This document shows positions 1 through 64,000 of a DNA stretch of 64,000 nucleotides, one piece after another; the first letter of the stretch is position 1; each line of letters starts with the position of its first letter. The DNA is from Geomonas oryzisoli. Lineage in GTDB: Bacteria; Desulfobacterota; Desulfuromonadia; Geobacterales; Geobacteraceae. Both the position numbers and the translations under genes were made by a program. The notes under the pieces are model-generated. The model saw only the letters and a list, made by a program, of their open reading frames with translations, was not told the DNA's origin and ran no database searches. The stretch is taken from assembly GCF_018986915.1 (NCBI RefSeq), contig NZ_CP076723.1:2327501-2391500 (forward strand). The letters run 5' to 3'.

Positions 1-1
1 A

Positions 2-877
2 ATCGGCAGCATGCTGCAGCACCTGCGAGAGGTGGTCACCCGCACCAGTGACATCTCCAGCGGCATTTCCGCATCGGCGGGATTGCGGCATCGCAGTTCC
101 GAACAGATGGCAAGCGGTGCGGAACAGGTCGCCTCCCAGGCCCAGACCGTCGCAACGGCAAGCGAGCAGATGTCAGCCACCTCCAACGAGATCGCGCTCA
201 ACTGCCACGAAGCCGCCAGAAACTCCAAGCAGGCCAGCAGCGCGGCCGAGACCGGTGCGCAGGTGGTGGCACAGACTGTCGAGGTGATGAACAGGATCGC
301 CGATCGGGTCAACGCAACCTCGCGGACGGTGGAAAGCCTCGGTGAGCGTTCGGACCAGATCGGGGCCATCGTGGGTACCATCGAGGACATCGCCGATCAG
401 ACCAACCTGCTCGCGCTCAACGCCGCCATCGAGGCGGCCCGCGCCGGGGAACAGGGACGCGGATTCGCGGTGGTTGCCGACGAGGTGCGCGCCCTGGCGG
501 AACGGACCACGAAGGCGACCAGAGAGATCGGGGAGATGATCAAGGCGATCCAGGGAGAAACGAAAGGGGCGGTGCTGGCGATGGAGGAAGGTGTACGCGA
601 GGTGCAACAGGGGACCGAGGAAGCCGCCAAATCCGGAGCGGCTCTGCAGGAGATCCTGGACCAGATCAACGCGGTAAGCATGCAGGTAAACCAGATCGCC
701 ACCGCGGCTGAGGAACAGACGGCTACTATAAGCGAGATAACGGGAAACATCACCAGGATCTCGGAGGTGGTGCAGCTCACCGTCCAGGGGGCGCAGGAGT
801 CCTCGATGGCCGCTACGGAACTGGCGACCCTGTCCGACGACCTGGGGACTCTGGTGACCCAGTTCAAGATGGCCTAG
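2..877 (+). CDS. Methyl-accepting chemotaxis protein, 3' part (5' truncated by window edge)
   Basis: This is the cytoplasmic signalling half of a chemoreceptor. The open frame runs into the window at base 2 without a start, so sensor, membrane and HAMP segments lie outside. The visible about 290 residues are coiled-coil helices around a classic hairpin tip ([20 protein letters not shown] followed by FAVVADEVR), the CheA/CheW contact region. The Ala- and Glu/Gln-rich flanking helices are of the kind that carry methylation sites. No NWETF-like CheR tether is present; the protein ends VTQFKMA. It converges on a single-domain response regulator 55 bp away, which may or may not be its partner. The family call is secure; the ligand is unknown. 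Confidence 0.95.
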
Positions 878-883
878 CGGCGG

Positions 884-920
884 CGTGGCTGCAGCCTGCC
901 CCGAGGCAGCTGCAGCCACG
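884..920. terminator. Long hairpin between convergent genes
   Basis: An 11-bp outer stem (884-894 with 910-920) encloses a second 5-bp stem (896-900 with 905-909) and a 4-base loop. It sits between the stop codons of the chemoreceptor and the response regulator. There is no strong T-run on either side, so it may act as a bidirectional terminator or a 3'-end stabiliser. Confidence 0.6.
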
Positions 921-932
921 ACCGGTAAGGTT

Positions 933-1328
933 TTAGCGCTTCATCAATCCCAGCTTTGACAGCACGTTGAAAAGCCCCTCTTTGGAAACCGGCTTCACGA
1001 GGTAGGCAGCCGACTGGGCGTTGCAGAACGATTCCATGGCATCGTTGGAAGAGTTCAACGCGGTCAGCATGACGATGTTCACCCGCTTGGCCGGTTTCTG
1101 CTCCTTCTCTATGTGCCTGATTGCCTTAGCCGCATCGTGGCCGCTCATCCCCGGCATCATGATGTCCATGATCACCAGGTCGAACGGTTCATCGGTTGCC
1201 AAGGCGGCGTTATATTTCTCGAGAGCCTCCATGCCGCTGCTGGCCTGGTGGCAGTCCGCGGTCGCGCTGAGCAAGGTGGCGACAAAGTCACGGCAAAAAG
1301 CCTCGTCATCTACTATCAAGCACTTCAT
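933..1328 (-). CDS. Single-domain response regulator (CheY-like)
   Basis: A 131-residue stand-alone receiver domain. The acidic pair D7/D8, the phospho-acceptor D55 (in VIMDIMMPG), T89 and K112 (in YLVKPVS) are all in place, so it should be phosphorylatable. There is no output domain, so it probably acts by protein-protein contact, as CheY or a relay regulator does. It is transcribed toward the chemoreceptor fragment, and no histidine kinase is adjacent. The start ATG at 1328 follows a GGGGGAGAG-type ribosome site. Confidence 0.93.
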   Translation of the reverse strand: MKCLIVDDEAFCRDFVATLLSATADCHQASSGMEALEKYNAALATDEPFDLVIMDIMMPGMSGHDAAKAIRHIEKEQKPAKRVNIVMLTALNSSNDAMESFCNAQSAAYLVKPVSKEGLFNVLSKLGLMKR

Positions 1329-1623
1329 AGCTCTCCCCCAGATCTTGGTGTGTGTGTTTCATGCCGGCAGGCACTTCCCGTCGGGAGCATGGCGCCCTGC
1401 AGCACTTTTTCCTATCGGCTCATGGGAACCATTCTTTAGCGTCATAATAAAAAAAACGGGCGCGGCTGCAGAGGGGGATGCACGAGCCAAATCCCTCGCG
1501 CGGGGCCTGCGCAGGGATATGAGCCGGACGGCGATGAAGCCGCGGCAACTGGAGAGGGCTGGGATCAGCGGTATTTGCTACAAGAGGAATCGACGAGCGA
1601 TAGAGACGGGGATAGCGGGAAAG
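1329..1623. other. Intergenic stretch, no gene seen
   Basis: About 300 bp between the response regulator start and the pdhC terminator. Open frames here are short, lack ribosome binding sites and overlap known genes. It should contain the minus-strand promoter of the response regulator, but no confident -35/-10 pair was seen. Confidence 0.5.
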
Positions 1624-1654
1624 AAAGGGGCAAGCCGACGAAGCCTACCCCTTT
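1624..1654 (-). terminator. Rho-independent terminator of the pdh genes
   Basis: A 7-bp perfect stem (1624-1630 with 1648-1654) lies 6 bp after the pdhC stop. On the minus strand it is followed by a T-rich stretch interrupted by a C. Confidence 0.6.
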
Positions 1655-1659
1655 TTCGG

Positions 1660-3210
1660 TCACATTAGCAGGTGCACCGGATTTTCCAGCACGTCACGCA
1701 GTTCAACCAAGAATTGGGCGGCGTAGGCGCCGTCGACCACCCGGTGGTCCGCCGAGAGGGTGACCTTCATCATCCTCGCGGTGGCCAACACGCCTGAGCG
1801 CAGCACGGGGACGTCGACCACCGCCCCGACTGCGAGCACGCCCGCCTGTGAGGGCGGAATCACCGCGGTGAAGCTGCTCACCTGGTACATGCCAAGGTTG
1901 GAGACGGAGAACGTACCTCCGCTCATCTCCTGCTCGGTCAGGGCGCCCGACCTAGCCCGCTGCACCAGCCGATCGGCCTCCAGGGCGATCTCCGGCAGTG
2001 AAAGCGCGTCACAGCCATGGACCACCGGCATGAGCACCCCCTCGGGCACACCTACCGCCACACTGACGTTAACTTCACCGTGGAACTGCAGCCCTTCCGG
2101 GCTGAAGCTAGCGTTCATCTGGGGGAACTTTACCAGCGCGAGTGCGATGGCCTTCACGATGATGTCGTTCACCGTGATCCGCATCCCCGCCTGCTTCAAC
2201 TGGCGCCGTATCGATTCCGCCTCGTCCATGGCTATATCCATGGTCACCGTGAAATGAGGGATGTGCGCCCAGGAATCGGCGACCGTCTTGGCAACCGCCG
2301 CCCTCAGCCTGGACATCGCCTTCACCTCCTGCACCAGCTTCGGTCCCCGCGCTGTAGCCTCGGCCGAGGCCTGAGCCTGGGGGGGAGCCGACGGTGCCTG
2401 CGGCTGCGCCTGGGACTGGGGCGGACGCCCACCTTCCCCCTCCAGGTCCTGGAGCAGGATTCGGCCATCAGGGCCGGAGCCGCGCACCTGACCCAAGTCG
2501 ATCCCGAGTTCCCTGGCGCGGCGGCGGACCACTGGCGCAGCCCGTTCCCGCCCCGGGGGTAGGGTTTCCGGTGCAGGCCCGCCCGGAGAAGGGGCCCTGG
2601 TCTGAATGAACTGCCTGGAGGCTCCCGGGGATTGTGTCGCCGGCTGCGTCGGTTCCTCTCCTGCGACAGGCGGCGCGGCGGGAGCCTGGTGTTCCCCCTC
2701 CTGGACGGCGAGGTCCTCCGCATGTGCCGGCTCCGCTTCGGGCGCAGCGCCACCCTGGTCGCCGCCCGCCGGTGCCGCCTTGGACGCCTCGGTTCCCTGC
2801 CCCGGGACGGTCTGCGGCGTCTTCCCCTGCGTTTGCGATGGCGCGGCAGGCTCCGTCCCCGCCGTCCCCGCCGCCCCCGCTGTCCCCGCCGCCCCCGCCG
2901 TCTCCTGCCGTTCCGCTTGCGCGGGGGTTGCCGCGGCCTCGGCCGGGGCTTCCGGCGCGCCGCCCGCTTTTTCGCCCGCCTTGCCGACCACGGCAATCAC
3001 CGTCCCCACCTGTACCATTTCACCGGTCTGCACCTTGATCTCGAGTATCACCCCCGGCACAAAGGCCTCAAGTTCCATATTCGCCTTGTCGGTTTCCACC
3101 TCGGCGATCACCTCGCCGCGGCGCACCTCGTCCCCTACCCGCTTCTTCCAGCTGACCAGCCTCCCCTCGGTCATGGTATCGGAGAGTTTAGGCATGACGA
3201 TCTCGTTCAT
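1660..3210 (-). CDS. pdhC: Pyruvate dehydrogenase complex E2, dihydrolipoamide acetyltransferase
   Basis: Transfers the acetyl group from the E1-bound intermediate to CoA and forms the core of the pyruvate dehydrogenase complex in the cytoplasm. Domains in order: one N-terminal lipoyl domain (residues about 1-77, lipoyl lysine K42 in ETDKANME), a long Ala/Pro/Gly-rich flexible linker with short AGT-type repeats (about 80-225), a peripheral subunit-binding domain (about 225-262), and the catalytic acetyltransferase domain ending with the HxxxDG active-site motif (DHRVVDG). The length of 516 residues is normal for a one-lipoyl E2. It lies 9 bp behind pdhB and is clearly co-transcribed. No E3 (lipoamide dehydrogenase) gene lies in the window. 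An acetoin or branched-chain enzyme is possible, but aconitase next door favours PDH. Confidence 0.9.
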   Translation of the reverse strand: MNEIVMPKLSDTMTEGRLVSWKKRVGDEVRRGEVIAEVETDKANMELEAFVPGVILEIKVQTGEMVQVGTVIAVVGKAGEKAGGAPEAPAEAAATPAQAERQETAGAAGTAGAAGTAGTEPAAPSQTQGKTPQTVPGQGTEASKAAPAGGDQGGAAPEAEPAHAEDLAVQEGEHQAPAAPPVAGEEPTQPATQSPGASRQFIQTRAPSPGGPAPETLPPGRERAAPVVRRRARELGIDLGQVRGSGPDGRILLQDLEGEGGRPPQSQAQPQAPSAPPQAQASAEATARGPKLVQEVKAMSRLRAAVAKTVADSWAHIPHFTVTMDIAMDEAESIRRQLKQAGMRITVNDIIVKAIALALVKFPQMNASFSPEGLQFHGEVNVSVAVGVPEGVLMPVVHGCDALSLPEIALEADRLVQRARSGALTEQEMSGGTFSVSNLGMYQVSSFTAVIPPSQAGVLAVGAVVDVPVLRSGVLATARMMKVTLSADHRVVDGAYAAQFLVELRDVLENPVHLLM

Positions 3211-3219
3211 GGCGGCTCC

Positions 3220-4206
3220 TCAGTACGGTTCGTTAAGAAGGTCATGTACTCCCTGCACGATCCCCTCCAGCTGCGGGATGCAGAGCTTTTCGATCTTGCG
3301 TGAATACGGCATCGGCACATCGAGGCCCGAGATGCGTCGTACCGGCGCCAGCAGGGTATCGAAGCACCCCTCGTAGATGCGGGAGGCGATGTCCCCGCCA
3401 AGCCCGGCGCTTTTCCAGCATTCCTCGATCACCACGGCGCGCCCGGTCTTGCGCACCGAGGCGAGCACCGTCTCCATGTCCAGCGGAACCAGGGTGCGCA
3501 GATCGATCACCTCGCAGGAAGTCCCTTCTTTCTCCAGCTGTTGCGCCGCCTGCAGCGCGAGGATGGCCATCCTGCCGTATCCCACCAGGGTGACATGGTC
3601 ACCATCCCTCATGACGGATGCCTTGCCGAAGGGAACCAGAAACTCCGGGTCCTCGGGGACCTCCCCCTTGCTGTTATAGAGGAGTTCGTGCTCGAGGAAG
3701 ATGACCGGGTTGTCCTCCCTGATCGACGTCTTCAGGAGACCCTTCGCGTCGGCGGGCGTCGCGGGATAGGCGACCAGCATCCCCGGGCAGTGCATGAAAT
3801 AGCTCTCCAGGCTCTGCGAGTGCTGGGCGCCCAACTGGCTCCCCCCGCCCCCCGGCATCCTGATCACCATTGGAACTTTGGTCTGGCCGCCGAACATGTA
3901 GCGCACCTTGGCCATGTGGTTCACGATCTGGTCCATGGCGAGCAGGGCGAAGTTGACGGTCATCAGTTCTGCCACAGGACGGACCCCAGCCATGGCGGCG
4001 CCGACGGCGACCCCGACGATGGTGTTCTCGGATATGGGGCAATCCCGCACCCGCAGTTCCCCGAACTCGGATAACAGCCCGCGGGTCACCTTGAAGGCCC
4101 CCTCGTACAGCGCCACGTCCTCACCGTAGGTGACGACCGTCTTGTCGCGCCGCATCTCTTCCTTGAGCGCCAGGTTGATGGCGTCACGATAGGTCATCTC
4201 AGCCAT
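3220..4206 (-). CDS. pdhB: Pyruvate dehydrogenase E1 component, beta subunit
   Basis: The beta chain of the thiamine-diphosphate-dependent E1, which decarboxylates pyruvate and acetylates the E2 lipoyl group. The 328-residue length and the motifs YGEDVALYEGAF near the N-terminus, ENTIVGVAVGAAMAG, and a C-terminal transketolase domain (VVIEECWKSAGLGGDIAS) are typical. The ATG at 4206 follows CGGAGA. It forms a two-gene unit with pdhC. Its partner alpha subunit gene is not adjacent: it lies 4.2 kb away on the same strand, beyond a plus-strand cassette, which is unusual for an E1 alpha/beta pair. Confidence 0.92.
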   Translation of the reverse strand: MAEMTYRDAINLALKEEMRRDKTVVTYGEDVALYEGAFKVTRGLLSEFGELRVRDCPISENTIVGVAVGAAMAGVRPVAELMTVNFALLAMDQIVNHMAKVRYMFGGQTKVPMVIRMPGGGGSQLGAQHSQSLESYFMHCPGMLVAYPATPADAKGLLKTSIREDNPVIFLEHELLYNSKGEVPEDPEFLVPFGKASVMRDGDHVTLVGYGRMAILALQAAQQLEKEGTSCEVIDLRTLVPLDMETVLASVRKTGRAVVIEECWKSAGLGGDIASRIYEGCFDTLLAPVRRISGLDVPMPYSRKIEKLCIPQLEGIVQGVHDLLNEPY

Positions 4207-4439
4207 ACATCGTCTCCGTTAGCGCAGGGGATTGTTACTTTCGCAACACAAGGTTCAAATACTATCAAAGCATCAAGCGAAGACAACGATGGAGAGATCA
4301 AATATGGGCAGTTGCAGCCAAGGTTTCCCTTGGGATGACTCAAGCGCTGACATAAGTTTGCGGGGCAATGGCCCTGCCGGGTGATGGCGTAACGTGGATT
4401 ACATCGCAGGGTTCCTTATTAGGCCATAAGAATTAAAAT

Positions 4440-4467
4440 CTTGCTTTCACCAATGATTCAATATAGT
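4440..4467 (+). promoter_or_regulatory. Possible sigma-70 promoter of the rhodanese leader
   Basis: A CTTGCT/TTGCTT -35-like box and a TATAGT -10-like box (4462-4467) with 15-16 bp spacing sit in a locally AT-rich stretch, about 30 bp before the structured leader. This is inference from position and sequence only. Confidence 0.4.
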
Positions 4468-4499
4468 TATGTCGGTATACAGAACCGTAAATAGTTTAT

Positions 4500-4583
4500 A
4501 CCACCGAAAGGGTAACGTCAGGGAAACCTGGCTGCACAAAGTCACCTATCCAGTTTCTGGAAAGAGGGGCTTGTCGAAGTGGT
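4500..4583 (+). promoter_or_regulatory. Structured leader, divergent GEMM-I-like riboswitch candidate
   Basis: A compact fold lies just before an intrinsic terminator and a secreted rhodanese gene. A closing stem pairs ACCAC (4500-4504) with GTGGT (4579-4583). Next is a CAGG-GAAA-CCTG tetraloop hairpin (4519-4530) followed by a CAAAG segment (4537-4541). Then comes a CCAG-TTT-CTGG hairpin (4550-4560) followed by AGAGGGGCTT. The order (outer stem, GAAA hairpin, CAAAGnC, second hairpin, GGGGnT) resembles the GEMM-I class that binds cyclic di-GMP or cGAMP, but several conserved positions differ (for example GTAACG where GCAAACC is expected). It could be another leader class. Confidence 0.45.
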
Positions 4584-4605
4584 GTTTGCTTGGATGCTTG
4601 CGTCC

Positions 4606-4645
4606 AAAAAACGCCCCACCTTTAGACGAGACGGGGCGTTTTTTT
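4606..4645 (+). terminator. Intrinsic terminator in the leader of the rhodanese gene
   Basis: A stem ACGCCCC (4611-4617) with GGGGCGT (4633-4639) is followed by six Ts and preceded by six As. It lies 58 bp before the start codon and just after the structured leader, the arrangement expected for riboswitch-type termination control. No upstream plus-strand gene exists for it to terminate. Confidence 0.8.
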
Positions 4646-4703
4646 GTGCCTGCAGTACCCGTCGTCATATCGACTACGGCAAAAATACACTGAAGGAGAG
4701 CTT

Positions 4704-5297
4704 ATGAAATCAAGTTGTCGTCTCGTTTCCCTGATGTTGATCTGCAGTCTTTTAACCTGCATTGCCCCTGCCTTTGGTGAAGATGAGGGTCTAGGAGAGT
4801 GGGTCAGCCAAGCGGCCCCGAAAAAGGAAGCACAGGTGATCCCTCCGGGGCAGTTCGCCATGCTGGCCAAGTATGCCAATGCCTTCCTGGGCACGGCGCC
4901 GGGCGGGTCCCGGACCATCTACGCCGAGACCCTCATGGACGGCGTCGATGCCCCGAACCTGGCGGACGAACTGAACGACTTCTTCCTGGTCGACGTCAGG
5001 CCTGCCAACGAGTACTGCGCGGATACCGTTCCGGGCGCCATCAACATCCCGATGAACGAGTTGGCGACAGCCGAGAACCTCGCCAAGTTGCCGACCGACA
5101 AGCCGATCCTTCTTATCTGCAACACCGGCCATACCGCCAGCATCAGCACTGCCGTGCTCGGCATGCTCGGTTACGACGTCTGGACCCTGCGTTTCGGCAT
5201 GATGGGGTGGCGCGCCGCGACCAAAGCCAAGGTGTGGTCCCCGAAATCATCGCAGGTCGTGTACGGTGCCGGTTACCCGGTACAGAAGTGCCAGTAA
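4704..5297 (+). CDS. Exported single-domain rhodanese
   Basis: A 197-residue protein with a signal peptide (hydrophobic residues about 7-22, cleavage near AFG) and one rhodanese domain (about 85-175). The catalytic-loop cysteine is C139 in LICNTGHTAS, so it may carry a persulfide. The CADTVPGAINIP segment is the typical rhodanese entry motif. It should act in the periplasm. The ATG at 4704 is chosen because GAAGGAGAG stands 3-11 bases before it and the signal peptide begins there; an upstream in-frame ATG at 4644 lies inside the terminator. A terminator follows, so it is probably transcribed alone. Its substrate is unknown. Confidence 0.88.
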   Translation: MKSSCRLVSLMLICSLLTCIAPAFGEDEGLGEWVSQAAPKKEAQVIPPGQFAMLAKYANAFLGTAPGGSRTIYAETLMDGVDAPNLADELNDFFLVDVRPANEYCADTVPGAINIPMNELATAENLAKLPTDKPILLICNTGHTASISTAVLGMLGYDVWTLRFGMMGWRAATKAKVWSPKSSQVVYGAGYPVQKCQ

Positions 5298-5349
5298 GCA
5301 AGGCTTTACAGCAAATTAGAGCGGCAGAGCGACCATAGAAAGCACGTTC

Positions 5350-5377
5350 AGCCCCCTTTCGCGAGGGGGCTTTTTTT
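5350..5377 (+). terminator. Rho-independent terminator after the first rhodanese
   Basis: AGCCCCC (5350-5356) pairs with GGGGGCT (5365-5371) around a TTTCGCGA loop, followed by seven Ts. Confidence 0.9.
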
Positions 5378-5419
5378 GCAGGTCTTACGGATGTTGCTCG
5401 CACCAACGGAGTGGTAGCA

Positions 5420-7501
5420 GTGAAAATAAACATGCACAAGTCAATCAGTGTGAAGGTCGTCGCCATCCTTCTGCTGGTGCTGACTGCAGGACAGGGAGTG
5501 GGCGCGTACATCTTTATCTCCTCCACGCGCAACGACTTCATGGAGTCCCTTCATGCCAGAATGAAACGGGGAGCGAAACAAAACGCGGGCATCCTGGCCG
5601 AACCGCTGGTCAACTACAACACCCCCCTCATCACCTCGTTTATTACCGAATCCTTGAAGGACGCGGACATCAGCTCGATAAAGGTCATCGACAAGAACGG
5701 AAACACCATAAAGGAAGGGATGGTGGACCGGGGGGAGCGTGAACACTTTACCCTGAGCGAGCCCATCCTGGCAGACGGTGAGACCGTCGGCACGTTCAAA
5801 ATGGTGTACACCGCCAAGACCATCGACGACAGCATGAGGATGAGCCGGATCCTCATACCGCTGTACCAACTCGGCATGCTCCTCGTCATGGCGTCTGTCC
5901 TGATCTGGTTGTTCCGTCTGTACGTCAAGCTGCCGGTGGAGCGGCTCAACCAGGCCATCTCGGGCATAACAGGCGGGGACCTCACCGTCGAGGTGCCGGT
6001 ACTTCGCGACGATGAGATCGGCACCATAGCGAGCGGGGTACGTTTCCTGGTACAGCGACTGCGCGGGACCGTGGCCAGGATCAATACCAACTCGGACAAG
6101 GTGACCAAGGCAGTCCGGCAACTGAACGACACCTTCGACAGGGTCAGGCATGTCATCGACAGCCAGAATGCCTCCACGGGCGAGGTCTCCTGCGCAGTGA
6201 GAGACGTCGCAGAGTCCCAGTTGCTGATAGTCACCAACACGGACGATCTGCTTTCTCTTTCCAACGAGAATCTCTCCTCGCTGCTGCAAATGCAGGGCAA
6301 CTCCGAGGAGATCGCCGGAACTACGGATGATCTCAACAAGAATCTCCAGGACTCCTACTCGGCCCTGACAGAACTGGCCCAGTCAGCCAAAGGGATCACG
6401 CATCTAGCCGACGATGCCGCCTCTTTTGTCTCGGCGACCTCGTCGTCGGCGGAAGAGGTATATCGTTCCGTAAAGCACGCGGAGTCGCTGATAAACGAAT
6501 CTGCCAGGATCAGCACCGCGACCACTGCCATCATTTCCGAAAAGGGGATGGTCGCCATAGATGAGGTGACGGGCGGGATGAAGCGGATCGGCATCTTCAT
6601 CGATTCGCTCATGTCGGCCATCGAGAATCTCGGCGGCCGATCGCGGGACATCGGCAAGATCCTCAGCGTAATGGAGGAAGTCACCACGCAATCCCGCCTG
6701 CTCAGCCTGAACGCCCAGATAATCGCTGCCCAGGCGGGGGAAAACGGCAAGAGCTTCGCGGTGGTAGCGGAAGAAATGAGGCTCCTCTCTGATAAGGCGG
6801 CGCTCTCGACCCAGGAGATCGACACCATCGTCAAGGTGATACAGCATGAGATCGAGCAGGTCGTCAAGGAGACGCATGACAGCGTCAACGTGGTCAGAGA
6901 CGGAGAAACGGTGGTCGGGAAAACGGCCAACGTGTTGATGGAGATCCTGGAGACGTCGCGTCAGGCGACCGACCTCGCCAAAGGGATCGAGCGGGCCTCG
7001 ATCGAGCAGACCGAAGGCCTGAAGCATGTGGTCACCTCGACTGAGCAGGTGCGCCAGAAGATAGACCAGGTCAACCGAGCCACCAGCGAGCAGGAAAAAG
7101 GGACCGCTTTCCTGCTGCAGGCGCTCAATCCGATCAAGGACGCCATGGTGGCGACCAAGCGGGGGACCGAAGAGCAGGTGAAGAGCACCAGGTTCATATC
7201 GGCCAACATAGAGCAGGCCAACCAGAAAAATTACGATATCGCGCGCGCGTCCTCGAACCAGCAGGAACTCAACCAACGGGTGCTCGAGGCGCTCGAAGAC
7301 GTGAAACTGATGGGAAGTTCGACGGTCGAAGAGGTGAAAAGGCTCATCCCCGTCGTCACCGCCCTGCTCGAAGACATGGATGCTCTGCGGCTGGAGATGT
7401 CCGGCTTCACGGTAATTACAACCAGTGCCGGAACCGGCGACGTGGGAGGGGAATGGCAATTGAACGCCCCGCCGCCCCTCGTGCCGCTGGCAACGGCATA
7501 A
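5420..7501 (+). CDS. Transmembrane chemoreceptor with divergent signalling tip
   Basis: A 693-residue membrane chemoreceptor. TM1 spans about residues 9-29, then a periplasmic sensor of about 110 residues (probably a single Cache-type fold), TM2 at about 140-163, HAMP at about 164-215, and a long cytoplasmic coiled coil. The hairpin tip (about 417-453) reads QSRLLSLNAQIIAAQAGENG followed by FAVVAEEM. It keeps the LL-LNA core and the GEN-G turn, but the usual AIEAARAGE is changed, including Gln for the conserved Arg. GTG at 5420 is chosen because GGAG lies 8 bases before it; GTG 5411 and ATG 5432 are alternatives. It is flanked by two exported rhodanese genes, the second only 14 bp downstream, which suggests a link to periplasmic sulfur or redox chemistry (inference). 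Confidence 0.9.
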   Translation: MKINMHKSISVKVVAILLLVLTAGQGVGAYIFISSTRNDFMESLHARMKRGAKQNAGILAEPLVNYNTPLITSFITESLKDADISSIKVIDKNGNTIKEGMVDRGEREHFTLSEPILADGETVGTFKMVYTAKTIDDSMRMSRILIPLYQLGMLLVMASVLIWLFRLYVKLPVERLNQAISGITGGDLTVEVPVLRDDEIGTIASGVRFLVQRLRGTVARINTNSDKVTKAVRQLNDTFDRVRHVIDSQNASTGEVSCAVRDVAESQLLIVTNTDDLLSLSNENLSSLLQMQGNSEEIAGTTDDLNKNLQDSYSALTELAQSAKGITHLADDAASFVSATSSSAEEVYRSVKHAESLINESARISTATTAIISEKGMVAIDEVTGGMKRIGIFIDSLMSAIENLGGRSRDIGKILSVMEEVTTQSRLLSLNAQIIAAQAGENGKSFAVVAEEMRLLSDKAALSTQEIDTIVKVIQHEIEQVVKETHDSVNVVRDGETVVGKTANVLMEILETSRQATDLAKGIERASIEQTEGLKHVVTSTEQVRQKIDQVNRATSEQEKGTAFLLQALNPIKDAMVATKRGTEEQVKSTRFISANIEQANQKNYDIARASSNQQELNQRVLEALEDVKLMGSSTVEEVKRLIPVVTALLEDMDALRLEMSGFTVITTSAGTGDVGGEWQLNAPPPLVPLATA

Positions 7502-7515
7502 AAAAGGAGAAGCAA

Positions 7516-8295
7516 ATGAAGAAGAACGTTGTGGTCATGCTGATGGGTTTGATCTGTTTGATGCTGGCGGCCGGAGCATCGCTCGCCGCCGAGGGGTACC
7601 CCCTGCGGGCCAAGTACCCCAAGTTGAAGTACATCAGCACCGAGGAGCTTAAAAAGGATTACGCACGCGCAGTCATCGTCGATGTCCGCTCCAAACTGGA
7701 ATTCGACGTCATCCACATCGCCAAGGCGGTCAATGTGCCCGTGGCACAGAAGACCTTCGAGAACGAAATCAAGGAACTCAGGAGCAAAAACGAAGCCGGA
7801 CCGATGGTTTTCTACTGCAACGGGCACACCTGTGAGAAGTCCTACGAAGCCGCGGAACAAGCGACCACGGGCGGAATACACAACATCCTGGTCTACGATG
7901 CGGGCATCCACGACTGGGTCCAGGCCAACGCGCAGAAGACGACCCTGATGGGGGAGACTCCGGCGGTCAAGTCCAAGCTTATCCCCGCCGAAAAACTGAA
8001 AAGCCACAAGATCAAGTACGCCGAGTTCTCCAAGAAGGCACAAGCGGCTGATGCAATCTGCATCGACATCAGGGAACCGTTCCAGCGCAAGGAGATTCCG
8101 AAACTCCCCCGCCTGCGGAACATCCCTTCCGACAGACTGGTGCAACTTCTTTCCGGCACTGAATTCAAAGGGAAGACCTTGTTGATAACCGACGCTGTCG
8201 GCAAGCAGGTGGAATGGATTCAGTACTACCTGGAGAAATACGGCATCAAAGACTACTACTTCCTCGAGAACGGCGTGCTGAGCGCCAAGAATTAG
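7516..8295 (+). CDS. Exported double-rhodanese protein
   Basis: A 259-residue exported protein with a signal peptide (residues 1-25, cleavage after SLAA) and two rhodanese-like domains. Domain 1 (about 38-140) has an active-site loop FYCNGHTCEKS with C101 (and C106). Domain 2 (about 155-259) has LLITDAVGKQ where the catalytic Cys would be, so it is probably inactive and may have a structural or binding role. The start at 7516 is fixed by AAGGAG at 7504-7509. It follows the chemoreceptor stop by 14 bp, so the two form an operon. It could be the periplasmic partner of that receptor, by analogy with binding proteins that dock on chemoreceptors; this is inference. Confidence 0.85.
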   Translation: MKKNVVVMLMGLICLMLAAGASLAAEGYPLRAKYPKLKYISTEELKKDYARAVIVDVRSKLEFDVIHIAKAVNVPVAQKTFENEIKELRSKNEAGPMVFYCNGHTCEKSYEAAEQATTGGIHNILVYDAGIHDWVQANAQKTTLMGETPAVKSKLIPAEKLKSHKIKYAEFSKKAQAADAICIDIREPFQRKEIPKLPRLRNIPSDRLVQLLSGTEFKGKTLLITDAVGKQVEWIQYYLEKYGIKDYYFLENGVLSAKN

Positions 8296-8327
8296 CAACA
8301 ACGATCGGCACGTGCTGTAATGTGACG

Positions 8328-8361
8328 CGAAAGCCTCATCAGGTTCCTGGTGAGGCTTTCG
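8328..8361. terminator. 11-bp hairpin terminator between convergent genes
   Basis: CGAAAGCCTCA (8328-8338) pairs perfectly with TGAGGCTTTCG (8351-8361). It lies between the double rhodanese and the 3' end of pdhA and could serve both strands, though the T-runs are short. Confidence 0.75.
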
Positions 8362-8412
8362 TTATCACGCATCATGCTGTTGTTGTGAACGATGCTTTGT
8401 TACCGCGTCGTA

Positions 8413-9390
8413 TCAGACATAGATATCCTCCCAGACTTCGCCGTCCTCCGGCCAGGGGGATTCCTCCGCGAAACGGACGCTTTCTTCGACTTGGGCGAGG
8501 CAGCGCTTGGCGATCTCGTCGAGTCGTTCCTGGGTCGCGATCCCCTCTTCCAGAAGCCTGCGCGACAGGTTGGGGATCGGGTCGCGGCTTTTCCAGACGT
8601 CGGTTTCCGAGGAACTGCGGTACTTCGCGGGATCCGACATGGAGTGCCCGCGGAAGCGGTAGGTGACCGCCTCGATGAAGTACGGGCGCTGGCGCTCCCT
8701 CACCCACTCGGCGGCCCGCTTGGTGGCTTGGTACATGGCGATGACATCCATCCCGTCGACCTTCTCGCTGGGGATATCGTAGCCACAGGTGCGCCGGTGC
8801 AGCGCCGCCTGAGCCGAGGCCCGATGCACCTCGGTCCCGATGCCGTAGAAGTTGTTCTCGCAGACGAACAGTACCGGCAGATCCCAAAGGCGCGCCCAGT
8901 TCAGCGACTCGTGGAAGGTCCCCTGGTTCATGGAGCCGTCGCCGAAGAAGCAAGCCGTGACGCGGTCCTCCTCGAGTAGCTGGCTCCCCCAGGCGAGCCC
9001 GGTGGCGATGGGGAACTGACCGCCTACGATGGCATAGCCCCCCATGAAATTGAGCTGCGGCGCGAAGAGATGCATGGAGCCCCCCTTCCCCTTGCAAAGC
9101 CCGGTCGCCTTGCCGAAGAGTTCCGCCATCACCTTCTTGGGATCGGCGCCTCTGACGATGGCCTGGGCATGGTCGCGGTAGGCGGAAAGAATGTAGTCCT
9201 TTTGCTGCAGACCGGCGGTGCAGCCGACCGCTACCGCCTCCTGCCCGGTGTACAGGTGCAAAAAGCCGGTGATGTGCCCCTTCGAATACTGCTCGGCGCA
9301 GCTCTCTTCGAACTCGCGGCAGAGCACCATCTGCTCGTAGAAGCCGATCAGTTCCTCCTCCGAGAGCAGCTCTTTCAGAGTCTCAGCCAT
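8413..9390 (-). CDS. pdhA: Pyruvate dehydrogenase E1 component, alpha subunit
   Basis: The alpha chain of the thiamine-diphosphate E1. The 325-residue protein has the N-terminal FLHLYTGQEAVAVG segment, the ThDP-binding motif starting GDGSMNQGTFHES and closing with CENN, and the phosphorylation-loop-like region YRFRGHSMSDPAKYRS. All are typical of PdhA/AcoA. The start at 9390 follows GGAGGAG and overlaps the aconitase stop by 8 bp, so acn and pdhA are coupled. The cognate beta subunit and E2 lie beyond the opposite-strand rhodanese/chemoreceptor cassette. Confidence 0.92.
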   Translation of the reverse strand: MAETLKELLSEEELIGFYEQMVLCREFEESCAEQYSKGHITGFLHLYTGQEAVAVGCTAGLQQKDYILSAYRDHAQAIVRGADPKKVMAELFGKATGLCKGKGGSMHLFAPQLNFMGGYAIVGGQFPIATGLAWGSQLLEEDRVTACFFGDGSMNQGTFHESLNWARLWDLPVLFVCENNFYGIGTEVHRASAQAALHRRTCGYDIPSEKVDGMDVIAMYQATKRAAEWVRERQRPYFIEAVTYRFRGHSMSDPAKYRSSSETDVWKSRDPIPNLSRRLLEEGIATQERLDEIAKRCLAQVEESVRFAEESPWPEDGEVWEDIYV

Positions 9391-11320
9391 GATTCTCCTC
9401 CTTTACCGAATTAAGCAGCCCCCCCGCCACCAGCTCGCGGCGCTCGCGTTCCGAGGCGTGCAACAAAGTCACGATCTCGGCCCCGTTGACCCGGATCGGG
9501 ATCTCGGTGGCCCCGTTCAGGGTGAGTTCCCGCACCCCCGGGATGGTGATGCGGTCACCCTGCCGGATCCGGTCGTAATCGGCAGGATCCTTGAATACCA
9601 GCGGCAGGATGCCGAAGTTGATCAGGTTGGAACGGTGGATCCTGGCGAAACTCTTGGCGAGCTTCACCCTGATGCCGAGGTAGCGCGGCGCCAGCGCCGC
9701 GTGCTCCCGCGAAGAACCCTGGCCGTAGTTTTCACCTCCCACCACCGCGCCGTCCCCTTTTTCGGCCGCCCGCACCGCGAACTCCGGGTCCGCCTGCTCG
9801 AACACGAACTTGCTGATGGCGGGGATGTTGCTGCGAAACGGGAGCACCTTGTTCCCCGCCGGCATGATGGTGTCGGTGGAGATGTTGTCCCCCACCTTGA
9901 TGATCACCTCCACGTCGAGCTGGTCCGGAAGCGCCGGAAACTCAGGGAACGGGACGATGTTGGGGCCGGTCACGATCTCGACCGGGCCGCCGTCCTTAGG
10001 AGGCACCTGGATGCCGGAATCGTCCACGAGGTAGCTGTCCGGGTTCTTCACCTCGGGCCAGGGCAGGAGCTCGGAGAGCTTGCGCGGGTCGGTTACCACG
10101 CCGTAGACGCCGGCCGCGGCCGCGGTCTCCGGGGAGCAGAGGTAGACCCGGTCTTCCTTGGTGCCGCTACGCCCCGGGAAGTTGCGCGGGAACGTCCGCA
10201 GCGAGACCTGATTGGTGCCGGGGGCCTGCCCCATGCCGATGCAGCCGAGGCAACCGGGCTGGTGCACCTGCCCGCCGGCCAAAAGCAGCATCATGAAGCC
10301 GCCGTGGGCCACCACGTTTTCGAGCACCTGGCGGCTGCCGGGGTTGATGTGGAAGGCGAGCCCGGGGGCGATGCGACGCCCCTCGAGGATGCGGCAGACC
10401 GTCATCAGGTCACGGAAGGAGGAGTTGACCGAACTTCCCACGATGACCTGGTCCACCTTGAGCCCTTCGATCTCGGAAACCGGCACCACGTTGTCCGGCG
10501 ACGACGGGCAGGCGATCAACGGCACCACCTGGGAGAGGTCGATTTCGTCGTATTCGTCGTAGCCTGCGTCCGGATCGGGACCAAGCTCGCGCCAGAGCTC
10601 GCCGCGCCCCTGCGCCTTCAGGAAGGCCCTGGTGTTTTCGTCGCTTGGGAACACGGTTGTGGTCGCGCCCAATTCCGCCCCCATGTTGCCGATAGTGGCG
10701 CGGTCGGTCACCGAAAGGGTGGCGACGCCCGGCCCATAATACTCAATAATCTTTCCCACCCCTCCCTTCACCGTGTGGCGCCTGAGCATCTCGAGGATCA
10801 CGTCCTTGCCCGAGACCCAGGGCTGCAACTGCCCGGTGAGCTTCACCCCCCAGATTTTCGGGCAGGTAAGGTGGAAGGGGTATCCCGCCATGGCGAGCGC
10901 AACGTCCAGCCCGCCCGCCCCGATGGCGAGCTGACCCATGCCAGCGGCCGTCGGGGTGTGCGAATCGGCGCCCAAAAGCGTGGTGCCTGGAACGCCGAAG
11001 CGTTCCAGGTGCACCTGGTGCGAGACGCCGTTGCCCGGTTTCGAGAGATGGACCCCGAACTTCTGCGCGGCGCTGGCAAGAAAGGCGTGGTCGTCGGCGT
11101 TCTTGTTATCGGTCTGCAAAAGGTTGTGGTCGACGTACTGCGTCGCCAGTCCTACCTTGACCCTCGGGATGCCGGTGGCCATGAACTCCAGCATGGCCAT
11201 GGTGCCGGTCGCGTCCTGTAAAAGGGTCTGGTCGATCCGGATGGCGATCTCCCGCCCCGGCACCAGTTCCCCTTCCACCAGGTGTTCCTTCAGTATCTTT
11301 CTAGCCAGATTGTCTCCCAT
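9383..11320 (-). CDS. Aconitate hydratase, short (Aquifex-type) form
   Basis: Interconverts citrate and isocitrate in the TCA cycle. The 645-residue length and domain order (three-part Fe-S region followed by a C-terminal swivel domain with GSSREHAAL) match the short bacterial aconitase / isopropylmalate-isomerase-like group. Two expected cluster ligands are seen, C357 and C360 in GCLGCIGMG. At the third position, where aconitases have GSCTNSS, this protein reads GSSVNSS (Ser297). ATG at 11320 is chosen over the longer frame because GGGAGG stands 5 bases before it. It is coupled to pdhA by overlap. A related hydro-lyase function is possible given the ligand change. Confidence 0.82.
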   Translation of the reverse strand: MGDNLARKILKEHLVEGELVPGREIAIRIDQTLLQDATGTMAMLEFMATGIPRVKVGLATQYVDHNLLQTDNKNADDHAFLASAAQKFGVHLSKPGNGVSHQVHLERFGVPGTTLLGADSHTPTAAGMGQLAIGAGGLDVALAMAGYPFHLTCPKIWGVKLTGQLQPWVSGKDVILEMLRRHTVKGGVGKIIEYYGPGVATLSVTDRATIGNMGAELGATTTVFPSDENTRAFLKAQGRGELWRELGPDPDAGYDEYDEIDLSQVVPLIACPSSPDNVVPVSEIEGLKVDQVIVGSSVNSSFRDLMTVCRILEGRRIAPGLAFHINPGSRQVLENVVAHGGFMMLLLAGGQVHQPGCLGCIGMGQAPGTNQVSLRTFPRNFPGRSGTKEDRVYLCSPETAAAAGVYGVVTDPRKLSELLPWPEVKNPDSYLVDDSGIQVPPKDGGPVEIVTGPNIVPFPEFPALPDQLDVEVIIKVGDNISTDTIMPAGNKVLPFRSNIPAISKFVFEQADPEFAVRAAEKGDGAVVGGENYGQGSSREHAALAPRYLGIRVKLAKSFARIHRSNLINFGILPLVFKDPADYDRIRQGDRITIPGVRELTLNGATEIPIRVNGAEIVTLLHASERERRELVAGGLLNSVKEENHG

Positions 11321-11353
11321 CGTAGCCTCCCAAACCGCGGTCATGCCGCGGCA

Positions 11354-11707
11354 TCAGCCGATGCCGGAGTCTTCCAGGAGTTCCTTCAGTACAACCGCGT
11401 TGTTGTGTTCTTCGTCCTTTGCCGCGTAGAGCAGGGTCAGGGTGCCGCGGGCGGCGAGCTCCGCAAGATCCTTCAGCAACGCCCCCTGCCCTGCCAGTTC
11501 CTTGCAGTAACGCTCCCGAAACTCCAGCCATTTCTCGGGATCGTGACCGAACCAGCGGCGCAATTGGTCCGAGGGAGCAAGCTCCTTGTCCCAGCGGTCC
11601 AACTGCGCCTTGTCCTTGGACAACCCACGGGGCCAGAGCCGGTCCACCAGCACGCGCACCCCGTCCTGCGCTGCCGGCTCGTCGTATATCCTCTTTAGCC
11701 GTACCAT
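11354..11707 (-). CDS. DUF488 family protein (YeaO-like)
   Basis: A 117-residue soluble protein of the DUF488 family. Family features seen are the RIYDEP start, the VLVDRLWPRGLSK block (about 19-31), the WFGHDPEKW block (about 52-60) and a C-terminal YAAKDEEHNNA segment. No biochemical role is established for the family. It starts 3 bp after the stop of the SRPBCC-DUF302 gene and ends 33 bp before aconitase, so it may belong to the same transcript. Confidence 0.9.
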   Translation of the reverse strand: MVRLKRIYDEPAAQDGVRVLVDRLWPRGLSKDKAQLDRWDKELAPSDQLRRWFGHDPEKWLEFRERYCKELAGQGALLKDLAELAARGTLTLLYAAKDEEHNNAVVLKELLEDSGIG

Positions 11708-11710
11708 TAT

Positions 11711-12568
11711 TCAGCTCGCTACCGGGTGCAGCCCCGCCATAACCCGCTGCAGGCTCTGCTTGACCGTGACCGAGAGCTCGTTCAACTGGCTGTTTCCCAC
11801 GAGGGAAAGCCCCGCGACCGGATCCATCACCATCACCACGGTGCGTGACTCACTCACCGAGTAGACCGCCACGTTGCACGGCAGCAGCGTACCGATGTTG
11901 ATCTCAACCCCGAAGGCCTGGTAGGCCAAACCCGGGTTGCAGGCCCCGAGGATGTGGTAGTTGCGGAAGTCCTTATCGAGCTTTTCCTTGAACTTTTGCT
12001 TCACGTCGATCTCGAACAGGACCCCGAATCCCTCCCTTTGCAGTTCCTGGTGTACTCTGGGCAGTGCATCGGCAAAGGGAAGCGCCATGGTAATGCCGAA
12101 GGCGTACAGGGTGGTCAAGGGTTTCGCCTCCTGCGCATCGAGTGTTTCCGCTTTTTCTTTCAAGCTGATCACCTCTCTTTGGATCTGCTCCGGCAGGTCG
12201 CTGCGGATCATACGCTCGGCCTGGTCGTCTTTGGGCACCCACTCGACCTCGATGGTCAGCACCTGCGGAGCCACCGGACTTTGCACCGAAGAGGGCACCA
12301 CCCGGTTCACTACCCGGCCGGTAAAGAGCGGATGTTCCAGGAGAAAATAGCGCACCTCGCCGTGAGTCTTGTCGAGAACGACCTTCTCCGTGATCAGGAT
12401 ACCCTCCCCCCTAATCTCGCGCAGCAGCCCATTACCGTAATGCTGCAGGGTGCGCGACTGCGTCACCCCCGGCAGGTAGGAATGCGGCTGTTCCACCTTT
12501 TCTATAAGAAGGTTCCACACGGTATCAAGCGCAGCATGTACTTCGCAGCTATGAGAGATCTTGCGCAT
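11711..12568 (-). CDS. SRPBCC (DUF1857-like) - DUF302 fusion protein
   Basis: A 285-residue protein that looks like two known families joined. The N-terminal half (about 1-150) resembles SRPBCC/DUF1857 ligand-pocket proteins (HSCEVHAALDTVWNLLIEKVE, YLPGVTQSRTL). The C-terminal half (about 160-285) resembles DUF302 (FGVLFEIDVKQKFKEKL, YHILGACNPGLAYQAF, LLPCNVAVYS). The start at 12568 is chosen because GGGAGGTG precedes it; the longer frame to 12607 lacks such a site. There is no signal peptide. It forms a pair with the DUF488 gene. The function is not known. Confidence 0.75.
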   Translation of the reverse strand: MRKISHSCEVHAALDTVWNLLIEKVEQPHSYLPGVTQSRTLQHYGNGLLREIRGEGILITEKVVLDKTHGEVRYFLLEHPLFTGRVVNRVVPSSVQSPVAPQVLTIEVEWVPKDDQAERMIRSDLPEQIQREVISLKEKAETLDAQEAKPLTTLYAFGITMALPFADALPRVHQELQREGFGVLFEIDVKQKFKEKLDKDFRNYHILGACNPGLAYQAFGVEINIGTLLPCNVAVYSVSESRTVVMVMDPVAGLSLVGNSQLNELSVTVKQSLQRVMAGLHPVAS

Positions 12569-12853
12569 GGCGTGCACCTCCCGCTCGCTTTGCCCCGGAG
12601 GGCTCATTAGTTATTGTATTCCTCCGACGAAACAACTGGAATACTTTACCCGATTGTCGAGGGGCAGCAACGACCGTTCGAGGGATTTTCATGGGAAAAC
12701 GGCTGAGAAATAAAGCCCTCTCACTGCGCGTCGCCGATAGAGGGAGCACAGGTGACGCGCCAGCGGAACGAGGAAAGCTACGGCTTGTGTTAGGGGGCGA
12801 TCTCCATTAAGATAACGCGCGCAACAGCGCGACTAGCCTCAGGAGGATTGGAA

Positions 12854-13609
12854 ATGGAAAAGTGTGCCCTCATTACGGGAGCATCGTCGGGAATTGGCGC
12901 CGCCTGCGCGCGGGCGCTGCCTGAGTTGGGCTGGAAACTGGTGCTGACGGCCCGCCGCGAGGATAAGCTGCGCGCGCTCCAGCAGGAACTTGCCGGGAAG
13001 ACGAAGGTACATACCGTGGTGCTGGACGTGCGGGACGGCGCTGCCGTGGCCGCCGCCTGTGCCGGGCTGCCGCCGGAATTCGCCGTGGTGGACCTTTTGG
13101 TCAACAACGCAGGGCTCGCCTTGGGTCTGGAACCGGCACACCAGGCATCGCTTCAGGACTGGGAGACCATGGTGGACACCAACATCAAGGGGGTGATGTA
13201 CTGCACCCGCGCCATCCTCCCCGGCATGGTGGCGAGAAACCGCGGCCACGTGGTCAACATCGGCTCGGTGGCCGGAAGCTGGCCCTACCCCGGCGGCAAC
13301 GTCTACGGCGCCACCAAGGCCTTCGTGCAGCAGTTTTCCCGGAACCTGCGCGCCGATCTTTTGGGAACGGCCGTGCGGGTCACCAACATCGAGCCGGGCA
13401 TGGCGGAGACCGAGTTCTCCAAGGTCCGCTTCAAGGGAGAGGACGAAAAGGCGCAGCGGGTCTACACCGGAACCGAACCGCTGCGGGCGGAGGATATCGC
13501 CGATATCGTCGCCTGGGTGGCCTCGGTCCCGGCGCGGGTCAACATCAACAACGTCGAGGTGATGTCGGTCAACCAGGCCTGGGGGCCGCTGGCGGTACAT
13601 CGCTCTTAA
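12854..13609 (+). CDS. Short-chain dehydrogenase/reductase (YdfG-like)
   Basis: A 251-residue classical SDR. The Rossmann motif TGASSGIGAACA is at residues about 7-18, followed by NNAG, a catalytic Ser in NIGSVAGSW, and YGATKAF with the YxxxK pair. The NLRADLLGTAVRVTNIEPGM segment is like the YdfG/3-hydroxy acid dehydrogenase branch, so an NADP-dependent hydroxy-acid dehydrogenase role is likely but not proven. ATG 12854 is chosen over TTG 12848 because AGGAGG ends 7 bases before it. It is transcribed divergently from the SRPBCC-DUF302 gene. Confidence 0.88.
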   Translation: MEKCALITGASSGIGAACARALPELGWKLVLTARREDKLRALQQELAGKTKVHTVVLDVRDGAAVAAACAGLPPEFAVVDLLVNNAGLALGLEPAHQASLQDWETMVDTNIKGVMYCTRAILPGMVARNRGHVVNIGSVAGSWPYPGGNVYGATKAFVQQFSRNLRADLLGTAVRVTNIEPGMAETEFSKVRFKGEDEKAQRVYTGTEPLRAEDIADIVAWVASVPARVNINNVEVMSVNQAWGPLAVHRS

Positions 13610-13647
13610 ATAGGATCCCACCAGTCCGGCACAACAGGGCTCTTCGG

Positions 13648-13758
13648 TCCCCTCCCCCTCCCTTGACGGGAGGGGGCCGGGGGGTGGGTGAAGTAGCCAT
13701 GAGCGGCAATGATGGCACCCTCCCCCACCCCCTACCCCCCTCCCGCAAGGGGAGGGGG
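13648..13758. repeat. GC-rich inverted repeat (CCCTCCC family), copy 1
   Basis: Two C-rich/G-rich hairpin arms (left loop TTGAC, right loop GCAA) face each other around a roughly 40-bp spacer. Related copies lie at 16172-16212 (partial), 30411-30521 and 55280-55426, all intergenic. Confidence 0.75.
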
Positions 13759-13843
13759 AACCAGATACAACAAAGAAGGGGAGCCCGATATGATCGGTGC
13801 TCCCCTTTCCTGTTCGGAACTCCTGCCCGCTGTGAAGCGAAGG

Positions 13844-14305
13844 CTAGTGATCGCCGTCCCCCCCCGGTGTCTCGCTGTGCCCGCCGTTGCCGTTTCCGTT
13901 CTGGCCGGTGTCCTTCAGGAAGTCGATGAACTCCTTGTCCAGCTTGTTGAAGTGGGAGCGGAGCCATTCGCACATGGCGGTGATGACAGCCACGATCATG
14001 AGTGTGTTGTCCCCCTGCTCGGCGTGCAGCGTTTCCAGGCGCAGCACCTCACGGAAAAAGATCTCGTGCTGCGTCTTGTGAGAGTGGTAGCCGGGATACC
14101 CCGACTCGAGCATCAGCTTCTCCTCGTCCCGGAAATGCCACCGCACGTACTTTTTCAGAAACCACATCAACCTGCCGATCTCGTCGGCGCCCTTCTTTTT
14201 TTTCGCCCCCTTGAGCAGGTCGTCGACCCGGCGCAGCAGCTCCTTGTGCTGCTTGTCCACCGCCTCGCTTCCCGTCGCCATATCCTCATGCCACTGCGTC
14301 AACAT
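13844..14305 (-). CDS. Bacteriohemerythrin
   Basis: A single-domain O2-binding four-helix protein with a non-heme di-iron site. The ligand set can be read directly: H20, H57, E61, H76, H80, H118 and D123. Length is 153 residues, with a Gly/Asn/Asp-rich tail and a His at the C-terminus. The start at 14305 is chosen because AGGAGACGG precedes ATG; the longer frame is basic and lacks family similarity. It lies next to the oxygen-sensitive formate dehydrogenase cluster, where O2 scavenging or sensing would make sense (inference). Confidence 0.92.
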   Translation of the reverse strand: MLTQWHEDMATGSEAVDKQHKELLRRVDDLLKGAKKKKGADEIGRLMWFLKKYVRWHFRDEEKLMLESGYPGYHSHKTQHEIFFREVLRLETLHAEQGDNTLMIVAVITAMCEWLRSHFNKLDKEFIDFLKDTGQNGNGNGGHSETPGGDGDH

Positions 14306-14423
14306 TTCCCGTCTCCTTGACACGCCACGGCGGCTGCAAGCACCACCGATACCGCAGAACCGGTTTCTTGACCGGTTACTTCTCAGATCGGCAGGCACCC
14401 GTCTTTGCTTGAGGACTTTCGTT

Positions 14424-14452
14424 AAAAAAAAAGCCCCGGGATCGCCCAGGGC
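14424..14452 (-). terminator. Rho-independent terminator after tatA
   Basis: On the minus strand GCCC-T-GGG pairs with CCC-G-GGGC around a CGAT loop, followed by nine Ts (14424-14432). Confidence 0.9.
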
Positions 14453-14481
14453 CTTGAAAGTACTGATGTGCCTGCTGAAAT

Positions 14482-14655
14482 TTAGGCTTTTTTCTCCTCG
14501 TTCAGCTGGACCACGTCCTCGCCGGCGGAGGCTTTCTTGAAGTTCTTGATGCTGCTCCCCAGCGCCTGTCCCAACTGGGGAAGCTTGGCGGGGCCGACAA
14601 CCACGAGGGCTATCACGAGCACGATGATCATTTCCGGCATACCGAATCCAAACAT
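14482..14655 (-). CDS. tatA: TatA/TatE-type twin-arginine translocase subunit
   Basis: A 57-residue protein: an N-terminal hydrophobic helix (PEMIIVLVIALVVVGP), the hinge PAKLPQLGQALG with the conserved F/L-G-x-x-K/Q-P pattern, and an amphipathic helix with SSIKNFKKA. This is the minimal TatA/E layout with a shortened tail. It would form the pore for folded Tat substrates. AAGGAG lies 7 bases before ATG at 14655. It sits 72 bp behind fdhD-mobA in a group encoding a Tat-exported formate dehydrogenase, so it may be a dedicated TatA; tatC is not in the window. Confidence 0.92.
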   Translation of the reverse strand: MFGFGMPEMIIVLVIALVVVGPAKLPQLGQALGSSIKNFKKASAGEDVVQLNEEKKA

Positions 14656-14727
14656 TTACCTTCTCCTTTGAACTCCCGCGCCGGGGAGCTGTTGCGTTGA
14701 CGCCTCTTGGTTCAGGCCGCCCTTAGG

Positions 14728-16131
14728 CTAGGCCTGCGCTTTCTGTGCTTGCTCGGCGGCAGGCAGGTTCTCAGTAGTGCCGGTCCTGACCTTGTCGCCG
14801 TTTCTCAACTCGTAGTATTCCTGCGGGGTGTTGATGTTGCTGAAAGAGTCGAACTCAGGATCGAAGCCGGCCACCTCGCTGGCCGGGATCTCGTTCACCT
14901 TCAACTGCGGCAGGATGGAGACGATGCGCCGCTTCCCCTGCTCCAGGCACTGCTCCATGGCGGCCAGGGCACTCTTGTTGTAGAGCGCGTGCAGCGGCTC
15001 GTAGCCGTGCCCGCTTTTCGGGAGCACCAGGTCGCAGTCGCCTCGACGCCCGGCGATGTGCCTGATCAGGGCCGGATCGAGGTGCGGCATGTCGCAGGCT
15101 ACGGTGAAGACGCTCGGGGTGTTAGCCTGGGCGAGACCGGCGTGGATACCTGCCAGGGCACCCATCCCCGGGTAGAGGTCGGCCACCTTGCGGCAGGGCA
15201 GAAACTGGTACTGCTCCGGGGTGTTGGTCACCAAGATCACCTCAGGGAAGATCTCGGAGAGCTCCCGGTAGATGCTCTCGATGAAGCGCCCCCCCTTGTG
15301 CGGCAGAAGAGCCTTGTTGCTCCCCATGCGGCTGGAGGCGCCCCCCGCAAGGATTACGCCGGTGACGCCGGCGATCTTCTCGGGGCCGGAGGTGCTGATG
15401 GCTTCGGCGTGGGTGTAGACCTTGAAACTGTCGGCCCTGACGTAGCCGACCAGGGTGATGCCGGCCTCCTCGGCCATCTTCACCGCCATGTCGGTGGGCG
15501 AGGTGCGCGAGGCGATAAGGTCGATGCCGAGCATGGACGCCTTGGCGACCAGTTCGGTGGAGACGCGCCCCGAGGTGACCAATATGGTTCCAGCCAGCGA
15601 GATCCCCTTCAAGAGGGCCTCTCCGGCAATTCTGTCAATGGTATTGTGGCGGCCGATGTCCTCGGCATGCAACAGCAGCGTGTCGCTGCCGACGCCCGCG
15701 GAGTGCATCCCGCCGTGGTTCTTGTACCCTTCGCACTGCTGCGCCAGCTGGTTCATCAGGGCGAAGATGGTCTCGGGTGCGTGCACCCGGGAGGGGCCGG
15801 ACTTCTCGACCGGCTTGGGCATGTTGAAACTGATCCCGGTGCCACAACCGGAGGTGAGTACCGGCTTGAGACGCTCGGGAAGCTCGCCGCGGATGGTGAC
15901 GCTGGCGGCGCCGAAGTCCTGGCAGATGGCCAGCGCGAGGAAGTCGTCAACCTTGGAGACGAAGCCCTGCAGGCGCAGGAAGCCGGCAACCAGGAAACGC
16001 AGGTCGTGGGGTGAAGCGATTAGGGTCGCCATCTCGCGCCCGTTCACCACCAACTGCAGGGGGTACTCGGTAACCACCCCGCCTTCCAACTGCTCCATGA
16101 CGCCCTTCTTGAAACTGTAAATAGTTGCCAC
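14728..16131 (-). CDS. fdhD: FdhD-MobA fusion protein
   Basis: A 467-residue fusion of two molybdenum-cofactor steps for formate dehydrogenase. Residues about 10-258 are FdhD, the sulfur-transfer protein that takes sulfur from a cysteine desulfurase to bis-MGD. Visible are TSGCGTGISF with the Cys region, GGMHSAGV, EDIGRHNTIDR and TSGRVSTELV. Residues about 265-450 are MobA, the GTP:molybdopterin guanylyltransferase, starting ILAGGASSRMGSNKALL and containing ACDMPHLDP. The last 20 residues are an Ala/Gln-rich tail. It sits between tatA and the formate dehydrogenase genes on the same strand. Both halves look intact. Confidence 0.93.
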   Translation of the reverse strand: MATIYSFKKGVMEQLEGGVVTEYPLQLVVNGREMATLIASPHDLRFLVAGFLRLQGFVSKVDDFLALAICQDFGAASVTIRGELPERLKPVLTSGCGTGISFNMPKPVEKSGPSRVHAPETIFALMNQLAQQCEGYKNHGGMHSAGVGSDTLLLHAEDIGRHNTIDRIAGEALLKGISLAGTILVTSGRVSTELVAKASMLGIDLIASRTSPTDMAVKMAEEAGITLVGYVRADSFKVYTHAEAISTSGPEKIAGVTGVILAGGASSRMGSNKALLPHKGGRFIESIYRELSEIFPEVILVTNTPEQYQFLPCRKVADLYPGMGALAGIHAGLAQANTPSVFTVACDMPHLDPALIRHIAGRRGDCDLVLPKSGHGYEPLHALYNKSALAAMEQCLEQGKRRIVSILPQLKVNEIPASEVAGFDPEFDSFSNINTPQEYYELRNGDKVRTGTTENLPAAEQAQKAQA

Positions 16132-16171
16132 CTGCGGACTCCTTGAATCTGATCTGGCTTGAGCTCTTGCC

Positions 16172-16212
16172 GTCCCCCGCCCTGCCCCTCCCCCGCCTGC
16201 GCGGGAGAGGGG
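16172..16212. repeat. GC-rich inverted repeat (CCCTCCC family), partial copy
   Basis: A single CCCCTCCCCC...GGGAGAGGGGA arm in the gap between fdhD-mobA and the NrfD-type gene; similar to the copies at 13648, 30411 and 55280. Confidence 0.55.
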
Positions 16213-16282
16213 ACTTCGGGAGGGTTTCCTCGTACTTCTAAGCTTTTACTGCGAAAGATTCAAACTGTTGCTGCAACTTCCG

Positions 16283-17485
16283 TTAGGCCTTGGCCGCACC
16301 GTGAGCGTGGCCTTTCTCGGTTTTATGGAAGTGGTCCGGAATCGAGTAGTCGACGGTTTCCGGATGGTGCTCGAAGATCGGGAAGTACTTCGCGATCAGC
16401 ACGAAGAACAGGATGTGCGCAGCGATGATGCCGATGGTAACCAGGCTCTCGATGAAGGACGGGTAGTAGAAGGTACCCGGTGCCTCCATGCCGAACATGG
16501 AGACGTTGAAGCGGTTCAGGATGATGCCGGCGATCACCAGCCAAGCGGCGGTAGCGCGCAGGCGGTTGTCTTCGCGGACCTTCCTGCTCATCAGCATGAC
16601 CAGCGGCAGGATCATGCCGACGGCAACCTCGACGATGAACAGGACCAGCAGGCCCGGACGGTTGAAGAGCGGTCCCTGGGTCAAGGCGAAGAGGGAGAAG
16701 AACTTGACGGTCAGGTACACGGTGATGACCCAGGGGAGGATCTTGGCCAGGGTCTCGAGCAGTTCGCCCTCGTCCGGCTGCCCCATGTACTTGTGGCTCA
16801 TGGTGGCTTCCACGATGATGATGGAAATGCCGGCGCACATCGCGGAGATCCAGAACAGCAGCGGCAGCAGCGGGTTGTACCAGAGGCTGTGCAGCTTATC
16901 GACCGCGATCAGGAAGAAGGTGCCCAGGGACGACTGGTGCAGGGTCGAGATGGAGGCCGCAGCTACAACCAGCGGCATCTCGATGGTGCGCAGCAGACGT
17001 AGCGGCACGTGGTAGCCGAACTTCTCGCACACCGGCGACAGGAACTCCAGGAAGAGCACCGTGGTGTAGGCCATGATGCACATGGAAACCTCGAACATCG
17101 GGGAGTGCGGGTTCCAGTACACCATGGTGTGCCAGCAGCGCTGCGGCTGGCCCAGGTCGAGCAGAAGCCCGACGCTGACCAGGGAGTAACCGAGGAAGCC
17201 GGTCACGATGGCCGGACGTACCAGCGGCTCGAGCTTCTTGATGTGGAAGCAGTGCACGATGGCCCCGAGGGTGAAGGCGCCCGCCGCGAGCGGTACCGCG
17301 GTGACGACGTCGAAGGAGATCCAGAGACCCCACGGGAAGGTATCGTTCAGGTTGGTGGTGACGCCCAGGCCGAACACGAAGCGGGCCAGGGAGGCGAGCG
17401 CGCCCACAGCCACCAGGACGATCAGGAACTGCACGAAGCGGTGGTAGCCCTTGATCTCGTTAGCGATTATCTTTGCAGCGGTCAT
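16283..17485 (-). CDS. NrfD/HybB-type membrane subunit of formate dehydrogenase
   Basis: A 400-residue polytopic protein of the NrfD/HybB (PsrC) family with about ten hydrophobic segments. It would anchor the catalytic and Fe-S subunits and pass electrons to the quinone pool. Family features are the WGLWISFDVV segment near residue 52, GQPQRCWH with the following WNPHSPMFEVS, and the HQSSLGTFF block. It lacks the pattern of the cytochrome b FdnI subunit, so no FdnI name is given. The start codon directly abuts the stop of the Fe-S subunit. The C-terminus is His/Lys-rich (HFHKTEKGHAHG). Confidence 0.9.
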   Translation of the reverse strand: MTAAKIIANEIKGYHRFVQFLIVLVAVGALASLARFVFGLGVTTNLNDTFPWGLWISFDVVTAVPLAAGAFTLGAIVHCFHIKKLEPLVRPAIVTGFLGYSLVSVGLLLDLGQPQRCWHTMVYWNPHSPMFEVSMCIMAYTTVLFLEFLSPVCEKFGYHVPLRLLRTIEMPLVVAAASISTLHQSSLGTFFLIAVDKLHSLWYNPLLPLLFWISAMCAGISIIIVEATMSHKYMGQPDEGELLETLAKILPWVITVYLTVKFFSLFALTQGPLFNRPGLLVLFIVEVAVGMILPLVMLMSRKVREDNRLRATAAWLVIAGIILNRFNVSMFGMEAPGTFYYPSFIESLVTIGIIAAHILFFVLIAKYFPIFEHHPETVDYSIPDHFHKTEKGHAHGAAKA

Positions 17486-18325
17486 CTAGCTCTCCTCCTT
17501 CGGCGTAGCGCCGGATTTTCTCTGCTCCTCTTCCTTGGCGATCCTCTCCTTCCTGTGGTTGAACCAGGACAGCAGCGACAGCGAGCCGCCGACGGTGAGG
17601 AAGATGCCCGGGACCAGGCGCAGCGCCTGCCAGGTGTAGGACGGGAGCGGACGCTTGGTGACCGGCTTGAAGCCGAGCTCGTCGAAGGGAAGCGCGGTCA
17701 GGTAGATGACCGAGGTGCCGCCCGCCTCTTCGGAACCGTAGAGCTTCTTAAGGTACTTCTCCGGACGTGCCGCGATCCTCTTGTTGGCTTCCTTGATCAT
17801 GTCCTCGCGGTTGCCGTAGGTGATGGCGGAGACGCAGGTGGTGGCGCAGGCCGGCTTCAGCCCTTCCTTCACCCTGGAGTAGCAGCCGGTGCACTTTCTC
17901 ACCAGCGGCAGGGCCTTGCTCCACTCGTACTTGGGCACCCCGAACGGGCAGGCGACCATGCAGAAGCGGCAGCCGATGCAGCGCTCCGCATCATAGGTGA
18001 CCGGGCCTTCCTTGGTCTTCTTGAAGGCGCCTACCGGGCAGACCGATGCGCAGGCCGGCTCGTTGCAGTGCATGCACATCTCTTTGTAGAAGGCGAACTC
18101 GTTCTGCCCGTTCTTCTCGTAGTCCCGGAACTTGATGCGGGTAAAGGTGTATTCCGACATGAGCGGCGGGTTCTGGTAGCCTTCGCCGGTGAAGAACTCG
18201 GTCTTCTCGGCGCCCAGTTGGTTCCACTGCTTGCAGGCAACCTGGCAGCCGCGGCAGCCGGTGCACTTGGTCATGTCGATCAAAAATGCCTTGGTCTTGT
18301 TGAAGTCTTGGTTCTCGCTGCTCAT
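17486..18325 (-). CDS. fdnH: Formate dehydrogenase iron-sulfur subunit
   Basis: A 279-residue electron-transfer subunit with four [4Fe-4S] Cys clusters: C21/C24/C27/C31 in CTGCRGCQVAC, CMHCNEPACASVC, CIGCRFCMVACPFGV, and CTGCYSRVKEGLKPACATTC. A hydrophobic C-terminal helix (GIFLTVGGSLSLLSW) anchors it in the membrane, as in FdnH. The ATG overlaps the fdnG stop by 4 bp and the stop touches the NrfD-type start, so all three subunits are translationally coupled. It carries no signal peptide and is expected to be carried across the membrane with FdnG. Confidence 0.95.
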   Translation of the reverse strand: MSSENQDFNKTKAFLIDMTKCTGCRGCQVACKQWNQLGAEKTEFFTGEGYQNPPLMSEYTFTRIKFRDYEKNGQNEFAFYKEMCMHCNEPACASVCPVGAFKKTKEGPVTYDAERCIGCRFCMVACPFGVPKYEWSKALPLVRKCTGCYSRVKEGLKPACATTCVSAITYGNREDMIKEANKRIAARPEKYLKKLYGSEEAGGTSVIYLTALPFDELGFKPVTKRPLPSYTWQALRLVPGIFLTVGGSLSLLSWFNHRKERIAKEEEQRKSGATPKEES

Positions 18326-21300
18326 GCGCGCTTACCCCCTTTCTCGATGTTGCAGAGGAATGCCTTGAACTCGGGGATGCTTGTGTTCGCGCAACCGACC
18401 GACGGCGTAAGGACGTTGCCGGAGTCGCCGGTAGCAAGACCTGCATAACCGAAGTGCCAGGGGAGACCCACCTGCTCTACCTCTTTCCCCTGCACGCTGA
18501 AGGGCTTCAGCCTGGAGGTGACCAGTGCCTTCGCCTCGATGGAGCCGCGCTCGCTGGTTACCTTGACCATGTCGCCGTTGTTGATTCCCTTGGCGCGGGC
18601 AAGCGTCTGAGAAATCTCTACGAACATGGTCGGGACCAGTTCGACCAGCCACGGGAGCGAACGGGTCATGGCGCCCGCCTGCCAGTGCTCGGTCATCCTG
18701 TAGGTGGTGCCGACGTACGGGAACTTGGCCGTATCGCTGGTCATGTTGGCCGGAATCTTCACGGCCGGGTTGGTCTGGGTTTTGGAAAGGAGGTTCTTTG
18801 CCGGGCTCTCGATCGGCTCGTAGTGCTCGGGGAACGGACCGTCCTTCATGTCCAGGGCGTAGAGACGGCCGTGGCCTTCAGCCAGCATGATGAAGGGGTA
18901 TTTGCCTTCCTTGGCATCGTTCATCGGCGGCCAGGGACCGTCGGGCACGTCGCCTTTCCATTTCTTCTCCAGGGCGTCCCAGGTGATGACGACGCGCTTG
19001 GGGTTGAACGGCACACCGTCCGGGTTGACCGAGGCGCGGTTGTAGATGATGCGGCGGTTGACCGGCCAAGCCCAGGACCATTTCGGGTACATGCCCAGGC
19101 CGGTCGGGTCGGCGAGGTCGCGACGCGCCATCTGGTTGCCTTCCTTGGTGTAGGAGCCGCAGTAGATCCAGCAGCCGGAGACGGTGGAGCCGTCGTCCTG
19201 GAGGTACTTGAACATCGGGACCTGGTCGCCGGCCTTGAACTCCAGGGTCTTGTCCTTGTCGACGATGGTCATGTCCTTGGTGAAGTAGCCGTTGATCTCC
19301 TTGGCCACCATGTGCACTTCCGGCTCCTCGCCGTGACCGTAATTCCAGGAGAGCTTGGTGATCGGCTCGGGGAAGGCGCCGCCTTTTTCGTACGCCTTCT
19401 TCATGCGCTTGGCGAACTGGTCGATGATCCAGAGGTCGCTCTTCGCATCGCCGACCGGCTCGGCGGCCTTGTAGCGCCACTGGGCCCAGCGGCCGGAGTT
19501 GGAGATGGAACCTTCCTTCTCGACGGAGGAGGCTGCCGGCAGCATGAAGACTTCGGTCTTGATGTCTTTCGGGTTCACGCCGGGACGCTTCCAGAAGATG
19601 GAGGTCTCGGTTTCCCACAGGTCGACGGTGACGAGCCAATCGAGCTTGCCGAGAGCCTCGCGGGTCTTCAGGGAGTCCGGCCCACCGACGGCCGGGTTCT
19701 GGCCCATGCAGACCAGGCCCGCAAGTTCCCCTTTGCCCATTTTCTCCATCAGCTTGGTGAAGGAGTAGTTGCCGCTTCTCTTGGGCAGATAGTCGTAGCA
19801 GAAGTTGTTTTCCTTGGTGGCGTTGTCGCCGTACCAGGCCTTCAGGAGGCTCACGGTGTACTTCGGGGTGTTGCCCCACCAGTTGGCGCTCTTCGCATCC
19901 TTGGTCTTAGGGGTCCACTTCTCGAGGTAGGCCTTGAGGTCCACGTTGTCGAACTCCGGGGACTTCAGGTAGCCCGGCAGGAGGTGGAACAGCAGGCCGT
20001 AGTCGGTCGACCCCTGTACGTTGGACTCACCGCGCAGCGCGTTGACGCCGCCGCCGGCGATGCCGATGTTACCCAGCAGCATCTGCAGCATGGCGGTAGC
20101 ACGGACGTTCTGGGAGCCGTGGGTGGACTGGGTGATTCCCATCGCGTAGAGGATGGTACCTGCCTTGTCGGCGCGACCGGTTGAGCAGTAGGCCTTGGCG
20201 ACGGCGACGTAGTCTTCCTTCTTGGTGCCGGTGATGTTGCAGACCATGTCCACGGTGTAACGGGAGTAGTGCTTCTTCAGGAGCTGGTAAACGCAGCGCG
20301 GATCCTTCATGGAGTGGTCGCGCTTGGGGTTACCGGCGCCGTCCACCGCGTAGGCCCAGGCCTTGGCATCGTAGGTCTTCTCCTGGTCGTCGAATGCGCA
20401 GAAGATCCCCTCGTTGAAGTCGTACTTGTCGTTCACGATGAAGGTGGCGTTGGTGTACTCGCGGACGTACTCCTCGTGGATCATGTTGTTCTGCAGCGCG
20501 TAGTTGATCATGCCGCCCAAGAAGGCGATGTCGGTGCCGGGACGGATCTGCGCGTAGTGGTCCGCCTTGGAGGCGGTCCTGGTGAAGCGGGGATCGACGG
20601 CGATCAGCTTGCCGCCGTTATCCATGGCCGCCTCGATCCATTTCATGGAAATCGGGTGGTTCTCGGCCGGGTTGCAGCCGATGGCGAGAATCGCGTCAGC
20701 GTTTCTCAGGTCGATCCAGTGGTTGGTCATTGCCCCACGTCCAAACGAAGCCGCCAGACCGGCGACTGTAGCGGAGTGTCATATTCGGGCTTGATGTTCG
20801 AGGTTAGCCACACCCATGGAGCGGGCGAACTTGCTCCAGAGGTAGCACTCCTCGTTGTCCAGACCGGCGCCGCCGAGGAAAGCCATCCCTTCGGTGCGGT
20901 TGACCACGTACTCTTTGTTGTCTTTCTTGTTGATCTCTTTGGCCTTGAAGGACTTGTCGCGCGTCTCCTTCATCTTCTGCGCGATGCGCTCCAGGGCCCA
21001 GTCCCACGACTTCTCTTCGAACTTGTCGCTGCCGGGGGCGCGGTACATGACCTTCTGCAGGCGGCGCTCGTTGTTGGCCACCTGGAACAGCGCGCTACCC
21101 TTCGAGCAGAGCGCACCCTGGTTGATCGGGTGCTGGGTGTCCCCCTCGATGTTCACGATCTTGCCGTTCTTGGTATGCACCACAAGCCCGCAACCTACCG
21201 CGCAGAAAGGACAGATGGTGGTCGAGCTTTTCAGCCCCTTGGTGCGCATCTGCGAGCTGTCTGCGCCGCCCGCTTCTGCCTTTTTGCCGGAGAGGATCAG

Positions 21301-21351
21301 TGCCGCCGCAGCCGCCCCCCCCTGCAGAAACTCCCGTCGTGAAACTGCCAT
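18322..21351 (-). CDS. fdnG: Formate dehydrogenase catalytic subunit, selenocysteine-containing
   Basis: A bis-MGD molybdenum or tungsten enzyme oxidising formate to CO2. The frame contains one in-frame TGA at 20781-20779, codon 191, in the context HQARI-U-HSATVAGLAASFGRG. This aligns with the Sec site of E. coli FdnG (HQARV-U-HGPTVASLA), so it is read as selenocysteine and not as a frameshift or stop. Full length is 1009 residues. The N-terminus has a twin-arginine signal (SRREFLQGG) and the [4Fe-4S] ligands C47, C50, C54, C82. ATG 21351 follows AAGGAGAG. The protein should act on the periplasmic side with the Fe-S and NrfD-type subunits. Expression depends on SelA/SelB/SelC encoded elsewhere. 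Confidence 0.95.
20750..20781 (-). promoter_or_regulatory. Bacterial SECIS element at the fdnG selenocysteine codon
   Basis: Twelve bases after the TGA (20781-20779) the minus strand has GTCGCC (20766-20761), loop GGTCT, GGCGGC (20755-20750). The six bases pair fully, counting one T-G pair. The GGUCU loop matches the SelB-binding loop known from E. coli formate dehydrogenase mRNAs, and the distance to the UGA is right. Confidence 0.9.
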
Positions 21352-21411
21352 GTTGAATCTCTCCTTTTTCCATGATAAACGTCGTCGACGCCGGATAAGC
21401 ACCGCGTATAC

Positions 21412-21427
21412 GGCAATTGCCATGCCA
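21412..21427 (-). promoter_or_regulatory. Sigma-54 promoter of the formate dehydrogenase operon
   Basis: The minus strand reads TGGCAT-GGCAA-TTGCC. The invariant GG and GC are separated by exactly 10 bases, as sigma-54 (-24/-12) promoters require. The predicted start is near 21400, giving a leader of about 50 bases before fdnG. A sigma-54 activator is encoded divergently right next to it. Confidence 0.78.
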
Positions 21428-21430
21428 GCG

Positions 21431-21471
21431 CGTAAACGTTTACGAGAAAAATAGTTGTGTACCGTAAACGT
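21431..21471. promoter_or_regulatory. CGTAAACG palindrome and extra half-site
   Basis: A perfect 14-bp palindrome CGTAAACGTTTACG (21431-21444) directly precedes the -24 box, and a further CGTAAACG half-site starts at 21463. Placement suggests an operator affecting fdnG; the binding protein is not known. Confidence 0.6.
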
Positions 21472-21540
21472 CCGAAATGATAATGTTGTCTGCGCCAGTC
21501 GGGAATTTCGCAAACATGAACTTTAATTAACAAATGCGTC

Positions 21541-21574
21541 GTTTTGTCAAAATGTGTGACATTTTGTCCAAAAC
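21541..21574. promoter_or_regulatory. Upstream activator site candidate
   Basis: A near-perfect inverted repeat: GTTTTGTCAAAATGT, GTG centre, then ACATTTTGTCCAAAAC. It contains TGTCA...TGACA half-sites. It lies about 140-175 bp upstream of the predicted fdnG start point and 50-80 bp before the activator gene, a normal position for an enhancer bound by the NtrC-type regulator encoded here. Confidence 0.6.
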
Positions 21575-21620
21575 GACTCTTCCAGCAACGGCGCGGGAAA
21601 GAAGCGAGGAACGCCCCAAA

Positions 21621-22988
21621 ATGACACAAGAACGAATTCTGATCTGTGACGACGAGGAAGGGATCCTCATCTACCTGAAGAAGCTGTTGCAGACCCAGGG
21701 GTACCTGGTGGAGACCTTCAACGCCGGAGCGCTGCTTTTGCGCCGCCTGCGCGAAGGGGATCCCGGCGACGCCGACCTCATCCTGCAGGACGTCAGGATG
21801 CCCGACCTCGACGGTATCAGCGTGCTGCAGGAGGTGAAGCGGCTCCGCCCTACCCTCCCCATCATCATCATGACCGCCTTCGGAACCATCGATGCCGCGG
21901 TAGAGGCGATCAAGCTGGGCGCCTACGACTACGTCACCAAGCCCTTCCCCAAGGAAAAGATCCTGAGCGTCTTGAAGAATGCGCTGGAAAAGGAGCAGCT
22001 GTTGCAGGAAAACCGGGCGCTCAAGACCGAGCTGGGCAAGCCCATCCTGCAGGACGCCATCATCTTCAGAAGTGCCGTGTTCCAGGAGACCTACGACCTC
22101 ACCCTCCAGGTCGCGGCGAGCGAGGCCAACATCCTGGTGCTGGGCGAATCCGGCACCGGCAAGGAGTTGATCGCCGGCGCCATCCATTACAATAGCCCCC
22201 GGCGCGAGCGCCGCTTCCTCTCCATCAACTGCGCCGCCCTCACCGAAACCCTCCTGGAGAGCCAGCTCTTCGGGCACGTCCGCGGCGCCTTCACCGGTGC
22301 CATCACACACCAGAAGGGACTCCTGGAGGAGGCCGACGGCGGCACCCTGTTCATGGACGAGATCGGCGACATGAGCCTCCCCATCCAGGCGAAGCTCTTG
22401 CGCGTGATCCAGGAACGCGACTTCATTCCCGTGGGTGCCACCCGCGCCAAGAGCGCCGACATCCGCTTCGTAGCCGCCACCAACAAGGACCTCGAGGAGG
22501 AGGTGCGCGTCGGCAGGTTCCGCGAGGACCTCTACTACCGCCTGAACGTGATCAACATCCCCCTCCCCCCCCTGCGCGACCGGAAGGACGACATCGAGCC
22601 GCTGGCCCAGCATTTCCTCAAGAAATACAGCCTCAAGATGAAGAAGGAGGTGACCGGGGTCACCCCGGAGGCGCTGCACCTCCTGTGCAGCTACGACTGG
22701 CCCGGCAACATCCGCGAACTGGAAAACGTGATGGAGCGTGCCGTGATCCTGGCCCGCACCCCGCTGGTGACCCCCAAGGAGCTCCCCATCTGGCGTAGGC
22801 AGCAAAAAGCTTCGGCCGCGCCCGTCGAGCCGCAGCTGGTTTCCCTGGAGAACATGGAGAAGGCGCACATCGAGCGCACCCTGCTCGGCACCGGATACCA
22901 CAAGAGCCGCTCCGCCGAGATCCTGGGCATCTCCAGGAAGACCCTGGATCGCAAGATCGCCGAGTACGAGATCACCATCCCCTCATGA
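21621..22988 (+). CDS. NtrC-family sigma-54-dependent response regulator
   Basis: A 455-residue activator: receiver domain (about 5-120, acidic pair in CDDEE, acceptor Asp in LQDVRMPDLDG), AAA+ domain (about 140-370) with Walker A GESGTGKE, the sigma-54 contact loop GAFTGA and Walker B TLFMDEIGD, and a C-terminal Fis-type helix-turn-helix (KSRSAEILGISRKTLDRKI). The start at 21621 is preferred to the longer frame because the upstream 87 bases carry an inverted-repeat operator and GAGGAA precedes this ATG. It overlaps the kinase start by 4 bp. It is divergent from the formate dehydrogenase operon, whose promoter has a -24/-12 element, so it is the likely activator. Confidence 0.93.
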   Translation: MTQERILICDDEEGILIYLKKLLQTQGYLVETFNAGALLLRRLREGDPGDADLILQDVRMPDLDGISVLQEVKRLRPTLPIIIMTAFGTIDAAVEAIKLGAYDYVTKPFPKEKILSVLKNALEKEQLLQENRALKTELGKPILQDAIIFRSAVFQETYDLTLQVAASEANILVLGESGTGKELIAGAIHYNSPRRERRFLSINCAALTETLLESQLFGHVRGAFTGAITHQKGLLEEADGGTLFMDEIGDMSLPIQAKLLRVIQERDFIPVGATRAKSADIRFVAATNKDLEEEVRVGRFREDLYYRLNVINIPLPPLRDRKDDIEPLAQHFLKKYSLKMKKEVTGVTPEALHLLCSYDWPGNIRELENVMERAVILARTPLVTPKELPIWRRQQKASAAPVEPQLVSLENMEKAHIERTLLGTGYHKSRSAEILGISRKTLDRKIAEYEITIPS

Positions 22989-24973
22989 ATATCCCCAGGC
23001 TCCGATTTCCCATCAAGACCAAGCTCACGGTCGCCACGCTGATCCCGCTGGCGATCGCCATCCTGATCTGCTGGATGGCCGGCGTCTTCATCCTGAGCGC
23101 CAAGGTGGCCGCCCAGGCCCAGGAGAAGGTGCGTTACGACCTCTCCGTGGCCCGCGAGGCGTACCTGAACGAACTGACCCGCCTCTACGACGCGGTGAAG
23201 CTCTCCGCCTCTTTCGGCAGAACCTCCGAGACCGTCATCGCCGCGGACCAGCGCGCCCTGGCCGCGACGCTATCGCCGGTGCGCAAGAGCGAGCACCTGG
23301 ACATCCTGGCGGCGGTGGACGCCTCCGGCAAGGTGATCTTCCGGGCCAACAACCCCAAGCAGTTCGGCGACGAGAAACTGCGCAACCTATTCGTGGCGCG
23401 GGCCCTCAAGGGGGAACTGGTGAGCGGCACCACCATCATCCCCACCGCCGAATTGGCGCTGGAGGGTGAGGAACTGGTGCGCCAGGCCCATGTCCAGGTG
23501 GCCGGAACCAAATCGGACCCAACGCCGCCCGCTCCGCTCACCGGCGCCATGCTCCTCTTCGTGGCCGCGCCGGTACGGGACCAGGCCGGCAACGTGGTGG
23601 GAGCGCTGTACGGCGGGGTTTTGTTGAACAACAACAAAAAGCTGGTGGACAAGATCAAGACTGTCGTCTACGAAGGGGCGAAATCCAACGGCCGCGACGT
23701 GGGTAACTCCACCATATTTCAGGGGGACGTCCGGATCGCGACCAACGTCCCCAATACCGACGGCAGCCGTGCCATCGGCACCAAACTCTCGGCGCCGGTG
23801 TACGACCGCGTCCTGCTAAAAGGGGCCAAGTGGGTGGGGAGGGCCTTCGTGGTCAACGACTGGTACCTGACCGCCTACGAGCCGATCTTTTCGCTGCAGG
23901 GGGTGCCGATCGGGGCACTCTACGTGGGGATGCTGGAGAGTCACTACTCGGCGGTGAAGACCGACATGGCGGTCCTTTTGAGCTTCGTGCTCCTTTTGAG
24001 CGGGCTGACCGGGGTTTCCATGTCCGGTTTCCTGGGACGCAAGCTGGCGCAACCGATCAAGGAACTGGAGCTCTTGACGCGGCGGGTGGCGGCGGGCGAG
24101 CGGGACGTAAAGAGCACCATCGACTCGCGCGACGAGATCGGCGACCTGGCTGAGCGCTTCAACGACATGAGCCAGTCCCTTGCCGAGCGCGAGGACAGCA
24201 TCATCGAGCTGAACCGGAACCTGGAGCAGAAGGTACAGTTGAGGACGGCAGAACTGGAGGAGAAGAACCGACTCCTGGTGCAGACGCGTGAGGAGCTGTT
24301 GCGGGTCGAGAAGCTGGCGGCAATCGGCGAGTTGGCGGCAGGCGTCGCCCACGAAATCAACAACCCCATGGCCATCATCCGCGGCAACACGGAGCTTTTG
24401 CAGCTCTCGGTCCCGGAGGACGCCCCCAACCGTGAGGAGGTGGACACCATCTTCCAGCAGGTAAAGCGGGTGGAGCGGATCGTATCAAACCTGTTGAAGT
24501 TCGCCCGGCGCGAGCAGATGGAGCGCGGCGAGGTACACCTGAACGAGCTTTTGCACGAGATCGTGGGGCAGATAGGTCACCAGGTTTCCCTGGAGAAGAT
24601 CGAGGTGTTCGAGTTCTACGCCGAGGAGGTGGCCGTGGTCGAAGGGGACCAGGACCAGCTGCGGCAGGTATTCACCAACTTGATCCTGAACGCCGTGCAG
24701 GCGATGCCTGACGGCGGCGTTCTCGACATCAGGAGCGCGCCGGTGGGGAGTGGGGACAACTACGAAGTGAAGATTTCCGATACCGGAGTCGGGATCCAGC
24801 TGGAGAACCTGAGGCAGGTATTCAACCCCTTCTACACCACCAAGGCGAACGGCACGGGGTTAGGGTTGTCGGTAAGTTACGGCATCATCAGGGAGCACGG
24901 CGGTTGCATCGACGTGGAGAGCATCCCAGGTCGAGGCAGCAGTTTCACCGTGCTGCTCCCCTGCGAGCACTGA
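22985..24973 (+). CDS. Sensor histidine kinase (periplasmic Cache-type sensor, HAMP)
   Basis: A 662-residue membrane kinase. TM1 at about 14-38, a periplasmic sensor of about 280 residues resembling a Cache domain (NSTIFQGDVRIATNV, GALYVGMLES), TM2 at about 322-345, HAMP, and a coiled coil. Next come HisKA with the phospho-His in LAAGVAHEINNPM, and HATPase with NLILNAVQAMPDGG, DTGVGI and GTGLGLSVSYGI. It is translationally coupled to the NtrC-type regulator, its obvious partner. From its place beside fdnG it may sense formate or another small carboxylate outside the cell; this is inference. Confidence 0.93.
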   Translation: MNIPRLRFPIKTKLTVATLIPLAIAILICWMAGVFILSAKVAAQAQEKVRYDLSVAREAYLNELTRLYDAVKLSASFGRTSETVIAADQRALAATLSPVRKSEHLDILAAVDASGKVIFRANNPKQFGDEKLRNLFVARALKGELVSGTTIIPTAELALEGEELVRQAHVQVAGTKSDPTPPAPLTGAMLLFVAAPVRDQAGNVVGALYGGVLLNNNKKLVDKIKTVVYEGAKSNGRDVGNSTIFQGDVRIATNVPNTDGSRAIGTKLSAPVYDRVLLKGAKWVGRAFVVNDWYLTAYEPIFSLQGVPIGALYVGMLESHYSAVKTDMAVLLSFVLLLSGLTGVSMSGFLGRKLAQPIKELELLTRRVAAGERDVKSTIDSRDEIGDLAERFNDMSQSLAEREDSIIELNRNLEQKVQLRTAELEEKNRLLVQTREELLRVEKLAAIGELAAGVAHEINNPMAIIRGNTELLQLSVPEDAPNREEVDTIFQQVKRVERIVSNLLKFARREQMERGEVHLNELLHEIVGQIGHQVSLEKIEVFEFYAEEVAVVEGDQDQLRQVFTNLILNAVQAMPDGGVLDIRSAPVGSGDNYEVKISDTGVGIQLENLRQVFNPFYTTKANGTGLGLSVSYGIIREHGGCIDVESIPGRGSSFTVLLPCEH

Positions 24974-24993
24974 AGCCCCCCCTTTACGCAAAG

Positions 24994-25024
24994 AGGCCGC
25001 GAGCGTGCAGACGCCTCGCGGCCT
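24994..25024 (+). terminator. Terminator after the sensor kinase gene
   Basis: AGGCCGCGAG (24994-25003) pairs perfectly with CTCGCGGCCT (25015-25024), followed by a weak T-tract. It also lies at the 3' end of the convergent MOSC gene. Confidence 0.8.
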
Positions 25025-25052
25025 TTCACTGTTTTGTACCAGTTGCAGCGTC

Positions 25053-25481
25053 TTACACCACCACCTTATCCCCGGGCCGAACCACCCCGCCCTTCAGCAC
25101 CCTGGCGAAGATCCCCTCTTTGGGCATCACGCAGTCACCGGCCTGGTAGTAGATGGCGCAGCGGGTATGGCACTCCTTGCCGATCTGGGTCACCTCCAGG
25201 AGGGTCTCCCCGAGCTCGATCTTGGCGCCGATGGGGAGGCTCACCAGGTCCACCCCTTCGGTGGTGATGTTCTCGGCGAAGTCCCCTTCCTTCACGTCCA
25301 GCCCGAGCGCCTGCATCTTGGCGATGCTTTCCTGGGCGAGAAGACTTACCTGCCGGTGCCAGTCGCCGGCGTGGCCGTCGCCGACGATGCCGTGCTCCTC
25401 GCGCATAGTGACCTCGGGGACCGGGGTCTTCCTCTCCCCTTTGTTCTTGCTGATATTGACGGCGATTACCTTTCCGATCAT
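25053..25481 (-). CDS. MOSC domain protein
   Basis: A 142-residue stand-alone MOSC domain, a family related to the C-terminal part of Moco sulfurases. Visible family features are the VGDGHAGDWHRQVSLL block (about 33-48), GDFAENITTEG, and the conserved Cys in IGKECHTRCAIYY. A role in sulfur or molybdenum-cofactor handling is inferred from the family and from its place 16 bp behind moaA. No membrane segment is seen. Confidence 0.92.
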   Translation of the reverse strand: MIGKVIAVNISKNKGERKTPVPEVTMREEHGIVGDGHAGDWHRQVSLLAQESIAKMQALGLDVKEGDFAENITTEGVDLVSLPIGAKIELGETLLEVTQIGKECHTRCAIYYQAGDCVMPKEGIFARVLKGGVVRPGDKVVV

Positions 25482-25497
25482 GCCTTCTCCTTGTTCT

Positions 25498-26478
25498 CTA
25501 GCCGCCTACGCGGGACATTGCGAATGGTTTGGTTTCCACACCTTCATCGGTCACCTCGTGCCGCCCCGGTTTGGCCGCCACGATGCGCCGGATTTCCTTG
25601 CGTAAAAGTTCGTCGTCGCCCGTCACCAGCACCGGTTTCAGGTCGACGCCTTCCCCGGAGAACAGGCACCCCTTGGCGACACCGGACGCGGTCACCCGCA
25701 GGCGGTTGCAGCCGTCGCAGAAGTGCCCCGTCATGGCGGTGATGATCCCCAGCGACCCGGGCGCCCCCTGAATCCGGAAATTCTTGGACGGGCCGGAGCG
25801 CTCGCTGTTGGTGCTTTCCTCGATGGTGTACTCGCGGGCAATGCGCTCCCTAATCTCGGCACCCGGTACGGTGAGGTCACGCCAGTCCGCGTCGCCAGAG
25901 GTCGGCATGTACTCGATGAAGCGCACCGCATAGGGACGCTTCAGGGTCAGCGCCGCGAAATCAAGGATCTCGTCGTCGTTCACCCCGCGCATCACCACCA
26001 CGTTGATCTTGTGGGGCGGGAAGCCGACCCGTTCCGCCTCGTCGAGCCCGTCCAGTACCCGCTGCAGGTCTCCCCCGCGGGTGATGGCGGCAAAGGTTTC
26101 CGGCTTGAGAGAATCGAGGCTCACGTTCAGCCTCTGTACCCCGGCATCTCTCAACCCCTGCGCCATCTCCTTCAAAAGGAGGCCGTTGGTGGTCAGGACC
26201 AGTTCCTTCAGCCCCGGCAAGGCGGCCAGGCGTGCCAGGAAGTCGACGATTCCCTTGCGCACCAGGGGCTCCCCGCCGGTGACGCGGATCTTCTCGATCC
26301 CGGCGGCAACGGCCTCGGACGAGATCCGGAGCAGATCCTCGTAGGAGAGCATCTCGCAGTGGCTCAGCTTCTCGACACCCTCTTCAGGCATGCAGTAGCT
26401 GCAGCGGAGGTTGCAGCGATCGGTGACCGAGAGTCGCAGGTAGTTGATGCGCCTGCCGTAGGTATCTATCAATGACAT
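25498..26478 (-). CDS. moaA: GTP 3',8-cyclase MoaA
   Basis: A radical SAM enzyme for the first step of molybdopterin synthesis, GTP to 3',8-cyclo-GTP. The 326-residue protein has the N-terminal SAM cluster motif CNLRCSYCMPEEG, the C-terminal substrate cluster region FCDGCNRLR...GCLF, and the required C-terminal Gly-Gly (SRVGG). The start at 26478 has only a weak AGGGA ribosome site. It is transcribed with the MOSC gene and divergently from moeA-moaC-mogA. Confidence 0.96.
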   Translation of the reverse strand: MSLIDTYGRRINYLRLSVTDRCNLRCSYCMPEEGVEKLSHCEMLSYEDLLRISSEAVAAGIEKIRVTGGEPLVRKGIVDFLARLAALPGLKELVLTTNGLLLKEMAQGLRDAGVQRLNVSLDSLKPETFAAITRGGDLQRVLDGLDEAERVGFPPHKINVVVMRGVNDDEILDFAALTLKRPYAVRFIEYMPTSGDADWRDLTVPGAEIRERIAREYTIEESTNSERSGPSKNFRIQGAPGSLGIITAMTGHFCDGCNRLRVTASGVAKGCLFSGEGVDLKPVLVTGDDELLRKEIRRIVAAKPGRHEVTDEGVETKPFAMSRVGG

Positions 26479-26810
26479 AAAATTCCCTGATTACAGGTGT
26501 TTAAACTGCTTGACCTCAAGCGGCGGGTGATCCCGCAGGCAGCCGGTCGCGGCTCGACTGTCTGGTACACGCTAAAAACCATACCTTGTTTGTCAAACGG
26601 AAATCAACCACTTTAATGAGCATGGTTGGGGTGCCCCTGCAGACTGGCTAGAAAAGTATACGGCTTGGAGGCGAGGCGGCGCAGCCTCCGAAAACCACTA
26701 AATTACAAGGTGTTACCATGGCGTTGGCACGGCCCGGGGTGCAACCCTTAAGCTAAAATAATTGTTTATTTCCGCCCAAATATGCTATGGCTTTGGGAAA
26801 ATATGCACAA
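26479..26810. other. Divergent intergenic region between moaA and the Moco riboswitch
   Basis: About 330 bp with no credible gene. It must hold the minus-strand moaA promoter and the plus-strand moeA promoter. A GC-rich hairpin (GGAGGC...GCCTCC, near 26667-26690) is present. No promoter pair was convincing enough to list. Confidence 0.5.
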
Positions 26811-26910
26811 CGTCTCCGAGCTGCTGCCGTCTAAAGGGAAACACCCCAGGGCGCCGCAGCCGATGGGTGCTGCCGGAAACGGCACCGCCTCCCTCTTGGA
26901 AAGGAGAAGC
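26811..26910 (+). promoter_or_regulatory. Moco (molybdenum cofactor) riboswitch
   Basis: The leader of moeA has the features recalled for the Moco RNA motif. These are a closing stem TCTCC (26813-26817) with GGAGA (26903-26907), the CTCCGAGCTGCTGCCG entry, an AGGGAAACACCC segment, and a GCCG-GAAA-CGGC hairpin (26872-26883). They also include a CCTCCCTCTTGGAAAGGAGA exit. It precedes Moco synthesis genes and an intrinsic terminator. Whether it is tuned to molybdenum or tungsten cofactor cannot be told by eye. Confidence 0.8.
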
Positions 26911-26930
26911 ACCGCCGCATCAGCGCACGG

Positions 26931-26964
26931 GCCCCCTCTTCCTTCACGGAGACGGGGCTTTTTT
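26931..26964 (+). terminator. Intrinsic terminator downstream of the Moco riboswitch
   Basis: GCCCC (26931-26935) pairs with GGGGC (26954-26958), extended by CTC/GAG, followed by six Ts. It lies 35 bp before moeA, so it would stop transcription when the riboswitch is in its off state. Confidence 0.82.
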
Positions 26965-26999
26965 CGTAACTGCCATTAACAAGGAACAAAGAGGAAGAG

Positions 27000-28211
27000 A
27001 TGACGAACTACGAGCAAGCCAGACGCATGGTCATCGAAAAGGTGGCGCCCGTTGGCGTGGAAAGGGTGCTGCTTCTGGAAGCCGCCGGACGGGTGCTGGC
27101 CGAGGACTACGTGGCCCCCAAGGACATGCCGCGCTGGGACAACTCCGCCATGGATGGATTCGCCGTCAGGAGCGCAGACTGCGCGCCGGGCACCGTACTG
27201 AAGGTCACCGACTACATCCCCGCCGGTGTCAGTTCCGACGACGCCGTGACGCCGGGGTGCGCGGCGCGCATCATGACCGGCGCCCCCATCCCGCCGGGTG
27301 CCGATGCGGTCGTGCCGATAGAGGAGACCGAGAACACGGCCGAGACCGTGAAGCTCCTGCAGCAGGTGAAAAAGCACGACCATATCCGCTTCCAGGGCGA
27401 GGACGTGCGCAGCGGTGAGGCGGTCATGCCGCGCGGCACCGTCATCGGCGCTCCCCAGGTGAGTCTGCTGGCCTCCTTCTCGGCGGTCCTGGTTCCGGTC
27501 TACCGCAAGGTGCGCGTTGCGATTCTCTCCACCGGCGACGAACTGGTCGAAGTAGGCACCGAGCCCAAAGAGAGCCAGATCGTCAACAGCAATACCCTCG
27601 CCCTCGCCACCGCCATCAAGCTCTGCGGCGCCGAACCAGTCATCCTCGGCATCGCCCGCGACGACCGCGACAGCCACCGGGCCCTGCTCTCCGAGGGACT
27701 GAAGGCGGACGTGCTGATCACCTCGGCCGGGGTCTCCGCCGGGGACCGTGACCTGGTGCGCGAGGTGCTGGCGGAACTGGGCGTAGTGGAGCAGTTCTGG
27801 AAGCCCGGCATCAAGCCCGGCGGCCCCACGGCCTTCGGCATGAAAGGGAACATCCCCGTTTTTTCACTGCCCGGCAACCCGGTTTCCACCATGATCACCT
27901 TCGAGGAGTTCGCCCGGCCGGCGATCCTGCGCATGATGGGGCACGAGAAGGTGTTCCGTCGCACCGTCAGGGGCGTCCTCAAGGAAGGGGCGCGCAAGAA
28001 GGCGGGTAAGGTCAACTTCCTGCGTGTCCACGTCGCCATCGAGGGAGGGCGCTATATCGCCAGCACCTCGGGAGATCAAAACACCGGGATACTGAAGACC
28101 ATGCTGCGCTGCAACGCCCTCGCCATCCTCCCCGCCGAGGCGACCGAGTTCGCCGCCGGCGCGGAAGTAGATCTGCACCTGCTCGATCCCACCTTGGAAA
28201 TGGAGGTTTAA
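27000..28211 (+). CDS. moeA: Molybdopterin molybdenumtransferase MoeA
   Basis: Inserts molybdate (or tungstate) into adenylylated molybdopterin. The 403-residue protein has the N-terminal PRWDNSAMDGFA active-site block, IMTGAPIPPGADAVVPIE, LSTGDELVE, and SAGVSAGDRDLV in the MogA-like fold domain, plus a C-terminal MoeA domain. Length is normal. AGAGGAAGAG stands before ATG 27000. It is the first gene after the Moco riboswitch and terminator and is followed after 1 bp by moaC. Confidence 0.96.
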   Translation: MTNYEQARRMVIEKVAPVGVERVLLLEAAGRVLAEDYVAPKDMPRWDNSAMDGFAVRSADCAPGTVLKVTDYIPAGVSSDDAVTPGCAARIMTGAPIPPGADAVVPIEETENTAETVKLLQQVKKHDHIRFQGEDVRSGEAVMPRGTVIGAPQVSLLASFSAVLVPVYRKVRVAILSTGDELVEVGTEPKESQIVNSNTLALATAIKLCGAEPVILGIARDDRDSHRALLSEGLKADVLITSAGVSAGDRDLVREVLAELGVVEQFWKPGIKPGGPTAFGMKGNIPVFSLPGNPVSTMITFEEFARPAILRMMGHEKVFRRTVRGVLKEGARKKAGKVNFLRVHVAIEGGRYIASTSGDQNTGILKTMLRCNALAILPAEATEFAAGAEVDLHLLDPTLEMEV

Positions 28212-28212
28212 C

Positions 28213-28689
28213 ATGTCGTTCAACCACTTTGACGCCAGCGGCAACGCCATCATGGTCGACGTAAGCCAGAAGACCCCGACCATGCGCACCGCCGTAGCCG
28301 GCGCCGTGCTGACCCTGAAACCCGAAACCGTGCAGTCCATCGTCTCCGGGAAGATGGCCAAGGGCGACGTCCTCGGCGTGGCCCGCCTGGCCGGCATCGC
28401 CGGCGCCAAGAAGACCCCCGACCTGATACCACTCTCCCACCCGCTCGCCATTCACCACGTCGCCATAGAGTTCGAGGTGGACGAGGCGAAGGGAACCATC
28501 GGCGTCATGGCCACCGTGCGCGCCTTCGAGCGGACCGGCGTGGAGATGGAGGCCATGACCGCCGCCACCGTAGCCGCACTCACCGTGTACGACATGTGCA
28601 AGGGGACCGACAAGGGTATCGTCATCTCGGATGTGAAGCTGCACTACAAGGAAGGCGGCAAGAGCGGCGTCTTCAAGCGCGAGGACTAA
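28213..28689 (+). CDS. moaC: Cyclic pyranopterin monophosphate synthase MoaC
   Basis: Converts 3',8-cyclo-GTP to cyclic pyranopterin monophosphate. At 158 residues it matches the family, with the LIPLSHPLAIHHV block (Ser where many have Cys), GVEMEAMTAATVAALTVYDMCK, and the catalytic KGTDKG and DVKLHYKEGGKSG segments. GGAGG at the end of moeA precedes the ATG. It is co-transcribed with moeA; mogA follows after a 100-bp gap that carries a palindromic repeat. Confidence 0.96.
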   Translation: MSFNHFDASGNAIMVDVSQKTPTMRTAVAGAVLTLKPETVQSIVSGKMAKGDVLGVARLAGIAGAKKTPDLIPLSHPLAIHHVAIEFEVDEAKGTIGVMATVRAFERTGVEMEAMTAATVAALTVYDMCKGTDKGIVISDVKLHYKEGGKSGVFKRED

Positions 28690-28701
28690 GCACGCGTCGA
28701 T

Positions 28702-28730
28702 GGGGACTGGCTCCGCAGGTGCCTGTCCCC
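28702..28730. repeat. REP-like GGGGACTGGCTCCG palindrome, single copy
   Basis: GGGGAC-T-GGC, a TCCGCAGGT loop, then GCC-T-GTCCCC form a hairpin with one T-T mismatch. The same 29-30 bp unit recurs as inverted pairs at 51385-51488 and 54261-54364. Confidence 0.85.
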
Positions 28731-28789
28731 TTTCGCTGCGTCAGACCGGTCGGACGTCCGACGTCCACCAGACTTAAAGGAGCCTCTAC

Positions 28790-29287
28790 ATGCGAGCAGC
28801 CATTCTCACCCTCAGCGACCGCTGTTCCACCGGGGAGCGTGCCGACGGCAGCGGCCCCGCCCTGCGGGCCTGGCTCGAAGAGCGCGGCGTCACGGTCGCC
28901 TGCACCGACGTCATCCCCGACGAGGGCGCCCTCATCTCGGAAAAACTCACCGAGTGGGCCGACAGCGGCCTCTACGACCTCATCCTCACCACCGGCGGCA
29001 CCGGCGTCTCGCCGCGCGACGTCACCCCTGAGGCCACCGAGCGCGTGGTGGAGCGCCTGCTCCCCGGCTTCGGCGAGGTGATGCGCATGGAAAGCCTGAA
29101 GAAGACCCCGCACGCCATCATCTCCCGCGCAGTCGCCGGCATCAGGAAAAACGCGCTCATCATCAACCTTCCCGGCAGCCCCAAGGGCGCCACCGAGAAC
29201 ATCGGCTTCGTCTGGGCCGCGGTGCCCCATGCGGTCGCCAAACTGCAGGGAGACCCCGAGGAGTGCGGCACGCCGCTGCCGCGCTGA
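28790..29287 (+). CDS. mogA: Molybdopterin adenylyltransferase MogA
   Basis: Activates molybdopterin by adenylylation before metal insertion by MoeA. The 165-residue protein has the LTLSDRCSTGERAD start, the catalytic TTGGTGVSPRDVTPEAT block (about 66-82), and NLPGSPKGATEN. AAAGGAG precedes ATG 28790. It is the third gene of the moeA-moaC-mogA unit; the intervening REP-like hairpin could lower its expression relative to moaC. Confidence 0.95.
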   Translation: MRAAILTLSDRCSTGERADGSGPALRAWLEERGVTVACTDVIPDEGALISEKLTEWADSGLYDLILTTGGTGVSPRDVTPEATERVVERLLPGFGEVMRMESLKKTPHAIISRAVAGIRKNALIINLPGSPKGATENIGFVWAAVPHAVAKLQGDPEECGTPLPR

Positions 29288-29310
29288 CCGCCGAAGGGAC
29301 GGCTTTTTTA

Positions 29311-29339
29311 TTGACCGATCCCGCCCGCTGGGTTATATA
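29311..29339 (+). promoter_or_regulatory. Sigma-70 promoter of pta
   Basis: TTGACC (29311-29316) and TATATA (29334-29339) with an ideal 17-bp spacer, 40 bp before the pta start. A short T-run just before it (from 29304) may mark the end of the mogA transcript. Confidence 0.8.
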
Positions 29340-29378
29340 ACTAACACGGTTTTATAATTCAATTACGGAGGAATGCCC

Positions 29379-30380
29379 ATGCCGTTGGTTAAGCAGATTC
29401 ACGAGAAGGCGAAATCGAAACTCAAGACGGTGGTCTTGCCGGAGAGCTACGACGAAAGGATGCTCTTTGCCGCGCAGCAGATCGTGGAACAAGGTTTGGC
29501 CAAGATCGTGCTTTTGGGCAAGCCGGATGCGATCCAGGCGGCGGCCGCTGCCAAGGGGATCAACCTGGCCGGCGTGGAACTGGTCGACCCCGCCACTTCG
29601 CCCAAGCTCGACGCCTACGTCGGCAAGCTCGTGGAACTGAGGAAATCCAAGGGGCTCACCCCGCAGCAGGCCCAGGAGATGCTGACCGCGCCGGACAACC
29701 TCTACTTCGCAGGCATGATGGTGCGCGAGGGTGATGCCGACGGCGAGGTGGCCGGTGCCACCGGAACCACGGGTGACGTGTTGCGTGCCGCCTTCCAGAC
29801 CGTCGGTCCCGCTCCCGGCATCAAGACCGTTTCCTCCTTCTTCCTGATGGCCACCCAGACGCCGAACTTCGGCGAGAACGGCGTCATCCTCTTCGCCGAC
29901 TGCGCCGTCAACCCGAACCCCGATGCGCAGGCATTGGCCGAAATCGCCATCGCGACCGCGAGGAACTGCAAGTCCTTCCTCGACGTCCCGGCCCGCGTCG
30001 CCATGCTCTCCTTCTCCACCAAGGGAAGCGCGAGCCACCCCGACGCCGACAAGGTGCTGAAGGCGCTGGAGATCGCCAAGGGGATGGATCCCGAGCTTTC
30101 CATCGACGGCGAGCTGCAGGCCGACGCCGCACTCATCCCGGCGGTCGGCGCCAAGAAGGCACCGGGGAGCGGCGTGGCGGGCAAGGCCAACGTCCTCGTC
30201 TTCCCGACCCTCGATGCAGGCAACATCGCCTACAAGCTGGTCGAGCGTCTGGCAGGCGCCAAGGCCATCGGCCCGGTGATCCAGGGTCTCGCGAAGCCGG
30301 TCAACGACCTCTCCCGCGGCTGCTCCGTGCAGGACATCGTCGACGTCACCGCCATCACCGCGGTGCAGGCGCAAGGGTAA
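29379..30380 (+). CDS. pta: Phosphate acetyltransferase, short form
   Basis: Interconverts acetyl-CoA and acetyl phosphate. The 333-residue length corresponds to the catalytic PTA_PTB domain alone, without the N-terminal regulatory domain of long Pta. Motifs include [11 protein letters not shown] near the start, [15 protein letters not shown], a C-terminal [17 protein letters not shown], and [11 protein letters not shown] 29379 is chosen over 29373 because GGAGG ends 7 bases before it. Acetate kinase is encoded convergently 230 bp downstream, so the two are not in an operon here. Confidence 0.95.
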
Positions 30381-30410
30381 CGCGCGGCATTCTCCTCAGG
30401 CTTCCCCAGG

Positions 30411-30521
30411 TCCCCTCTCCCTTTGGGAGAGGGTGCCCGCAGGGCGGCTGAGGGCGCTGCCACGACTGATCACTTTGATTGCAACGCCCTCACCCCATCC
30501 CTCTCCCGGAGGGAGAGGGGG
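30411..30521. repeat. CCCTCTCCC-type inverted repeat between pta and ackA
   Basis: A hairpin TCCCCTCTCCC-TTTG-GGGAGAGGG followed by a spacer and a second arm CCCTCTCCC-GGA-GGGAGAGGGGG. Includes GCCCGCAGGGCGG and the GAGGGCG...CGCCCTC pairing. It is related to the GC-rich family at 13648 and 55280. Confidence 0.75.
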
Positions 30522-30554
30522 TATCAAGCAACTGGCAAGAGCGTGACAACTATA

Positions 30555-30592
30555 TAAAAAAGGCCGGCGGGGTTAACCCCGCCGGCCTTTTT
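30555..30592. terminator. Bidirectional terminator between pta and ackA
   Basis: A 16-bp perfect palindrome (AAAAAGGCCGGCGGGG, loop TTAA, then its complement) with T-runs on both strands. It ends both convergent genes. Confidence 0.95.
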
Positions 30593-30612
30593 GCTGTCTA
30601 GTGTCGCCTGAC

Positions 30613-31878
30613 TTACTTCCTTACGAAGTCGGGCCTGGAGAAGCTGTACTCGAAGTTCATGTGATCGGTGTAGGTGCCGTTCAAGATGGCGGCCACGTCC
30701 TCGGTGAACACCAGCTCCTCGTCGGTCGGGATCACGTACACCTTGACCGGCGAATCGTCGGTGGTGATCAGCGTCTCGCGCTTCCTGGTCATGGCCGAGG
30801 CGTTGCGCTCCTTGTCTAGAACGATGCCCAGGTGCTCGAGCCCGGCGATGGCACGCTCCCTGATCGGCGCCCCCATCTCCCCTACCCCGGCGGTGAAGAC
30901 GACCGCATCAAGCCTCCCCACAACAGCCATGTAGGTGCCGATGTACTTCTTGAGCCGGTACGCCTCGATGTCCAGCGCCAGCGAACAGAGACGGTCGCCG
31001 TCGTTGGCGTTTTCGATCACGTCGCGGCGGTCGGTGAAGCGGCCGGTGATGCCGATGACGCCGCTCTTCTTGTTCAGAATGGAGTCGATTTCCTTCGCGG
31101 AAAGGTTCTCCTTCTGCATCATGAAGGCGGGGATGGCGGGGTCGATGTCGCCGCAACGGGTACCCATCATGGCGCCTTCCAGCGGGGTGAGCCCCATGCT
31201 GGTGTCGACCGACACGCCATTTTTAATGGCACAGTGGGAGACGCCGTTGCCGATGTGCATGGTGATGACGTTGCACTGGTTGGCGGGCTTACCCAGGATC
31301 GCGGCGATCCGCTTGGAAACGTAGAGGTGCGAGGTACCGTGGAAACCGTAGCGGCGCACGCCGTACTTCTCGTACCACTCGTACGGCAGCGGATAGAGGT
31401 AGGCATGCTCGGGCATAGTCTGATGAAACGCCGTATCGAAAATGGCGACCTGCGGTACGCCGGGGAGCACGGCCATGGCGCCCTCGATGCCGGCGATGTT
31501 GGGCGGGTTGTGCAGCGGCGCCAGGTGCTGTACCTCGGTGACCGCGGCCAGGACCTCGTCGTCGATCAGCACGGACTTGGTGAACTTCTCGCCGCCGTGC
31601 ACCACTCGGTGGCCGACAGCAGCGATCTGCTTGATGTCCCGGAGGACGCCGTGAGTCGGGGAGGTCAGGGTTCTCAGGATCAGGTCAACTGCGGTCTTGT
31701 GGTCCGGGCAGTCGGAGTCTTCACGGTAGGTCTCACGCCCGGGGACCTCGTGCAGGATGAAGGAGTCGCCGATGACCACGCGTTCCACCATCCCCTTTGC
31801 CACAACCACTTTTTTATCCCAGTCAAACAACTGGTATTTTACAGAAGAACTCCCGCAGTTAAGTGCCAGAATATCCAT
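30613..31878 (-). CDS. ackA: Acetate kinase
   Basis: Interconverts acetyl phosphate + ADP and acetate + ATP. The 421-residue protein shows the ASKHA-fold motifs: LALNCGSSSVKYQLFD at the N-terminus, GHRVVHGG, FDTAFHQTMP, RRYGFHGTSH, and VVFTAGVGE. With Pta it links acetyl-CoA to acetate in either direction; Geobacter-type organisms commonly activate acetate this way. It is transcribed from its own promoter, divergent from the ferredoxin. Confidence 0.97.
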   Translation of the reverse strand: MDILALNCGSSSVKYQLFDWDKKVVVAKGMVERVVIGDSFILHEVPGRETYREDSDCPDHKTAVDLILRTLTSPTHGVLRDIKQIAAVGHRVVHGGEKFTKSVLIDDEVLAAVTEVQHLAPLHNPPNIAGIEGAMAVLPGVPQVAIFDTAFHQTMPEHAYLYPLPYEWYEKYGVRRYGFHGTSHLYVSKRIAAILGKPANQCNVITMHIGNGVSHCAIKNGVSVDTSMGLTPLEGAMMGTRCGDIDPAIPAFMMQKENLSAKEIDSILNKKSGVIGITGRFTDRRDVIENANDGDRLCSLALDIEAYRLKKYIGTYMAVVGRLDAVVFTAGVGEMGAPIRERAIAGLEHLGIVLDKERNASAMTRKRETLITTDDSPVKVYVIPTDEELVFTEDVAAILNGTYTDHMNFEYSFSRPDFVRK

Positions 31879-32108
31879 CGATTAGCATCCCCCGTGATTG
31901 TAGTTTGCCCAGTGATACGAGGAAGATCCACACCGGACAAAAAGTACACAAATAAAACCTTTTTTTATATATACAGGAGAGTCGCCCTCAGTTCAAGATT
32001 TTTCTCCCGATTAGGAGTTTATTGTCTACAGCTTTATGGTGGACTTTTTGCGAGCGCTGTGCTAGTTTCCACGTCAACTTTTAACTCCAGGTGAAGGAGG
32101 TGAATACT

Positions 32109-32279
32109 TTGGCACATACCATCAGCGACGAATGCATCAACTGCGGCGCCTGCGACGATTCCTGCCCGGTCAACGCTATCAGCGAGGCTGGCAGCAAGAG
32201 GGCTATCGCTGCGGATACCTGCATTGACTGCGGCGCTTGCGTCGACACCTGCCCGGTGTCCGCAATCTCCCCGGCCTAA
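32109..32279 (+). CDS. 2[4Fe-4S] ferredoxin
   Basis: A 56-residue clostridial-type ferredoxin with two CxxCxxCxxxCP motifs (CINCGACDDSCP and CIDCGACVDTCP). It is a low-potential cytoplasmic electron carrier. The start is TTG at 32109: AAGGAGG ends 8 bases before it and the protein then begins (M)AHTISDECINCG, as family members do. The in-frame GTG at 32091 would put the ribosome site inside the gene. It is a single gene closed by a terminator. Confidence 0.95.
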   Translation: MAHTISDECINCGACDDSCPVNAISEAGSKRAIAADTCIDCGACVDTCPVSAISPA

Positions 32280-32314
32280 TCAGCAACCGCACAAAAGAAG
32301 CATGTAATGCCATG

Positions 32315-32350
32315 GCCTGCAGCCGGCTCGTCCGCTGCAGGCCTCATTTT
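32315..32350 (+). terminator. Terminator after the ferredoxin gene
   Basis: GCCTGCAG (32315-32322) pairs with CTGCAGGC (32335-32342), followed by TCA and a six-T run. Confidence 0.8.
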
Positions 32351-32364
32351 TTGCCTCGTAACAT

Positions 32365-32402
32365 CAAAAAGGAGGGCGCCCCGAGGGGCGCCCTCCTTTT
32401 TT
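32365..32402. terminator. Strong bidirectional terminator between ferredoxin and gltX
   Basis: A perfect stem AAAAAGGAGGGCGCCCC, loop GAG, and its complement ending in six Ts. On the minus strand it terminates gltX. Confidence 0.95.
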
Positions 32403-32421
32403 CGTCGGCAGCTCCCGCAGC

Positions 32422-33828
32422 CTACTTCGCGAGGACGGCGATGGCGCGTTCGATACGCTTTTTGGTTTCCTGCAGCCCGAGCACCTCGATCATCTCGTAG
32501 ATCCCCGGGGACGCGGTCGTGCCGGAAAGGGCGAGACGCACGGCCGGACCGACCTGCCCCAGTTTGATCCCCTTCTCCGCCATGAGCTCCTTGAAGGCCT
32601 GCTCGATGTTGGCCTGATCCAGGGCAGGCAGTGCCGCCAGCTTCTCCACCAGGGCGGTAAGCAGCGCCGGAGTGTCGGCGTTATACGCCTTGGCGACTCC
32701 CTGCTCGTCATAGGAGAGCTCGTCCCTGTAGTAGAAAAGCGCCCCGTCGGCGAGTTCCAGCATGGTCTTGGCCCGCTCCTGCAAGGTCTTGATCACGGCC
32801 ACCAGGTCCGGTCCCCCCTGCGACGGGTCCACGCCGCGCTCTTTCAGGAACGGCACCAGGAGGTCGGCCAGGCGTTCCGGGTCGCCGGTCTTGATGTAGT
32901 GGGCGTTCAGCCACAGGAGTTTTTCCGTGTTGAAGACACCGGCCGAGCGGCCGACGTTCTCGATGGAGAATTTCTCGATCAGGTCCTGCAGGGAGAAGAT
33001 CTCCTCGTCGCCGTAGCTCCACCCCAGGCGCACCAGGTAGTTGACCATCGCCTCCGGGAGAAAGCCCATGTCGCGGTAGGCCATGACCGAGGTGGCGCCG
33101 TGGCGCTTGGAGAGACGGGCCTTGTCGGCGCCGAGGATCATCGGTACGTGCGCGAACACCGGGACCGGTACCCCCAGCGCCTGGTAGATCAGGATCTGGC
33201 GCGGCGTATTGTTGACGTGGTCGTCACCGCGGATCACCGTGGTCATCCTCATGGTGACGTCGTCGACAACCACGACGAAGTTGTAGGTCGGGGTGCCGTC
33301 GGTACGCTGGATGATCAGGTCGTCCAGCTCCGCGTTCTCGAAGGAAACCTTCCCCTTGATGAGGTCGTTCCAGGTGGTGGTCCCTTCCTTGGGGGTCTTG
33401 AAACGGATCACGTAGGGGCGGCCATCGTCCTCCTGGGGAGGGAGATCACGGCAGGTACCGTCGTACTTCGGTTTCCCCCCTTCCGCAAGCGCCTTCTCAC
33501 GCTTGGCCTCGAGCTCCTCGACGCTGCAGTAGCACTTGTACGCCTTGCCCTCCGCGACCAGCTTGTCGATGTACTCCTTGTAGACCGGGAAGTAGTCGGA
33601 CTGGAAGAAGGGGCCCTCGTCCCAGTCCAGCCCCAGCCATTTCATCCCTTCGAAGATGGCATCCACCGACTCCTGGGTGGACCGGGTCACGTCGGTATCC
33701 TCGATCCTGAGCACGAAGGTGCCGTGCTGCTTTCTGGCCAAAAGCCAGTTGAAAAGCGCCGTGCGCGCTCCTCCGACATGAAGGAAGCCGGTCGGGCTCG
33801 GTGCGAAACGAAGACGTACTTCTGACAT
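32422..33828 (-). CDS. gltX: Glutamyl-tRNA synthetase
   Basis: Charges tRNA-Glu (and tRNA-Gln in organisms that use the amidotransferase route). The 468-residue class I enzyme has the HIGH-type motif in [14 protein letters not shown], a zinc-binding-like CYCSVEELE region, and the KMSKS-type [10 protein letters not shown]. The start is set at 33828, where AGGAGCC precedes an ATG and the protein begins [12 protein letters not shown]; the track-length version from 33855 adds nine unsupported residues. It is preceded by yacG on the same strand. Confidence 0.96.
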
Positions 33829-33909
33829 GAGTGGCTCCTTTACTGCTTTGATCATTGCATGGCTGCAATAAAATGATGTGTCGTATCGCGTCGGGACGTG
33901 CGGGGATGG

Positions 33910-34098
33910 TTACCCCTCGTCCTCATCGTCATCCTGGTGCTGGGGCGCCTTCTCGCCGGGGATGCGGTACCCTTCGCTGGCCCAGGTGCCGAGGTCGATC
34001 ATCTTGCACCTTTCCGAGCAGAAAGGGCGGTACGGGTTCCCGGCCAGCAGGGCTTCCTTGCGGCAGTGCGGGCACTTGACGGTCTGTATGGCGCACAT
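33910..34098 (-). CDS. yacG: YacG-type zinc-binding protein
   Basis: A 62-residue zinc protein of the YacG (DUF329) family, known in E. coli as a DNA gyrase inhibitor. The four Cys ligands are in [10 protein letters not shown] and [12 protein letters not shown], and [11 protein letters not shown] follows as in the family. The acidic tail (DDDEDEG) is also typical. It stands between gltX and a two-domain regulator on the same strand. Confidence 0.93.
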
Positions 34099-34118
34099 GG
34101 CGTTTCCTCAAATAAATA

Positions 34119-34144
34119 CCTCCAGCGCCGGACGGGGCTGGAGG
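34119..34144 (-). terminator. Terminator after the MshEN-REC gene
   Basis: CCTCCAGC (34119-34126) pairs with GCTGGAGG (34137-34144); on the minus strand it is followed by TATTTATTT. Confidence 0.7.
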
Positions 34145-34178
34145 GTGCGTGGTCCTGGTGATATTTGCGGCGAACCGC

Positions 34179-35021
34179 TTAGCTTAACTGGTACGTGCGC
34201 TCCCGAAACTGCAACGCCCTCTTCACCCGCGTGATCAGGGTCTCCTCGCGCACCGGCTTCTCTATGAAGTCGAAAAAGCCCTTCTCGAACGCCTTCACCT
34301 CGTCCTCCGGCTTCAGGGAACTGGTGATGAGTATCACCGGTATGGCGTTCAGGTCGGGCACGCTGCGCAGCGCGTCGAAAAGCCCGAAGCCGTCCAGCTT
34401 GGGCATCATCAGGTCGGTGAGCACCACGTGCGGCTTCTCGGTCAGGACCGCCTTGTAGGCCTCCAGACCGTCCGCGGCGTGGATGACGCGGAACCCTTCC
34501 CGGCCCAGAAAGTCGCCGAACATGACTCCCATCAGCTTGTCATCCTCGACCACCAGCACAGTGTGGGCGGCCGCGCTGGAGACCTCTTTTTGCAGGTAAT
34601 TCCTGCAGATGGCGGCGTAGATCTCCTTGCGGGTGGCGATGAAGGGGGTGATGGTCAGCCCGAGGTTGGCCGAAATGTTGCGCACCACCCGGGTCTCCGT
34701 GGGATCCGCCATGGCCAGCGCCAGTCGCTTCTCGTCCAGTTTGAGCGGGAAGATGTAGTTGTGCATGGCCACATCGACCGTGATGGTCTTCAACAGTTCC
34801 GGCGAGAAGCTGTAGCCGGAAAAGTTGCTGGCGACGCGGCAGCCGTACTGCGTGGCCAGGGCCTGGGCCAGTTCCTCGCCGGTGACCAGTTCCAGGTCCT
34901 CCAGCACGGTGCCGAAGCGCTTGCCGAGCTTTTTGGACAGCACCAGCATCCGCTCCACCGTCTTCTCGGAGAGCAGCCCGTTCTCGATGAATATTTCACC
35001 CAGCTTTTTTCGTCTTTCCAT
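34179..35021 (-). CDS. MshEN domain - receiver domain protein
   Basis: A 280-residue two-domain regulator. Residues about 1-145 resemble the MshEN / GspE N-terminal fold (KLGEIFIENGLLSE, KRFGTVLEDLELVTGEELAQALATQYG). In other proteins such domains bind cyclic di-GMP. Residues about 153-275 form a receiver domain with acidic VVEDDK, acceptor Asp in LTDLMMPKLDG, and conserved Thr/Lys (ITSS, FIEKPV). There is no DNA-binding or enzymatic output. It may join phosphorylation and cyclic di-GMP signals in surface motility, but this is inference; no pilus gene lies nearby. Confidence 0.85.
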   Translation of the reverse strand: MERRKKLGEIFIENGLLSEKTVERMLVLSKKLGKRFGTVLEDLELVTGEELAQALATQYGCRVASNFSGYSFSPELLKTITVDVAMHNYIFPLKLDEKRLALAMADPTETRVVRNISANLGLTITPFIATRKEIYAAICRNYLQKEVSSAAAHTVLVVEDDKLMGVMFGDFLGREGFRVIHAADGLEAYKAVLTEKPHVVLTDLMMPKLDGFGLFDALRSVPDLNAIPVILITSSLKPEDEVKAFEKGFFDFIEKPVREETLITRVKRALQFRERTYQLS

Positions 35022-35090
35022 AACACGCTCCCCATCCCGGGGTTAACTGTAGCTCGGGGAGAGAAAAAAACCACGCTGGGGGCCGAAAAG

Positions 35091-35903
35091 CTATTCCGCG
35101 ACCACCGTCGCCCCGCTCCCAACCTTCCCGGCCAACTGCTGCGCCTCCGGCTTCGACAGGTGATGCCCTACCCTGATCCGGTACCAGACTCCCTTGTCCT
35201 GTAGCTTCGATTCCACCAGGTATGCGGCCACGCCCTTGGCGACGAGCTTGGCGCGCACCGCGTCCGCCTCTTTCCTGTCCTTGTACGAAGCGACCTGCAC
35301 CAGGTAGCGTGCTTCGCCACCCTGCTTTTCGGCGGCAGGCTTCTCCGCGCCGGCGTCCGTGGCCTTGTCCCCGGTTTTCTCCGCGGCTTTGGCCTCCGGC
35401 GCCTTGGCGGGTACGGCGGCAGCGGCCGGCTTTGCGGAGGCCGGCTCGGCAACGTGCGCCGCGGTCGCGGCCGGTGCGGCGGCTGCCGCCTTGGACTGCA
35501 CTTCGGGAAGCTTCGTGTTGATGCCGCTGCCCATGGCCCCCTTCCCTCCTGAGGGAAGGGTCTTGTAGAAGGTAAGCGGGACCTCGGGGGCGGGCTGCCC
35601 CGGCTGGCCGGGTTGGCCCGCCTGTCCTGCTTGAGCGGGTGCCGCCGGTTGCGCCACGGGTGCGGCCTGCGCCTTCTGCTGAGCTGCGGCCTGCGCCGCG
35701 GCGAGGGCCTTGGGATCAACCTTCCCCTTGAACAGGAACCACCCGGTCAGCACACCTGCCCCGTACCCCAGGGCGAGCAGCAGCAGACCGACCACCGCGA
35801 AGGTGCCGATCGGCTCCCGGCGGGGACGGTTCTTCTGCACGGGTTTGACGCGCTCGGCGCTTTCCCTGACCGCCCTCATCTTTTCGCTGTAGTCAAGCCG
35901 CAT
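35091..35903 (-). CDS. SPOR-domain membrane protein
   Basis: A 270-residue inner-membrane protein. A basic cytoplasmic N-terminus (about 1-32) is followed by one TM helix (about 33-56), a long Ala/Pro/Gln-rich periplasmic linker, and a C-terminal SPOR domain (about 197-270, YLVQVASYKDRKEADAVRAKL). SPOR domains bind septal peptidoglycan lacking stem peptides, so a cell-division or wall role is likely. It lies 9 bp behind argS and is probably in the same transcript. Confidence 0.9.
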   Translation of the reverse strand: MRLDYSEKMRAVRESAERVKPVQKNRPRREPIGTFAVVGLLLLALGYGAGVLTGWFLFKGKVDPKALAAAQAAAQQKAQAAPVAQPAAPAQAGQAGQPGQPGQPAPEVPLTFYKTLPSGGKGAMGSGINTKLPEVQSKAAAAAPAATAAHVAEPASAKPAAAAVPAKAPEAKAAEKTGDKATDAGAEKPAAEKQGGEARYLVQVASYKDRKEADAVRAKLVAKGVAAYLVESKLQDKGVWYRIRVGHHLSKPEAQQLAGKVGSGATVVAE

Positions 35904-35912
35904 GCGCCCCTC

Positions 35913-37577
35913 CTACATCCTCTCCGGAGCCGACATCCCGAGCACGGTCAGCGCGTTCTTCAAGGTCACGGCGACGCAGTGCAGCAGGAACAGACGGGCC
36001 TGGGTGAGCTCGGGCTCCTCGGGGGTGATCACCCTGCTCTTGTTATAGAAGCTGTGGAACTCGCCGGCCAGGTCCTGCAGGTAGTAAGTGATCCGGTGCG
36101 GTTCGAAGTTGACCGCCGCCCCCTCCAGGATCTCCGGGTAGAGGGAGAGCTTCTTGATGAGGCTCATATCGTCGGCGCTCTCCAGCAGCTCCAGACGCAC
36201 CCCGTCGAAGTTCGGCTCCACGCCGCGCTCTTTGGCCGTGTCGAAGATGCTCCTGATCCTGGCGTGGGCGTACTGCACGTAGTAGACCGGGTTGTCGTTG
36301 CTCTGGCGCTTGGCGAGCTCGAGATCGAAATCGAGCTGGCTGTCGGAGCGGCGCATCAGGAAGAAGAAGCGGGCGGCGTCGCGGCCGACCTCGTCCACAA
36401 CCTCCTTCAGCGTCACGAACTCGCCGCTTCTGGTGGACATGGCCACCGGCTGGCCGTCGCGCAAAAGCGATACCAGTTGTACCAGGATGATGCCGAGGTC
36501 GTCGGCCTTGCGCCCCAGTCCCTGCACCACGCTCTTCAGCCTCGGCACGTAGCCGTGGTGGTCGGCGCCCCAGACGTCGATGACCCAGTCGAAGCCGCGC
36601 GCGTACTTGTCGCGGTGGTAGGCGATGTCGGAAGCGAAGTAAGTGGTGACGCCGTTACTTCTGACTACCACGCGGTCCTTGTCGTCGCCAAACGCCGTGG
36701 TTCTGAACCAGAGCGCTCCTTCCTGCTCGTATATGTGCCCCTTCTCCTGCATTTCGGCGATGGCCGAGGTGACCTTGCCGTCATCGAAGAGCGACTGCTC
36801 GGAGAACCAGTTGTCGAAGCGGATGCCGAAGTCCTGCAGGTCGTCGTCGATCCCCTTGAGGATCAGATCGCCCCCCATCTTGGCGAAGAAGGAAACGCCC
36901 TCCTCCTGCGGAGCCTTCAGAAAGCGGTCGCCGTGCTTGGTGATGGCGTCCCGTGCGATGTCCTTGATGTAGTCGCCCTGGTAGCAGTTCTCGGGGAACT
37001 CGATCTTCTCGCCCAGCAGTTCCTTGTAGCGCAACAGTCCGGAGAGCCCCAAGGTGTTCATCTGGTTGCCGGCGTCGTTGATGTAGTACTCGCGCTGCAC
37101 GTCGAAGCCGGCGGCGGAGAGGAGGGAGGCGACGGCATCACCGGTCGCGGCGCCGCGGCCGTGGCCGATATGCAGCGGACCGGTCGGGTTGGCGCTGACG
37201 AACTCGACCTGCACCCGCTTGCCGGCGCCGACCTTGCTCTTGCCGTACTGGTCGCCGGCTCGGTCGATCGTGGTGAGGACCTGCCTCCAAGCCGCGTCCT
37301 TGACGAAGAAGTTGATGAAACCGGGGCCGGCGATCTCGACGGACTGGATCAGGTCCGACGCCTCGGCGAGCTTCTTGACCAGGGCCTCCGCGACGGCGCG
37401 CGGCGCCTTGCGCTCCTGCTTGGCCATCTGCATGGCGACGTTGGTAGCGAAATCTCCGTGCTCGGCGTGTGCCGGCTTCTCCACGTTGATGGCCGGAACC
37501 ACACCAGAGGTGAGCGTGCCGTCGGCGAAACACCCCTCGATTCCCTTCAGGATGCATGCGCGCAGCTGCTCCTTCAT
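35913..37577 (-). CDS. argS: Arginyl-tRNA synthetase
   Basis: Charges tRNA-Arg. The 554-residue class I enzyme has the ArgRS N-terminal domain, the HIGH-type motif in ANPTGPLHIGHGRGA, a KMSKS-related MSTRSGEFVTL, and the C-terminal DALR anticodon-binding domain. The ATG overlaps the stop codon of the upstream 56-residue Cys-rich gene (ATGA), so the two are translationally coupled. The SPOR gene follows after 9 bp. Confidence 0.96.
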   Translation of the reverse strand: MKEQLRACILKGIEGCFADGTLTSGVVPAINVEKPAHAEHGDFATNVAMQMAKQERKAPRAVAEALVKKLAEASDLIQSVEIAGPGFINFFVKDAAWRQVLTTIDRAGDQYGKSKVGAGKRVQVEFVSANPTGPLHIGHGRGAATGDAVASLLSAAGFDVQREYYINDAGNQMNTLGLSGLLRYKELLGEKIEFPENCYQGDYIKDIARDAITKHGDRFLKAPQEEGVSFFAKMGGDLILKGIDDDLQDFGIRFDNWFSEQSLFDDGKVTSAIAEMQEKGHIYEQEGALWFRTTAFGDDKDRVVVRSNGVTTYFASDIAYHRDKYARGFDWVIDVWGADHHGYVPRLKSVVQGLGRKADDLGIILVQLVSLLRDGQPVAMSTRSGEFVTLKEVVDEVGRDAARFFFLMRRSDSQLDFDLELAKRQSNDNPVYYVQYAHARIRSIFDTAKERGVEPNFDGVRLELLESADDMSLIKKLSLYPEILEGAAVNFEPHRITYYLQDLAGEFHSFYNKSRVITPEEPELTQARLFLLHCVAVTLKNALTVLGMSAPERM

Positions 37578-37744
37578 ATCTTCTCCTCCCTTTCCTTATC
37601 CTTTTCCGCGTCGGGCACGGGTTTTATGGTCACGTCGCGTGTGAAGTCCGGGCAGCGGGCGCCGCCGTCGGGCACGCAGAATTTCTTGGAGCAGTGTTCG
37701 CGCCAGGCGCAGACCACGCAATGCTGTTTTCCTGTCTGAGTCAT
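37574..37744 (-). CDS. Small Cys-rich protein coupled to argS, unknown function
   Basis: A 56-residue protein too short for usual ORF cut-offs. It begins MTQTGKQHCVVCAWREHCSK and has five cysteines at 9, 12, 18, 23 and 31, then a charged Lys/Glu-rich tail. The spacing (C-x2-C-x5-C-x4-C-x7-C) suggests a metal or Fe-S site. Support for it being real: GAGGT 6-7 bases before the ATG, a 4-bp ATGA overlap with argS, and its fit between ftsB-like and argS genes with no other way to fill the gap. I do not recognise the family. Confidence 0.75.
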   Translation of the reverse strand: MTQTGKQHCVVCAWREHCSKKFCVPDGGARCPDFTRDVTIKPVPDAEKDKEREEKI

Positions 37745-37778
37745 GCTGATTACCTCGAATGCCCGCCTGGGGCTTGCG

Positions 37779-38186
37779 TTACTTGCCGGAGTGCGGTGCC
37801 GGCTGTGCGGGCTGAGCCGGTTTGGCAGCCGACGCTCCCTGTGCCGCCGGTGCGACGGGCGCGGGCACCTGCGCAGCTCCCTGGGCCGGAGTCCCGGCAG
37901 CGGCGGGCTTGCCCCCCCCCGGGAACTGGTAGATCACCTCGTTGCTGCGCACCAGGCCGAAGTCGCGCCTGGCGATGCTCTCCAGGTAGCGCCGGTCCGA
38001 CTGCAGCGCGGCGATCTCCCGCTTCAGCTTGTCGTTTTCCTCTTTCAACTCGTTCAGGCGCTTCTGCGTCTCGTCGAGGTCGCGGTGCAGGTGGTTGATG
38101 CGCAGCAGCCCCCGGTCACCGAAGACGGTGAAGCCGAGGATGAAGATGATTACCGCTGCCGGTACTAAAAAAAATCGTTTCTGCAT
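37779..38186 (-). CDS. FtsB/DivIC-like septum formation initiator
   Basis: A 135-residue protein with one N-terminal TM helix (about 5-24), then a periplasmic leucine-zipper coiled coil (about 30-68), the ARRDFGLVRSNEVIYQFP segment typical of FtsB/DivIC, and an Ala/Pro/Gln-rich tail of about 45 residues. It would link FtsL/FtsQ-type proteins at the division site. The tail is longer than in E. coli FtsB. It lies 6 bp behind uxs and leads into the Cys-rich gene and argS. Confidence 0.88.
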   Translation of the reverse strand: MQKRFFLVPAAVIIFILGFTVFGDRGLLRINHLHRDLDETQKRLNELKEENDKLKREIAALQSDRRYLESIARRDFGLVRSNEVIYQFPGGGKPAAAGTPAQGAAQVPAPVAPAAQGASAAKPAQPAQPAPHSGK

Positions 38187-38192
38187 GCGTTC

Positions 38193-39128
38193 CTATGCCG
38201 AGGTGAGGACGGACCGGAAATAGTCGATGGTCTGCTTGAGCCCGTCGTCCACGCTCACCGTGGGTTCCCAGCCCAGCATCTGCTTGGCCAGCGAGATGTC
38301 CGGCTGCCTCTGTTTCGGGTCATCGGCCGGCAGTGGGCGGTACACGATGCGCGAGGTGGACCCGGTGAGGGCGATGATCTTCTTGGCGAATTCCAGGATG
38401 GTCGTCTCCGCGGGGTTGCCGAGGTTGACCGGGCCGGTGAATCCGGGGGTCTCCATCATGCGCATCATCCCCTCCACGAGGTCGGAGACGAAGCAGAAGG
38501 AACGGGTCTGCTCCCCCCCGCCGTAGACGGTGATGTCCTCGCCCTTGAGGGCCTGGAGGATGAAGTTGGAGACCACGCGGCCGTCATTCTCGGCCATCTT
38601 GGGGCCGTAGGTATTGAAGATCCTGATGATCCTGACGTCCACGTGATTCTGGCGGTGGTAGTCCATCATCAGGGTTTCGGCGACGCGTTTCCCCTCGTCG
38701 TAGCAGCTTCTCAGCCCCAGGGTGTTGACGTTGCCCCAGTACGCCTCCGTCTGCGGATGCACCTGCGGGTCGCCGTACACCTCGGAGGTGGAGGCCTGCA
38801 GGATCCTGGCCCTCACCCTCTTGGCGATCCCCAGCATGTTGATGGCGCCCATGACGCTGGTCTTGGTGGTCTTCACGGGGTTGTACTGGTAGTGGATCGG
38901 CGAGGCGGGGCAGGCCAGGTTGTAGATCCGGTCCACCTCGAGGAGGATGGGCTCGGTAACATCGTGGCGGATCAGCTCGAAGGAGCGGTGGTCCAGCATA
39001 TGCGCGATGTTGCGTTTGCTGCCGGTGAAGAAGTTGTCGAGGCAGATGACATCATGCCCTTCCCTCAGGAGCCTCTCGCAAAGATGTGACCCAATGAACC
39101 CGGCGCCGCCGGTGACCAGTATGCGCAT
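38193..39128 (-). CDS. uxs: UDP-glucuronate decarboxylase
   Basis: An extended SDR converting UDP-glucuronate to UDP-xylose with bound NAD. The 311-residue protein has [15 protein letters not shown] at the N-terminus, the catalytic [11 protein letters not shown] (YxxxK), [17 protein letters not shown], and [15 protein letters not shown], all typical of UXS. The start at 39128 follows GAGAGG. The upstream gene ugd makes its substrate, so the pair yields UDP-xylose for surface polysaccharide. Confidence 0.93.
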
Positions 39129-39144
39129 AAAACCTCTCAAAACC

Positions 39145-39279
39145 CGTTCGACGTTCAACGTTCGACAGGTTCCCTGCCTTTGAATAACTGCACCTTGGCG
39201 GCTGAGACATCAGGTGCCGCCAGGAAGAAAAGAACCAACGCAAAAAACTGGACGAACGTTGAACGTTTAACGTTGAACG
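39145..39279. repeat. Heptamer-iteron inverted repeat between ugd and uxs
   Basis: The left arm is three tandem CGTTCRA heptamers (39145-39165). The right arm (39254-39279) carries four units of the complementary type, one with A for C. The arms face each other across about 88 bp. A second element of the same build lies at 52305-52429. Confidence 0.8.
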
Positions 39280-39283
39280 GCCG

Positions 39284-40636
39284 TTATTGCATCTCGCAGG
39301 ACGCAGCGCCGTTTCTGCCGATGGGGTAGTACTCGTAGCCGATCTCGCGCATCCGCTCAGGCTGGTACAGGTTGCGGCCGTCGAAGATGAGCGGGTTGAT
39401 CAGGAGCGTCTTGATCCTCTCGAAGTCGGGGTTGCGGTATTCGTTCCACTCGGTGATGATCACCAGGGCGTCGGCTCCCTTGAGCGGTTCGTACTGGTTC
39501 ATGTGGTAGCCGATCCGGTCGCCGAAGTGTTTCTTCGCCTCGTTGAGCGCCTCGGGATCGTGGGCCCGCACGGTGGCGCCCAGTTCCAGCAGCCGGTTGA
39601 TGATGGTCAGCGAGGGAGCCTCCCTCATGTCGTCGGTGCGCGGCTTGAAAGAAAGCCCCCAGACCGCGATGCTCTTGCCCGCCAGCGGCTGGTCGCCCCC
39701 CTGCCCCAGATGACGTTCGATCTTGTCGGAGAGGATGCGCTTCTGGCGCTCGTTGGCCTCTTCCACCGCCTTCAGCAGGATGAAGTCGTAGCTGCACTCG
39801 TCAGCGGTCCTCGCCAGCGCCTTCACATCCTTCGGGAAGCAGGAGCCGCCGTAGCCGACGCCGGGGAAGAGGAAGTCGTAGCCGATACGGGAGTCGGAGC
39901 CGATCCCTTCGCGCACGGCCATCACGTCCGCACCCATAAGCTCGCAGAGGTTGGCGATCTGGTTCATGAAGGTGATGCGGGTGGCCAGCATGGCGTTGGC
40001 GGCGTACTTGGTCATCTCGGCGCTTCTGATATCCATGACCAGCATCCGGTTGGACTTGCGCATGAAGGCCGAGTACAGCTCTTTCATGATTTCGGCGGTG
40101 CGCACGTTGTCGGTGCCGATCACCACGCGGTCGGGTTTCATGAAGTCATCGATGGCCGCCCCCTCTTTGAGGAACTCGGGGTTGGAGACCACATCGAACT
40201 CGATGTGCACGCCGCGCTCGGCCAGCTCTTCCTTGACAGCAGCGCGCACCTTGTCCGCGGTCCCCACGGGGACGGTGGACTTGTCCACGATGATCTTGAA
40301 GCTTTCCATGGAACGGCCGATGTTGCGGGCCACGGAGAGCACGTACTGCAGGTCGGCGGATCCGTCCGCACCCGGCGGGGTACCGACGGCGATGAAGCAG
40401 ACCAGGGACTCCTTGACTGCGGCGTCCAGGTCGGTGGTGAACTTAAGGCGCCCTTCCTCGCCGTTTCTGAGCACCATCTCCTTGAGGCCGGGCTCGTAAA
40501 TGGGGATCACGCCACGCTTGAGACCTTCTATCTTTTGCTGGTCGACGTCGACGCAGATGACGTCATTGCCGCTTTCGGCGAAACAGGTGCCGGCAACGAG
40601 GCCGACGTAACCGGAACCGATCACGCATACTTTCAT
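39284..40636 (-). CDS. ugd: UDP-glucose 6-dehydrogenase
   Basis: Oxidises UDP-glucose to UDP-glucuronate in two NAD-dependent steps. The 450-residue protein has the Rossmann start MKVCVIGSGYVGLVAG, the catalytic Cys in GYGGSCFPKDVKAL, and the C-terminal domain motif WGLSFKPRTDDMREAPS. GAGGAGCG precedes ATG 40636. Uxs, which uses its product, lies downstream beyond an iteron repeat. Confidence 0.96.
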   Translation of the reverse strand: MKVCVIGSGYVGLVAGTCFAESGNDVICVDVDQQKIEGLKRGVIPIYEPGLKEMVLRNGEEGRLKFTTDLDAAVKESLVCFIAVGTPPGADGSADLQYVLSVARNIGRSMESFKIIVDKSTVPVGTADKVRAAVKEELAERGVHIEFDVVSNPEFLKEGAAIDDFMKPDRVVIGTDNVRTAEIMKELYSAFMRKSNRMLVMDIRSAEMTKYAANAMLATRITFMNQIANLCELMGADVMAVREGIGSDSRIGYDFLFPGVGYGGSCFPKDVKALARTADECSYDFILLKAVEEANERQKRILSDKIERHLGQGGDQPLAGKSIAVWGLSFKPRTDDMREAPSLTIINRLLELGATVRAHDPEALNEAKKHFGDRIGYHMNQYEPLKGADALVIITEWNEYRNPDFERIKTLLINPLIFDGRNLYQPERMREIGYEYYPIGRNGAASCEMQ

Positions 40637-40693
40637 GAGGCGCTCCTCTGGTGATTAAAAATTAGCGTTCTTATATAGCACATTCATGTGTCG

Positions 40694-41524
40694 TTATGCC
40701 AGAGTTTTCCCCGAGCACAAGTCCCTGGAGAGGGCCGCGAATTCTTCCAGCGACAGGGTTTCCCCGCGCCTGAGACCGTCGATGCCGCAGCGGGAGAGCG
40801 CGGCGGAGAGCGAGCCGTCGCCGTCGTCGAAGCCGGCGGAACGAAGGGAGTTCAGGAGGGTCTTCCTGCGCTGGTTGAAGGCGCCCTTCACCAGGCGGCG
40901 GAACAGGTCCTCGTCCCCCACCTCGACCCGCGGCGCGGCGAGCGGAATGAAGCTCAGCACGGCCGAGTCCACCTTCGGGACGGGACGGAAGGAGCCCGGC
41001 TTCACAATGAACTCCCGGCGGATGTCGAAGTGCAGCCGCAAAAGGACCGTGAGGGCGCCGTACTCCTTGCAGGCCGGAGGGGCGGTCAGGCGGTCGCCGA
41101 CTTCCTTTTGCAGCATGAGCACGAGGGATTCGAAGAGGTCGCAATGATCCATGAACTTGAAGAGCACCTGCGACGAGATGTTGTACGGGAGGTTCGCCGC
41201 GACCTTCCACTTCCTGCCTGGTGCCCGCGTGTTCAGGATCTGGGGCAGGTCCACCCTGAGGATGTCGCCGTGGCCGATCTCGACGCGGTCGTTGCCGGCG
41301 AACTCTGCGTGCAGAAACGGGATCAGCTCGCGGTCCCACTCGACCGCGACGAAACGCGCGCCGCTTGCCACCAGCAGCCGGGACAGAGCCCCCCTGCCCG
41401 GCCCCACCTCGAGGATGCAGTCGTCGCTGACGGGTGCCACGCAGGCAACGATGCGGGAAAGCACGTTGTCATCCACCAGGAAGTTCTGGCCGAATTCCTT
41501 TTTGGCCTTGATTCTCTTCTCCAT
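40694..41524 (-). CDS. ksgA: 16S rRNA dimethyladenosine transferase
   Basis: Dimethylates two adenosines near the 3' end of 16S rRNA. The 276-residue protein has the family start KKEFGQNFLVDDN, SAM motif LEVGPGRGALSRLL, the catalytic NLPYNISSQVL, and a C-terminal helical domain. The start at 41524 is chosen because ATG overlaps the tsaD stop (TAATG), and the preceding longer frame lies inside tsaD. Confidence 0.96.
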   Translation of the reverse strand: MEKRIKAKKEFGQNFLVDDNVLSRIVACVAPVSDDCILEVGPGRGALSRLLVASGARFVAVEWDRELIPFLHAEFAGNDRVEIGHGDILRVDLPQILNTRAPGRKWKVAANLPYNISSQVLFKFMDHCDLFESLVLMLQKEVGDRLTAPPACKEYGALTVLLRLHFDIRREFIVKPGSFRPVPKVDSAVLSFIPLAAPRVEVGDEDLFRRLVKGAFNQRRKTLLNSLRSAGFDDGDGSLSAALSRCGIDGLRRGETLSLEEFAALSRDLCSGKTLA

Positions 41525-42552
41525 TACATCCCTCCCGGGAAACGCGCCGAAAGCTTGTCCAGCGGCCAGACCGGCAGGGCGTCGAGATCGAAGCCGCTTT
41601 GGTAGCCGGCGCCGAGGTAAAAGTCGCCGGGGACCGCGATCATCGCCGCGTTGTCGGCGCACAGCTTCGGAGAGGGGATGGAAAGCTCCACCCCGTTCGC
41701 CTCGGCGTACTCTGCCATGGAGCGGCGCAGGCCGCTGTTGCAGGCCACCCCGCCGGCCACCACGAGCCGTTTGATCCCGGTCTCGGCTATGGCCGCCGCG
41801 GTCTTCTTGGTCAGCACCTCGCAGACCGCGGCCTGAAAGGAGGCGGCCAGGTCGTTGATCCCCTGCTCCTTCGCCTCCGGATGCTTGCCCACGTGGGTGA
41901 GCACCGCGGTCTTTAGCCCCGAGAAGCTGAAGTTGAAGGTGCCGTCGTGCAAAAGAGGGCGCGGGAACTTGATGGCCCGCGGGTCGCCTCCGGCCGCCAG
42001 GCGGTCGATGGCCACGCCCCCCGGGTAGGGAAGACCGATCAGTTTGGCCACCTTGTCGAAGGCCTCGCCGGCTGCGTCGTCCACGGTCTGCCCGAGGGTC
42101 TTGTAGCGGCCGATGCCGTCGACCCGGTAGAGATGGGAATGTCCTCCCGAAACCGCCAGGGCGATGAAAGGGAACTCGACCGGCCGTTCCAGGAAGACGG
42201 CCAGGAGGTGCCCCTCGATATGGTTCACCCCGACCAGCGGGATCCTTCTCCCGAGGGAGAGCCCCTTGGCGGCGGAGATGCCGACCAGGAGCGCGCCGGC
42301 CAGTCCCGGCCCTTGGGTCACGGCGATCCCCTCGATGTCGGTGATCGCTACCCCCGCCTCCTGGAGTGCCTGCTCCACCACGAGGGAGACCGCTTCCAGG
42401 TGCTGCCGCGAGGCGATCTCGGGCACCACCCCGCCGTATTCGGCATGGATGTCGATCTGGGAGGCAACGATGCTGGAGAGCACGGTCCTGCCGTCCCTCA
42501 CCACCGCGGCGGCGGTTTCGTCACATGAAGATTCCAGCGCAAGAAGAAGCAT
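41524..42552 (-). CDS. tsaD: tRNA N6-threonylcarbamoyladenosine transferase TsaD
   Basis: The catalytic ASKHA-fold subunit for t6A at position 37 of ANN-decoding tRNAs. The 342-residue protein begins LALESSCDETAAAV and has the metal-binding NHIEGHLLA (HxxxH), ALAVSGGHSHL, and VAGGVACNSGLR. No ribosome binding site is visible: the U-tract of the phoH terminator runs straight into the start codon region. The ksgA start overlaps the stop, so ksgA depends on its translation. Confidence 0.96.
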   Translation of the reverse strand: MLLLALESSCDETAAAVVRDGRTVLSSIVASQIDIHAEYGGVVPEIASRQHLEAVSLVVEQALQEAGVAITDIEGIAVTQGPGLAGALLVGISAAKGLSLGRRIPLVGVNHIEGHLLAVFLERPVEFPFIALAVSGGHSHLYRVDGIGRYKTLGQTVDDAAGEAFDKVAKLIGLPYPGGVAIDRLAAGGDPRAIKFPRPLLHDGTFNFSFSGLKTAVLTHVGKHPEAKEQGINDLAASFQAAVCEVLTKKTAAAIAETGIKRLVVAGGVACNSGLRRSMAEYAEANGVELSIPSPKLCADNAAMIAVPGDFYLGAGYQSGFDLDALPVWPLDKLSARFPGGM

Positions 42553-42584
42553 AAAAAAATAGAGAGGGCACCAGCAGCGTGCCC
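42553..42584 (-). terminator. Terminator after phoH, abutting the tsaD start
   Basis: GGGCAC (42566-42571) pairs with GTGCCC (42579-42584). On the minus strand it is followed by TCTCTA and seven Ts (42559-42553) that touch the tsaD ATG. Confidence 0.75.
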
Positions 42585-42619
42585 CCTTTTTCTCTCCCGT
42601 TGTGAGGTTTTCGCGTCAG

Positions 42620-43939
42620 CTACAGCAGGTTCGCCGCCAGTTCGGCCAGTTCGCTGCGTTCACCCTTGGTCATGGTGACGTGGGCGGAGATGGTCTGTTC
42701 CTTAAGGCGCTCCACCACGTAGGTAAGGCCGTTGCTCTCGGCGTCCACGTAGGGGTTGTCGATCTGGTACGGGTCGCCGGTCAGGATGATCTTGGTCCCC
42801 TCGCCGGCGCGGGTAACGATGGTCTTGATCTCGTGCGGGGTCAGGTTCTGCGCCTCGTCGACGATCATGTACTGGTTCGGTATCGAGCGTCCCCTGATGT
42901 AGGTGAGCGGCTCGATCTCGAGGATCCCCATCGCCATCAGCTCCTTGTACCCCTTGCTGTGGCGCTTCTCCCCTTCGTGCCCGCTCAACAGGAGCTCGAC
43001 GTTGTCGAAAATCGGCTGCATCCAGGGGGAGAGCTTCTCCTCGATGTCCCCCGGGAGAAAGCCCAGGTCGCGCCCCATCGGGAACACCGGTCGCGAAACC
43101 AGCAGGCGGTTGTAGACGTTCTCCTCGGCGGTCTTCTGCAGGCCGGCCGCGATGGCGAGGAGCGTCTTGCCGGTGCCGGCCTTGCCCACCAGGGTCACGA
43201 TCTTGATGTTGTCATCCAAAAGGGCGTCCAGCGCCAGGGACTGTTCCAGGTTCCTGGGGAACAGGCTCCAGACCCCTTCCTTGTCCAGCTTGCCCAGCGG
43301 CATCATCCTGCGCGAGACGTGGTCGAAACGCCCTACCGCACTGTGCGAGGGGTTACCCGCTTCGGACAGGAGCAGGTACTGGTGGGGCAGGTAGCCGTTG
43401 TCCAGGTCCAGCCACCCCTGACTGTAGAAGCGGTCGATGACGTCGGCCCCGACCTCGAGGGTGGCGCATCCGGTATAGAGCTCGTCGATGGCGACCTTGT
43501 CGGATTCGTAATCCTGTGCCGCGAGCCCCAGTGCGTCGGCCTTGATGCGCAGGTTGGTGTCCTTGGTGACCAGGATGACCGGCATCTGCTTCTGGGATTC
43601 CATGAGGTCGACGGCCACTGCCAGGATGCGGTTGTCGCCCCTCTCCTCGCGCAGTTCGGGGGGGAGCCGCTTCATCACCTTCTCTTCGTAGATCTCGATC
43701 TTCAGCGTGCCGCCGCTTTCCAGGTCGAGTCCCTGCGAAAGCGAGCCTTCCTTGCGAAACGCGTCCATGAGTCGGGAGACCTGGCGGGCGTTGCGCCCCG
43801 TCTCGTTCATGTCCTTCTTGAAACGATCGATTTCCTCGATTACCGTGATGGGTATGATGATGGAGTTGTCTTCGAACTTGGTGAGAGCCTGCGGGTCGTA
43901 CAGAAGTACATTTGTATCAAGAACATAGATTTTCTTCAT
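42620..43939 (-). CDS. phoH: PIN domain - PhoH family ATPase
   Basis: A 439-residue PhoH2-type protein: an N-terminal PIN nuclease domain (about 1-150, YVLDTNVLLYDP, acidic residues at EEIDRFKKD) joined to a PhoH RNA-helicase-like ATPase (about 230-439) with Walker A GKAGTGKTLLA and Walker B VDEAQNLTPHE. The family acts on RNA and in related bacteria may form toxin-antitoxin-like units, but no small partner gene is visible here. The start is set at 43939, where GGGAGTGG precedes an ATG; the longer frame adds 30 residues without support. Confidence 0.93.
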   Translation of the reverse strand: MKKIYVLDTNVLLYDPQALTKFEDNSIIIPITVIEEIDRFKKDMNETGRNARQVSRLMDAFRKEGSLSQGLDLESGGTLKIEIYEEKVMKRLPPELREERGDNRILAVAVDLMESQKQMPVILVTKDTNLRIKADALGLAAQDYESDKVAIDELYTGCATLEVGADVIDRFYSQGWLDLDNGYLPHQYLLLSEAGNPSHSAVGRFDHVSRRMMPLGKLDKEGVWSLFPRNLEQSLALDALLDDNIKIVTLVGKAGTGKTLLAIAAGLQKTAEENVYNRLLVSRPVFPMGRDLGFLPGDIEEKLSPWMQPIFDNVELLLSGHEGEKRHSKGYKELMAMGILEIEPLTYIRGRSIPNQYMIVDEAQNLTPHEIKTIVTRAGEGTKIILTGDPYQIDNPYVDAESNGLTYVVERLKEQTISAHVTMTKGERSELAELAANLL

Positions 43940-44062
43940 ATCCACTCCCTGTACGTGGCTGCCTTCAGAAAAACCGAATACCTCATCCCTGACCAACAAA
44001 GCTGAACTTTTCGTAGTATCCCCTTCCACGGCTCCAAGGCCGTCTCGTGCCGGTTGAATGTG

Positions 44063-44082
44063 GGGCGAATGATCATTCGCCC
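44063..44082. repeat. GGGCGAAT-palindrome, copy 1
   Basis: A perfect 20-bp palindrome GGGCGAATGATCATTCGCCC in the gap between phoH and the desulfurase gene. Two related palindromes lie together at 59792-59813 and 59866-59885. Confidence 0.85.
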
Positions 44083-44162
44083 TGCCCCCTCATCCCGCCC
44101 AAGTCCGTGCAGGCTGTTACAGAGAGGGAGCCGTGCGCGCCGCTAATGAGCGGGCAAAACTT

Positions 44163-45299
44163 TCATGATATTATCGCACGCAGCGCGTTAAGAAAAAAGT
44201 CGATATCCGATTCGGTGTTGAAAAAACCGGGGCTGACCCTCACGGTCCCCTCGGGGAAGCTGCCGATGCTGCGGTGCACGTCCGGCGCGCAGTGCAGCCC
44301 TACCCTCACGCTGATGTCGTACTCCGCGTCGAGCAGGTACCCCAGGGCCGCCGGGTCATGTCCGTCCACATTAAAGGAGACGGCGGCGCCGCGTTCACCC
44401 TGCCGGGGACCGTACAGCCGCACCCCGGCGATGCCGGAGAGACCCTCCAGGAGCTGGTCGACCAGGGCAGTTTCCTTGGCCCGGATCACGTCCAGGCCGG
44501 TCGATTCGATGAAGTCGAGCCCCGCCTTCAGGCCGGCGATGGCAGGGGTGTTGACGGTGCCGCTCTCCAGCCGCTCGGGCATCTGCTCGGGGGGCTCGGG
44601 AGCGCTGGCGCTGCCGCCGGTCCCCCCCACCTGCAGCGGCTCCAGCGTGATGCCCGGGGCGACGGCGAGGATCCCCGTGCCGGGAGGACCGTAGAGCCCC
44701 TTGTGGCCGGGGGCGGCCAGAAGATCGATGCCTATCGCCTCGGCGTCGATCGGGAAGAAGCCGGCGCTCTGCGCCGCGTCCACCAGGAAGAGTGCCCCCC
44801 CGCGCCGCGCCGTCTGGGCGATATCGGCGATGGGCTGTACCGCACCGGTGACGTTGGAGCAGTGGGCGAGCGCCACCAGCCTCGTGTTGGGGCGCATGGC
44901 GCGGGCGATGTCCTGTTCGGAAACCACGCCGTCGGCGTCGGATGCAACGAAGGTCACCTCGACGCCGCGCTTGGCCGCGAGGTGCAGCGGACGCGACAGC
45001 GCGTTGTGCTCGACGCAGGTGGAGACGACGTGGTCGCCGGGCTTTAGCAGTCCGAACACCGCGATATTGATCGATTCCGTTGCGCTGTGGGTGAACACGA
45101 GGCGGGAGGAGTCCGAGACCCCGAAGAAACGGGCTAATGCGGAGCGTGCTTCGTAGACTATGCGGGCCGCGGCAAGCGACTGTCGGTATCCTCCCCTGCC
45201 GGGCGCAACGCCTACTTCCCGCATGGCAGCGTCCATCGCCTGGTACACGGCATCCGGTTTCGGGAATGAAGTCGCTGCGTTATCTAGGAATACGGACAT
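44163..45299 (-). CDS. Cysteine desulfurase-type PLP enzyme
   Basis: A class V aminotransferase-fold enzyme of 378 residues. It has the start FLDNAATSFPKPDAVY, the PLP lysine in APGHKGLYGPPGTG, and a C-terminal Cys in VGLHCAPDVH followed by SFPEGTVRVSPGFFNTE, as in the SufS-like branch with a long active-site loop. It would release sulfur from cysteine as a persulfide. It could feed FdhD or MoaD/tRNA thiolation, but no scaffold genes are adjacent, so the partner is open. Confidence 0.9.
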   Translation of the reverse strand: MSVFLDNAATSFPKPDAVYQAMDAAMREVGVAPGRGGYRQSLAAARIVYEARSALARFFGVSDSSRLVFTHSATESINIAVFGLLKPGDHVVSTCVEHNALSRPLHLAAKRGVEVTFVASDADGVVSEQDIARAMRPNTRLVALAHCSNVTGAVQPIADIAQTARRGGALFLVDAAQSAGFFPIDAEAIGIDLLAAPGHKGLYGPPGTGILAVAPGITLEPLQVGGTGGSASAPEPPEQMPERLESGTVNTPAIAGLKAGLDFIESTGLDVIRAKETALVDQLLEGLSGIAGVRLYGPRQGERGAAVSFNVDGHDPAALGYLLDAEYDISVRVGLHCAPDVHRSIGSFPEGTVRVSPGFFNTESDIDFFLNALRAIIS

Positions 45300-45352
45300 A
45301 CCGTATTTACTAGCATTTTAAGGGGGCTTTGGCAACCGCTTTCATGAATTGT

Positions 45353-46384
45353 TTACGGGACTAAGGCCAATGGCGGATCGGTCACCGCGAGCTCGGTCAG
45401 GAACCTCTGAGTCAGCACAGCTTCGAGTTCTCCGACCCGCTCCGGCTCCACTTCGTCGATCTTCCCCCCCGCCATCATGCCGTGCCCGCCGGCGGTGCCG
45501 ATGCCGGCCACCAGCTTGCGGATCAGCTCTCCGGCGTTGATCTCCTCGCTGGTGGTCCGGATGGAGAGAACCAGCTCGTGGCTGTAGTGTCCCAGACAGA
45601 GGACGGTCTCGGTCCCCTCCAACCGCACCAGGAGGTCGGCCAGCTCCGACACCACCTCGGGGAACTGCACCCCGTCCAGTGAGGCGACCAGCACCTTGCC
45701 GTAGAGGTTCGCGTGCTCCAGCGCGCTGTGCAGCGCGATGAAGTATTCCCTGGGGAGATTGGGACGGGTGATGCTGTTCAAAAGCGTCTTGTTGGCCAGG
45801 GGGAAAAGGACCAGGTAGGCATCGCGGTCGGGACGGGTCGCCTCGCGTCCCAGGTCCTGGGTCTCTGACTTGATGGCGTAAAAGAGCGCCGTCGCGAGCT
45901 TGGTTCCCACCGAGACACCCTGCACCTTCAGGTATTCGTAGAGGATGGTCGCGGTGGTGCCATAGTTGGGGCGGATATCAACCCAGCGGCAGGAGGCGCT
46001 TCCGTCCCGCATGGGATGGTGGTCTATGACGATGTCGGCGCGCACGTCGAGGGGGAGCGAGTTGTTGCCGGTGCCGGGTTGGGTGTCCAAAAGGCAGACC
46101 ACCGGGAAGGCCTTGAGATCGATCAGCGGAAACGGGGTGAGCGGTATCTGCAGCAGCTTGGCCATGGCGAGGTTCTCGCTCCGGCCGATCATACCCGAGA
46201 AGGCGATCACCGCCTCACGGTTCAGCTTGACCGCGAAGAGGTGCCTGAGCGCCATCGCGGAGGCGAGCGAGTCGGGGTCGGGATTGTCGTGCACCACGAT
46301 CAGAATCCGCCCGCGCCCGCTGACCCAGGTAAGCATGGCATCGGTATAGGCAAGCAAGTCGGACCGTGTTTCGATTTCCGCCAA
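45353..46384 (-). CDS. DHH-DHHA1 phosphoesterase
   Basis: A 343-residue protein of the DHH superfamily. Metal-site motifs are visible in order: HDNPDPDSLASA, LLDTQPG, IDHHPMRDGSASC, and the DHHA1 motif GTAGGHGMMAGG. NrnA-type nanoRNases and cyclic-dinucleotide phosphodiesterases share this layout, so it probably cleaves short RNA or a linear dinucleotide. The start is not certain: TTG 46384 has a GGGGGTG-like site before it, and the in-frame TTG at 46411 would add nine residues. Confidence 0.85.
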   Translation of the reverse strand: MAEIETRSDLLAYTDAMLTWVSGRGRILIVVHDNPDPDSLASAMALRHLFAVKLNREAVIAFSGMIGRSENLAMAKLLQIPLTPFPLIDLKAFPVVCLLDTQPGTGNNSLPLDVRADIVIDHHPMRDGSASCRWVDIRPNYGTTATILYEYLKVQGVSVGTKLATALFYAIKSETQDLGREATRPDRDAYLVLFPLANKTLLNSITRPNLPREYFIALHSALEHANLYGKVLVASLDGVQFPEVVSELADLLVRLEGTETVLCLGHYSHELVLSIRTTSEEINAGELIRKLVAGIGTAGGHGMMAGGKIDEVEPERVGELEAVLTQRFLTELAVTDPPLALVP

Positions 46385-46447
46385 AGGGCACCCCCGGCTG
46401 TTTAATGTCAAACAGCGTGAAGTTTATACCACCCCAGGTACAGGTGC

Positions 46448-46473
46448 AAAAAAAAAGGGAGGCGTAGCCTCCC
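46448..46473 (-). terminator. Terminator of the glycine-zipper protein gene
   Basis: GGGAGGC (46457-46463) and GCCTCCC (46467-46473) around a 3-base loop, followed on the minus strand by nine Ts. Confidence 0.92.
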
Positions 46474-46504
46474 CTTAGGGTTCGTATCATATCGAGGGGA
46501 TGGA

Positions 46505-46888
46505 TCAGAACTTGCCGCGCAGCAGCTCGGCCATGGCGACGATGTTGCTCTGTCCCTTGACGTTCCCTTCCCGGAATTCAGGGTGGATGGTGGGAATGGC
46601 AAACTTCACCTTGCCGTTTTCGTACTCCGCGAGGGACCTGGAAGTGATGACTGCGCCGTAGACCGCACCGACGATAACACCGATACCGGCTCCGATGCCA
46701 ACGTTCTGCAGGTGGTCACCGGGCTTGTCGGTGAAGGCGAGCATGGCCGCCCCGACGAGGCCGCCGGCGAGACCGCCGTAGAGAGAATCTTCAAAGATGG
46801 TCTTCATCGCGTTTTCTTCTGCGAGACAGGGAGTTGCTATAGAGAGGAGGGTTACTAGGATAGCCACTGCGCGCTTCAGATTCTTCAT
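46505..46888 (-). CDS. Exported glycine-zipper protein
   Basis: A 127-residue protein with a signal peptide (about 1-23, cleavage after CLA). A Gly-rich hydrophobic hairpin follows (about 37-81: YGGLAGGLVGAAML and GIGAGIGVIVGAVYGAV), as in glycine-zipper membrane proteins. The C-terminal 45 residues are soluble. Function is unknown; such proteins insert in membranes or pack against the outer membrane. It is a single gene with its own strong terminator. Confidence 0.82.
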   Translation of the reverse strand: MKNLKRAVAILVTLLSIATPCLAEENAMKTIFEDSLYGGLAGGLVGAAMLAFTDKPGDHLQNVGIGAGIGVIVGAVYGAVITSRSLAEYENGKVKFAIPTIHPEFREGNVKGQSNIVAMAELLRGKF

Positions 46889-47161
46889 ACGATCCCCTTT
46901 TCCGATTTTTGCGGCAAGTCGCCGTCACCCTTGCAAATCAGGGGCCAAAAAAGGTACGACAAACGACACACACGCTAAGTAACCGAAATAACGTGAACAA
47001 CTGGCTAAGACGGACGAAATGGGATACGTTGAAAAGTGAGGAAGGGATTTTTAATGTGCTGTAAACGCCTCACATCACAGGCGCTTGCAGCAAAAAACGT
47101 TATTTACCGGCATTTTACGCAGCCACCGTGAAAAGGCGGTGGTGTGGCAAAATTGCAACAG

Positions 47162-49783
47162 CTACGACTGCAGCTCCCGCACCAGCCGGAGTTCATCCTC
47201 TTTGGAGGAGACCCTGCCGTTCATCCTGGCGCTCAATACCGCGTCCAGAAGCTCCCGATAGATGGGGCCTGGCTTGATGCCCAGCCGCTTCAGGTCTTCG
47301 CCGCCGATCAGGGGCTCCATCCCGTGCAACTTGGTGAAATAAAGCGAGATGCAGCGCTTGGTTTCCGGGTTTCCGCTTCTGGCCATGTGGTAGAGCAGGA
47401 TCTCGACGGAGAGCCCGCGCAGGGTGAAGTAGATATCGCTGTTCTCCAGCCGCTCCTGCCGCACCAGCTTGCGCTCCATCGCGCCGATCAGCTCCGCGCC
47501 CTGCCGCCGCATCTCGGCCAGGTGCTCGCTTTGGTGCTCGCTGACCGCGAGCCTGGTGCAGGTGGCCCAGAACTGCTCGGGCGAAAGCACCTCGCACAAG
47601 GCAAGGAAGTAAACCGCCCAGCGCTCGTAGGGGCGCTCCAGGTACAGGAGGTCGAACCAGGAGACGACGTAGCGCACCTCCTCGAGGGCTGCCTGTAGTT
47701 CCGACGTCAGTTCGATGGAAGGGTGGATGAAGCGCAAAAGCCCAAGCGAGGCCATGCGACTGATCCCCTGCAGCGGTTCCTTTTCCCGAAGGATCTGAAC
47801 CAGTTCGGAAAGGAGTCTTCTCCCCCCCAGCTTCACCAGGAAGTCCATCTTCACCGCATTCTTGATCAGATCCTCTGTGTGCTTGGCGATCCTGAAGTTG
47901 AGCCGCTGCTCGAAGCGGATGGCGCGGAACACGCGGGTCGGGTCCTCGACGAAGGAGAGGTTGTGCAGCACCCGGATCACCTTGGCCTGCAGGTCGCGGT
48001 AGGCGCCGAAGTAGTCGATCAGCTTGCCGAACGACTGGCTGTTGAGTGCGATGGCCAACGTGTTCACCGTGAAATCGCGGCGGTACAGGTCCATCTTCAG
48101 CGACGAGCGCTCCACAGTGGGGAGTGCCCCGGGCGAGACGTAGTACTCGAGTCTTGTGCTGGCGACGTCGATCTTGAAGCCGTCGGGAAAGACGATGACC
48201 GCGGTGCCGAACTTCTCGTGACTCTTCACCCGGCAGCCGAACTCGGCGGCGAAAGTCTCCGCGAACAGGATGCCGTCGCCGTCAACGGTCACGTCGACAT
48301 CGGAATTGCGCTGACCGAGCAGCAGGTCCCGCACGAAGCCCCCCACCGCGTAAACCGGAAGATCGAGCCGGTCGCCGACACGTCCCAGGTTGTGCAGGAT
48401 CTCCACTGAGGTCTTGGGGAGGTAGCGCCTCATCATCCCCTCAACCTCGCGGTTCTTCACCTGGATGGCGTCGCGCGACAGGTCGTAGATCGCCTCGCTC
48501 CCCAGGCTGTAGCGCAAAAGGTCCGTGCGGGTGATCACCCCCACCAGCTGTCCCTGGTCGAGAACAGGCACCAGACGGGAATCCCCCCCCACCATGTAGC
48601 TCTGGATCTCGCTGATCGGCGTCTCCGGCGTCGCGGCGTAAAACTCCGAGTGCATGTAATCGGAGATGGGGACCGAGTTGAGGTTGTGGTAGAGCGCCTT
48701 CTCGACCGTCTTGCGTGAGATGATGCCCATTACCTGGTCGCCCGACAGCACCGGCATGGCACTCACGTTGTAGCGCACCAGCCGCTCGCGCGCCTCCTCG
48801 ATGGTGCAGTCGGGGGGAAGGGTCTTGACCGGCGAGGACATGATGCTCCGCGCGACGCGGATGGGATCGACCCGTTTGCGCAGCACCGCTTCCAACTGCT
48901 CCAGCACCTGGATCAGGGTGAGCCCACGCACCGTCGCCGACGCCGCCGTGGCGTGCCCGCCCCCCCCCAGCTCGCGCAGGATCTCCCCTACCCTTACCTC
49001 CGGGATCCTGCTGCGGGCGACCACGAAGACGCGGTCCTGCATCCCCACCACCAGGAACAGCACCTGCAGGTTCTCCATGTCGCGGATCATGTGCGCCAGC
49101 GAGGCGATGTCGCCGATGTAGCGGTCCACGGAGGCATGCGCCACAGAGACGTCGACCCCTTTGAGGGAGCTGGTTTTCAAAGAGGTGAGCAGGTCGTTGA
49201 GCAGCGAGACCTGTTCCACGGTCAGCTCCCGGCCTATGGAGTCGGCGACCTCATTCAGTTGCGCGCCGCGTTCCAGGAGCCAGGCGGCAACCGCGTAGTC
49301 TTCGGCGGTGGTCGAGGGGAAGGTGAGGTTGCCGGTGTCCTCGTGGATGCCGAGCATCATCAGGGTGGCTTCAGCGGGACTGACCTCGATGCCGCGCTGC
49401 ATCAGGAGCGTGGCGAGAATTGTGGTGGTGGAGCCGCAGGGACGGATGATACCGCCGACAGCCTTGAGGTCACCGGAGCTGATCGGGTGGTGGTCGTAGA
49501 TCAGCAGTTCGACCCCCTCTTTCTGCGCGAGTTCTCCGAATTTGGCGAGACGTGCGGAGTGCTGGCAATCGACGACGATGAGGCGGGTCACAGCGGAAAA
49601 ATCCACGTCCTTGATGCGGGTGGCTTCGAACTCGGGATGGGGTGCCTTCTGGAAGAATTCACGCACCCCCTTTTCCTGCGCCCCGGAAAACACGAGGACC
49701 GCGTCCGGATACAGCTTTTTGGCCGCGACCATGGAGCCGATACAGTCGAAATCCGCGTTGACGTGGGTGGTGATTATCTCCAT
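47162..49783 (-). CDS. DHH - CBS - tRNA nucleotidyltransferase fusion protein
   Basis: An 873-residue fusion. Residues about 1-310 are a DHH/DHHA1 phosphoesterase (TTHVNADFDCIGSM, IYDHHPISSGD, GGGGHATAAS). About 315-430 are a CBS pair (IMSSPVKTLPPD, VMGIISRKT, LVGVITRTDLL). About 460-873 are a class II nucleotidyltransferase/poly(A) polymerase fold (VYAVGGFVRDLLLG, then the DVD metal pair) with a C-terminal RNA-binding region. It probably adds A, C or both to tRNA 3' ends; the CBS pair could sense adenine nucleotides. The start at 49783 overlaps the upstream stop by 1 base (TGATG). A weak hairpin (near 47122-47145) follows the gene. Confidence 0.88.
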   Translation of the reverse strand: MEIITTHVNADFDCIGSMVAAKKLYPDAVLVFSGAQEKGVREFFQKAPHPEFEATRIKDVDFSAVTRLIVVDCQHSARLAKFGELAQKEGVELLIYDHHPISSGDLKAVGGIIRPCGSTTTILATLLMQRGIEVSPAEATLMMLGIHEDTGNLTFPSTTAEDYAVAAWLLERGAQLNEVADSIGRELTVEQVSLLNDLLTSLKTSSLKGVDVSVAHASVDRYIGDIASLAHMIRDMENLQVLFLVVGMQDRVFVVARSRIPEVRVGEILRELGGGGHATAASATVRGLTLIQVLEQLEAVLRKRVDPIRVARSIMSSPVKTLPPDCTIEEARERLVRYNVSAMPVLSGDQVMGIISRKTVEKALYHNLNSVPISDYMHSEFYAATPETPISEIQSYMVGGDSRLVPVLDQGQLVGVITRTDLLRYSLGSEAIYDLSRDAIQVKNREVEGMMRRYLPKTSVEILHNLGRVGDRLDLPVYAVGGFVRDLLLGQRNSDVDVTVDGDGILFAETFAAEFGCRVKSHEKFGTAVIVFPDGFKIDVASTRLEYYVSPGALPTVERSSLKMDLYRRDFTVNTLAIALNSQSFGKLIDYFGAYRDLQAKVIRVLHNLSFVEDPTRVFRAIRFEQRLNFRIAKHTEDLIKNAVKMDFLVKLGGRRLLSELVQILREKEPLQGISRMASLGLLRFIHPSIELTSELQAALEEVRYVVSWFDLLYLERPYERWAVYFLALCEVLSPEQFWATCTRLAVSEHQSEHLAEMRRQGAELIGAMERKLVRQERLENSDIYFTLRGLSVEILLYHMARSGNPETKRCISLYFTKLHGMEPLIGGEDLKRLGIKPGPIYRELLDAVLSARMNGRVSSKEDELRLVRELQS

Positions 49784-50589
49784 CAGGAAACCATGAGGGC
49801 GGCGTAGGCGACCACGCTGTGCAGGTCGCCGTTCACCTCGCCGCTGTTGGTGTAGTGCACCAGGCGACAGGAACGGGCTCCCATGATCTTGGCTGCGACC
49901 AGGAGCGCGGTGGCGGGGATGACGCCGCACATGGTGATGTTTTTCTCACGGCACACCTTCAAAAGCCCCTCGGGGTCCATGTCCGCCAGCCGCGCCAGCG
50001 CCTGGTCGTCCTTCACCTTGGCCGCGGCGGCGGATTCGTAATGGGTCATGTCGGAGCTCGCCACGATGAGAACCTCCTCGCCGTAGGCGGCGATGGCGCG
50101 GGCTATCCCTTCACCCACCCGGGCGATCGAAGGGAAGTCGGGGAGCGCGAGGCAGAGCGCGGCGATGGAGACGCCGGGATTGCGATATTGCAGGAAAGGG
50201 ACCTGGACTTCCAGGGAGTGTTCGTAGCGGTGCGCCAGCGGGTCCTCGCGGACCAGCGGGGCGTGTTCGAGGATGAGTTGCGACAGGCGCCGGTTTACCG
50301 GCACCGGGCCAAGCGGCGTGAGCCATTCGTTCTCGGGGGCGAGCGCCGCGGCCACACCGGCGCCGGTGTGATTCGGCCCCAGGATGAGCACAGCGTCGGG
50401 CACCTCGACCGCGGCGTACACCGTGCCTGCTGCCTTTCCGGAATAGACATAGCCCGCGTGCGGGGCGATGATGCCGATCGCCTTTTGGGTCGTCCCCTGC
50501 CCCTGGGGCATCATCTCTGCGAGCTCCAGGCGAAGCCGATCGGGGTCGCCGGTGTAGAACTTACCAGCCACTGCAGGTTGCCGTACCAT
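49783..50589 (-). CDS. MEMO-like protein (AmmeMemoRadiSam system protein B)
   Basis: A 268-residue MEMO/AMMECR2 family protein. Family motifs are the AGKFYTGDP start, IIAPHAGYVYSG (metal-type His), GPNHTG, HRYEHSLEVQVPFL, SSDMTHYE and the ending HYTNSGEVNGDLHSVVAYAAL. Non-heme dioxygenase-like chemistry is suggested for the family. The other members of the AmmeMemoRadiSam set (AMMECR1 and radical SAM) are not in the window. It is coupled by overlap to the tRNA nucleotidyltransferase fusion. Confidence 0.92.
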   Translation of the reverse strand: MVRQPAVAGKFYTGDPDRLRLELAEMMPQGQGTTQKAIGIIAPHAGYVYSGKAAGTVYAAVEVPDAVLILGPNHTGAGVAAALAPENEWLTPLGPVPVNRRLSQLILEHAPLVREDPLAHRYEHSLEVQVPFLQYRNPGVSIAALCLALPDFPSIARVGEGIARAIAAYGEEVLIVASSDMTHYESAAAAKVKDDQALARLADMDPEGLLKVCREKNITMCGVIPATALLVAAKIMGARSCRLVHYTNSGEVNGDLHSVVAYAALMVS

Positions 50590-50654
50590 ACCAGCCTCCT
50601 TTTGCGGAAATGCTAATGAGCAGCGTACCAGGCAATATTCTAACTCAGCAGCGA

Positions 50655-51350
50655 CTACGGTTCAACGAACTCCGAGGGGTCGGAGGAATCCGAGGGGTCG
50701 GAGGATTCCGAAGAGTCGGCGGAATAATCGGTAGCAGCGGATTCGACAGAATCTGCGGCAGGCGCGGAGTCGGTAGCAACGCCGGCTCCCAGCGGGAGCG
50801 CCGGCTGGTCGGCGAACGGGTCAGGAGGCACCAGTTCCTGGATCTCCTTGAGGGTGGGGAGCTGGTTCAGGTCCTTCAGGCCGAAAAGTTCCAGGAATTC
50901 ACGGCTGGTGCCGTAGATGAGCGGCTTACCCGGGACGTCCTTCTTGCCCATGATGCGCAGCAGCTTCTTTTCCAGGAGGCTTTTCATCACCCCGCCGGAA
51001 TCGACACCGCGCAGGTATTCCACCTCGGCGCGGGTGATGGGCTGGCGATAGGCGACGATGGCGAGGGTTTCCAGGGCGGACTGGCTGAACTTGACCCCCT
51101 TGGTCTTGTTGAGCCTGCGGATGTAGTCGCCGTGCTCGGGGCGGCTTCTCAGCTGGTAGCCGCCGGCAACCTGGATCAGCACGATGCCCCGCTCGGCGGT
51201 TTCGTAATCCTCGATCAGCTCGTCCAGCGCGGCACGCAGGTCGGTGCGGTCGTACTCCTCCAGAATGCCGGTCAACCGGTCCAGGGTGAGCGGCTGGTCG
51301 TGAACGAACAGGATGCTTTCAACGATTCCTTTTAGCGACTTTCCCGACAA
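50655..51350 (-). CDS. scpB: Segregation and condensation protein B
   Basis: A 231-residue SMC-complex subunit with the two winged-helix domains of ScpB (about 1-165; FVHDQPLTLDRL and FSQSALETLAIVAYRQPITRAEVEYLRG are typical). The C-terminal about 60 residues are an acidic Ser/Asp/Glu/Pro-rich tail with short SDPSDSSDPSE repeats, an extension not needed for the fold. It works with ScpA, encoded 119 bp upstream, in chromosome condensation. Confidence 0.95.
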   Translation of the reverse strand: MSGKSLKGIVESILFVHDQPLTLDRLTGILEEYDRTDLRAALDELIEDYETAERGIVLIQVAGGYQLRSRPEHGDYIRRLNKTKGVKFSQSALETLAIVAYRQPITRAEVEYLRGVDSGGVMKSLLEKKLLRIMGKKDVPGKPLIYGTSREFLELFGLKDLNQLPTLKEIQELVPPDPFADQPALPLGAGVATDSAPAADSVESAATDYSADSSESSDPSDSSDPSEFVEP

Positions 51351-51384
51351 CAGATTCCTCCGTAAACGTTCGTAAAGGGGAGAG

Positions 51385-51488
51385 GGGGACTGGCTCCGCC
51401 AGGTGCCTGTCCCCTTGGGGGTTGGGTAAAGGGTGGGCGGATGGAGCGTTCCGCTAGGGGGACAGGCACCTAAACGGAGCCAGTCCCC
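51385..51488. repeat. REP-like inverted pair, scpA-scpB gap
   Basis: A GGGGACTGGCTCCG...GGTGCCTGTCCCC hairpin unit (51385-51414) faces its inverted copy (51458-51488) across about 43 bp. The inverted copy overlaps the last codons and stop of scpA. The same pair, of the same overall length, recurs at 54261-54364. Confidence 0.9.
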
Positions 51489-52282
51489 TCTTCGCCACCC
51501 TCACCCTCTCCTCCCTCCTTGGCCGCGAGATGTAACCAGATGGAGCCCTGGTTTTCGGTCTGCACCACCTTGATCAGCTTCAGCTTGCACAGCTCCAGGA
51601 TGGAGAGGAAGGTGACCACGAGGAGGTCGCGGGTCATGCCGGTGTTGAAAAGGGAGTCGAAGCAGACCGTCTTCTCCGCATGCAGGACCGAGAGCACCTC
51701 GCCGATGCGGTCGGCGATGGAGATGCCGTCGGCGACCACGTCGTGGAAGGTATCGACAGACACGCGGGCCAGCACCTTCTGGAAGGCCTCGATCAGCTCG
51801 AACAGCTCGACGTCGGCCGGTTCCTCAACCGGCTCCAGCTCATCCAGCTCCGGGGAATCGAACTTGCGGGCGAAGACCTCGCGGCCGAGCAGGTTGCGGC
51901 AGTTGAGCATCTGCGAGGCGTCGCGGTAGCGCTGATACTCCAGAAGGCGCCGCACCAGTTCGGCGCGCGGGTCCTCCACCTCTCCATCTGCGTCCTCCTC
52001 CGGGGTAACCGGCAGGAGCATGCGCGACTTGATCTGCAGCAGCGTCGCCGCCATCACGAGGAACTCACCCGCGATATCCAGGTTCAAGTCCTTCATGATC
52101 TCCATGTAGTCGAGGTACTGCCTGGTGATGGCAGCGATGGGGATGTTGTAGATGTCCACCTCGTTCTTCTTGATGAGGTGGAGCAGCAGGTCCAACGGTC
52201 CCTCGAACTCCTCGATCTGCACCCGGTAGGACTGCTCCAGGGCCTCGGAGAAAAGGTTGCTCTGCATCTCTTCCAGGGACAA
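51470..52282 (-). CDS. scpA: Segregation and condensation protein A
   Basis: The 270-residue kleisin subunit bridging SMC heads. Family features: EFEGPLDLLLHLIKKNEVDIYNIPI near the N-terminus, FLVMAATLLQIKSRMLLP, and a C-terminal winged helix (VTFLSILELCKLKLIKVVQ). The last residues, GTGSV plus the stop, are encoded by a REP-like element, and a GGEGEGGEEG linker precedes them. It follows trpS in the same direction. Confidence 0.95.
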   Translation of the reverse strand: MSLEEMQSNLFSEALEQSYRVQIEEFEGPLDLLLHLIKKNEVDIYNIPIAAITRQYLDYMEIMKDLNLDIAGEFLVMAATLLQIKSRMLLPVTPEEDADGEVEDPRAELVRRLLEYQRYRDASQMLNCRNLLGREVFARKFDSPELDELEPVEEPADVELFELIEAFQKVLARVSVDTFHDVVADGISIADRIGEVLSVLHAEKTVCFDSLFNTGMTRDLLVVTFLSILELCKLKLIKVVQTENQGSIWLHLAAKEGGEGEGGEEGTGSV

Positions 52283-52304
52283 ATAAACTCCTAAACCTAA
52301 AACT

Positions 52305-52429
52305 GTTCTATGTTCTACGTTCTATGTTCTACGTTACCAACCGAAACATTCATGGCAGAGCCTGCCACCGCGACAACAATTCCCTTCTAGAAGGTTCTAA
52401 CGTAGAACCTAGAACATAGAACGTAGAAC
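52305..52429. repeat. Heptamer-iteron inverted repeat between trpS and scpA
   Basis: The left arm (52305-52336) is a tandem of YGTTCTA heptamers. The right arm (52398-52429) is its inverted copy, matching 29 of 32 bases across a 61-bp spacer. It has the same design as the element at 39145-39279. Confidence 0.85.
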
Positions 52430-52434
52430 GTCTT

Positions 52435-53418
52435 CTAGACCTTAAGCGCGGCGCGGGCGTCATCCATGGTCTGTTTGGCGACGACTTCTGCCTTGCGGCT
52501 TCCTTCCGCAAGCACCTCTTCCACCAGGCCCGGCTTCTCGGCCAGCTCCACGCGCTTCTCGCGGAACGGCGCCAGGGTGTCGACCATGGCCTGGGCCAGG
52601 ATCTTCTTGCAGTCGACACAGCCAAGCTGGGCACCGCGGCACCCCTCGACGATCTCGGCGCGCTTGTCGGCGTCGACATAGAGGGAATGCAGGGTGAAGG
52701 CAACGCAGCGGTCGGGCTCGCCCGGATCGCGCTTGAAGGGGCGCAGCGTGTCGGTGACCATGGACATGACCTTCTTCCTGGTCTCCTCGGCGTCATCGGA
52801 GAGGAAGATGGCGTTGCCGTAGCTCTTGCTCATCTTGCGGCCGTCGATGCCCAGCACCTTAGGTGTTTCGGTCAAGAGTGCCGCCGGCTCCGGGAACACC
52901 TCGCCGTAAAGGTAGTTGAAGCGGCGGGCGATCTCGCGGGTGATCTCCAGGTGCGGGATCTGGTCCTGCCCTACCGGCACGCGGGCAGCCTTGTACACGA
53001 TGATGTCGGAGGCCATCAGCACCGGGTAACCGAGAAAGCCGAAGGTGGAGAGGTCCTTGGTGGTCAGGTTCTCCTGCATCTCCTTGTAGGTCGGGTTGCG
53101 CTCCAGCCAGGAGACCGGCGTGATCATGGAGAGGATCAGGTTCAGCTCAGCGTGCTGCGGCACCCGGCTCTGCTTGAAGATCACGCTCTGCTCAGGATCG
53201 ATTCCGAAAGCGAGCCAGTCGAGCACCATCTCGTTGATGCTGTCCTGGATACCGTCCGTGCTGGCATACTCGGTGGTCAAGGAGTGCCAGTCGGCGGCGA
53301 AGAAGAAACACTCGAAGTTGCGCTGCAGATCCATCCAGTTGGACAGAACCCCGTGGTAGTGCCCCAGGTGCAGCTTTCCGGTCGGTCTCATGCCGCTAAC
53401 GATACGGTTGTTGCTCAT
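52435..53418 (-). CDS. trpS: Tryptophanyl-tRNA synthetase
   Basis: Charges tRNA-Trp. The 327-residue class I enzyme has the HIGH-type motif in MRPTGKLHLGHYHG, a MASDIIVYKA block, and the KMSKS motif in GRKMSKSYGNAI. A CVDC pair occurs in GCRGAQLGCVDCKK. GGAG is visible upstream of ATG 53418. It sits between a site-2 protease homologue and scpA on the same strand. Confidence 0.96.
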   Translation of the reverse strand: MSNNRIVSGMRPTGKLHLGHYHGVLSNWMDLQRNFECFFFAADWHSLTTEYASTDGIQDSINEMVLDWLAFGIDPEQSVIFKQSRVPQHAELNLILSMITPVSWLERNPTYKEMQENLTTKDLSTFGFLGYPVLMASDIIVYKAARVPVGQDQIPHLEITREIARRFNYLYGEVFPEPAALLTETPKVLGIDGRKMSKSYGNAIFLSDDAEETRKKVMSMVTDTLRPFKRDPGEPDRCVAFTLHSLYVDADKRAEIVEGCRGAQLGCVDCKKILAQAMVDTLAPFREKRVELAEKPGLVEEVLAEGSRKAEVVAKQTMDDARAALKV

Positions 53419-53461
53419 AGAATCGAACTCCTTAATGAATTGTGTAAAAGATTTGCAATAA

Positions 53462-54160
53462 TCAATAGCCGAAGAATCCCTTAGTCAGAAACCTTTCGAC
53501 GATCGGGTAAGCCCACCTGCTGCTGTCTCCTGCCAGTACCTCAACAACATAGATAACGGCGGGTAAAAGCACCTTCCCGTAAAATTGAGTCAGAAAAACC
53601 AAAGCAAGGACCACAATGAATCCCACCGGCTCTACTCTAGCAAGAACCGACGAAAGCTTCAGCGGGAGGAAGCCGACAGCCACTCGCCCACCGTCAAGCG
53701 GGGGTACAGGTAAAAGATTAAAAAACCCAAGTACCAGATTGATAAATATGGAGAACCCACACATGGTTGCCAAGGGAGCAACAAAAGCAAACAACGTCGA
53801 ATCCTCCGCAGCATTATCTGCGATCCCGGCGAAAAGTCGCAAGGCAATGGCCGAAAGTATTGCAAGACTGAAATTAGCAAGAGGCCCTGCAGCAGCGACC
53901 CAAACCATATCTGTTTTCGGTCGTCTGAGGTTGCCAGAAACCACTGGAACGGGCTTGGCCCAACCGATACCGATGAAGTAAATCGCCAATGTTCCGATGA
54001 TATCCAGGTGTTTAAGAGGGTTGAGTGTTAAGCGTCCCAAAGATCTTGCCGTCTTGTCTCCTAACCTATCGGCAACGAAGCCATGTGCCACTTCATGACA
54101 AGTAATTGCCCAAAGAGCAGGAACCAAAGTTATGACAATTCGTTGAAGGTACAACTCCAT
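53462..54160 (-). CDS. Site-2 protease family (M50) membrane metalloprotease
   Basis: A 232-residue intramembrane zinc protease homologue with about six hydrophobic segments. The zinc motif HEVAHG is at residues about 22-27, and the third ligand region is NLLPVPPLDGG. There are no PDZ or CBS domains, so it belongs to the short group (YwhC-like) often found beside trpS-scpA-scpB. The substrate is unknown. Codon use appears more AT-rich than its neighbours by eye. Confidence 0.92.
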   Translation of the reverse strand: MELYLQRIVITLVPALWAITCHEVAHGFVADRLGDKTARSLGRLTLNPLKHLDIIGTLAIYFIGIGWAKPVPVVSGNLRRPKTDMVWVAAAGPLANFSLAILSAIALRLFAGIADNAAEDSTLFAFVAPLATMCGFSIFINLVLGFFNLLPVPPLDGGRVAVGFLPLKLSSVLARVEPVGFIVVLALVFLTQFYGKVLLPAVIYVVEVLAGDSSRWAYPIVERFLTKGFFGY

Positions 54161-54260
54161 TTGGTTCCTTTCCCGTAAAGAACAGCCTACAGTCTCTAGC
54201 AGATCGGTGCCGGAAAGTCAACGATAGCAGGCGATTGAGAGGAGGCATAGCGCGGCGGAA

Positions 54261-54364
54261 GGGACTGGCTCCGCAAGGTGCCTGTCCCTTTAGCGGATCG
54301 CTTCTTTCAGCTCAGCCACCTTTCCAAACACCAAGGGGACAGGCACCTGGCGGAGCCAGTCCCC
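54261..54364. repeat. REP-like inverted pair between M50 and EamA genes
   Basis: Unit GGGACTGGCTCCG...GGTGCCTGTCCC (54261-54288) and its inverted copy (54335-54364). Same units, orientation and overall length as 51385-51488, with a different centre. Confidence 0.9.
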
Positions 54365-54366
54365 CT

Positions 54367-55263
54367 TTATACCTCGGTCACGGTCTCATGCCTCGCCTCA
54401 TGCCCCCACAGCTGGAGAATGAGACCGCCGAACAAAAGCACGGCACCGCCGAACCCCTGCAGCGGAGTGATACGCTCGCCGAGCAGAAGCGCGGAGAGGA
54501 GCACGGTGATCAGCGGCTCCAGCATGCTGATGATGGAGGCGTTGGTGGCGCCAATCAGACGCAGACCGGCGAAGAATCCCATGACACCGAAAATGGTCGG
54601 GAAGATGGCGATCCCGACGATGGAAAGCCACCCTGCGGGGGTGATGTCGAGCACCAATTCGCCCCTTATCAGGCCATAGCAAAGGGAGGCAAGCCCGGCG
54701 GCACCGCAAACCCAGAGCGAGGTCACCATCGGATCGATGTTCTTGAGGATACGGTTGCCGATGATGATGTAACAGCTGTAGATCACCGCTGCCCCCAGAC
54801 CCGAGAGTACCCCTGCCAGCCGCGCCCCTTCGAACGACGCGCCCAACAACGACACCAGCCCGACCGAGCAAACCACCAGCGCTATCCCCTTTGGAGCATT
54901 GAACCGCTCTTCGCCTATGATCAGCGCCAGGACCGTGACCAAAGCGGGATAGGCATAGAGCAGCATGCTGGTGAGCGATGCGGGCAGATAGTGGATGGCG
55001 TTGGCGTAGAGCCCGGACATGCCGTCGTAGCCGACGGCCCCCATCAGGATGAGCTGGAAGGCGGTCTTGCGCTCCAACCGGCAGTTGACGCCGCGAGCGC
55101 GGAGGATGGCGAAAAGAAAGATTGCGGCCAGGAGGAAGCGACCCGACAGGACGGTGCTGATGTTGGCGCCGCCGGCGAAGGCGCTTTTTATGAGGATGCC
55201 GAGCGTGGCGAATCCCGCCGCCGAGGCGACGATGTACCAGGCTCCACGATGCTTGTCATTCAT
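54367..55263 (-). CDS. EamA-family (DMT) transporter
   Basis: A 298-residue inner-membrane protein with about ten hydrophobic helices in two EamA repeats (about 10-140 and 150-290). Visible features are GFATLGILIKSAFAGG, the YAYPALVTVLALIIGEE segment and the second-repeat SMLEPLITVLLSALLLGERIT. Such transporters export amino acids or other metabolites; no substrate can be assigned. The start at 55263 has AAGGA before it; TTG 55269 is an alternative. It is flanked on both sides by repeat elements. Confidence 0.9.
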   Translation of the reverse strand: MNDKHRGAWYIVASAAGFATLGILIKSAFAGGANISTVLSGRFLLAAIFLFAILRARGVNCRLERKTAFQLILMGAVGYDGMSGLYANAIHYLPASLTSMLLYAYPALVTVLALIIGEERFNAPKGIALVVCSVGLVSLLGASFEGARLAGVLSGLGAAVIYSCYIIIGNRILKNIDPMVTSLWVCGAAGLASLCYGLIRGELVLDITPAGWLSIVGIAIFPTIFGVMGFFAGLRLIGATNASIISMLEPLITVLLSALLLGERITPLQGFGGAVLLFGGLILQLWGHEARHETVTEV

Positions 55264-55279
55264 GAACAAAATTCCTTGT

Positions 55280-55426
55280 CCCCCCTCCCCTTGCGGGAGG
55301 GGGTTAGGGGGTGGGGTAAGGTGCCAAGGGCAGAATTCTCGCCAGTGGCCAGTTCACCCTCCTGCCCCCTCCCGCCTTCGCGGGACGAAGTGCTTCGGCA
55401 CGCAGTCCCGTCAAGGGAGGGGGAGA
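55280..55426. repeat. GC-rich inverted repeat (CCCTCCC family) between eamA and sbcC
   Basis: Left arm CCCCCCTCCCC-TTGC-GGGAGGGGG with trailing TAGGGGGTGGGG; right arm CCCCCTCCCGCC...GGGAGGGGGAG after a spacer. Related to the copies at 13648 and 30411. It ends 4 bp from the sbcC stop. Confidence 0.75.
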
Positions 55427-55429
55427 TGG

Positions 55430-58393
55430 CTAGTCGAGTTGTATTGTCTGGTCGGTAATCTCGGTGAAGCTGACGTCGTGGCTCACCAGGAAGAGCTGGT
55501 CGTACCAGTGTTCGGTGACTTCTTCCTGGCCGACATCGATGGCGCGGAAGGCCTTGGCCAGGTTCTCGCGACGCTCGGCATCGAGGTTCGAGGTGGGCTC
55601 GTCGAAGAAGGCGATGCGGGCTCCGATGGTCTGCAAAAGAGCCAGTCGCAGCGCCACCACGGCACTCATCATCTGGCCGCCGGAGAGCTGATCGTCGCTG
55701 CGCTCCCTGATGGTTCCGTCGACGATGTCCTTCAAGACGATCTGGTAGTTGTCGCCCCAAAGAAGTTCTTCATCGGACTCGCAGATGCTGCGATAGATCC
55801 GGTCGGCCCGGAAGCTGATCTCCTCCCGGAAACGCTCGGAAAGCTGGGCCGAGACGTTCTTGAACACCTGGTTGCGCAGAAACTTGACCAGGTCGGCCTG
55901 TTCCTTCAGCTTCTCGATGGCGGCCAGCTTCTGCTCGATCTCGGCGGCGACGACCCGCAGTGCGGCCGTTTCCCCCTCCAGCCGCGATACCCCTTCGGCA
56001 ATGGCACCAATCTCGGCTTTCAGCCGTGTCGCCGCCATCACCAGCTGCTCGCGGTCGTTCTTCGCTGCTTCGTGCTGCTCAGGACGGTAATCGCCCACAA
56101 GCCTGGCCAGTTCATCCTGCTTCGTCGCCAGTGTCGAGATGATCCCCTGCAGGCCGCGTTGGTACTTCTCCAGCGTCTCCTGGTGCTTACCCAGCTCTTC
56201 CGCCGACTTCTGGTTCGCTATGTAGCTATCGCGCGCGGGCTGGAAGCGGGCTAGTTCGCCCTCGGCGTCCTTCACGCTCCGCTCCACGTCGGCGAAGATG
56301 GCGACCTCGGCTTTTCGGGCACCGACCTCCGTCAGCAAGGTGTCCAGACGCGCTTTGTGCCGTGCCACAGACTGTTCACGCCGGGCGGCGTTTTCCTGTG
56401 CCCCGGCGAGCTCGCGCTCTTTTTGTGCCAGCGACTCCCCTCGCGCGGAGAGCTCGGCAAGCTTGCGCGCTGATTCCTGAACCGGCTCGGCCGCTTGTTT
56501 CACCCGTTCTTCCAGTGCCGTTTCCAGCCTGGTGATGACGCCCTGCCAGGCATCGGTCGCATGGGCCAGTGCGTCCCGACGCTTCTGTGGGGCCGCCGCG
56601 AGGTCGAGTTCCGCACACGGCAACTCGGCGAGAGAAACCTCGCCAATGCCGGCAGTTGCCAGCCAACCCTCAAGTGGTGCGCGAAGTGCGGGTACGGCGA
56701 TCTGGGCGTAGTTGCGGCTGAACTCTTCTTCCTGTTTAGTCCGCTCCCCCCCTGCCTTGGCCAGCTCCAAGGCCACCTGCTCCATCCCGGCCAGCTCACG
56801 AGCGGCTTGCTGAGCGGCAGTCACTTGGGACGCCAGCTCAGCCGCTTCGAGATCAAGTCCGGCCATTTCAGCATCCAGTGCGTTGATGCGGGCGTCGAAG
56901 ATACCAGCCGGATCAACACCTTGCAGATTCTGACACGGCTCCTGGAAGAAGGGGCAGGCACCTGCCCCGATCTTGTCGCGCCCCTCCACCAGGGAATGCC
57001 TGCGCCCGGCAAGTTCCGACCGCTGCGCCTGGATCTGCTCCAGCCGAGCCTGACGCGCCGCTAACTGCTCCGCCTCCGCCTTGAGCGGCCCGGAGCCGGC
57101 CAAGACACTCTCCCGCTCGCGGATCTGTCGGTCGATCTCTTCGATCCGGCTGAGGGCGACGTGGAGGTACGGCAGCGTGGTCTCCATGTTGTGCATGGGG
57201 AGCTTCCGGAAAAGGACCCGGCTCTGCTCTGCCGCAGCCAGCCCTTGGGCCGCCACGGTCTCCAGCTGTTTCTGCGCCGCCAGGGCCGCTGCCAGCGCCT
57301 CCCGGTCGTTCTCCAGGCGTTTGCGCTCCTCGTCCATTGACGACCTGGCAAGCCCGAGTTCGCGGCTCTCAGCATCCAGCATGGCCTGAACGCTCCCCTG
57401 TTCCCGTTCCAGGTCGGCAAGCTTCTTTTCCAGTTGGTGCTTCTGCAACTGTTGATCGCGCAGTTCCTTAAGCCTTGCCTCAGCGGCGTCGTATCCCTGC
57501 TTTCCCGCCGTCGACGCCGCGACCACGGCCGCCGCCTGCCGCGATTGTTCGACCAGGAGCTGCTGGGTGGAGACGTAGTTCCTACCTGATTCGACACGCT
57601 CCTGCAGCCCCTGCACCTCCTGCTGGACCGATTGGATCGCCTCCTTCTTCGACTCCAGCGCATTGAGCAGGGTCGTTGCGTGCTCAAGCTCTATCGTCTT
57701 GGTCGCCAGCTCTGTCTGCTTGGTATCGCCCTGTTGCCGCAAGGCGGCCAGTTCCACTTCCTTGGCGGGAAGGACGGCAACCTGCTCCGATCTGGAATCC
57801 ACCTCGGCCTGCAGCACGTCGAGTTTTGCCTTAATGGTGCTGGTCAAAACCTTCGTTCTATCTTGGGTCTTGCGCCAGGCGTCGATGCCGAGAATCTCGT
57901 CGAACGCGTCCTGACGCTTGGCGGGCTGTTTGATGACAAAGGGGCCCAGGAAGTCATTCTGGAAGGGGCCGATCACCAGCTTGAACTGCTCCGACAACGG
58001 CCGAGCTGCGGAGAGGCCGAGCAGCTGCGCGATGCGCACCTCGGTCTCCTCCATGTTGGCGTGCTCCTCGACCTCGAACGCGCCGCCGACCTCCTTGGCC
58101 AGCAGCCACTTGCCCGCGGTTCCCACGGTACGGGTAACCCGGTACAGCTCTCCCGGTTCTGGTTCGAACACCACGCCGATTTCGCCGCGCTTGGTGCCGA
58201 TGGTGAGGAAGCGTTCCGCGTTGGAGACAAAGTCCTTGGCGTCGACGCCGAACAGGGCGTAGCCGATGGCTTCGAAGATGGTGCTCTTGCCGGAACCGTT
58301 GGCGCCGGAGAGGACGTTGATCCCGGGTGAGAAGACGAGTTCCTTGTCGCGGTGCGACTTGATGTTCTTGAGCTGGACCGAGACTATGCGCAC
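55430..58393 (-). CDS. sbcC: Exonuclease subunit SbcC (Rad50-like ATPase)
   Basis: A 987-residue SMC-like ATPase that works with SbcD to cut DNA hairpins and process ends. Walker A is GANGSGKSTIFEAIGYA near the N-terminus. Long coiled coils follow, with a zinc-hook-like centre (ACPFFQEPCQNL) whose two Cys are six residues apart, unlike the usual CxxC. The C-terminus has the signature LSGGQMMSAVVALRLAL and Walker B RIAFFDEPTSNLD. The start overlaps sbcD by 10 bp. Confidence 0.93.
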   Translation of the reverse strand: MRIVSVQLKNIKSHRDKELVFSPGINVLSGANGSGKSTIFEAIGYALFGVDAKDFVSNAERFLTIGTKRGEIGVVFEPEPGELYRVTRTVGTAGKWLLAKEVGGAFEVEEHANMEETEVRIAQLLGLSAARPLSEQFKLVIGPFQNDFLGPFVIKQPAKRQDAFDEILGIDAWRKTQDRTKVLTSTIKAKLDVLQAEVDSRSEQVAVLPAKEVELAALRQQGDTKQTELATKTIELEHATTLLNALESKKEAIQSVQQEVQGLQERVESGRNYVSTQQLLVEQSRQAAAVVAASTAGKQGYDAAEARLKELRDQQLQKHQLEKKLADLEREQGSVQAMLDAESRELGLARSSMDEERKRLENDREALAAALAAQKQLETVAAQGLAAAEQSRVLFRKLPMHNMETTLPYLHVALSRIEEIDRQIRERESVLAGSGPLKAEAEQLAARQARLEQIQAQRSELAGRRHSLVEGRDKIGAGACPFFQEPCQNLQGVDPAGIFDARINALDAEMAGLDLEAAELASQVTAAQQAARELAGMEQVALELAKAGGERTKQEEEFSRNYAQIAVPALRAPLEGWLATAGIGEVSLAELPCAELDLAAAPQKRRDALAHATDAWQGVITRLETALEERVKQAAEPVQESARKLAELSARGESLAQKERELAGAQENAARREQSVARHKARLDTLLTEVGARKAEVAIFADVERSVKDAEGELARFQPARDSYIANQKSAEELGKHQETLEKYQRGLQGIISTLATKQDELARLVGDYRPEQHEAAKNDREQLVMAATRLKAEIGAIAEGVSRLEGETAALRVVAAEIEQKLAAIEKLKEQADLVKFLRNQVFKNVSAQLSERFREEISFRADRIYRSICESDEELLWGDNYQIVLKDIVDGTIRERSDDQLSGGQMMSAVVALRLALLQTIGARIAFFDEPTSNLDAERRENLAKAFRAIDVGQEEVTEHWYDQLFLVSHDVSFTEITDQTIQLD

Positions 58394-59649
58394 TGATCAC
58401 CTCCGGAGGAAAGCAGGCTCAGCAACTCCTCGCCCTCCACGTCCCCCTTCAGCACCAGGTCCCGCAGCGCCAGGCTCAGACGCGTCAGTTCGTCCACGCG
58501 CCCCTGGTAGTGGCTGTTGGCGCCGATCAGCTCACCCAACACGTCACGTTCGATCTCGGCAAGACTCTTCTTGACCTTCTCCTCGCCGCTTCCGCCGGCG
58601 ACCAGCGAGAGGTGATTCTTGATTTCCAGGTGCAACGGCTCGCAGACCTCGCACAGCGACGCGCGCAGGCGGTCGCGGCTCAACTCGAAGGGGTGGAAGC
58701 AGACCTTGCCAGCAAGGCGTACCTCGACAAGCGGGGCCCGCTCATCTCCGGAACCGGCAAGCTTCTCCGCCATCTGGCTTTTGAACAGCTCCAAGGCGTC
58801 GGTGGCGTTGCCCGCGCCGTCCAGGTTGGCGGTGACGACCAGCATGGGACGCGGCGAGGTGCGCCGGAACTCATGGGCGACCGCTCCGTCGGGCGCCAAG
58901 GTCACGACGTAATACCCTTTGTCGTAGCGCTCTTCCCCGAAGTTGACGCAATCGGGCGAACCGGGGTTGAAGGCGTAGGGGCGGCCGTTGGCGTCGTTGA
59001 CGATATAGGGCTTATGGCCGTGGCCGAGGGCAACGTAGTCGAAACATGCCGCCAGGGGCTGGGCTTCCTCGGGCTTGATGTTGCCGATTTCGACCGGCGA
59101 ATAGGTCCAGACCCCGACGTGAAAGAGCAGGATGTTTCGTTTGGTGGCGATGGCCTCGCAGATGCGCGGGACGTGGTTACCGGCCTGGGATCCGATGTAA
59201 CCGAGACCGTAGATGTTGACGCCGCTTACCTCGATGTGCCCGCCGGTCCCCTGCTCGGCATCAAAGGGTTCGAAGAGGTAGCCGCCGTCGGCACTCCTGG
59301 AGGGGCGCAGCAGGGAGATATAGCCCAACTGGGAGAGCGCTTCCATCCAGGAGACGCTGTCGCGGCGGTGGATCCAGTCGTGGTTTCCTTCCACGGCGAG
59401 ACAGGGGATGCCCGCATCCTTCAGGGGCTGCAGGATCTCGATGGTCTTCGCAAAGGTCTTGGGGAGGATCTGACCGGTGTGGAACAGGTCTCCGCCGATC
59501 AGGACGAAGTCGACCTCTTCGCGCACGGCGTCGGCAACGATGGCGGCGAAGGTCGTGAAGAAGTCCTGGTAGCGCTGGGCGTCGCAGCCGGAGGTGCGGT
59601 AGGTCTTGCCGAGATGAACGTCGGAGGTGTGGATGAAGCGAACGGGCAT
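58384..59649 (-). CDS. sbcD: Exonuclease subunit SbcD (Mre11-like nuclease)
   Basis: The metallophosphoesterase-fold nuclease partner of SbcC, 421 residues. Metal-binding motifs are in order: HTSDVHLGKTY, LIGGDLFHTG, VEGNHDW, LFHVGVW, and ALGHGHKPY. The start at 59649 is chosen because GGAG lies 6-7 bases before ATG and the protein then begins MPVRFIHTSDVHLG. The longer frame to 59778 adds 43 residues with no support. Confidence 0.94.
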   Translation of the reverse strand: MPVRFIHTSDVHLGKTYRTSGCDAQRYQDFFTTFAAIVADAVREEVDFVLIGGDLFHTGQILPKTFAKTIEILQPLKDAGIPCLAVEGNHDWIHRRDSVSWMEALSQLGYISLLRPSRSADGGYLFEPFDAEQGTGGHIEVSGVNIYGLGYIGSQAGNHVPRICEAIATKRNILLFHVGVWTYSPVEIGNIKPEEAQPLAACFDYVALGHGHKPYIVNDANGRPYAFNPGSPDCVNFGEERYDKGYYVVTLAPDGAVAHEFRRTSPRPMLVVTANLDGAGNATDALELFKSQMAEKLAGSGDERAPLVEVRLAGKVCFHPFELSRDRLRASLCEVCEPLHLEIKNHLSLVAGGSGEEKVKKSLAEIERDVLGELIGANSHYQGRVDELTRLSLALRDLVLKGDVEGEELLSLLSSGGDQCA

Positions 59650-59791
59650 GGATGCTCCGGGAAAAGGAATTGCACAGGTATAACGCCGCCCGCGGGGACA
59701 AGTCAAGCTCTCTAACCCGGCAACTTGTGCCGGAGCTCGAAGTACCCCGACCACGGTTCCTGAACCAGCTATCTGCACGCCCTCTAACCAA

Positions 59792-59885
59792 GGGGCGAAT
59801 AATCATTCGCCCCCTGTCGCACAGAATAAGTGCTCACCCGAAGCGGTAGTGGGGCACCGGCGGCTGGGCAAATGATTATTTGCCC
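59792..59885. repeat. Two GGGCGAAT/GGGCAAAT palindromes
   Basis: GGGGCGAATAATCATTCGCCCC (22 bp, 59792-59813) and GGGCAAATGATTATTTGCCC (20 bp, 59866-59885) lie in the 290-bp gap upstream of sbcD. A single copy of the same family lies at 44063-44082. No gene is seen in this gap. Confidence 0.85.
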
Positions 59886-59940
59886 CTACAGCGTGCGGCG
59901 AACCAGACGCGGAGGCGCCCCCGGTGATGATCACCAAGTT

Positions 59941-60726
59941 TCAATGCGTTGCGAAGATCTCGTTAAAGAAGAGCTTCATGGCCTCGAAGGAGCGCCGGTC
60001 GGCCTTTTCGTTATAGGCGGCACCTTTGCTGTTGTCATTGCCGGACTTTGGATTGGTGAAGCTGTGCACGGCGTTGCCGTAGAAATTCATCTGCCAGTCC
60101 ACCTTGGCGTCCCGCATTTCTTTCTGGAAGGCGGCCACTTCATCCGCCTTCACGTACGGGTCATCCGCACCGTGCAGCGCAAGCACCTTCCCCCGTATGT
60201 TCCTTGCATCGGCGGGGTTGGGGGTGCTGAGCCCGCCATGGAAGCTGACCGTGCCCAGGACGTCGGCACCACTTCTGGCCAGTTCCAGCGCCGCCGTCCC
60301 GCCGAAGCAATACCCCATCACCGCCAGCCGCTTCGGGTCCACCTGCGGATAACTGGCGAGCCTCGCCAATCCTGCAGCACCGCGCGCACGGAGCAGGCTC
60401 CGGTCATTGCCCCGGTACTTTCCTGCTTCCTTGGCTGCCTGCTCCGGTCCTGTCGGACGCACACCTTTGCCGTAAATATCAGCGGCAAAGGCGACATACC
60501 CTAATTTCGCAAGTTGCTCTACGCGCATCTTCTCGTATGCGGTCACGCCGGTCCATTCGTGAATCACGAGGATACCTGGCCGGGTTCCCTTGATCGAATC
60601 ATCATAAGCCACGTATCCCTCGAGGACCGTGTCACCCTGGCGGTAATCGACGTTCTGCCCTACCACGCCGGCACTGGCACCTTGTGCCACCAGCGTCATC
60701 ATCAAAGCTAAAAGATACCTTTTCAT
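59941..60726 (-). CDS. Exported dienelactone hydrolase family protein
   Basis: A 261-residue alpha/beta hydrolase with a signal peptide (about 1-19, ending GASA). The nucleophile is Cys in VMGYCFGGTAAL, typical of dienelactone hydrolases; the acid is likely in HGADDPYVKADE and the His in NAVHSFTN. The physiological substrate is not known. ATG 60726 is chosen because GGAGGAG precedes it and the signal peptide starts there; four extra residues are possible from 60738. Confidence 0.9.
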   Translation of the reverse strand: MKRYLLALMMTLVAQGASAGVVGQNVDYRQGDTVLEGYVAYDDSIKGTRPGILVIHEWTGVTAYEKMRVEQLAKLGYVAFAADIYGKGVRPTGPEQAAKEAGKYRGNDRSLLRARGAAGLARLASYPQVDPKRLAVMGYCFGGTAALELARSGADVLGTVSFHGGLSTPNPADARNIRGKVLALHGADDPYVKADEVAAFQKEMRDAKVDWQMNFYGNAVHSFTNPKSGNDNSKGAAYNEKADRRSFEAMKLFFNEIFATH

Positions 60727-60909
60727 GATCTCCTCCACGCTGTCGATTCAACGGCTCCAGTCTCATTAGCTGATAGCGGATTACGTCATTGTATCAAAAA
60801 CGTTCTTTCGCCGCAGCCGGCGATACGCTGCGCTGCGTTGCTGGTGGCGTTGACACCTTATATACATTAAGTATCATTAATCAGCCGTAAAGCATAACAG
60901 GAGCCTGTC

Positions 60910-61578
60910 ATGAGACAACGAAACTATCGTCCTATTCTGGGTTGGCTGGCAGTAGCCTTAATGGGGGCCTCAACGGCGGCATGCAGCTCGTGGTGGGCCG
61001 GAGGGCGCGACGGGAAAAGCGCCTCGCTGCAGACGGTGCAGGACGACCTGCGGTACGCCCGGCAAAAAACCCAGGAGACGCGCAAAGCGTTGGATGACGT
61101 CAGGTTTGCGGACCAAATCGACCTGCCAAGGGCCTACCGCGCCTTCAGGGACGAGGTAAACACCATGTCCGGCGCGGGCAGTAAGCTGGTGCAGCACGCC
61201 AACGGGATGCACTACCAGGGAAACGCCTACCTGGTGGAGGCGGAACAATCGGCGGGACAGTGCCGCTATCCCCGGCTGTCCAAGACGTCCAGGATGCCAC
61301 GCATGGAATTGGGAGACGCCTTTGAGCCGATAGACGTGCAGGGGCAACAGGTGCAACGGGCCTACCGATCTTTCGAGTTCGACATTCGGACCATCGAGGA
61401 GTATCTGTCCCGGGAGTTGACCGAGCAAGGGGTGAGGGACATGGAAATCTTCATGCGCAGGAGCGAGGTGGACGGGGACAACCTCTTGTACGCCCTGGAA
61501 GCGGAGTTGACAGTGGTGGAGAGGGCAAAGAGGGCGTACGACGAAACTGCACAGGGAAAAGAAGGGAGTAGGCCCTAG
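60910..61578 (+). CDS. Lipoprotein, DUF2959-like
   Basis: A 222-residue protein with a lipoprotein signal (hydrophobic about 10-20, lipobox STAAC with lipidated C25). The mature part is mainly helical and charged (QTVQDDLRYARQKTQETRKALDD) and resembles the DUF2959 family of envelope lipoproteins, which I recall only loosely. ATG 60910 is preceded by AGGAG. It overlaps the convergent zinc-ribbon gene by 4 bp at the 3' end. Confidence 0.75.
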   Translation: MRQRNYRPILGWLAVALMGASTAACSSWWAGGRDGKSASLQTVQDDLRYARQKTQETRKALDDVRFADQIDLPRAYRAFRDEVNTMSGAGSKLVQHANGMHYQGNAYLVEAEQSAGQCRYPRLSKTSRMPRMELGDAFEPIDVQGQQVQRAYRSFEFDIRTIEEYLSRELTEQGVRDMEIFMRRSEVDGDNLLYALEAELTVVERAKRAYDETAQGKEGSRP

Positions 61579-61937
61579 TACTTATCCGACTTATCGCCGC
61601 TGATGGGAAGCTGGCAGTGCAGACATTTACGCAGGTAAAGCAGCATCATGCCATGCATGTGGTAGTAGTTGCGGCAGCGCGGGCAACGAGCGGTGGCTGA
61701 ATAGAACATCACGCCGAGCAGCACGGCGAACCAGATGAAAAAGACCGGCATCGAGCCGTTGAAGGAATGGGTAATTTTTTGGGTCACGTACATGGTCGGG
61801 AGGTAAACGATGAGAACGGTCCAAAGACACCAGCGGCGCTTACGCACGACCGCCAGGCCACGGGCAATCTCGGCCGGGTCTACCGGTTGGACAGCTTCGG
61901 CCGCGGCAGCGGCCACTTCGACTTCATGATGGTCCAA
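61575..61937 (-). CDS. Small membrane protein with zinc ribbon
   Basis: A 120-residue protein. An Ala/Glu-rich N-terminus (about 1-30) is followed by two TM helices (about 36-52 and 64-82) and a C-terminal zinc-ribbon-like region with CPRC and CLHC pairs about 20 residues apart (RCPRCRNYYHMHG, KCLHCQLPI). Function is unknown; I do not recognise the family beyond its layout. The last bases overlap the convergent lipoprotein gene. Confidence 0.75.
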   Translation of the reverse strand: MDHHEVEVAAAAAEAVQPVDPAEIARGLAVVRKRRWCLWTVLIVYLPTMYVTQKITHSFNGSMPVFFIWFAVLLGVMFYSATARCPRCRNYYHMHGMMLLYLRKCLHCQLPISGDKSDKY

Positions 61938-61956
61938 GCGAACCTCCCTTCAGCCT

Positions 61957-62436
61957 TTAGTCCTGTGCACCTTCCCGGTATTTCATGGTCAATCCCTTGA
62001 GAAAATTCCGCAGCATCTGGTCTCCGCAAGGCTTGAAATTGTCCTGGCCCTTGGCACGGAACACCGCGCTTAACTCGGACTTGGAAACCGGAAACTTCGC
62101 CAGTTTAAAGATCGCCAGCATCTCCTCCTCTTTAAAAGACAGGGCGATCCGGATCTTCTTGAGTATGTCGTTGTTGCAGAGCTGTGCAGGTGGCGGTGTG
62201 GCCTTGTCACCCTCCCCTTCCCGCTTGCCGCGCTTCAGGGCGATGAGGCCATCGAGGAAAGCCTGCAGCACCTCGTCGCTGCACTCGCGAAATCCGTCTT
62301 CCTCTTCCTTCTTGACCAAGCTGGTGATGTCCGCCTGCCCCATCTTCATGTCCGAAAGCCGGAAGGCCTCGACAACGGCCTGTGTGTTGAGGTTGAGGGC
62401 GTAGCGCAGCCTACGGAAAACATCGTTGTTGGTCAT
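61957..62436 (-). CDS. DUF1456 (YehS-like) protein
   Basis: A 159-residue protein built of two related halves of about 70 residues: NNDVFRRLRYALNLNTQAVVEAF...GFRECSDEVLQAFLDGLI and NNDILKKIRIALSFKEEEMLAIF...NFKPCGDQMLRNFLKGL. This duplicated layout is that of YehS/DUF1456, a family without established function. AGGAG precedes the ATG at 62436. Its upstream side faces the 21-bp tandem array, so the array lies in its promoter region. Confidence 0.92.
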   Translation of the reverse strand: MTNNDVFRRLRYALNLNTQAVVEAFRLSDMKMGQADITSLVKKEEEDGFRECSDEVLQAFLDGLIALKRGKREGEGDKATPPPAQLCNNDILKKIRIALSFKEEEMLAIFKLAKFPVSKSELSAVFRAKGQDNFKPCGDQMLRNFLKGLTMKYREGAQD

Positions 62437-62594
62437 CAGGCACTCCTAACTGTTGATGGGGGCCGCAGCCCGGTTATTACATAGCATTTTACTTATTAGG
62501 TCCGCAAGTTAAGTTATCATTGCACGACGCGAAAGAGCACAACTCTGCGTCGCAAGCGTAACGAAACCTCTTCAGGTCTCTCGCGATTGTCGCA

Positions 62595-63014
62595 ACAACC
62601 TTCGCGCTTGGTGTAAGCCCCTTCGCACACGGGGGAAGACCCTTCGCGCGCGGTGCGAGACCTCTTCCACACGGGGGAAGACCCCTTCCGCACGGGGGAA
62701 GACCCCTTCCGCACGGGGAGAGACCCCTTCCGCACGGGGAGAGACCCCTTCCGCACGGGGAGAGACCCCTTCCGCGCGGGGAGAGACCTCTTCCACACGG
62801 GGGAAGACCCCTTCCGCACGGGGGAAGACCCCTTCCGCACGGGGGAAGACCCCTTCCGCACGGGGAGAGACCCCTTCCGCACGGGAAGAGACCCCTTCCG
62901 CGCGGGGAGAGACCCCTTTCGCGCGCGGGAAACCGTTTCCGCGCGGGGGAAGACCTCTTCAGCGCGGGGAGAGACCTCTTCCGCACGCGGGAAGCTATTT
63001 CCGCACCGGGGAGA
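62595..63014. repeat. 21-bp tandem repeat array, about 20 units
   Basis: Consensus unit ccccttccgcacggggagaga, 21 bp. Twelve central units (62661-62912) keep exact 21-bp period; edge units are degenerate and 19-22 bp long. The central twelve fall into two blocks of six (62661-62786 and 62787-62912, 126 bp each) that match unit by unit with about two differences. Each unit has CCCC and GGGG about 8 bases apart, so it can form a small hairpin. There are no unique spacers, so it is not CRISPR. The surrounding gap of 720 bp (62437-63156) holds no gene that I would accept. Confidence 0.92.
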
Positions 63015-63092
63015 CCTCACCCGGTTGTGAGGGACTACTGCAGAGCGATTGCAGAGTCCAGCAAGCTGAAAGATCCCGCCGTTCTGCAAATG

Positions 63093-63128
63093 GAAAGGCC
63101 CCTCTACCGCTTGGCAGAGGGGCCTTTC
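63093..63128 (-). terminator. Terminator of ftsH
   Basis: GAAAGGCCCCTCT (63093-63105) pairs perfectly with AGAGGGGCCTTTC (63116-63128), 28 bp after the ftsH stop. Confidence 0.85.
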
Positions 63129-63156
63129 GACGTTGGTGTATTTCAGAGGAATGAGA

Positions 63157-64000
63157 CTATGCGGCGACGGCGGCCTGCATACCTGCACCCTCACCGGACA
63201 CAGGCAATCCGAGAATGGCGTCGATCTCGGCGGAGTCGAGGGTCTCCTTGGCGACGAGCTCCCGCGTCAGCCTCTCCAGGGCATCCATGTTCTCCTTCAG
63301 CAGGGCCACCACGTCGGAGTAACAGCCGGTGACGATGGAGCGGATCTCGTTGTCTATCTCAAGGGCGGTGACGTCGCTGAAACCTTTCTGCGACTTTCCG
63401 CCTGCGTCCGTATTCTCCTGGTGGCCGAAAGCAACCGGACCGAAGGCACGCGACATGCCCCACTCGGTGACCATCTTGCGCGCAGTATCCGTGGCGCGCG
63501 CCAAGTCGTTACCAGCCCCGGTGGTCGTCGTGCTGTAGATGATTTCCTCGGCAGCGCGCCCACCCATGAGCACCTTGAGGTGCCCCACCAACATCTCCTT
63601 GGTGTAGCAGTAGATGTCGTCCTCGGGAATCTGGACCGTTACCCCCATCGCCCTCCCTCTCGGGATGATGGTGACCTTATGCACCGGATCGCATCCCGGG
63701 ATCAGCTTTGCCACCAGCACGTGCCCGGACTCGTGGTATGCCGTCGAGAGCTTGAGTTTTTCCGAGAGGACCATCGACTTCTTCTCGGCCCCCATCAGCA
63801 CCTTGTCCTTGGCGAGATCGAAGTCTATCATCTCGACGGCACCCTTGTTGGAGCGCGCCGCGAGGATGGCAGCCTCGTTGACCACGTTGGCGAGGTCGGC
63901 ACCGGAGAAGCCGGGAGTGCCACGGGCAATCACCATGAGGTCGACCTTCTCGTGCAGCGGGACGTTCTTCGCGTGGACCTTGAGGATCGCTTCGCGACCC
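63157..64000 (-). CDS. ftsH: ATP-dependent zinc metalloprotease FtsH, C-terminal part (5' truncated)
   Basis: The C-terminal 280 residues of FtsH, the membrane AAA+ protease. The frame is open through the window edge at 64000 with no start, so membrane and most ATPase parts lie outside. Visible are the end of the AAA domain (GREAILKVHAKNVPLHEKVDL, GFSGADLANVVNEAA), the zinc motif HESGH with the M41 peptidase domain, the LMGGRAAEEI and ATDTARKMVTEWGMS blocks, and the third ligand region. The C-terminal tail is short and rich in Ala. The 5' edge is partial; the terminator follows downstream. Confidence 0.96.
   Translation of the reverse strand, partial: GREAILKVHAKNVPLHEKVDLMVIARGTPGFSGADLANVVNEAAILAARSNKGAVEMIDFDLAKDKVLMGAEKKSMVLSEKLKLSTAYHESGHVLVAKLIPGCDPVHKVTIIPRGRAMGVTVQIPEDDIYCYTKEMLVGHLKVLMGGRAAEEIIYSTTTTGAGNDLARATDTARKMVTEWGMSRAFGPVAFGHQENTDAGGKSQKGFSDVTALEIDNEIRSIVTGCYSDVVALLKENMDALERLTRELVAKETLDSAEIDAILGLPVSGEGAGMQAAVAA

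What the first reader, a model, noticed from the sequence alone, without database searches (positions are those of the whole stretch)
4207..8412. A rhodanese / chemoreceptor / double-rhodanese cassette splits the pyruvate dehydrogenase genes
acn-pdhA and pdhB-pdhC are all on the minus strand and E1 alpha and beta normally sit side by side, yet 4.2 kb of plus-strand genes lie between them. The cassette holds two exported rhodaneses around one membrane chemoreceptor, with its own promoter-like site, structured leader and terminators at both ends. It looks like a self-contained module, perhaps sensing a periplasmic sulfur or redox compound with the double rhodanese as binding partner. I do not know a described system of this build.
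Basis: partly seen in the sequence, partly recalled or inferred. Interest (0 to 1): 0.72.

Follow-up and report, generated by a model that had tools for sequence, protein, structure and literature searches.

The report
Chemoreceptor paired with exported rhodanese enzymes
A small gene module found in several bacterial lineages pairs a membrane chemoreceptor with an exported sulfur-handling enzyme in the place where related receptors keep a nutrient-binding protein, which suggests the cell may steer by sulfur caught by an enzyme.

Summary
In detail: in a Geomonas-type genome, plus-strand rhd1-mcp-rhd2 lies between pdhB and pdhA. Two separate stories explain it. (1) The position is not special to this cassette: the pdhA-pdhB junction is an insertion hotspot, split in 13 of 19 genus genomes by at least five kinds of cargo; 26 of 27 outside genomes keep the genes within 0.61 kb. 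(2) The module recurs. In the class, rhd2 occurs in 13 of 277 genomes, with an MCP adjacent in 12; rhd1 occurs in 7, all with rhd2. Nine near relatives of this MCP lack rhd2; 8 have a solute-binding-protein gene beside them, so the double rhodanese occupies a binding partner's slot. Rhd2 has one active-looking domain (invariant C101, C106) and a degenerate one with Asp for the catalytic Cys in all 41 sequences aligned. The 'structured leader' is a GEMM-I (cyclic-dinucleotide) riboswitch, present upstream of rhd1 in 7 of 7 loci, six with U at binding-site position 92. Best reading: a chemoreceptor that reads a rhodanese instead of a solute-binding protein. Contact, ligand and behaviour are inferred; structure prediction was never available (server busy).

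The parts
3220..4206 (-). pdhB (pyruvate dehydrogenase E1 beta), one border of the hotspot
4207..4319 (-). pdhB upstream region (about 113 nt), homologous to that of the Kef/SecF-cargo carriers G004, G006 and G017 (87-90% identity over this stretch plus the first 60 nt of pdhB); ends in a ribosome-binding-like site next to pdhB
4502..4579 (+). GEMM-I (c-di-GMP-I class) riboswitch aptamer, binding-site triple read as G20/A47/U92
   Evidence: RF03168 38 bits, below its cut-off; RF01051 35.6 bits, over its cut-off of 35
4605..4645 (+). terminator-like hairpin with T run, the expression platform of rhd1; its 5' arm can alternatively pair with the 3' strand of P1
4704..5297 (+). rhd1, exported single-domain rhodanese, active-site loop CNTGHTA
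5350..5371 (+). intrinsic terminator after rhd1
5411..7501 (+). membrane chemoreceptor (two transmembrane segments by eye, HAMP, MCPsignal); start codon uncertain (GTG 5411, GTG 5420 or ATG 5432)
7516..8295 (+). rhd2, exported protein with an N-terminal active-looking rhodanese domain (CNGHTC) and a C-terminal degenerate one (Asp226 at the Cys position)
8323..8360 (.). inverted repeat between rhd2 and pdhA, probable bidirectional terminator; inverted repeats at the same place in G013 and G009
8413..9390 (-). pdhA (E1 alpha); the insertion point is at its 3' end

Best explanation
The cassette is an accessory sensory module that landed in a recombination hotspot at the pdhA-pdhB junction. Rhd2 works like the periplasmic binding protein of an indirect-binding chemoreceptor: it takes up sulfane sulfur or a related thiol species on C101 (with C106 as a possible second thiol) and changes state. 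It then docks through its catalytically dead C-terminal domain, or the cleft between the domains, on the periplasmic domain of the MCP, which signals through HAMP to a CheA pathway. Rhd1 is a separately controlled exported rhodanese that supplies or removes the sulfur species; its mRNA carries a cyclic-dinucleotide-class riboswitch predicted to shut it off when the ligand is abundant. Shown: gene order, conservation and co-occurrence, active-site residues, the riboswitch, and the hotspot. Inferred: docking, ligand, direction of the switch, behaviour.
For: An MCP gene is adjacent to rhd2 in 12 of the 13 class genomes that hold rhd2, out of 277 searched (in G195 the MCP lies in two frames). In a wider scan 12 of 51 loci have an MCP as neighbour, in one with a gene between, including records labelled Nitrospirae, Omnitrophota and Lentisphaerales. 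Other sensors also neighbour rhd2: histidine kinases directly upstream in L165 and L166, and an NMT1-type binding protein with a Cache-SpoIIE sensor in Pseudodesulfovibrio-type loci. Among the 16 of 58 near genomes with this MCP family, the neighbour is rhd2 in 7, a solute-binding protein in 8 and neither in 1. Control: 0 of 17 other MCP genes of the same genome had a homologue of either partner next to them. C101, C106 and D226 are invariant in 41 sequences. rhd1 occurs in 7 genomes, all with rhd2. GEMM-I aptamer upstream of rhd1 in 7 of 7 loci, with compensatory pair changes. Precedent for a receptor that reads a periplasmic binding protein: CtpL-PstS (PMC4926252, abstract and outline seen).
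Against: No structure or complex could be predicted (server busy at every attempt), so docking is untested. No MCP was seen next to rhd2 in the loci labelled Gammaproteobacteria or their orders, so rhd2 has some use without this receptor type. G193 has rhd2 without an adjacent MCP and G053 has the MCP without an adjacent partner. The MCPs beside rhd2 outside the near genomes may belong to other MCP families; they were recognised mainly by the shared signalling domain. The binding-protein-paired MCPs are only 27-37% identical to the window MCP, and so is one rhd2-paired one (G049, 31%). Nothing in the sequence identifies the ligand.
Confidence: 0.5

Rival explanations
1. The rhodaneses are ordinary periplasmic sulfur or cyanide detoxification enzymes, kept with an MCP that senses the same compound directly. 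They share a function but do not touch.
For: Rhd1 and the N domain of rhd2 keep the catalytic Cys loop; rhd2 stands without an MCP in the gammaproteobacterial loci.
Against: rhd2 takes the gene slot that solute-binding proteins hold beside related MCPs. The MCP periplasmic region of the window protein matched no ligand-binding Pfam domain. The C-terminal domain of rhd2 looks catalytically dead yet is strongly conserved.
Confidence: 0.3
2. The MCP reads redox state: rhd2 with its C101/C106 pair is a thiol-disulfide switch whose oxidised or reduced form docks on the receptor, and sulfur transfer is incidental.
For: C106 is as invariant as the catalytic C101 in 41 sequences; the N domain resembles the rhodanese part of a rhodanese/DsbD-like selenoprotein family (NF045694, E 9.5e-14, 50 bits against a cut-off of 805).
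Against: No redox partner gene was recognised in the cassette; no biochemical data.
Confidence: 0.12
3. The cassette is a passing genomic-island cargo with no joint function; the genes sit together only because the junction collects insertions.
For: The junction collects unrelated cargo; the cassette is patchy in the genus (3 of 19 genomes).
Against: Homologous genes are together at other loci in other genera and orders.
Confidence: 0.05

Closest known systems
CtpL-PstS phosphate chemotaxis of Pseudomonas aeruginosa (PMC4926252; abstract and outline seen) and, recalled, Tar-MBP and LuxQ-LuxP
   Same: A membrane receptor that is proposed to read a loaded periplasmic protein; related MCPs of this family sit beside PBP_like_2 solute-binding proteins.
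   Different: The partner here is a rhodanese-fold protein with a catalytic Cys, not a solute-binding protein; no interaction has been shown.
LapD periplasmic output domain (PDB 4u64/4u65; that the entry is LapD is recalled, the call names it only as a two-component histidine kinase, GGDEF/EAL protein)
   Same: Weak profile match of the MCP periplasmic region, E 9.7e-5 over profile positions 25-98; LapD's domain binds a periplasmic protein (recalled).
   Different: LapD is not an MCP. The match covers part of the domain and could not be checked by fold.
GEMM-I riboswitches (c-di-GMP-I, RF01051) and the cGAMP-sensing GEMM-Ib of Geobacter (PMC6456294, passages seen)
   Same: Same aptamer family; the own genome holds 20 matches over the RF01051 cut-off, this one included.
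   Different: Binding-site triple read as G20/A47/U92, neither the usual G20/C92 nor the A20 of cGAMP riboswitches; predicted to be an OFF switch through an antiterminator.
Two-domain rhodaneses with one inactive domain (recalled: bovine rhodanese type)
   Same: One active-looking and one inactive-looking rhodanese domain.
   Different: Here the active-looking domain is N-terminal and has a CNGxxC loop; the best solved relatives match one domain only (6mxv, E 6.7e-16).

Membership tests
Methyl-accepting chemotaxis protein | MCPsignal domain over the curated cut-off, with HAMP | tested here: met
   PF00015 105.5 bits (cut-off 34.6), PF00672 32.2 bits (cut-off 25)
Methyl-accepting chemotaxis protein | couples to CheA/CheW | not testable with these tools
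   Signalling tip NAQIIAAQAGE. Of the 30 best-scoring of the other 43 MCPs, a tip was read in 27: 24 have Glu where this one has the second Ile, 3 share IIAAQAGE
Solute-binding-protein-dependent (indirect) chemoreceptor | partner gene for a secreted protein next to the receptor | tested here: met
   rhd2 14 nt downstream of the MCP; 15 of 16 family members in the near genomes have rhd2 or a binding protein adjacent
Solute-binding-protein-dependent (indirect) chemoreceptor | the partner is a solute-binding protein | tested here: not met
   rhd2 is a rhodanese; hence 'works like', not 'is'
Solute-binding-protein-dependent (indirect) chemoreceptor | loaded partner binds the receptor periplasmic domain | not testable with these tools
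   no structure job was accepted (and later)
Rhodanese superfamily | PF00581 over cut-off and catalytic Cys loop | tested here: met
   rhd1 53.7 and rhd2 70.5 bits, cut-off 22.2; CNTGHTA and CNGHTC loops
Rhodanese superfamily | catalytic Cys in the second domain of rhd2 | tested here: not met
   Asp226 in all 41 aligned sequences (alignment to the Cys position)
c-di-GMP-I riboswitch (RF01051) | covariance score over the gathering cut-off | tested here: met
   35.6 bits, cut-off 35
c-di-GMP-I riboswitch (RF01051) | ligand-contact nucleotides G20 and C92 (numbering recalled) | tested here: not met
   G20 present, U at position 92 in 6 of 7 rhd1 leaders including the window
c-di-GMP-I-UAU riboswitch (RF03168) | covariance score over the gathering cut-off | tested here: not met
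   38 bits, cut-off 65.9
cGAMP riboswitch (GEMM-Ib) | A at position 20 (mapping by eye, from the PDB 4YAZ contacts listed in PMC7288161) | tested here: not met
   G at that position in all 7 leaders
Integrative element in pdhA | integrase gene in the element | tested here: not met
   none recognised in the window cassette; present in G012, remnant in G015
Integrative element in pdhA | direct repeats at both ends | tested here: inconclusive
   71-bp repeat (69 of 71 identical) around the G009 cassette; none found in the window by the self-comparison

The most novel reading that the evidence does not exclude
A chemoreceptor class that reads the covalent state of an enzyme: the double rhodanese carries a persulfide on C101, and the loaded (or unloaded) enzyme, not a reversibly bound small molecule, is the signal handed to the MCP. 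Sulfane sulfur (polysulfide, thiosulfate) would then steer movement, while a natural G20/U92 variant of the GEMM-I riboswitch, possibly for cGAMP with A opposite U92, sets the level of the second rhodanese.
Probability: 0.25. Interest if true: 0.82.

Novelty: new variant of a known kind. Interest (0 to 1): 0.6.

Why it matters
The receptors that I recall as reading a periplasmic protein do so with solute-binding proteins, and the listings showed no rhodanese in that role. A rhodanese in that slot would give bacteria a way to sense zero-valent sulfur, for which I recall no dedicated chemoreceptor. The partner swap beside one MCP family makes the idea directly testable with two purified proteins. 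The riboswitch links the module to cyclic-dinucleotide signalling, and its U92 subgroup is a natural test of GEMM-I ligand choice. The pdhA-pdhB hotspot shows how a tightly coupled housekeeping gene pair can be opened by incoming DNA and still be kept.

Tried and rejected
Structure prediction of rhd2 (A5) and of the MCP N-terminal part (A4) was asked for repeatedly; the machine answered 'busy, 100 jobs are waiting' each time, so no model and no fold search was made.

A divergent MCP tip unique to this receptor was considered and dropped: 3 of the 27 tips read among 30 other MCPs of the genome have the same IIAAQAGE form. That the riboswitch subtype is exclusive to rhd1 was dropped: a pattern search found it in 12 of 277 genomes (reversed control pattern 0 in every row), and rhd1 was found in only 6 of those 12. 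Downstream genes in the others include response-regulator genes and secreted-looking proteins, read by eye. That the split is a single event tied to rhodanese cargo was dropped. Plasmid carriage: rhd2 homologues (E up to 1e-20) in 1 of 72,556 plasmid records, at 45% identity. A known Pfam ligand-binding domain in the MCP periplasmic region: the window protein gave only HAMP and a chance-level RodZ_C (0.16); of the 15 members scanned one gave dCache_1 at 0.016 and one CHASE4 at 0.13. An antiterminator in every leader was not found: 5 of the 6 leaders folded for it have one; G025 has only a weak one, and G186 was not put into that test. The five include three near-identical Geomonas leaders. That gammaproteobacterial rhd2 genes have no sensor neighbours at all was my first reading and is wrong: L165 and L166 have histidine kinases directly upstream.
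Full report
Setting. The window lies in a 4.85-Mb single-contig genome.

The location: a hotspot. I located pdhB and pdhA in 58 genomes (own, 18 genus members, 39 from family and order). In the genus, 5 of 19 genomes keep the pair overlapping at the stop/start (G002, G007, G010, G016, G018), one has a gap of about 70 bp (G008), and 13 are split: own, G001, G003, G004, G005, G006, G009, G011, G012, G013, G014, G015, G017 (in G005 the two genes are on two contigs and the split is inferred from cargo shared with G014). Outside the genus, 27 genomes had both genes as clear best hits; by their coordinates the genes lie within 0.61 kb in 26 and 1.8 kb apart in one (G055).

The cargo differs: rhd1-mcp-rhd2 (own, G013); SecF-like plus Na/H-exchanger-TrkA_N genes (G001, G004, G006, G011, G017; Pfam run on G001, the rest by sequence likeness); both of these in series (G009); a histidine kinase and response-regulator set (G005, G014; Pfam on G014); a different set in G003; and a 10-kb element with tyrosine integrase, TrwC relaxase and Mrr-type nuclease in G012. 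G015 has 27 kb with a broken relative of the same integrase at the same spot. In G012 and G015 the pdhA end and the pdhB start share, by eye, the 8-10 overlap letters of the intact pair. In G009 the rhodanese cassette is flanked by a 71-bp direct repeat of the pdhA 3' end (69 of 71 identical), and the displaced copy runs on into the Kef cargo.

On an rpoB tree of 18 genus members (G018 left out, its rpoB is in two pieces; 10 of 15 inner branches well supported) the junction state needs at least 11 changes among 8 states, and presence of the rhodanese cassette 3. The pdhB upstream regions of own and G013 are homologous to those of the Kef carriers, so the pair was already open when the rhodanese cassette arrived, or Kef cargo was lost later. 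Between own and G013, rhd1 and mcp are 94.6-94.8% identical at DNA level, while pdhA, pdhB and acn are 90-91%, rhd2 87% and rpoB 94.5%. That hints at exchange of part of the cassette but is not proof. No integrase was recognised in the window cassette and no flanking repeat was found there, so the mode of entry in this genome is open.

The module. Close rhd2 relatives (E at or below 8.5e-94) were found in 7 of 58 near genomes, and in 13 of 277 genomes of the class at E 1e-40. In 12 of these 13 an MCP gene is adjacent; in G195 that MCP lies in two frames, the second with MCPsignal, and in G164 rhd2 itself is cut by a contig end. The exception is G193, which has a single rhodanese beside rhd2. 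rhd1 was found in 7 of 277, all holding rhd2. In G030, G033 and G186 the order is mcp-rhd2-rhd1, and G033 has a second rhd2 copy after rhd1; in G025 rhd1 is on another contig. G192 shows response regulator, rhd2, MCP and another single rhodanese in a row.

A scan of genome contigs (84,980 species) returned 60 loci, of which I analysed the 51 with long matches (L137-L187; L188-L196 were dropped as generic rhodanese hits). 12 of 51 have an MCP as neighbour, in L147 with one gene between. Eight of these 12 have the contig lengths of class genomes already counted, so the new ones are L142, L146, L147 and L152. In Pseudodesulfovibrio-type loci and one Magnetocorallium locus the neighbours are an NMT1-type binding protein and a dCache-HAMP-SpoIIE protein, in some with a histidine kinase (Pfam on members of L151, L154, L155; L153 by clustering). 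L165 and L166, both gammaproteobacterial, have a histidine kinase directly upstream. The remaining loci showed no sensor directly beside rhd2 by a crude motif scan; many of these contigs are short.

The partner swap. The MCP family (E at or below 1e-60) is in 16 of the 58 near genomes. Seven have rhd2 beside it. I looked at the other nine: seven have a PBP_like_2 protein immediately upstream (Pfam on G026, G036, G019, G045; G039, G051, G057 by sequence likeness), one a Phosphonate-bd protein (G042), and one (G053) none. As a control I took 20 of the other 43 MCP genes of the own genome. The script recognised the MCP in 17, and 0 of 17 had a homologue of rhd2 or of the PBP_like_2 proteins next door. 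3 of 17 had any signal-peptide-like same-strand neighbour within 200 bp by a crude rule, which missed two of the binding proteins and flagged the membrane-protein neighbour of G053. That related receptors put a binding protein where this one has a double rhodanese is the main reason to read rhd2 as the sensing partner.

The proteins. I aligned rhd2 with 40 of the 51 relatives (A5; L148, L168-L170, L172, L173, L179, L182, L184, L186 and L187 were not put in). R58, C101-N102-G103, C106, K108 and D128, and in the C-terminal half D184, R186, D226, G229 and Q231, are invariant in all 41. D226 stands where the catalytic Cys of rhd1 aligns, and the C-terminal half matches rhodanese profiles weakly (hhalign E 1e-6 and 9e-6). 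The MCP periplasmic region has no Pfam ligand-binding domain above chance in the window protein. Its best match in the PDB outside the HAMP region is 4u64, E 9.7e-5, which I recall to be the periplasmic domain of a LapD protein; that would again be a protein-binding domain. The MCP has the third lowest MCPsignal score of the 44 found in the genome.

The leader. Rfam finds a GEMM-I aptamer at 4502-4579 that passes the RF01051 cut-off in the genome search. The same element precedes rhd1 in G013, G009, G030, G033, G025 and G186, 7 of 7 with the window. Pairs 3-92, 16-39, 20-35 and 23-32 of the alignment show compensatory changes; one P2 pair that I had drawn (52-71) forms in only 3 of 7. By mapping to the known ligand contacts (numbering recalled; PMC7288161 passages list contacts of the cGAMP riboswitch and name the G20A/C92U mutant that binds c-di-AMP), the triple is G20/A47/U92 in six and G20/A47/C92 in G186. 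A pattern search found the subgroup in 12 of 277 genomes. Of the 6 genomes without rhd1, four leaders (L306, L307, L314, L316) read U at that place, L305 reads C and L308 could not be read; the second match in the own genome (L236) is degenerate there. What such an RNA binds is unknown; A opposite U92 would suggest cGAMP in reversed orientation, an inference only. In 5 of 6 leaders tested, three of them near-identical, the 3' strand of P1 can pair with the terminator's 5' arm, which predicts an OFF switch. The terminator at 5350-5371 suggests that the riboswitch governs mainly rhd1.

Literature. Searches for chemoreceptor or methyl-accepting chemotaxis with rhodanese, GEMM-Ib, Geobacter, riboswitch and rhodanese, Geomonas with pyruvate dehydrogenase or riboswitch and the Rfam variant names listed nothing that I recognised as this module; I judged from listings, and read passages on rhodanese in PMC3543383. 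Only open-licence papers are held. Passages were also read in PMC7288161, PMC6456294, PMC7266159, PMC2577667 (plus its section 8) and PMC5585712.

Verdict. The cassette is a real, recurrent sensory module; its position in pdh is due to a hotspot. I call it a new variant of a known kind: by hypothesis an indirect-binding chemoreceptor with an enzyme as the partner.

Noticed in passing
window 4207-8412 and loci L097-L116: The stop/start overlap of pdhA-pdhB is an insertion hotspot in the genus, with an integrase-relaxase element in G012 and a broken relative of that integrase in G015 at the same spot; pdhB keeps a ribosome-binding-like site in the split genomes read.
   Followed up: partly
window 4502-4579; L305-L308, L314, L316, L236: A GEMM-I riboswitch subgroup, often with U at binding-site position 92, recurs in several genera, also upstream of response-regulator genes. 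Possible altered ligand preference.
   Followed up: partly
L242-L248, L135: MCPs of this family sit directly downstream of PBP_like_2 (PstS-like) or Phosphonate-bd solute-binding protein genes: candidates for indirect-binding receptors in this order.
   Followed up: partly
L250 666-4413: Response regulator, double rhodanese, MCP and single rhodanese in a row behind a c-di-GMP-I-GGC match that is over its cut-off (65.4 bits, cut-off 59).
   Followed up: partly
L165 2835-6843, L166 3722-6759: Gammaproteobacterial double rhodaneses directly downstream of histidine kinases; the one in L165 has a YfiR/HmsC-like sensor domain.
   Followed up: no
G000 (loci L221-L236): The own genome has 20 GEMM-I matches over the RF01051 cut-off. 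Twelve share an AATACT(A/C)AACC form with A at position 20, the cGAMP type by my mapping, some in tandem before one gene.
   Followed up: no
L097 3222-6027: SecF-like gene plus Na/H-exchanger-TrkA_N gene as a repeated cargo of the pdh hotspot in five genomes, and together with the rhodanese cassette in G009.
   Followed up: no
L180, L181, L183: Two double-rhodanese genes close together in gammaproteobacterial contigs (L183 labelled Halothiobacillus).
   Followed up: no
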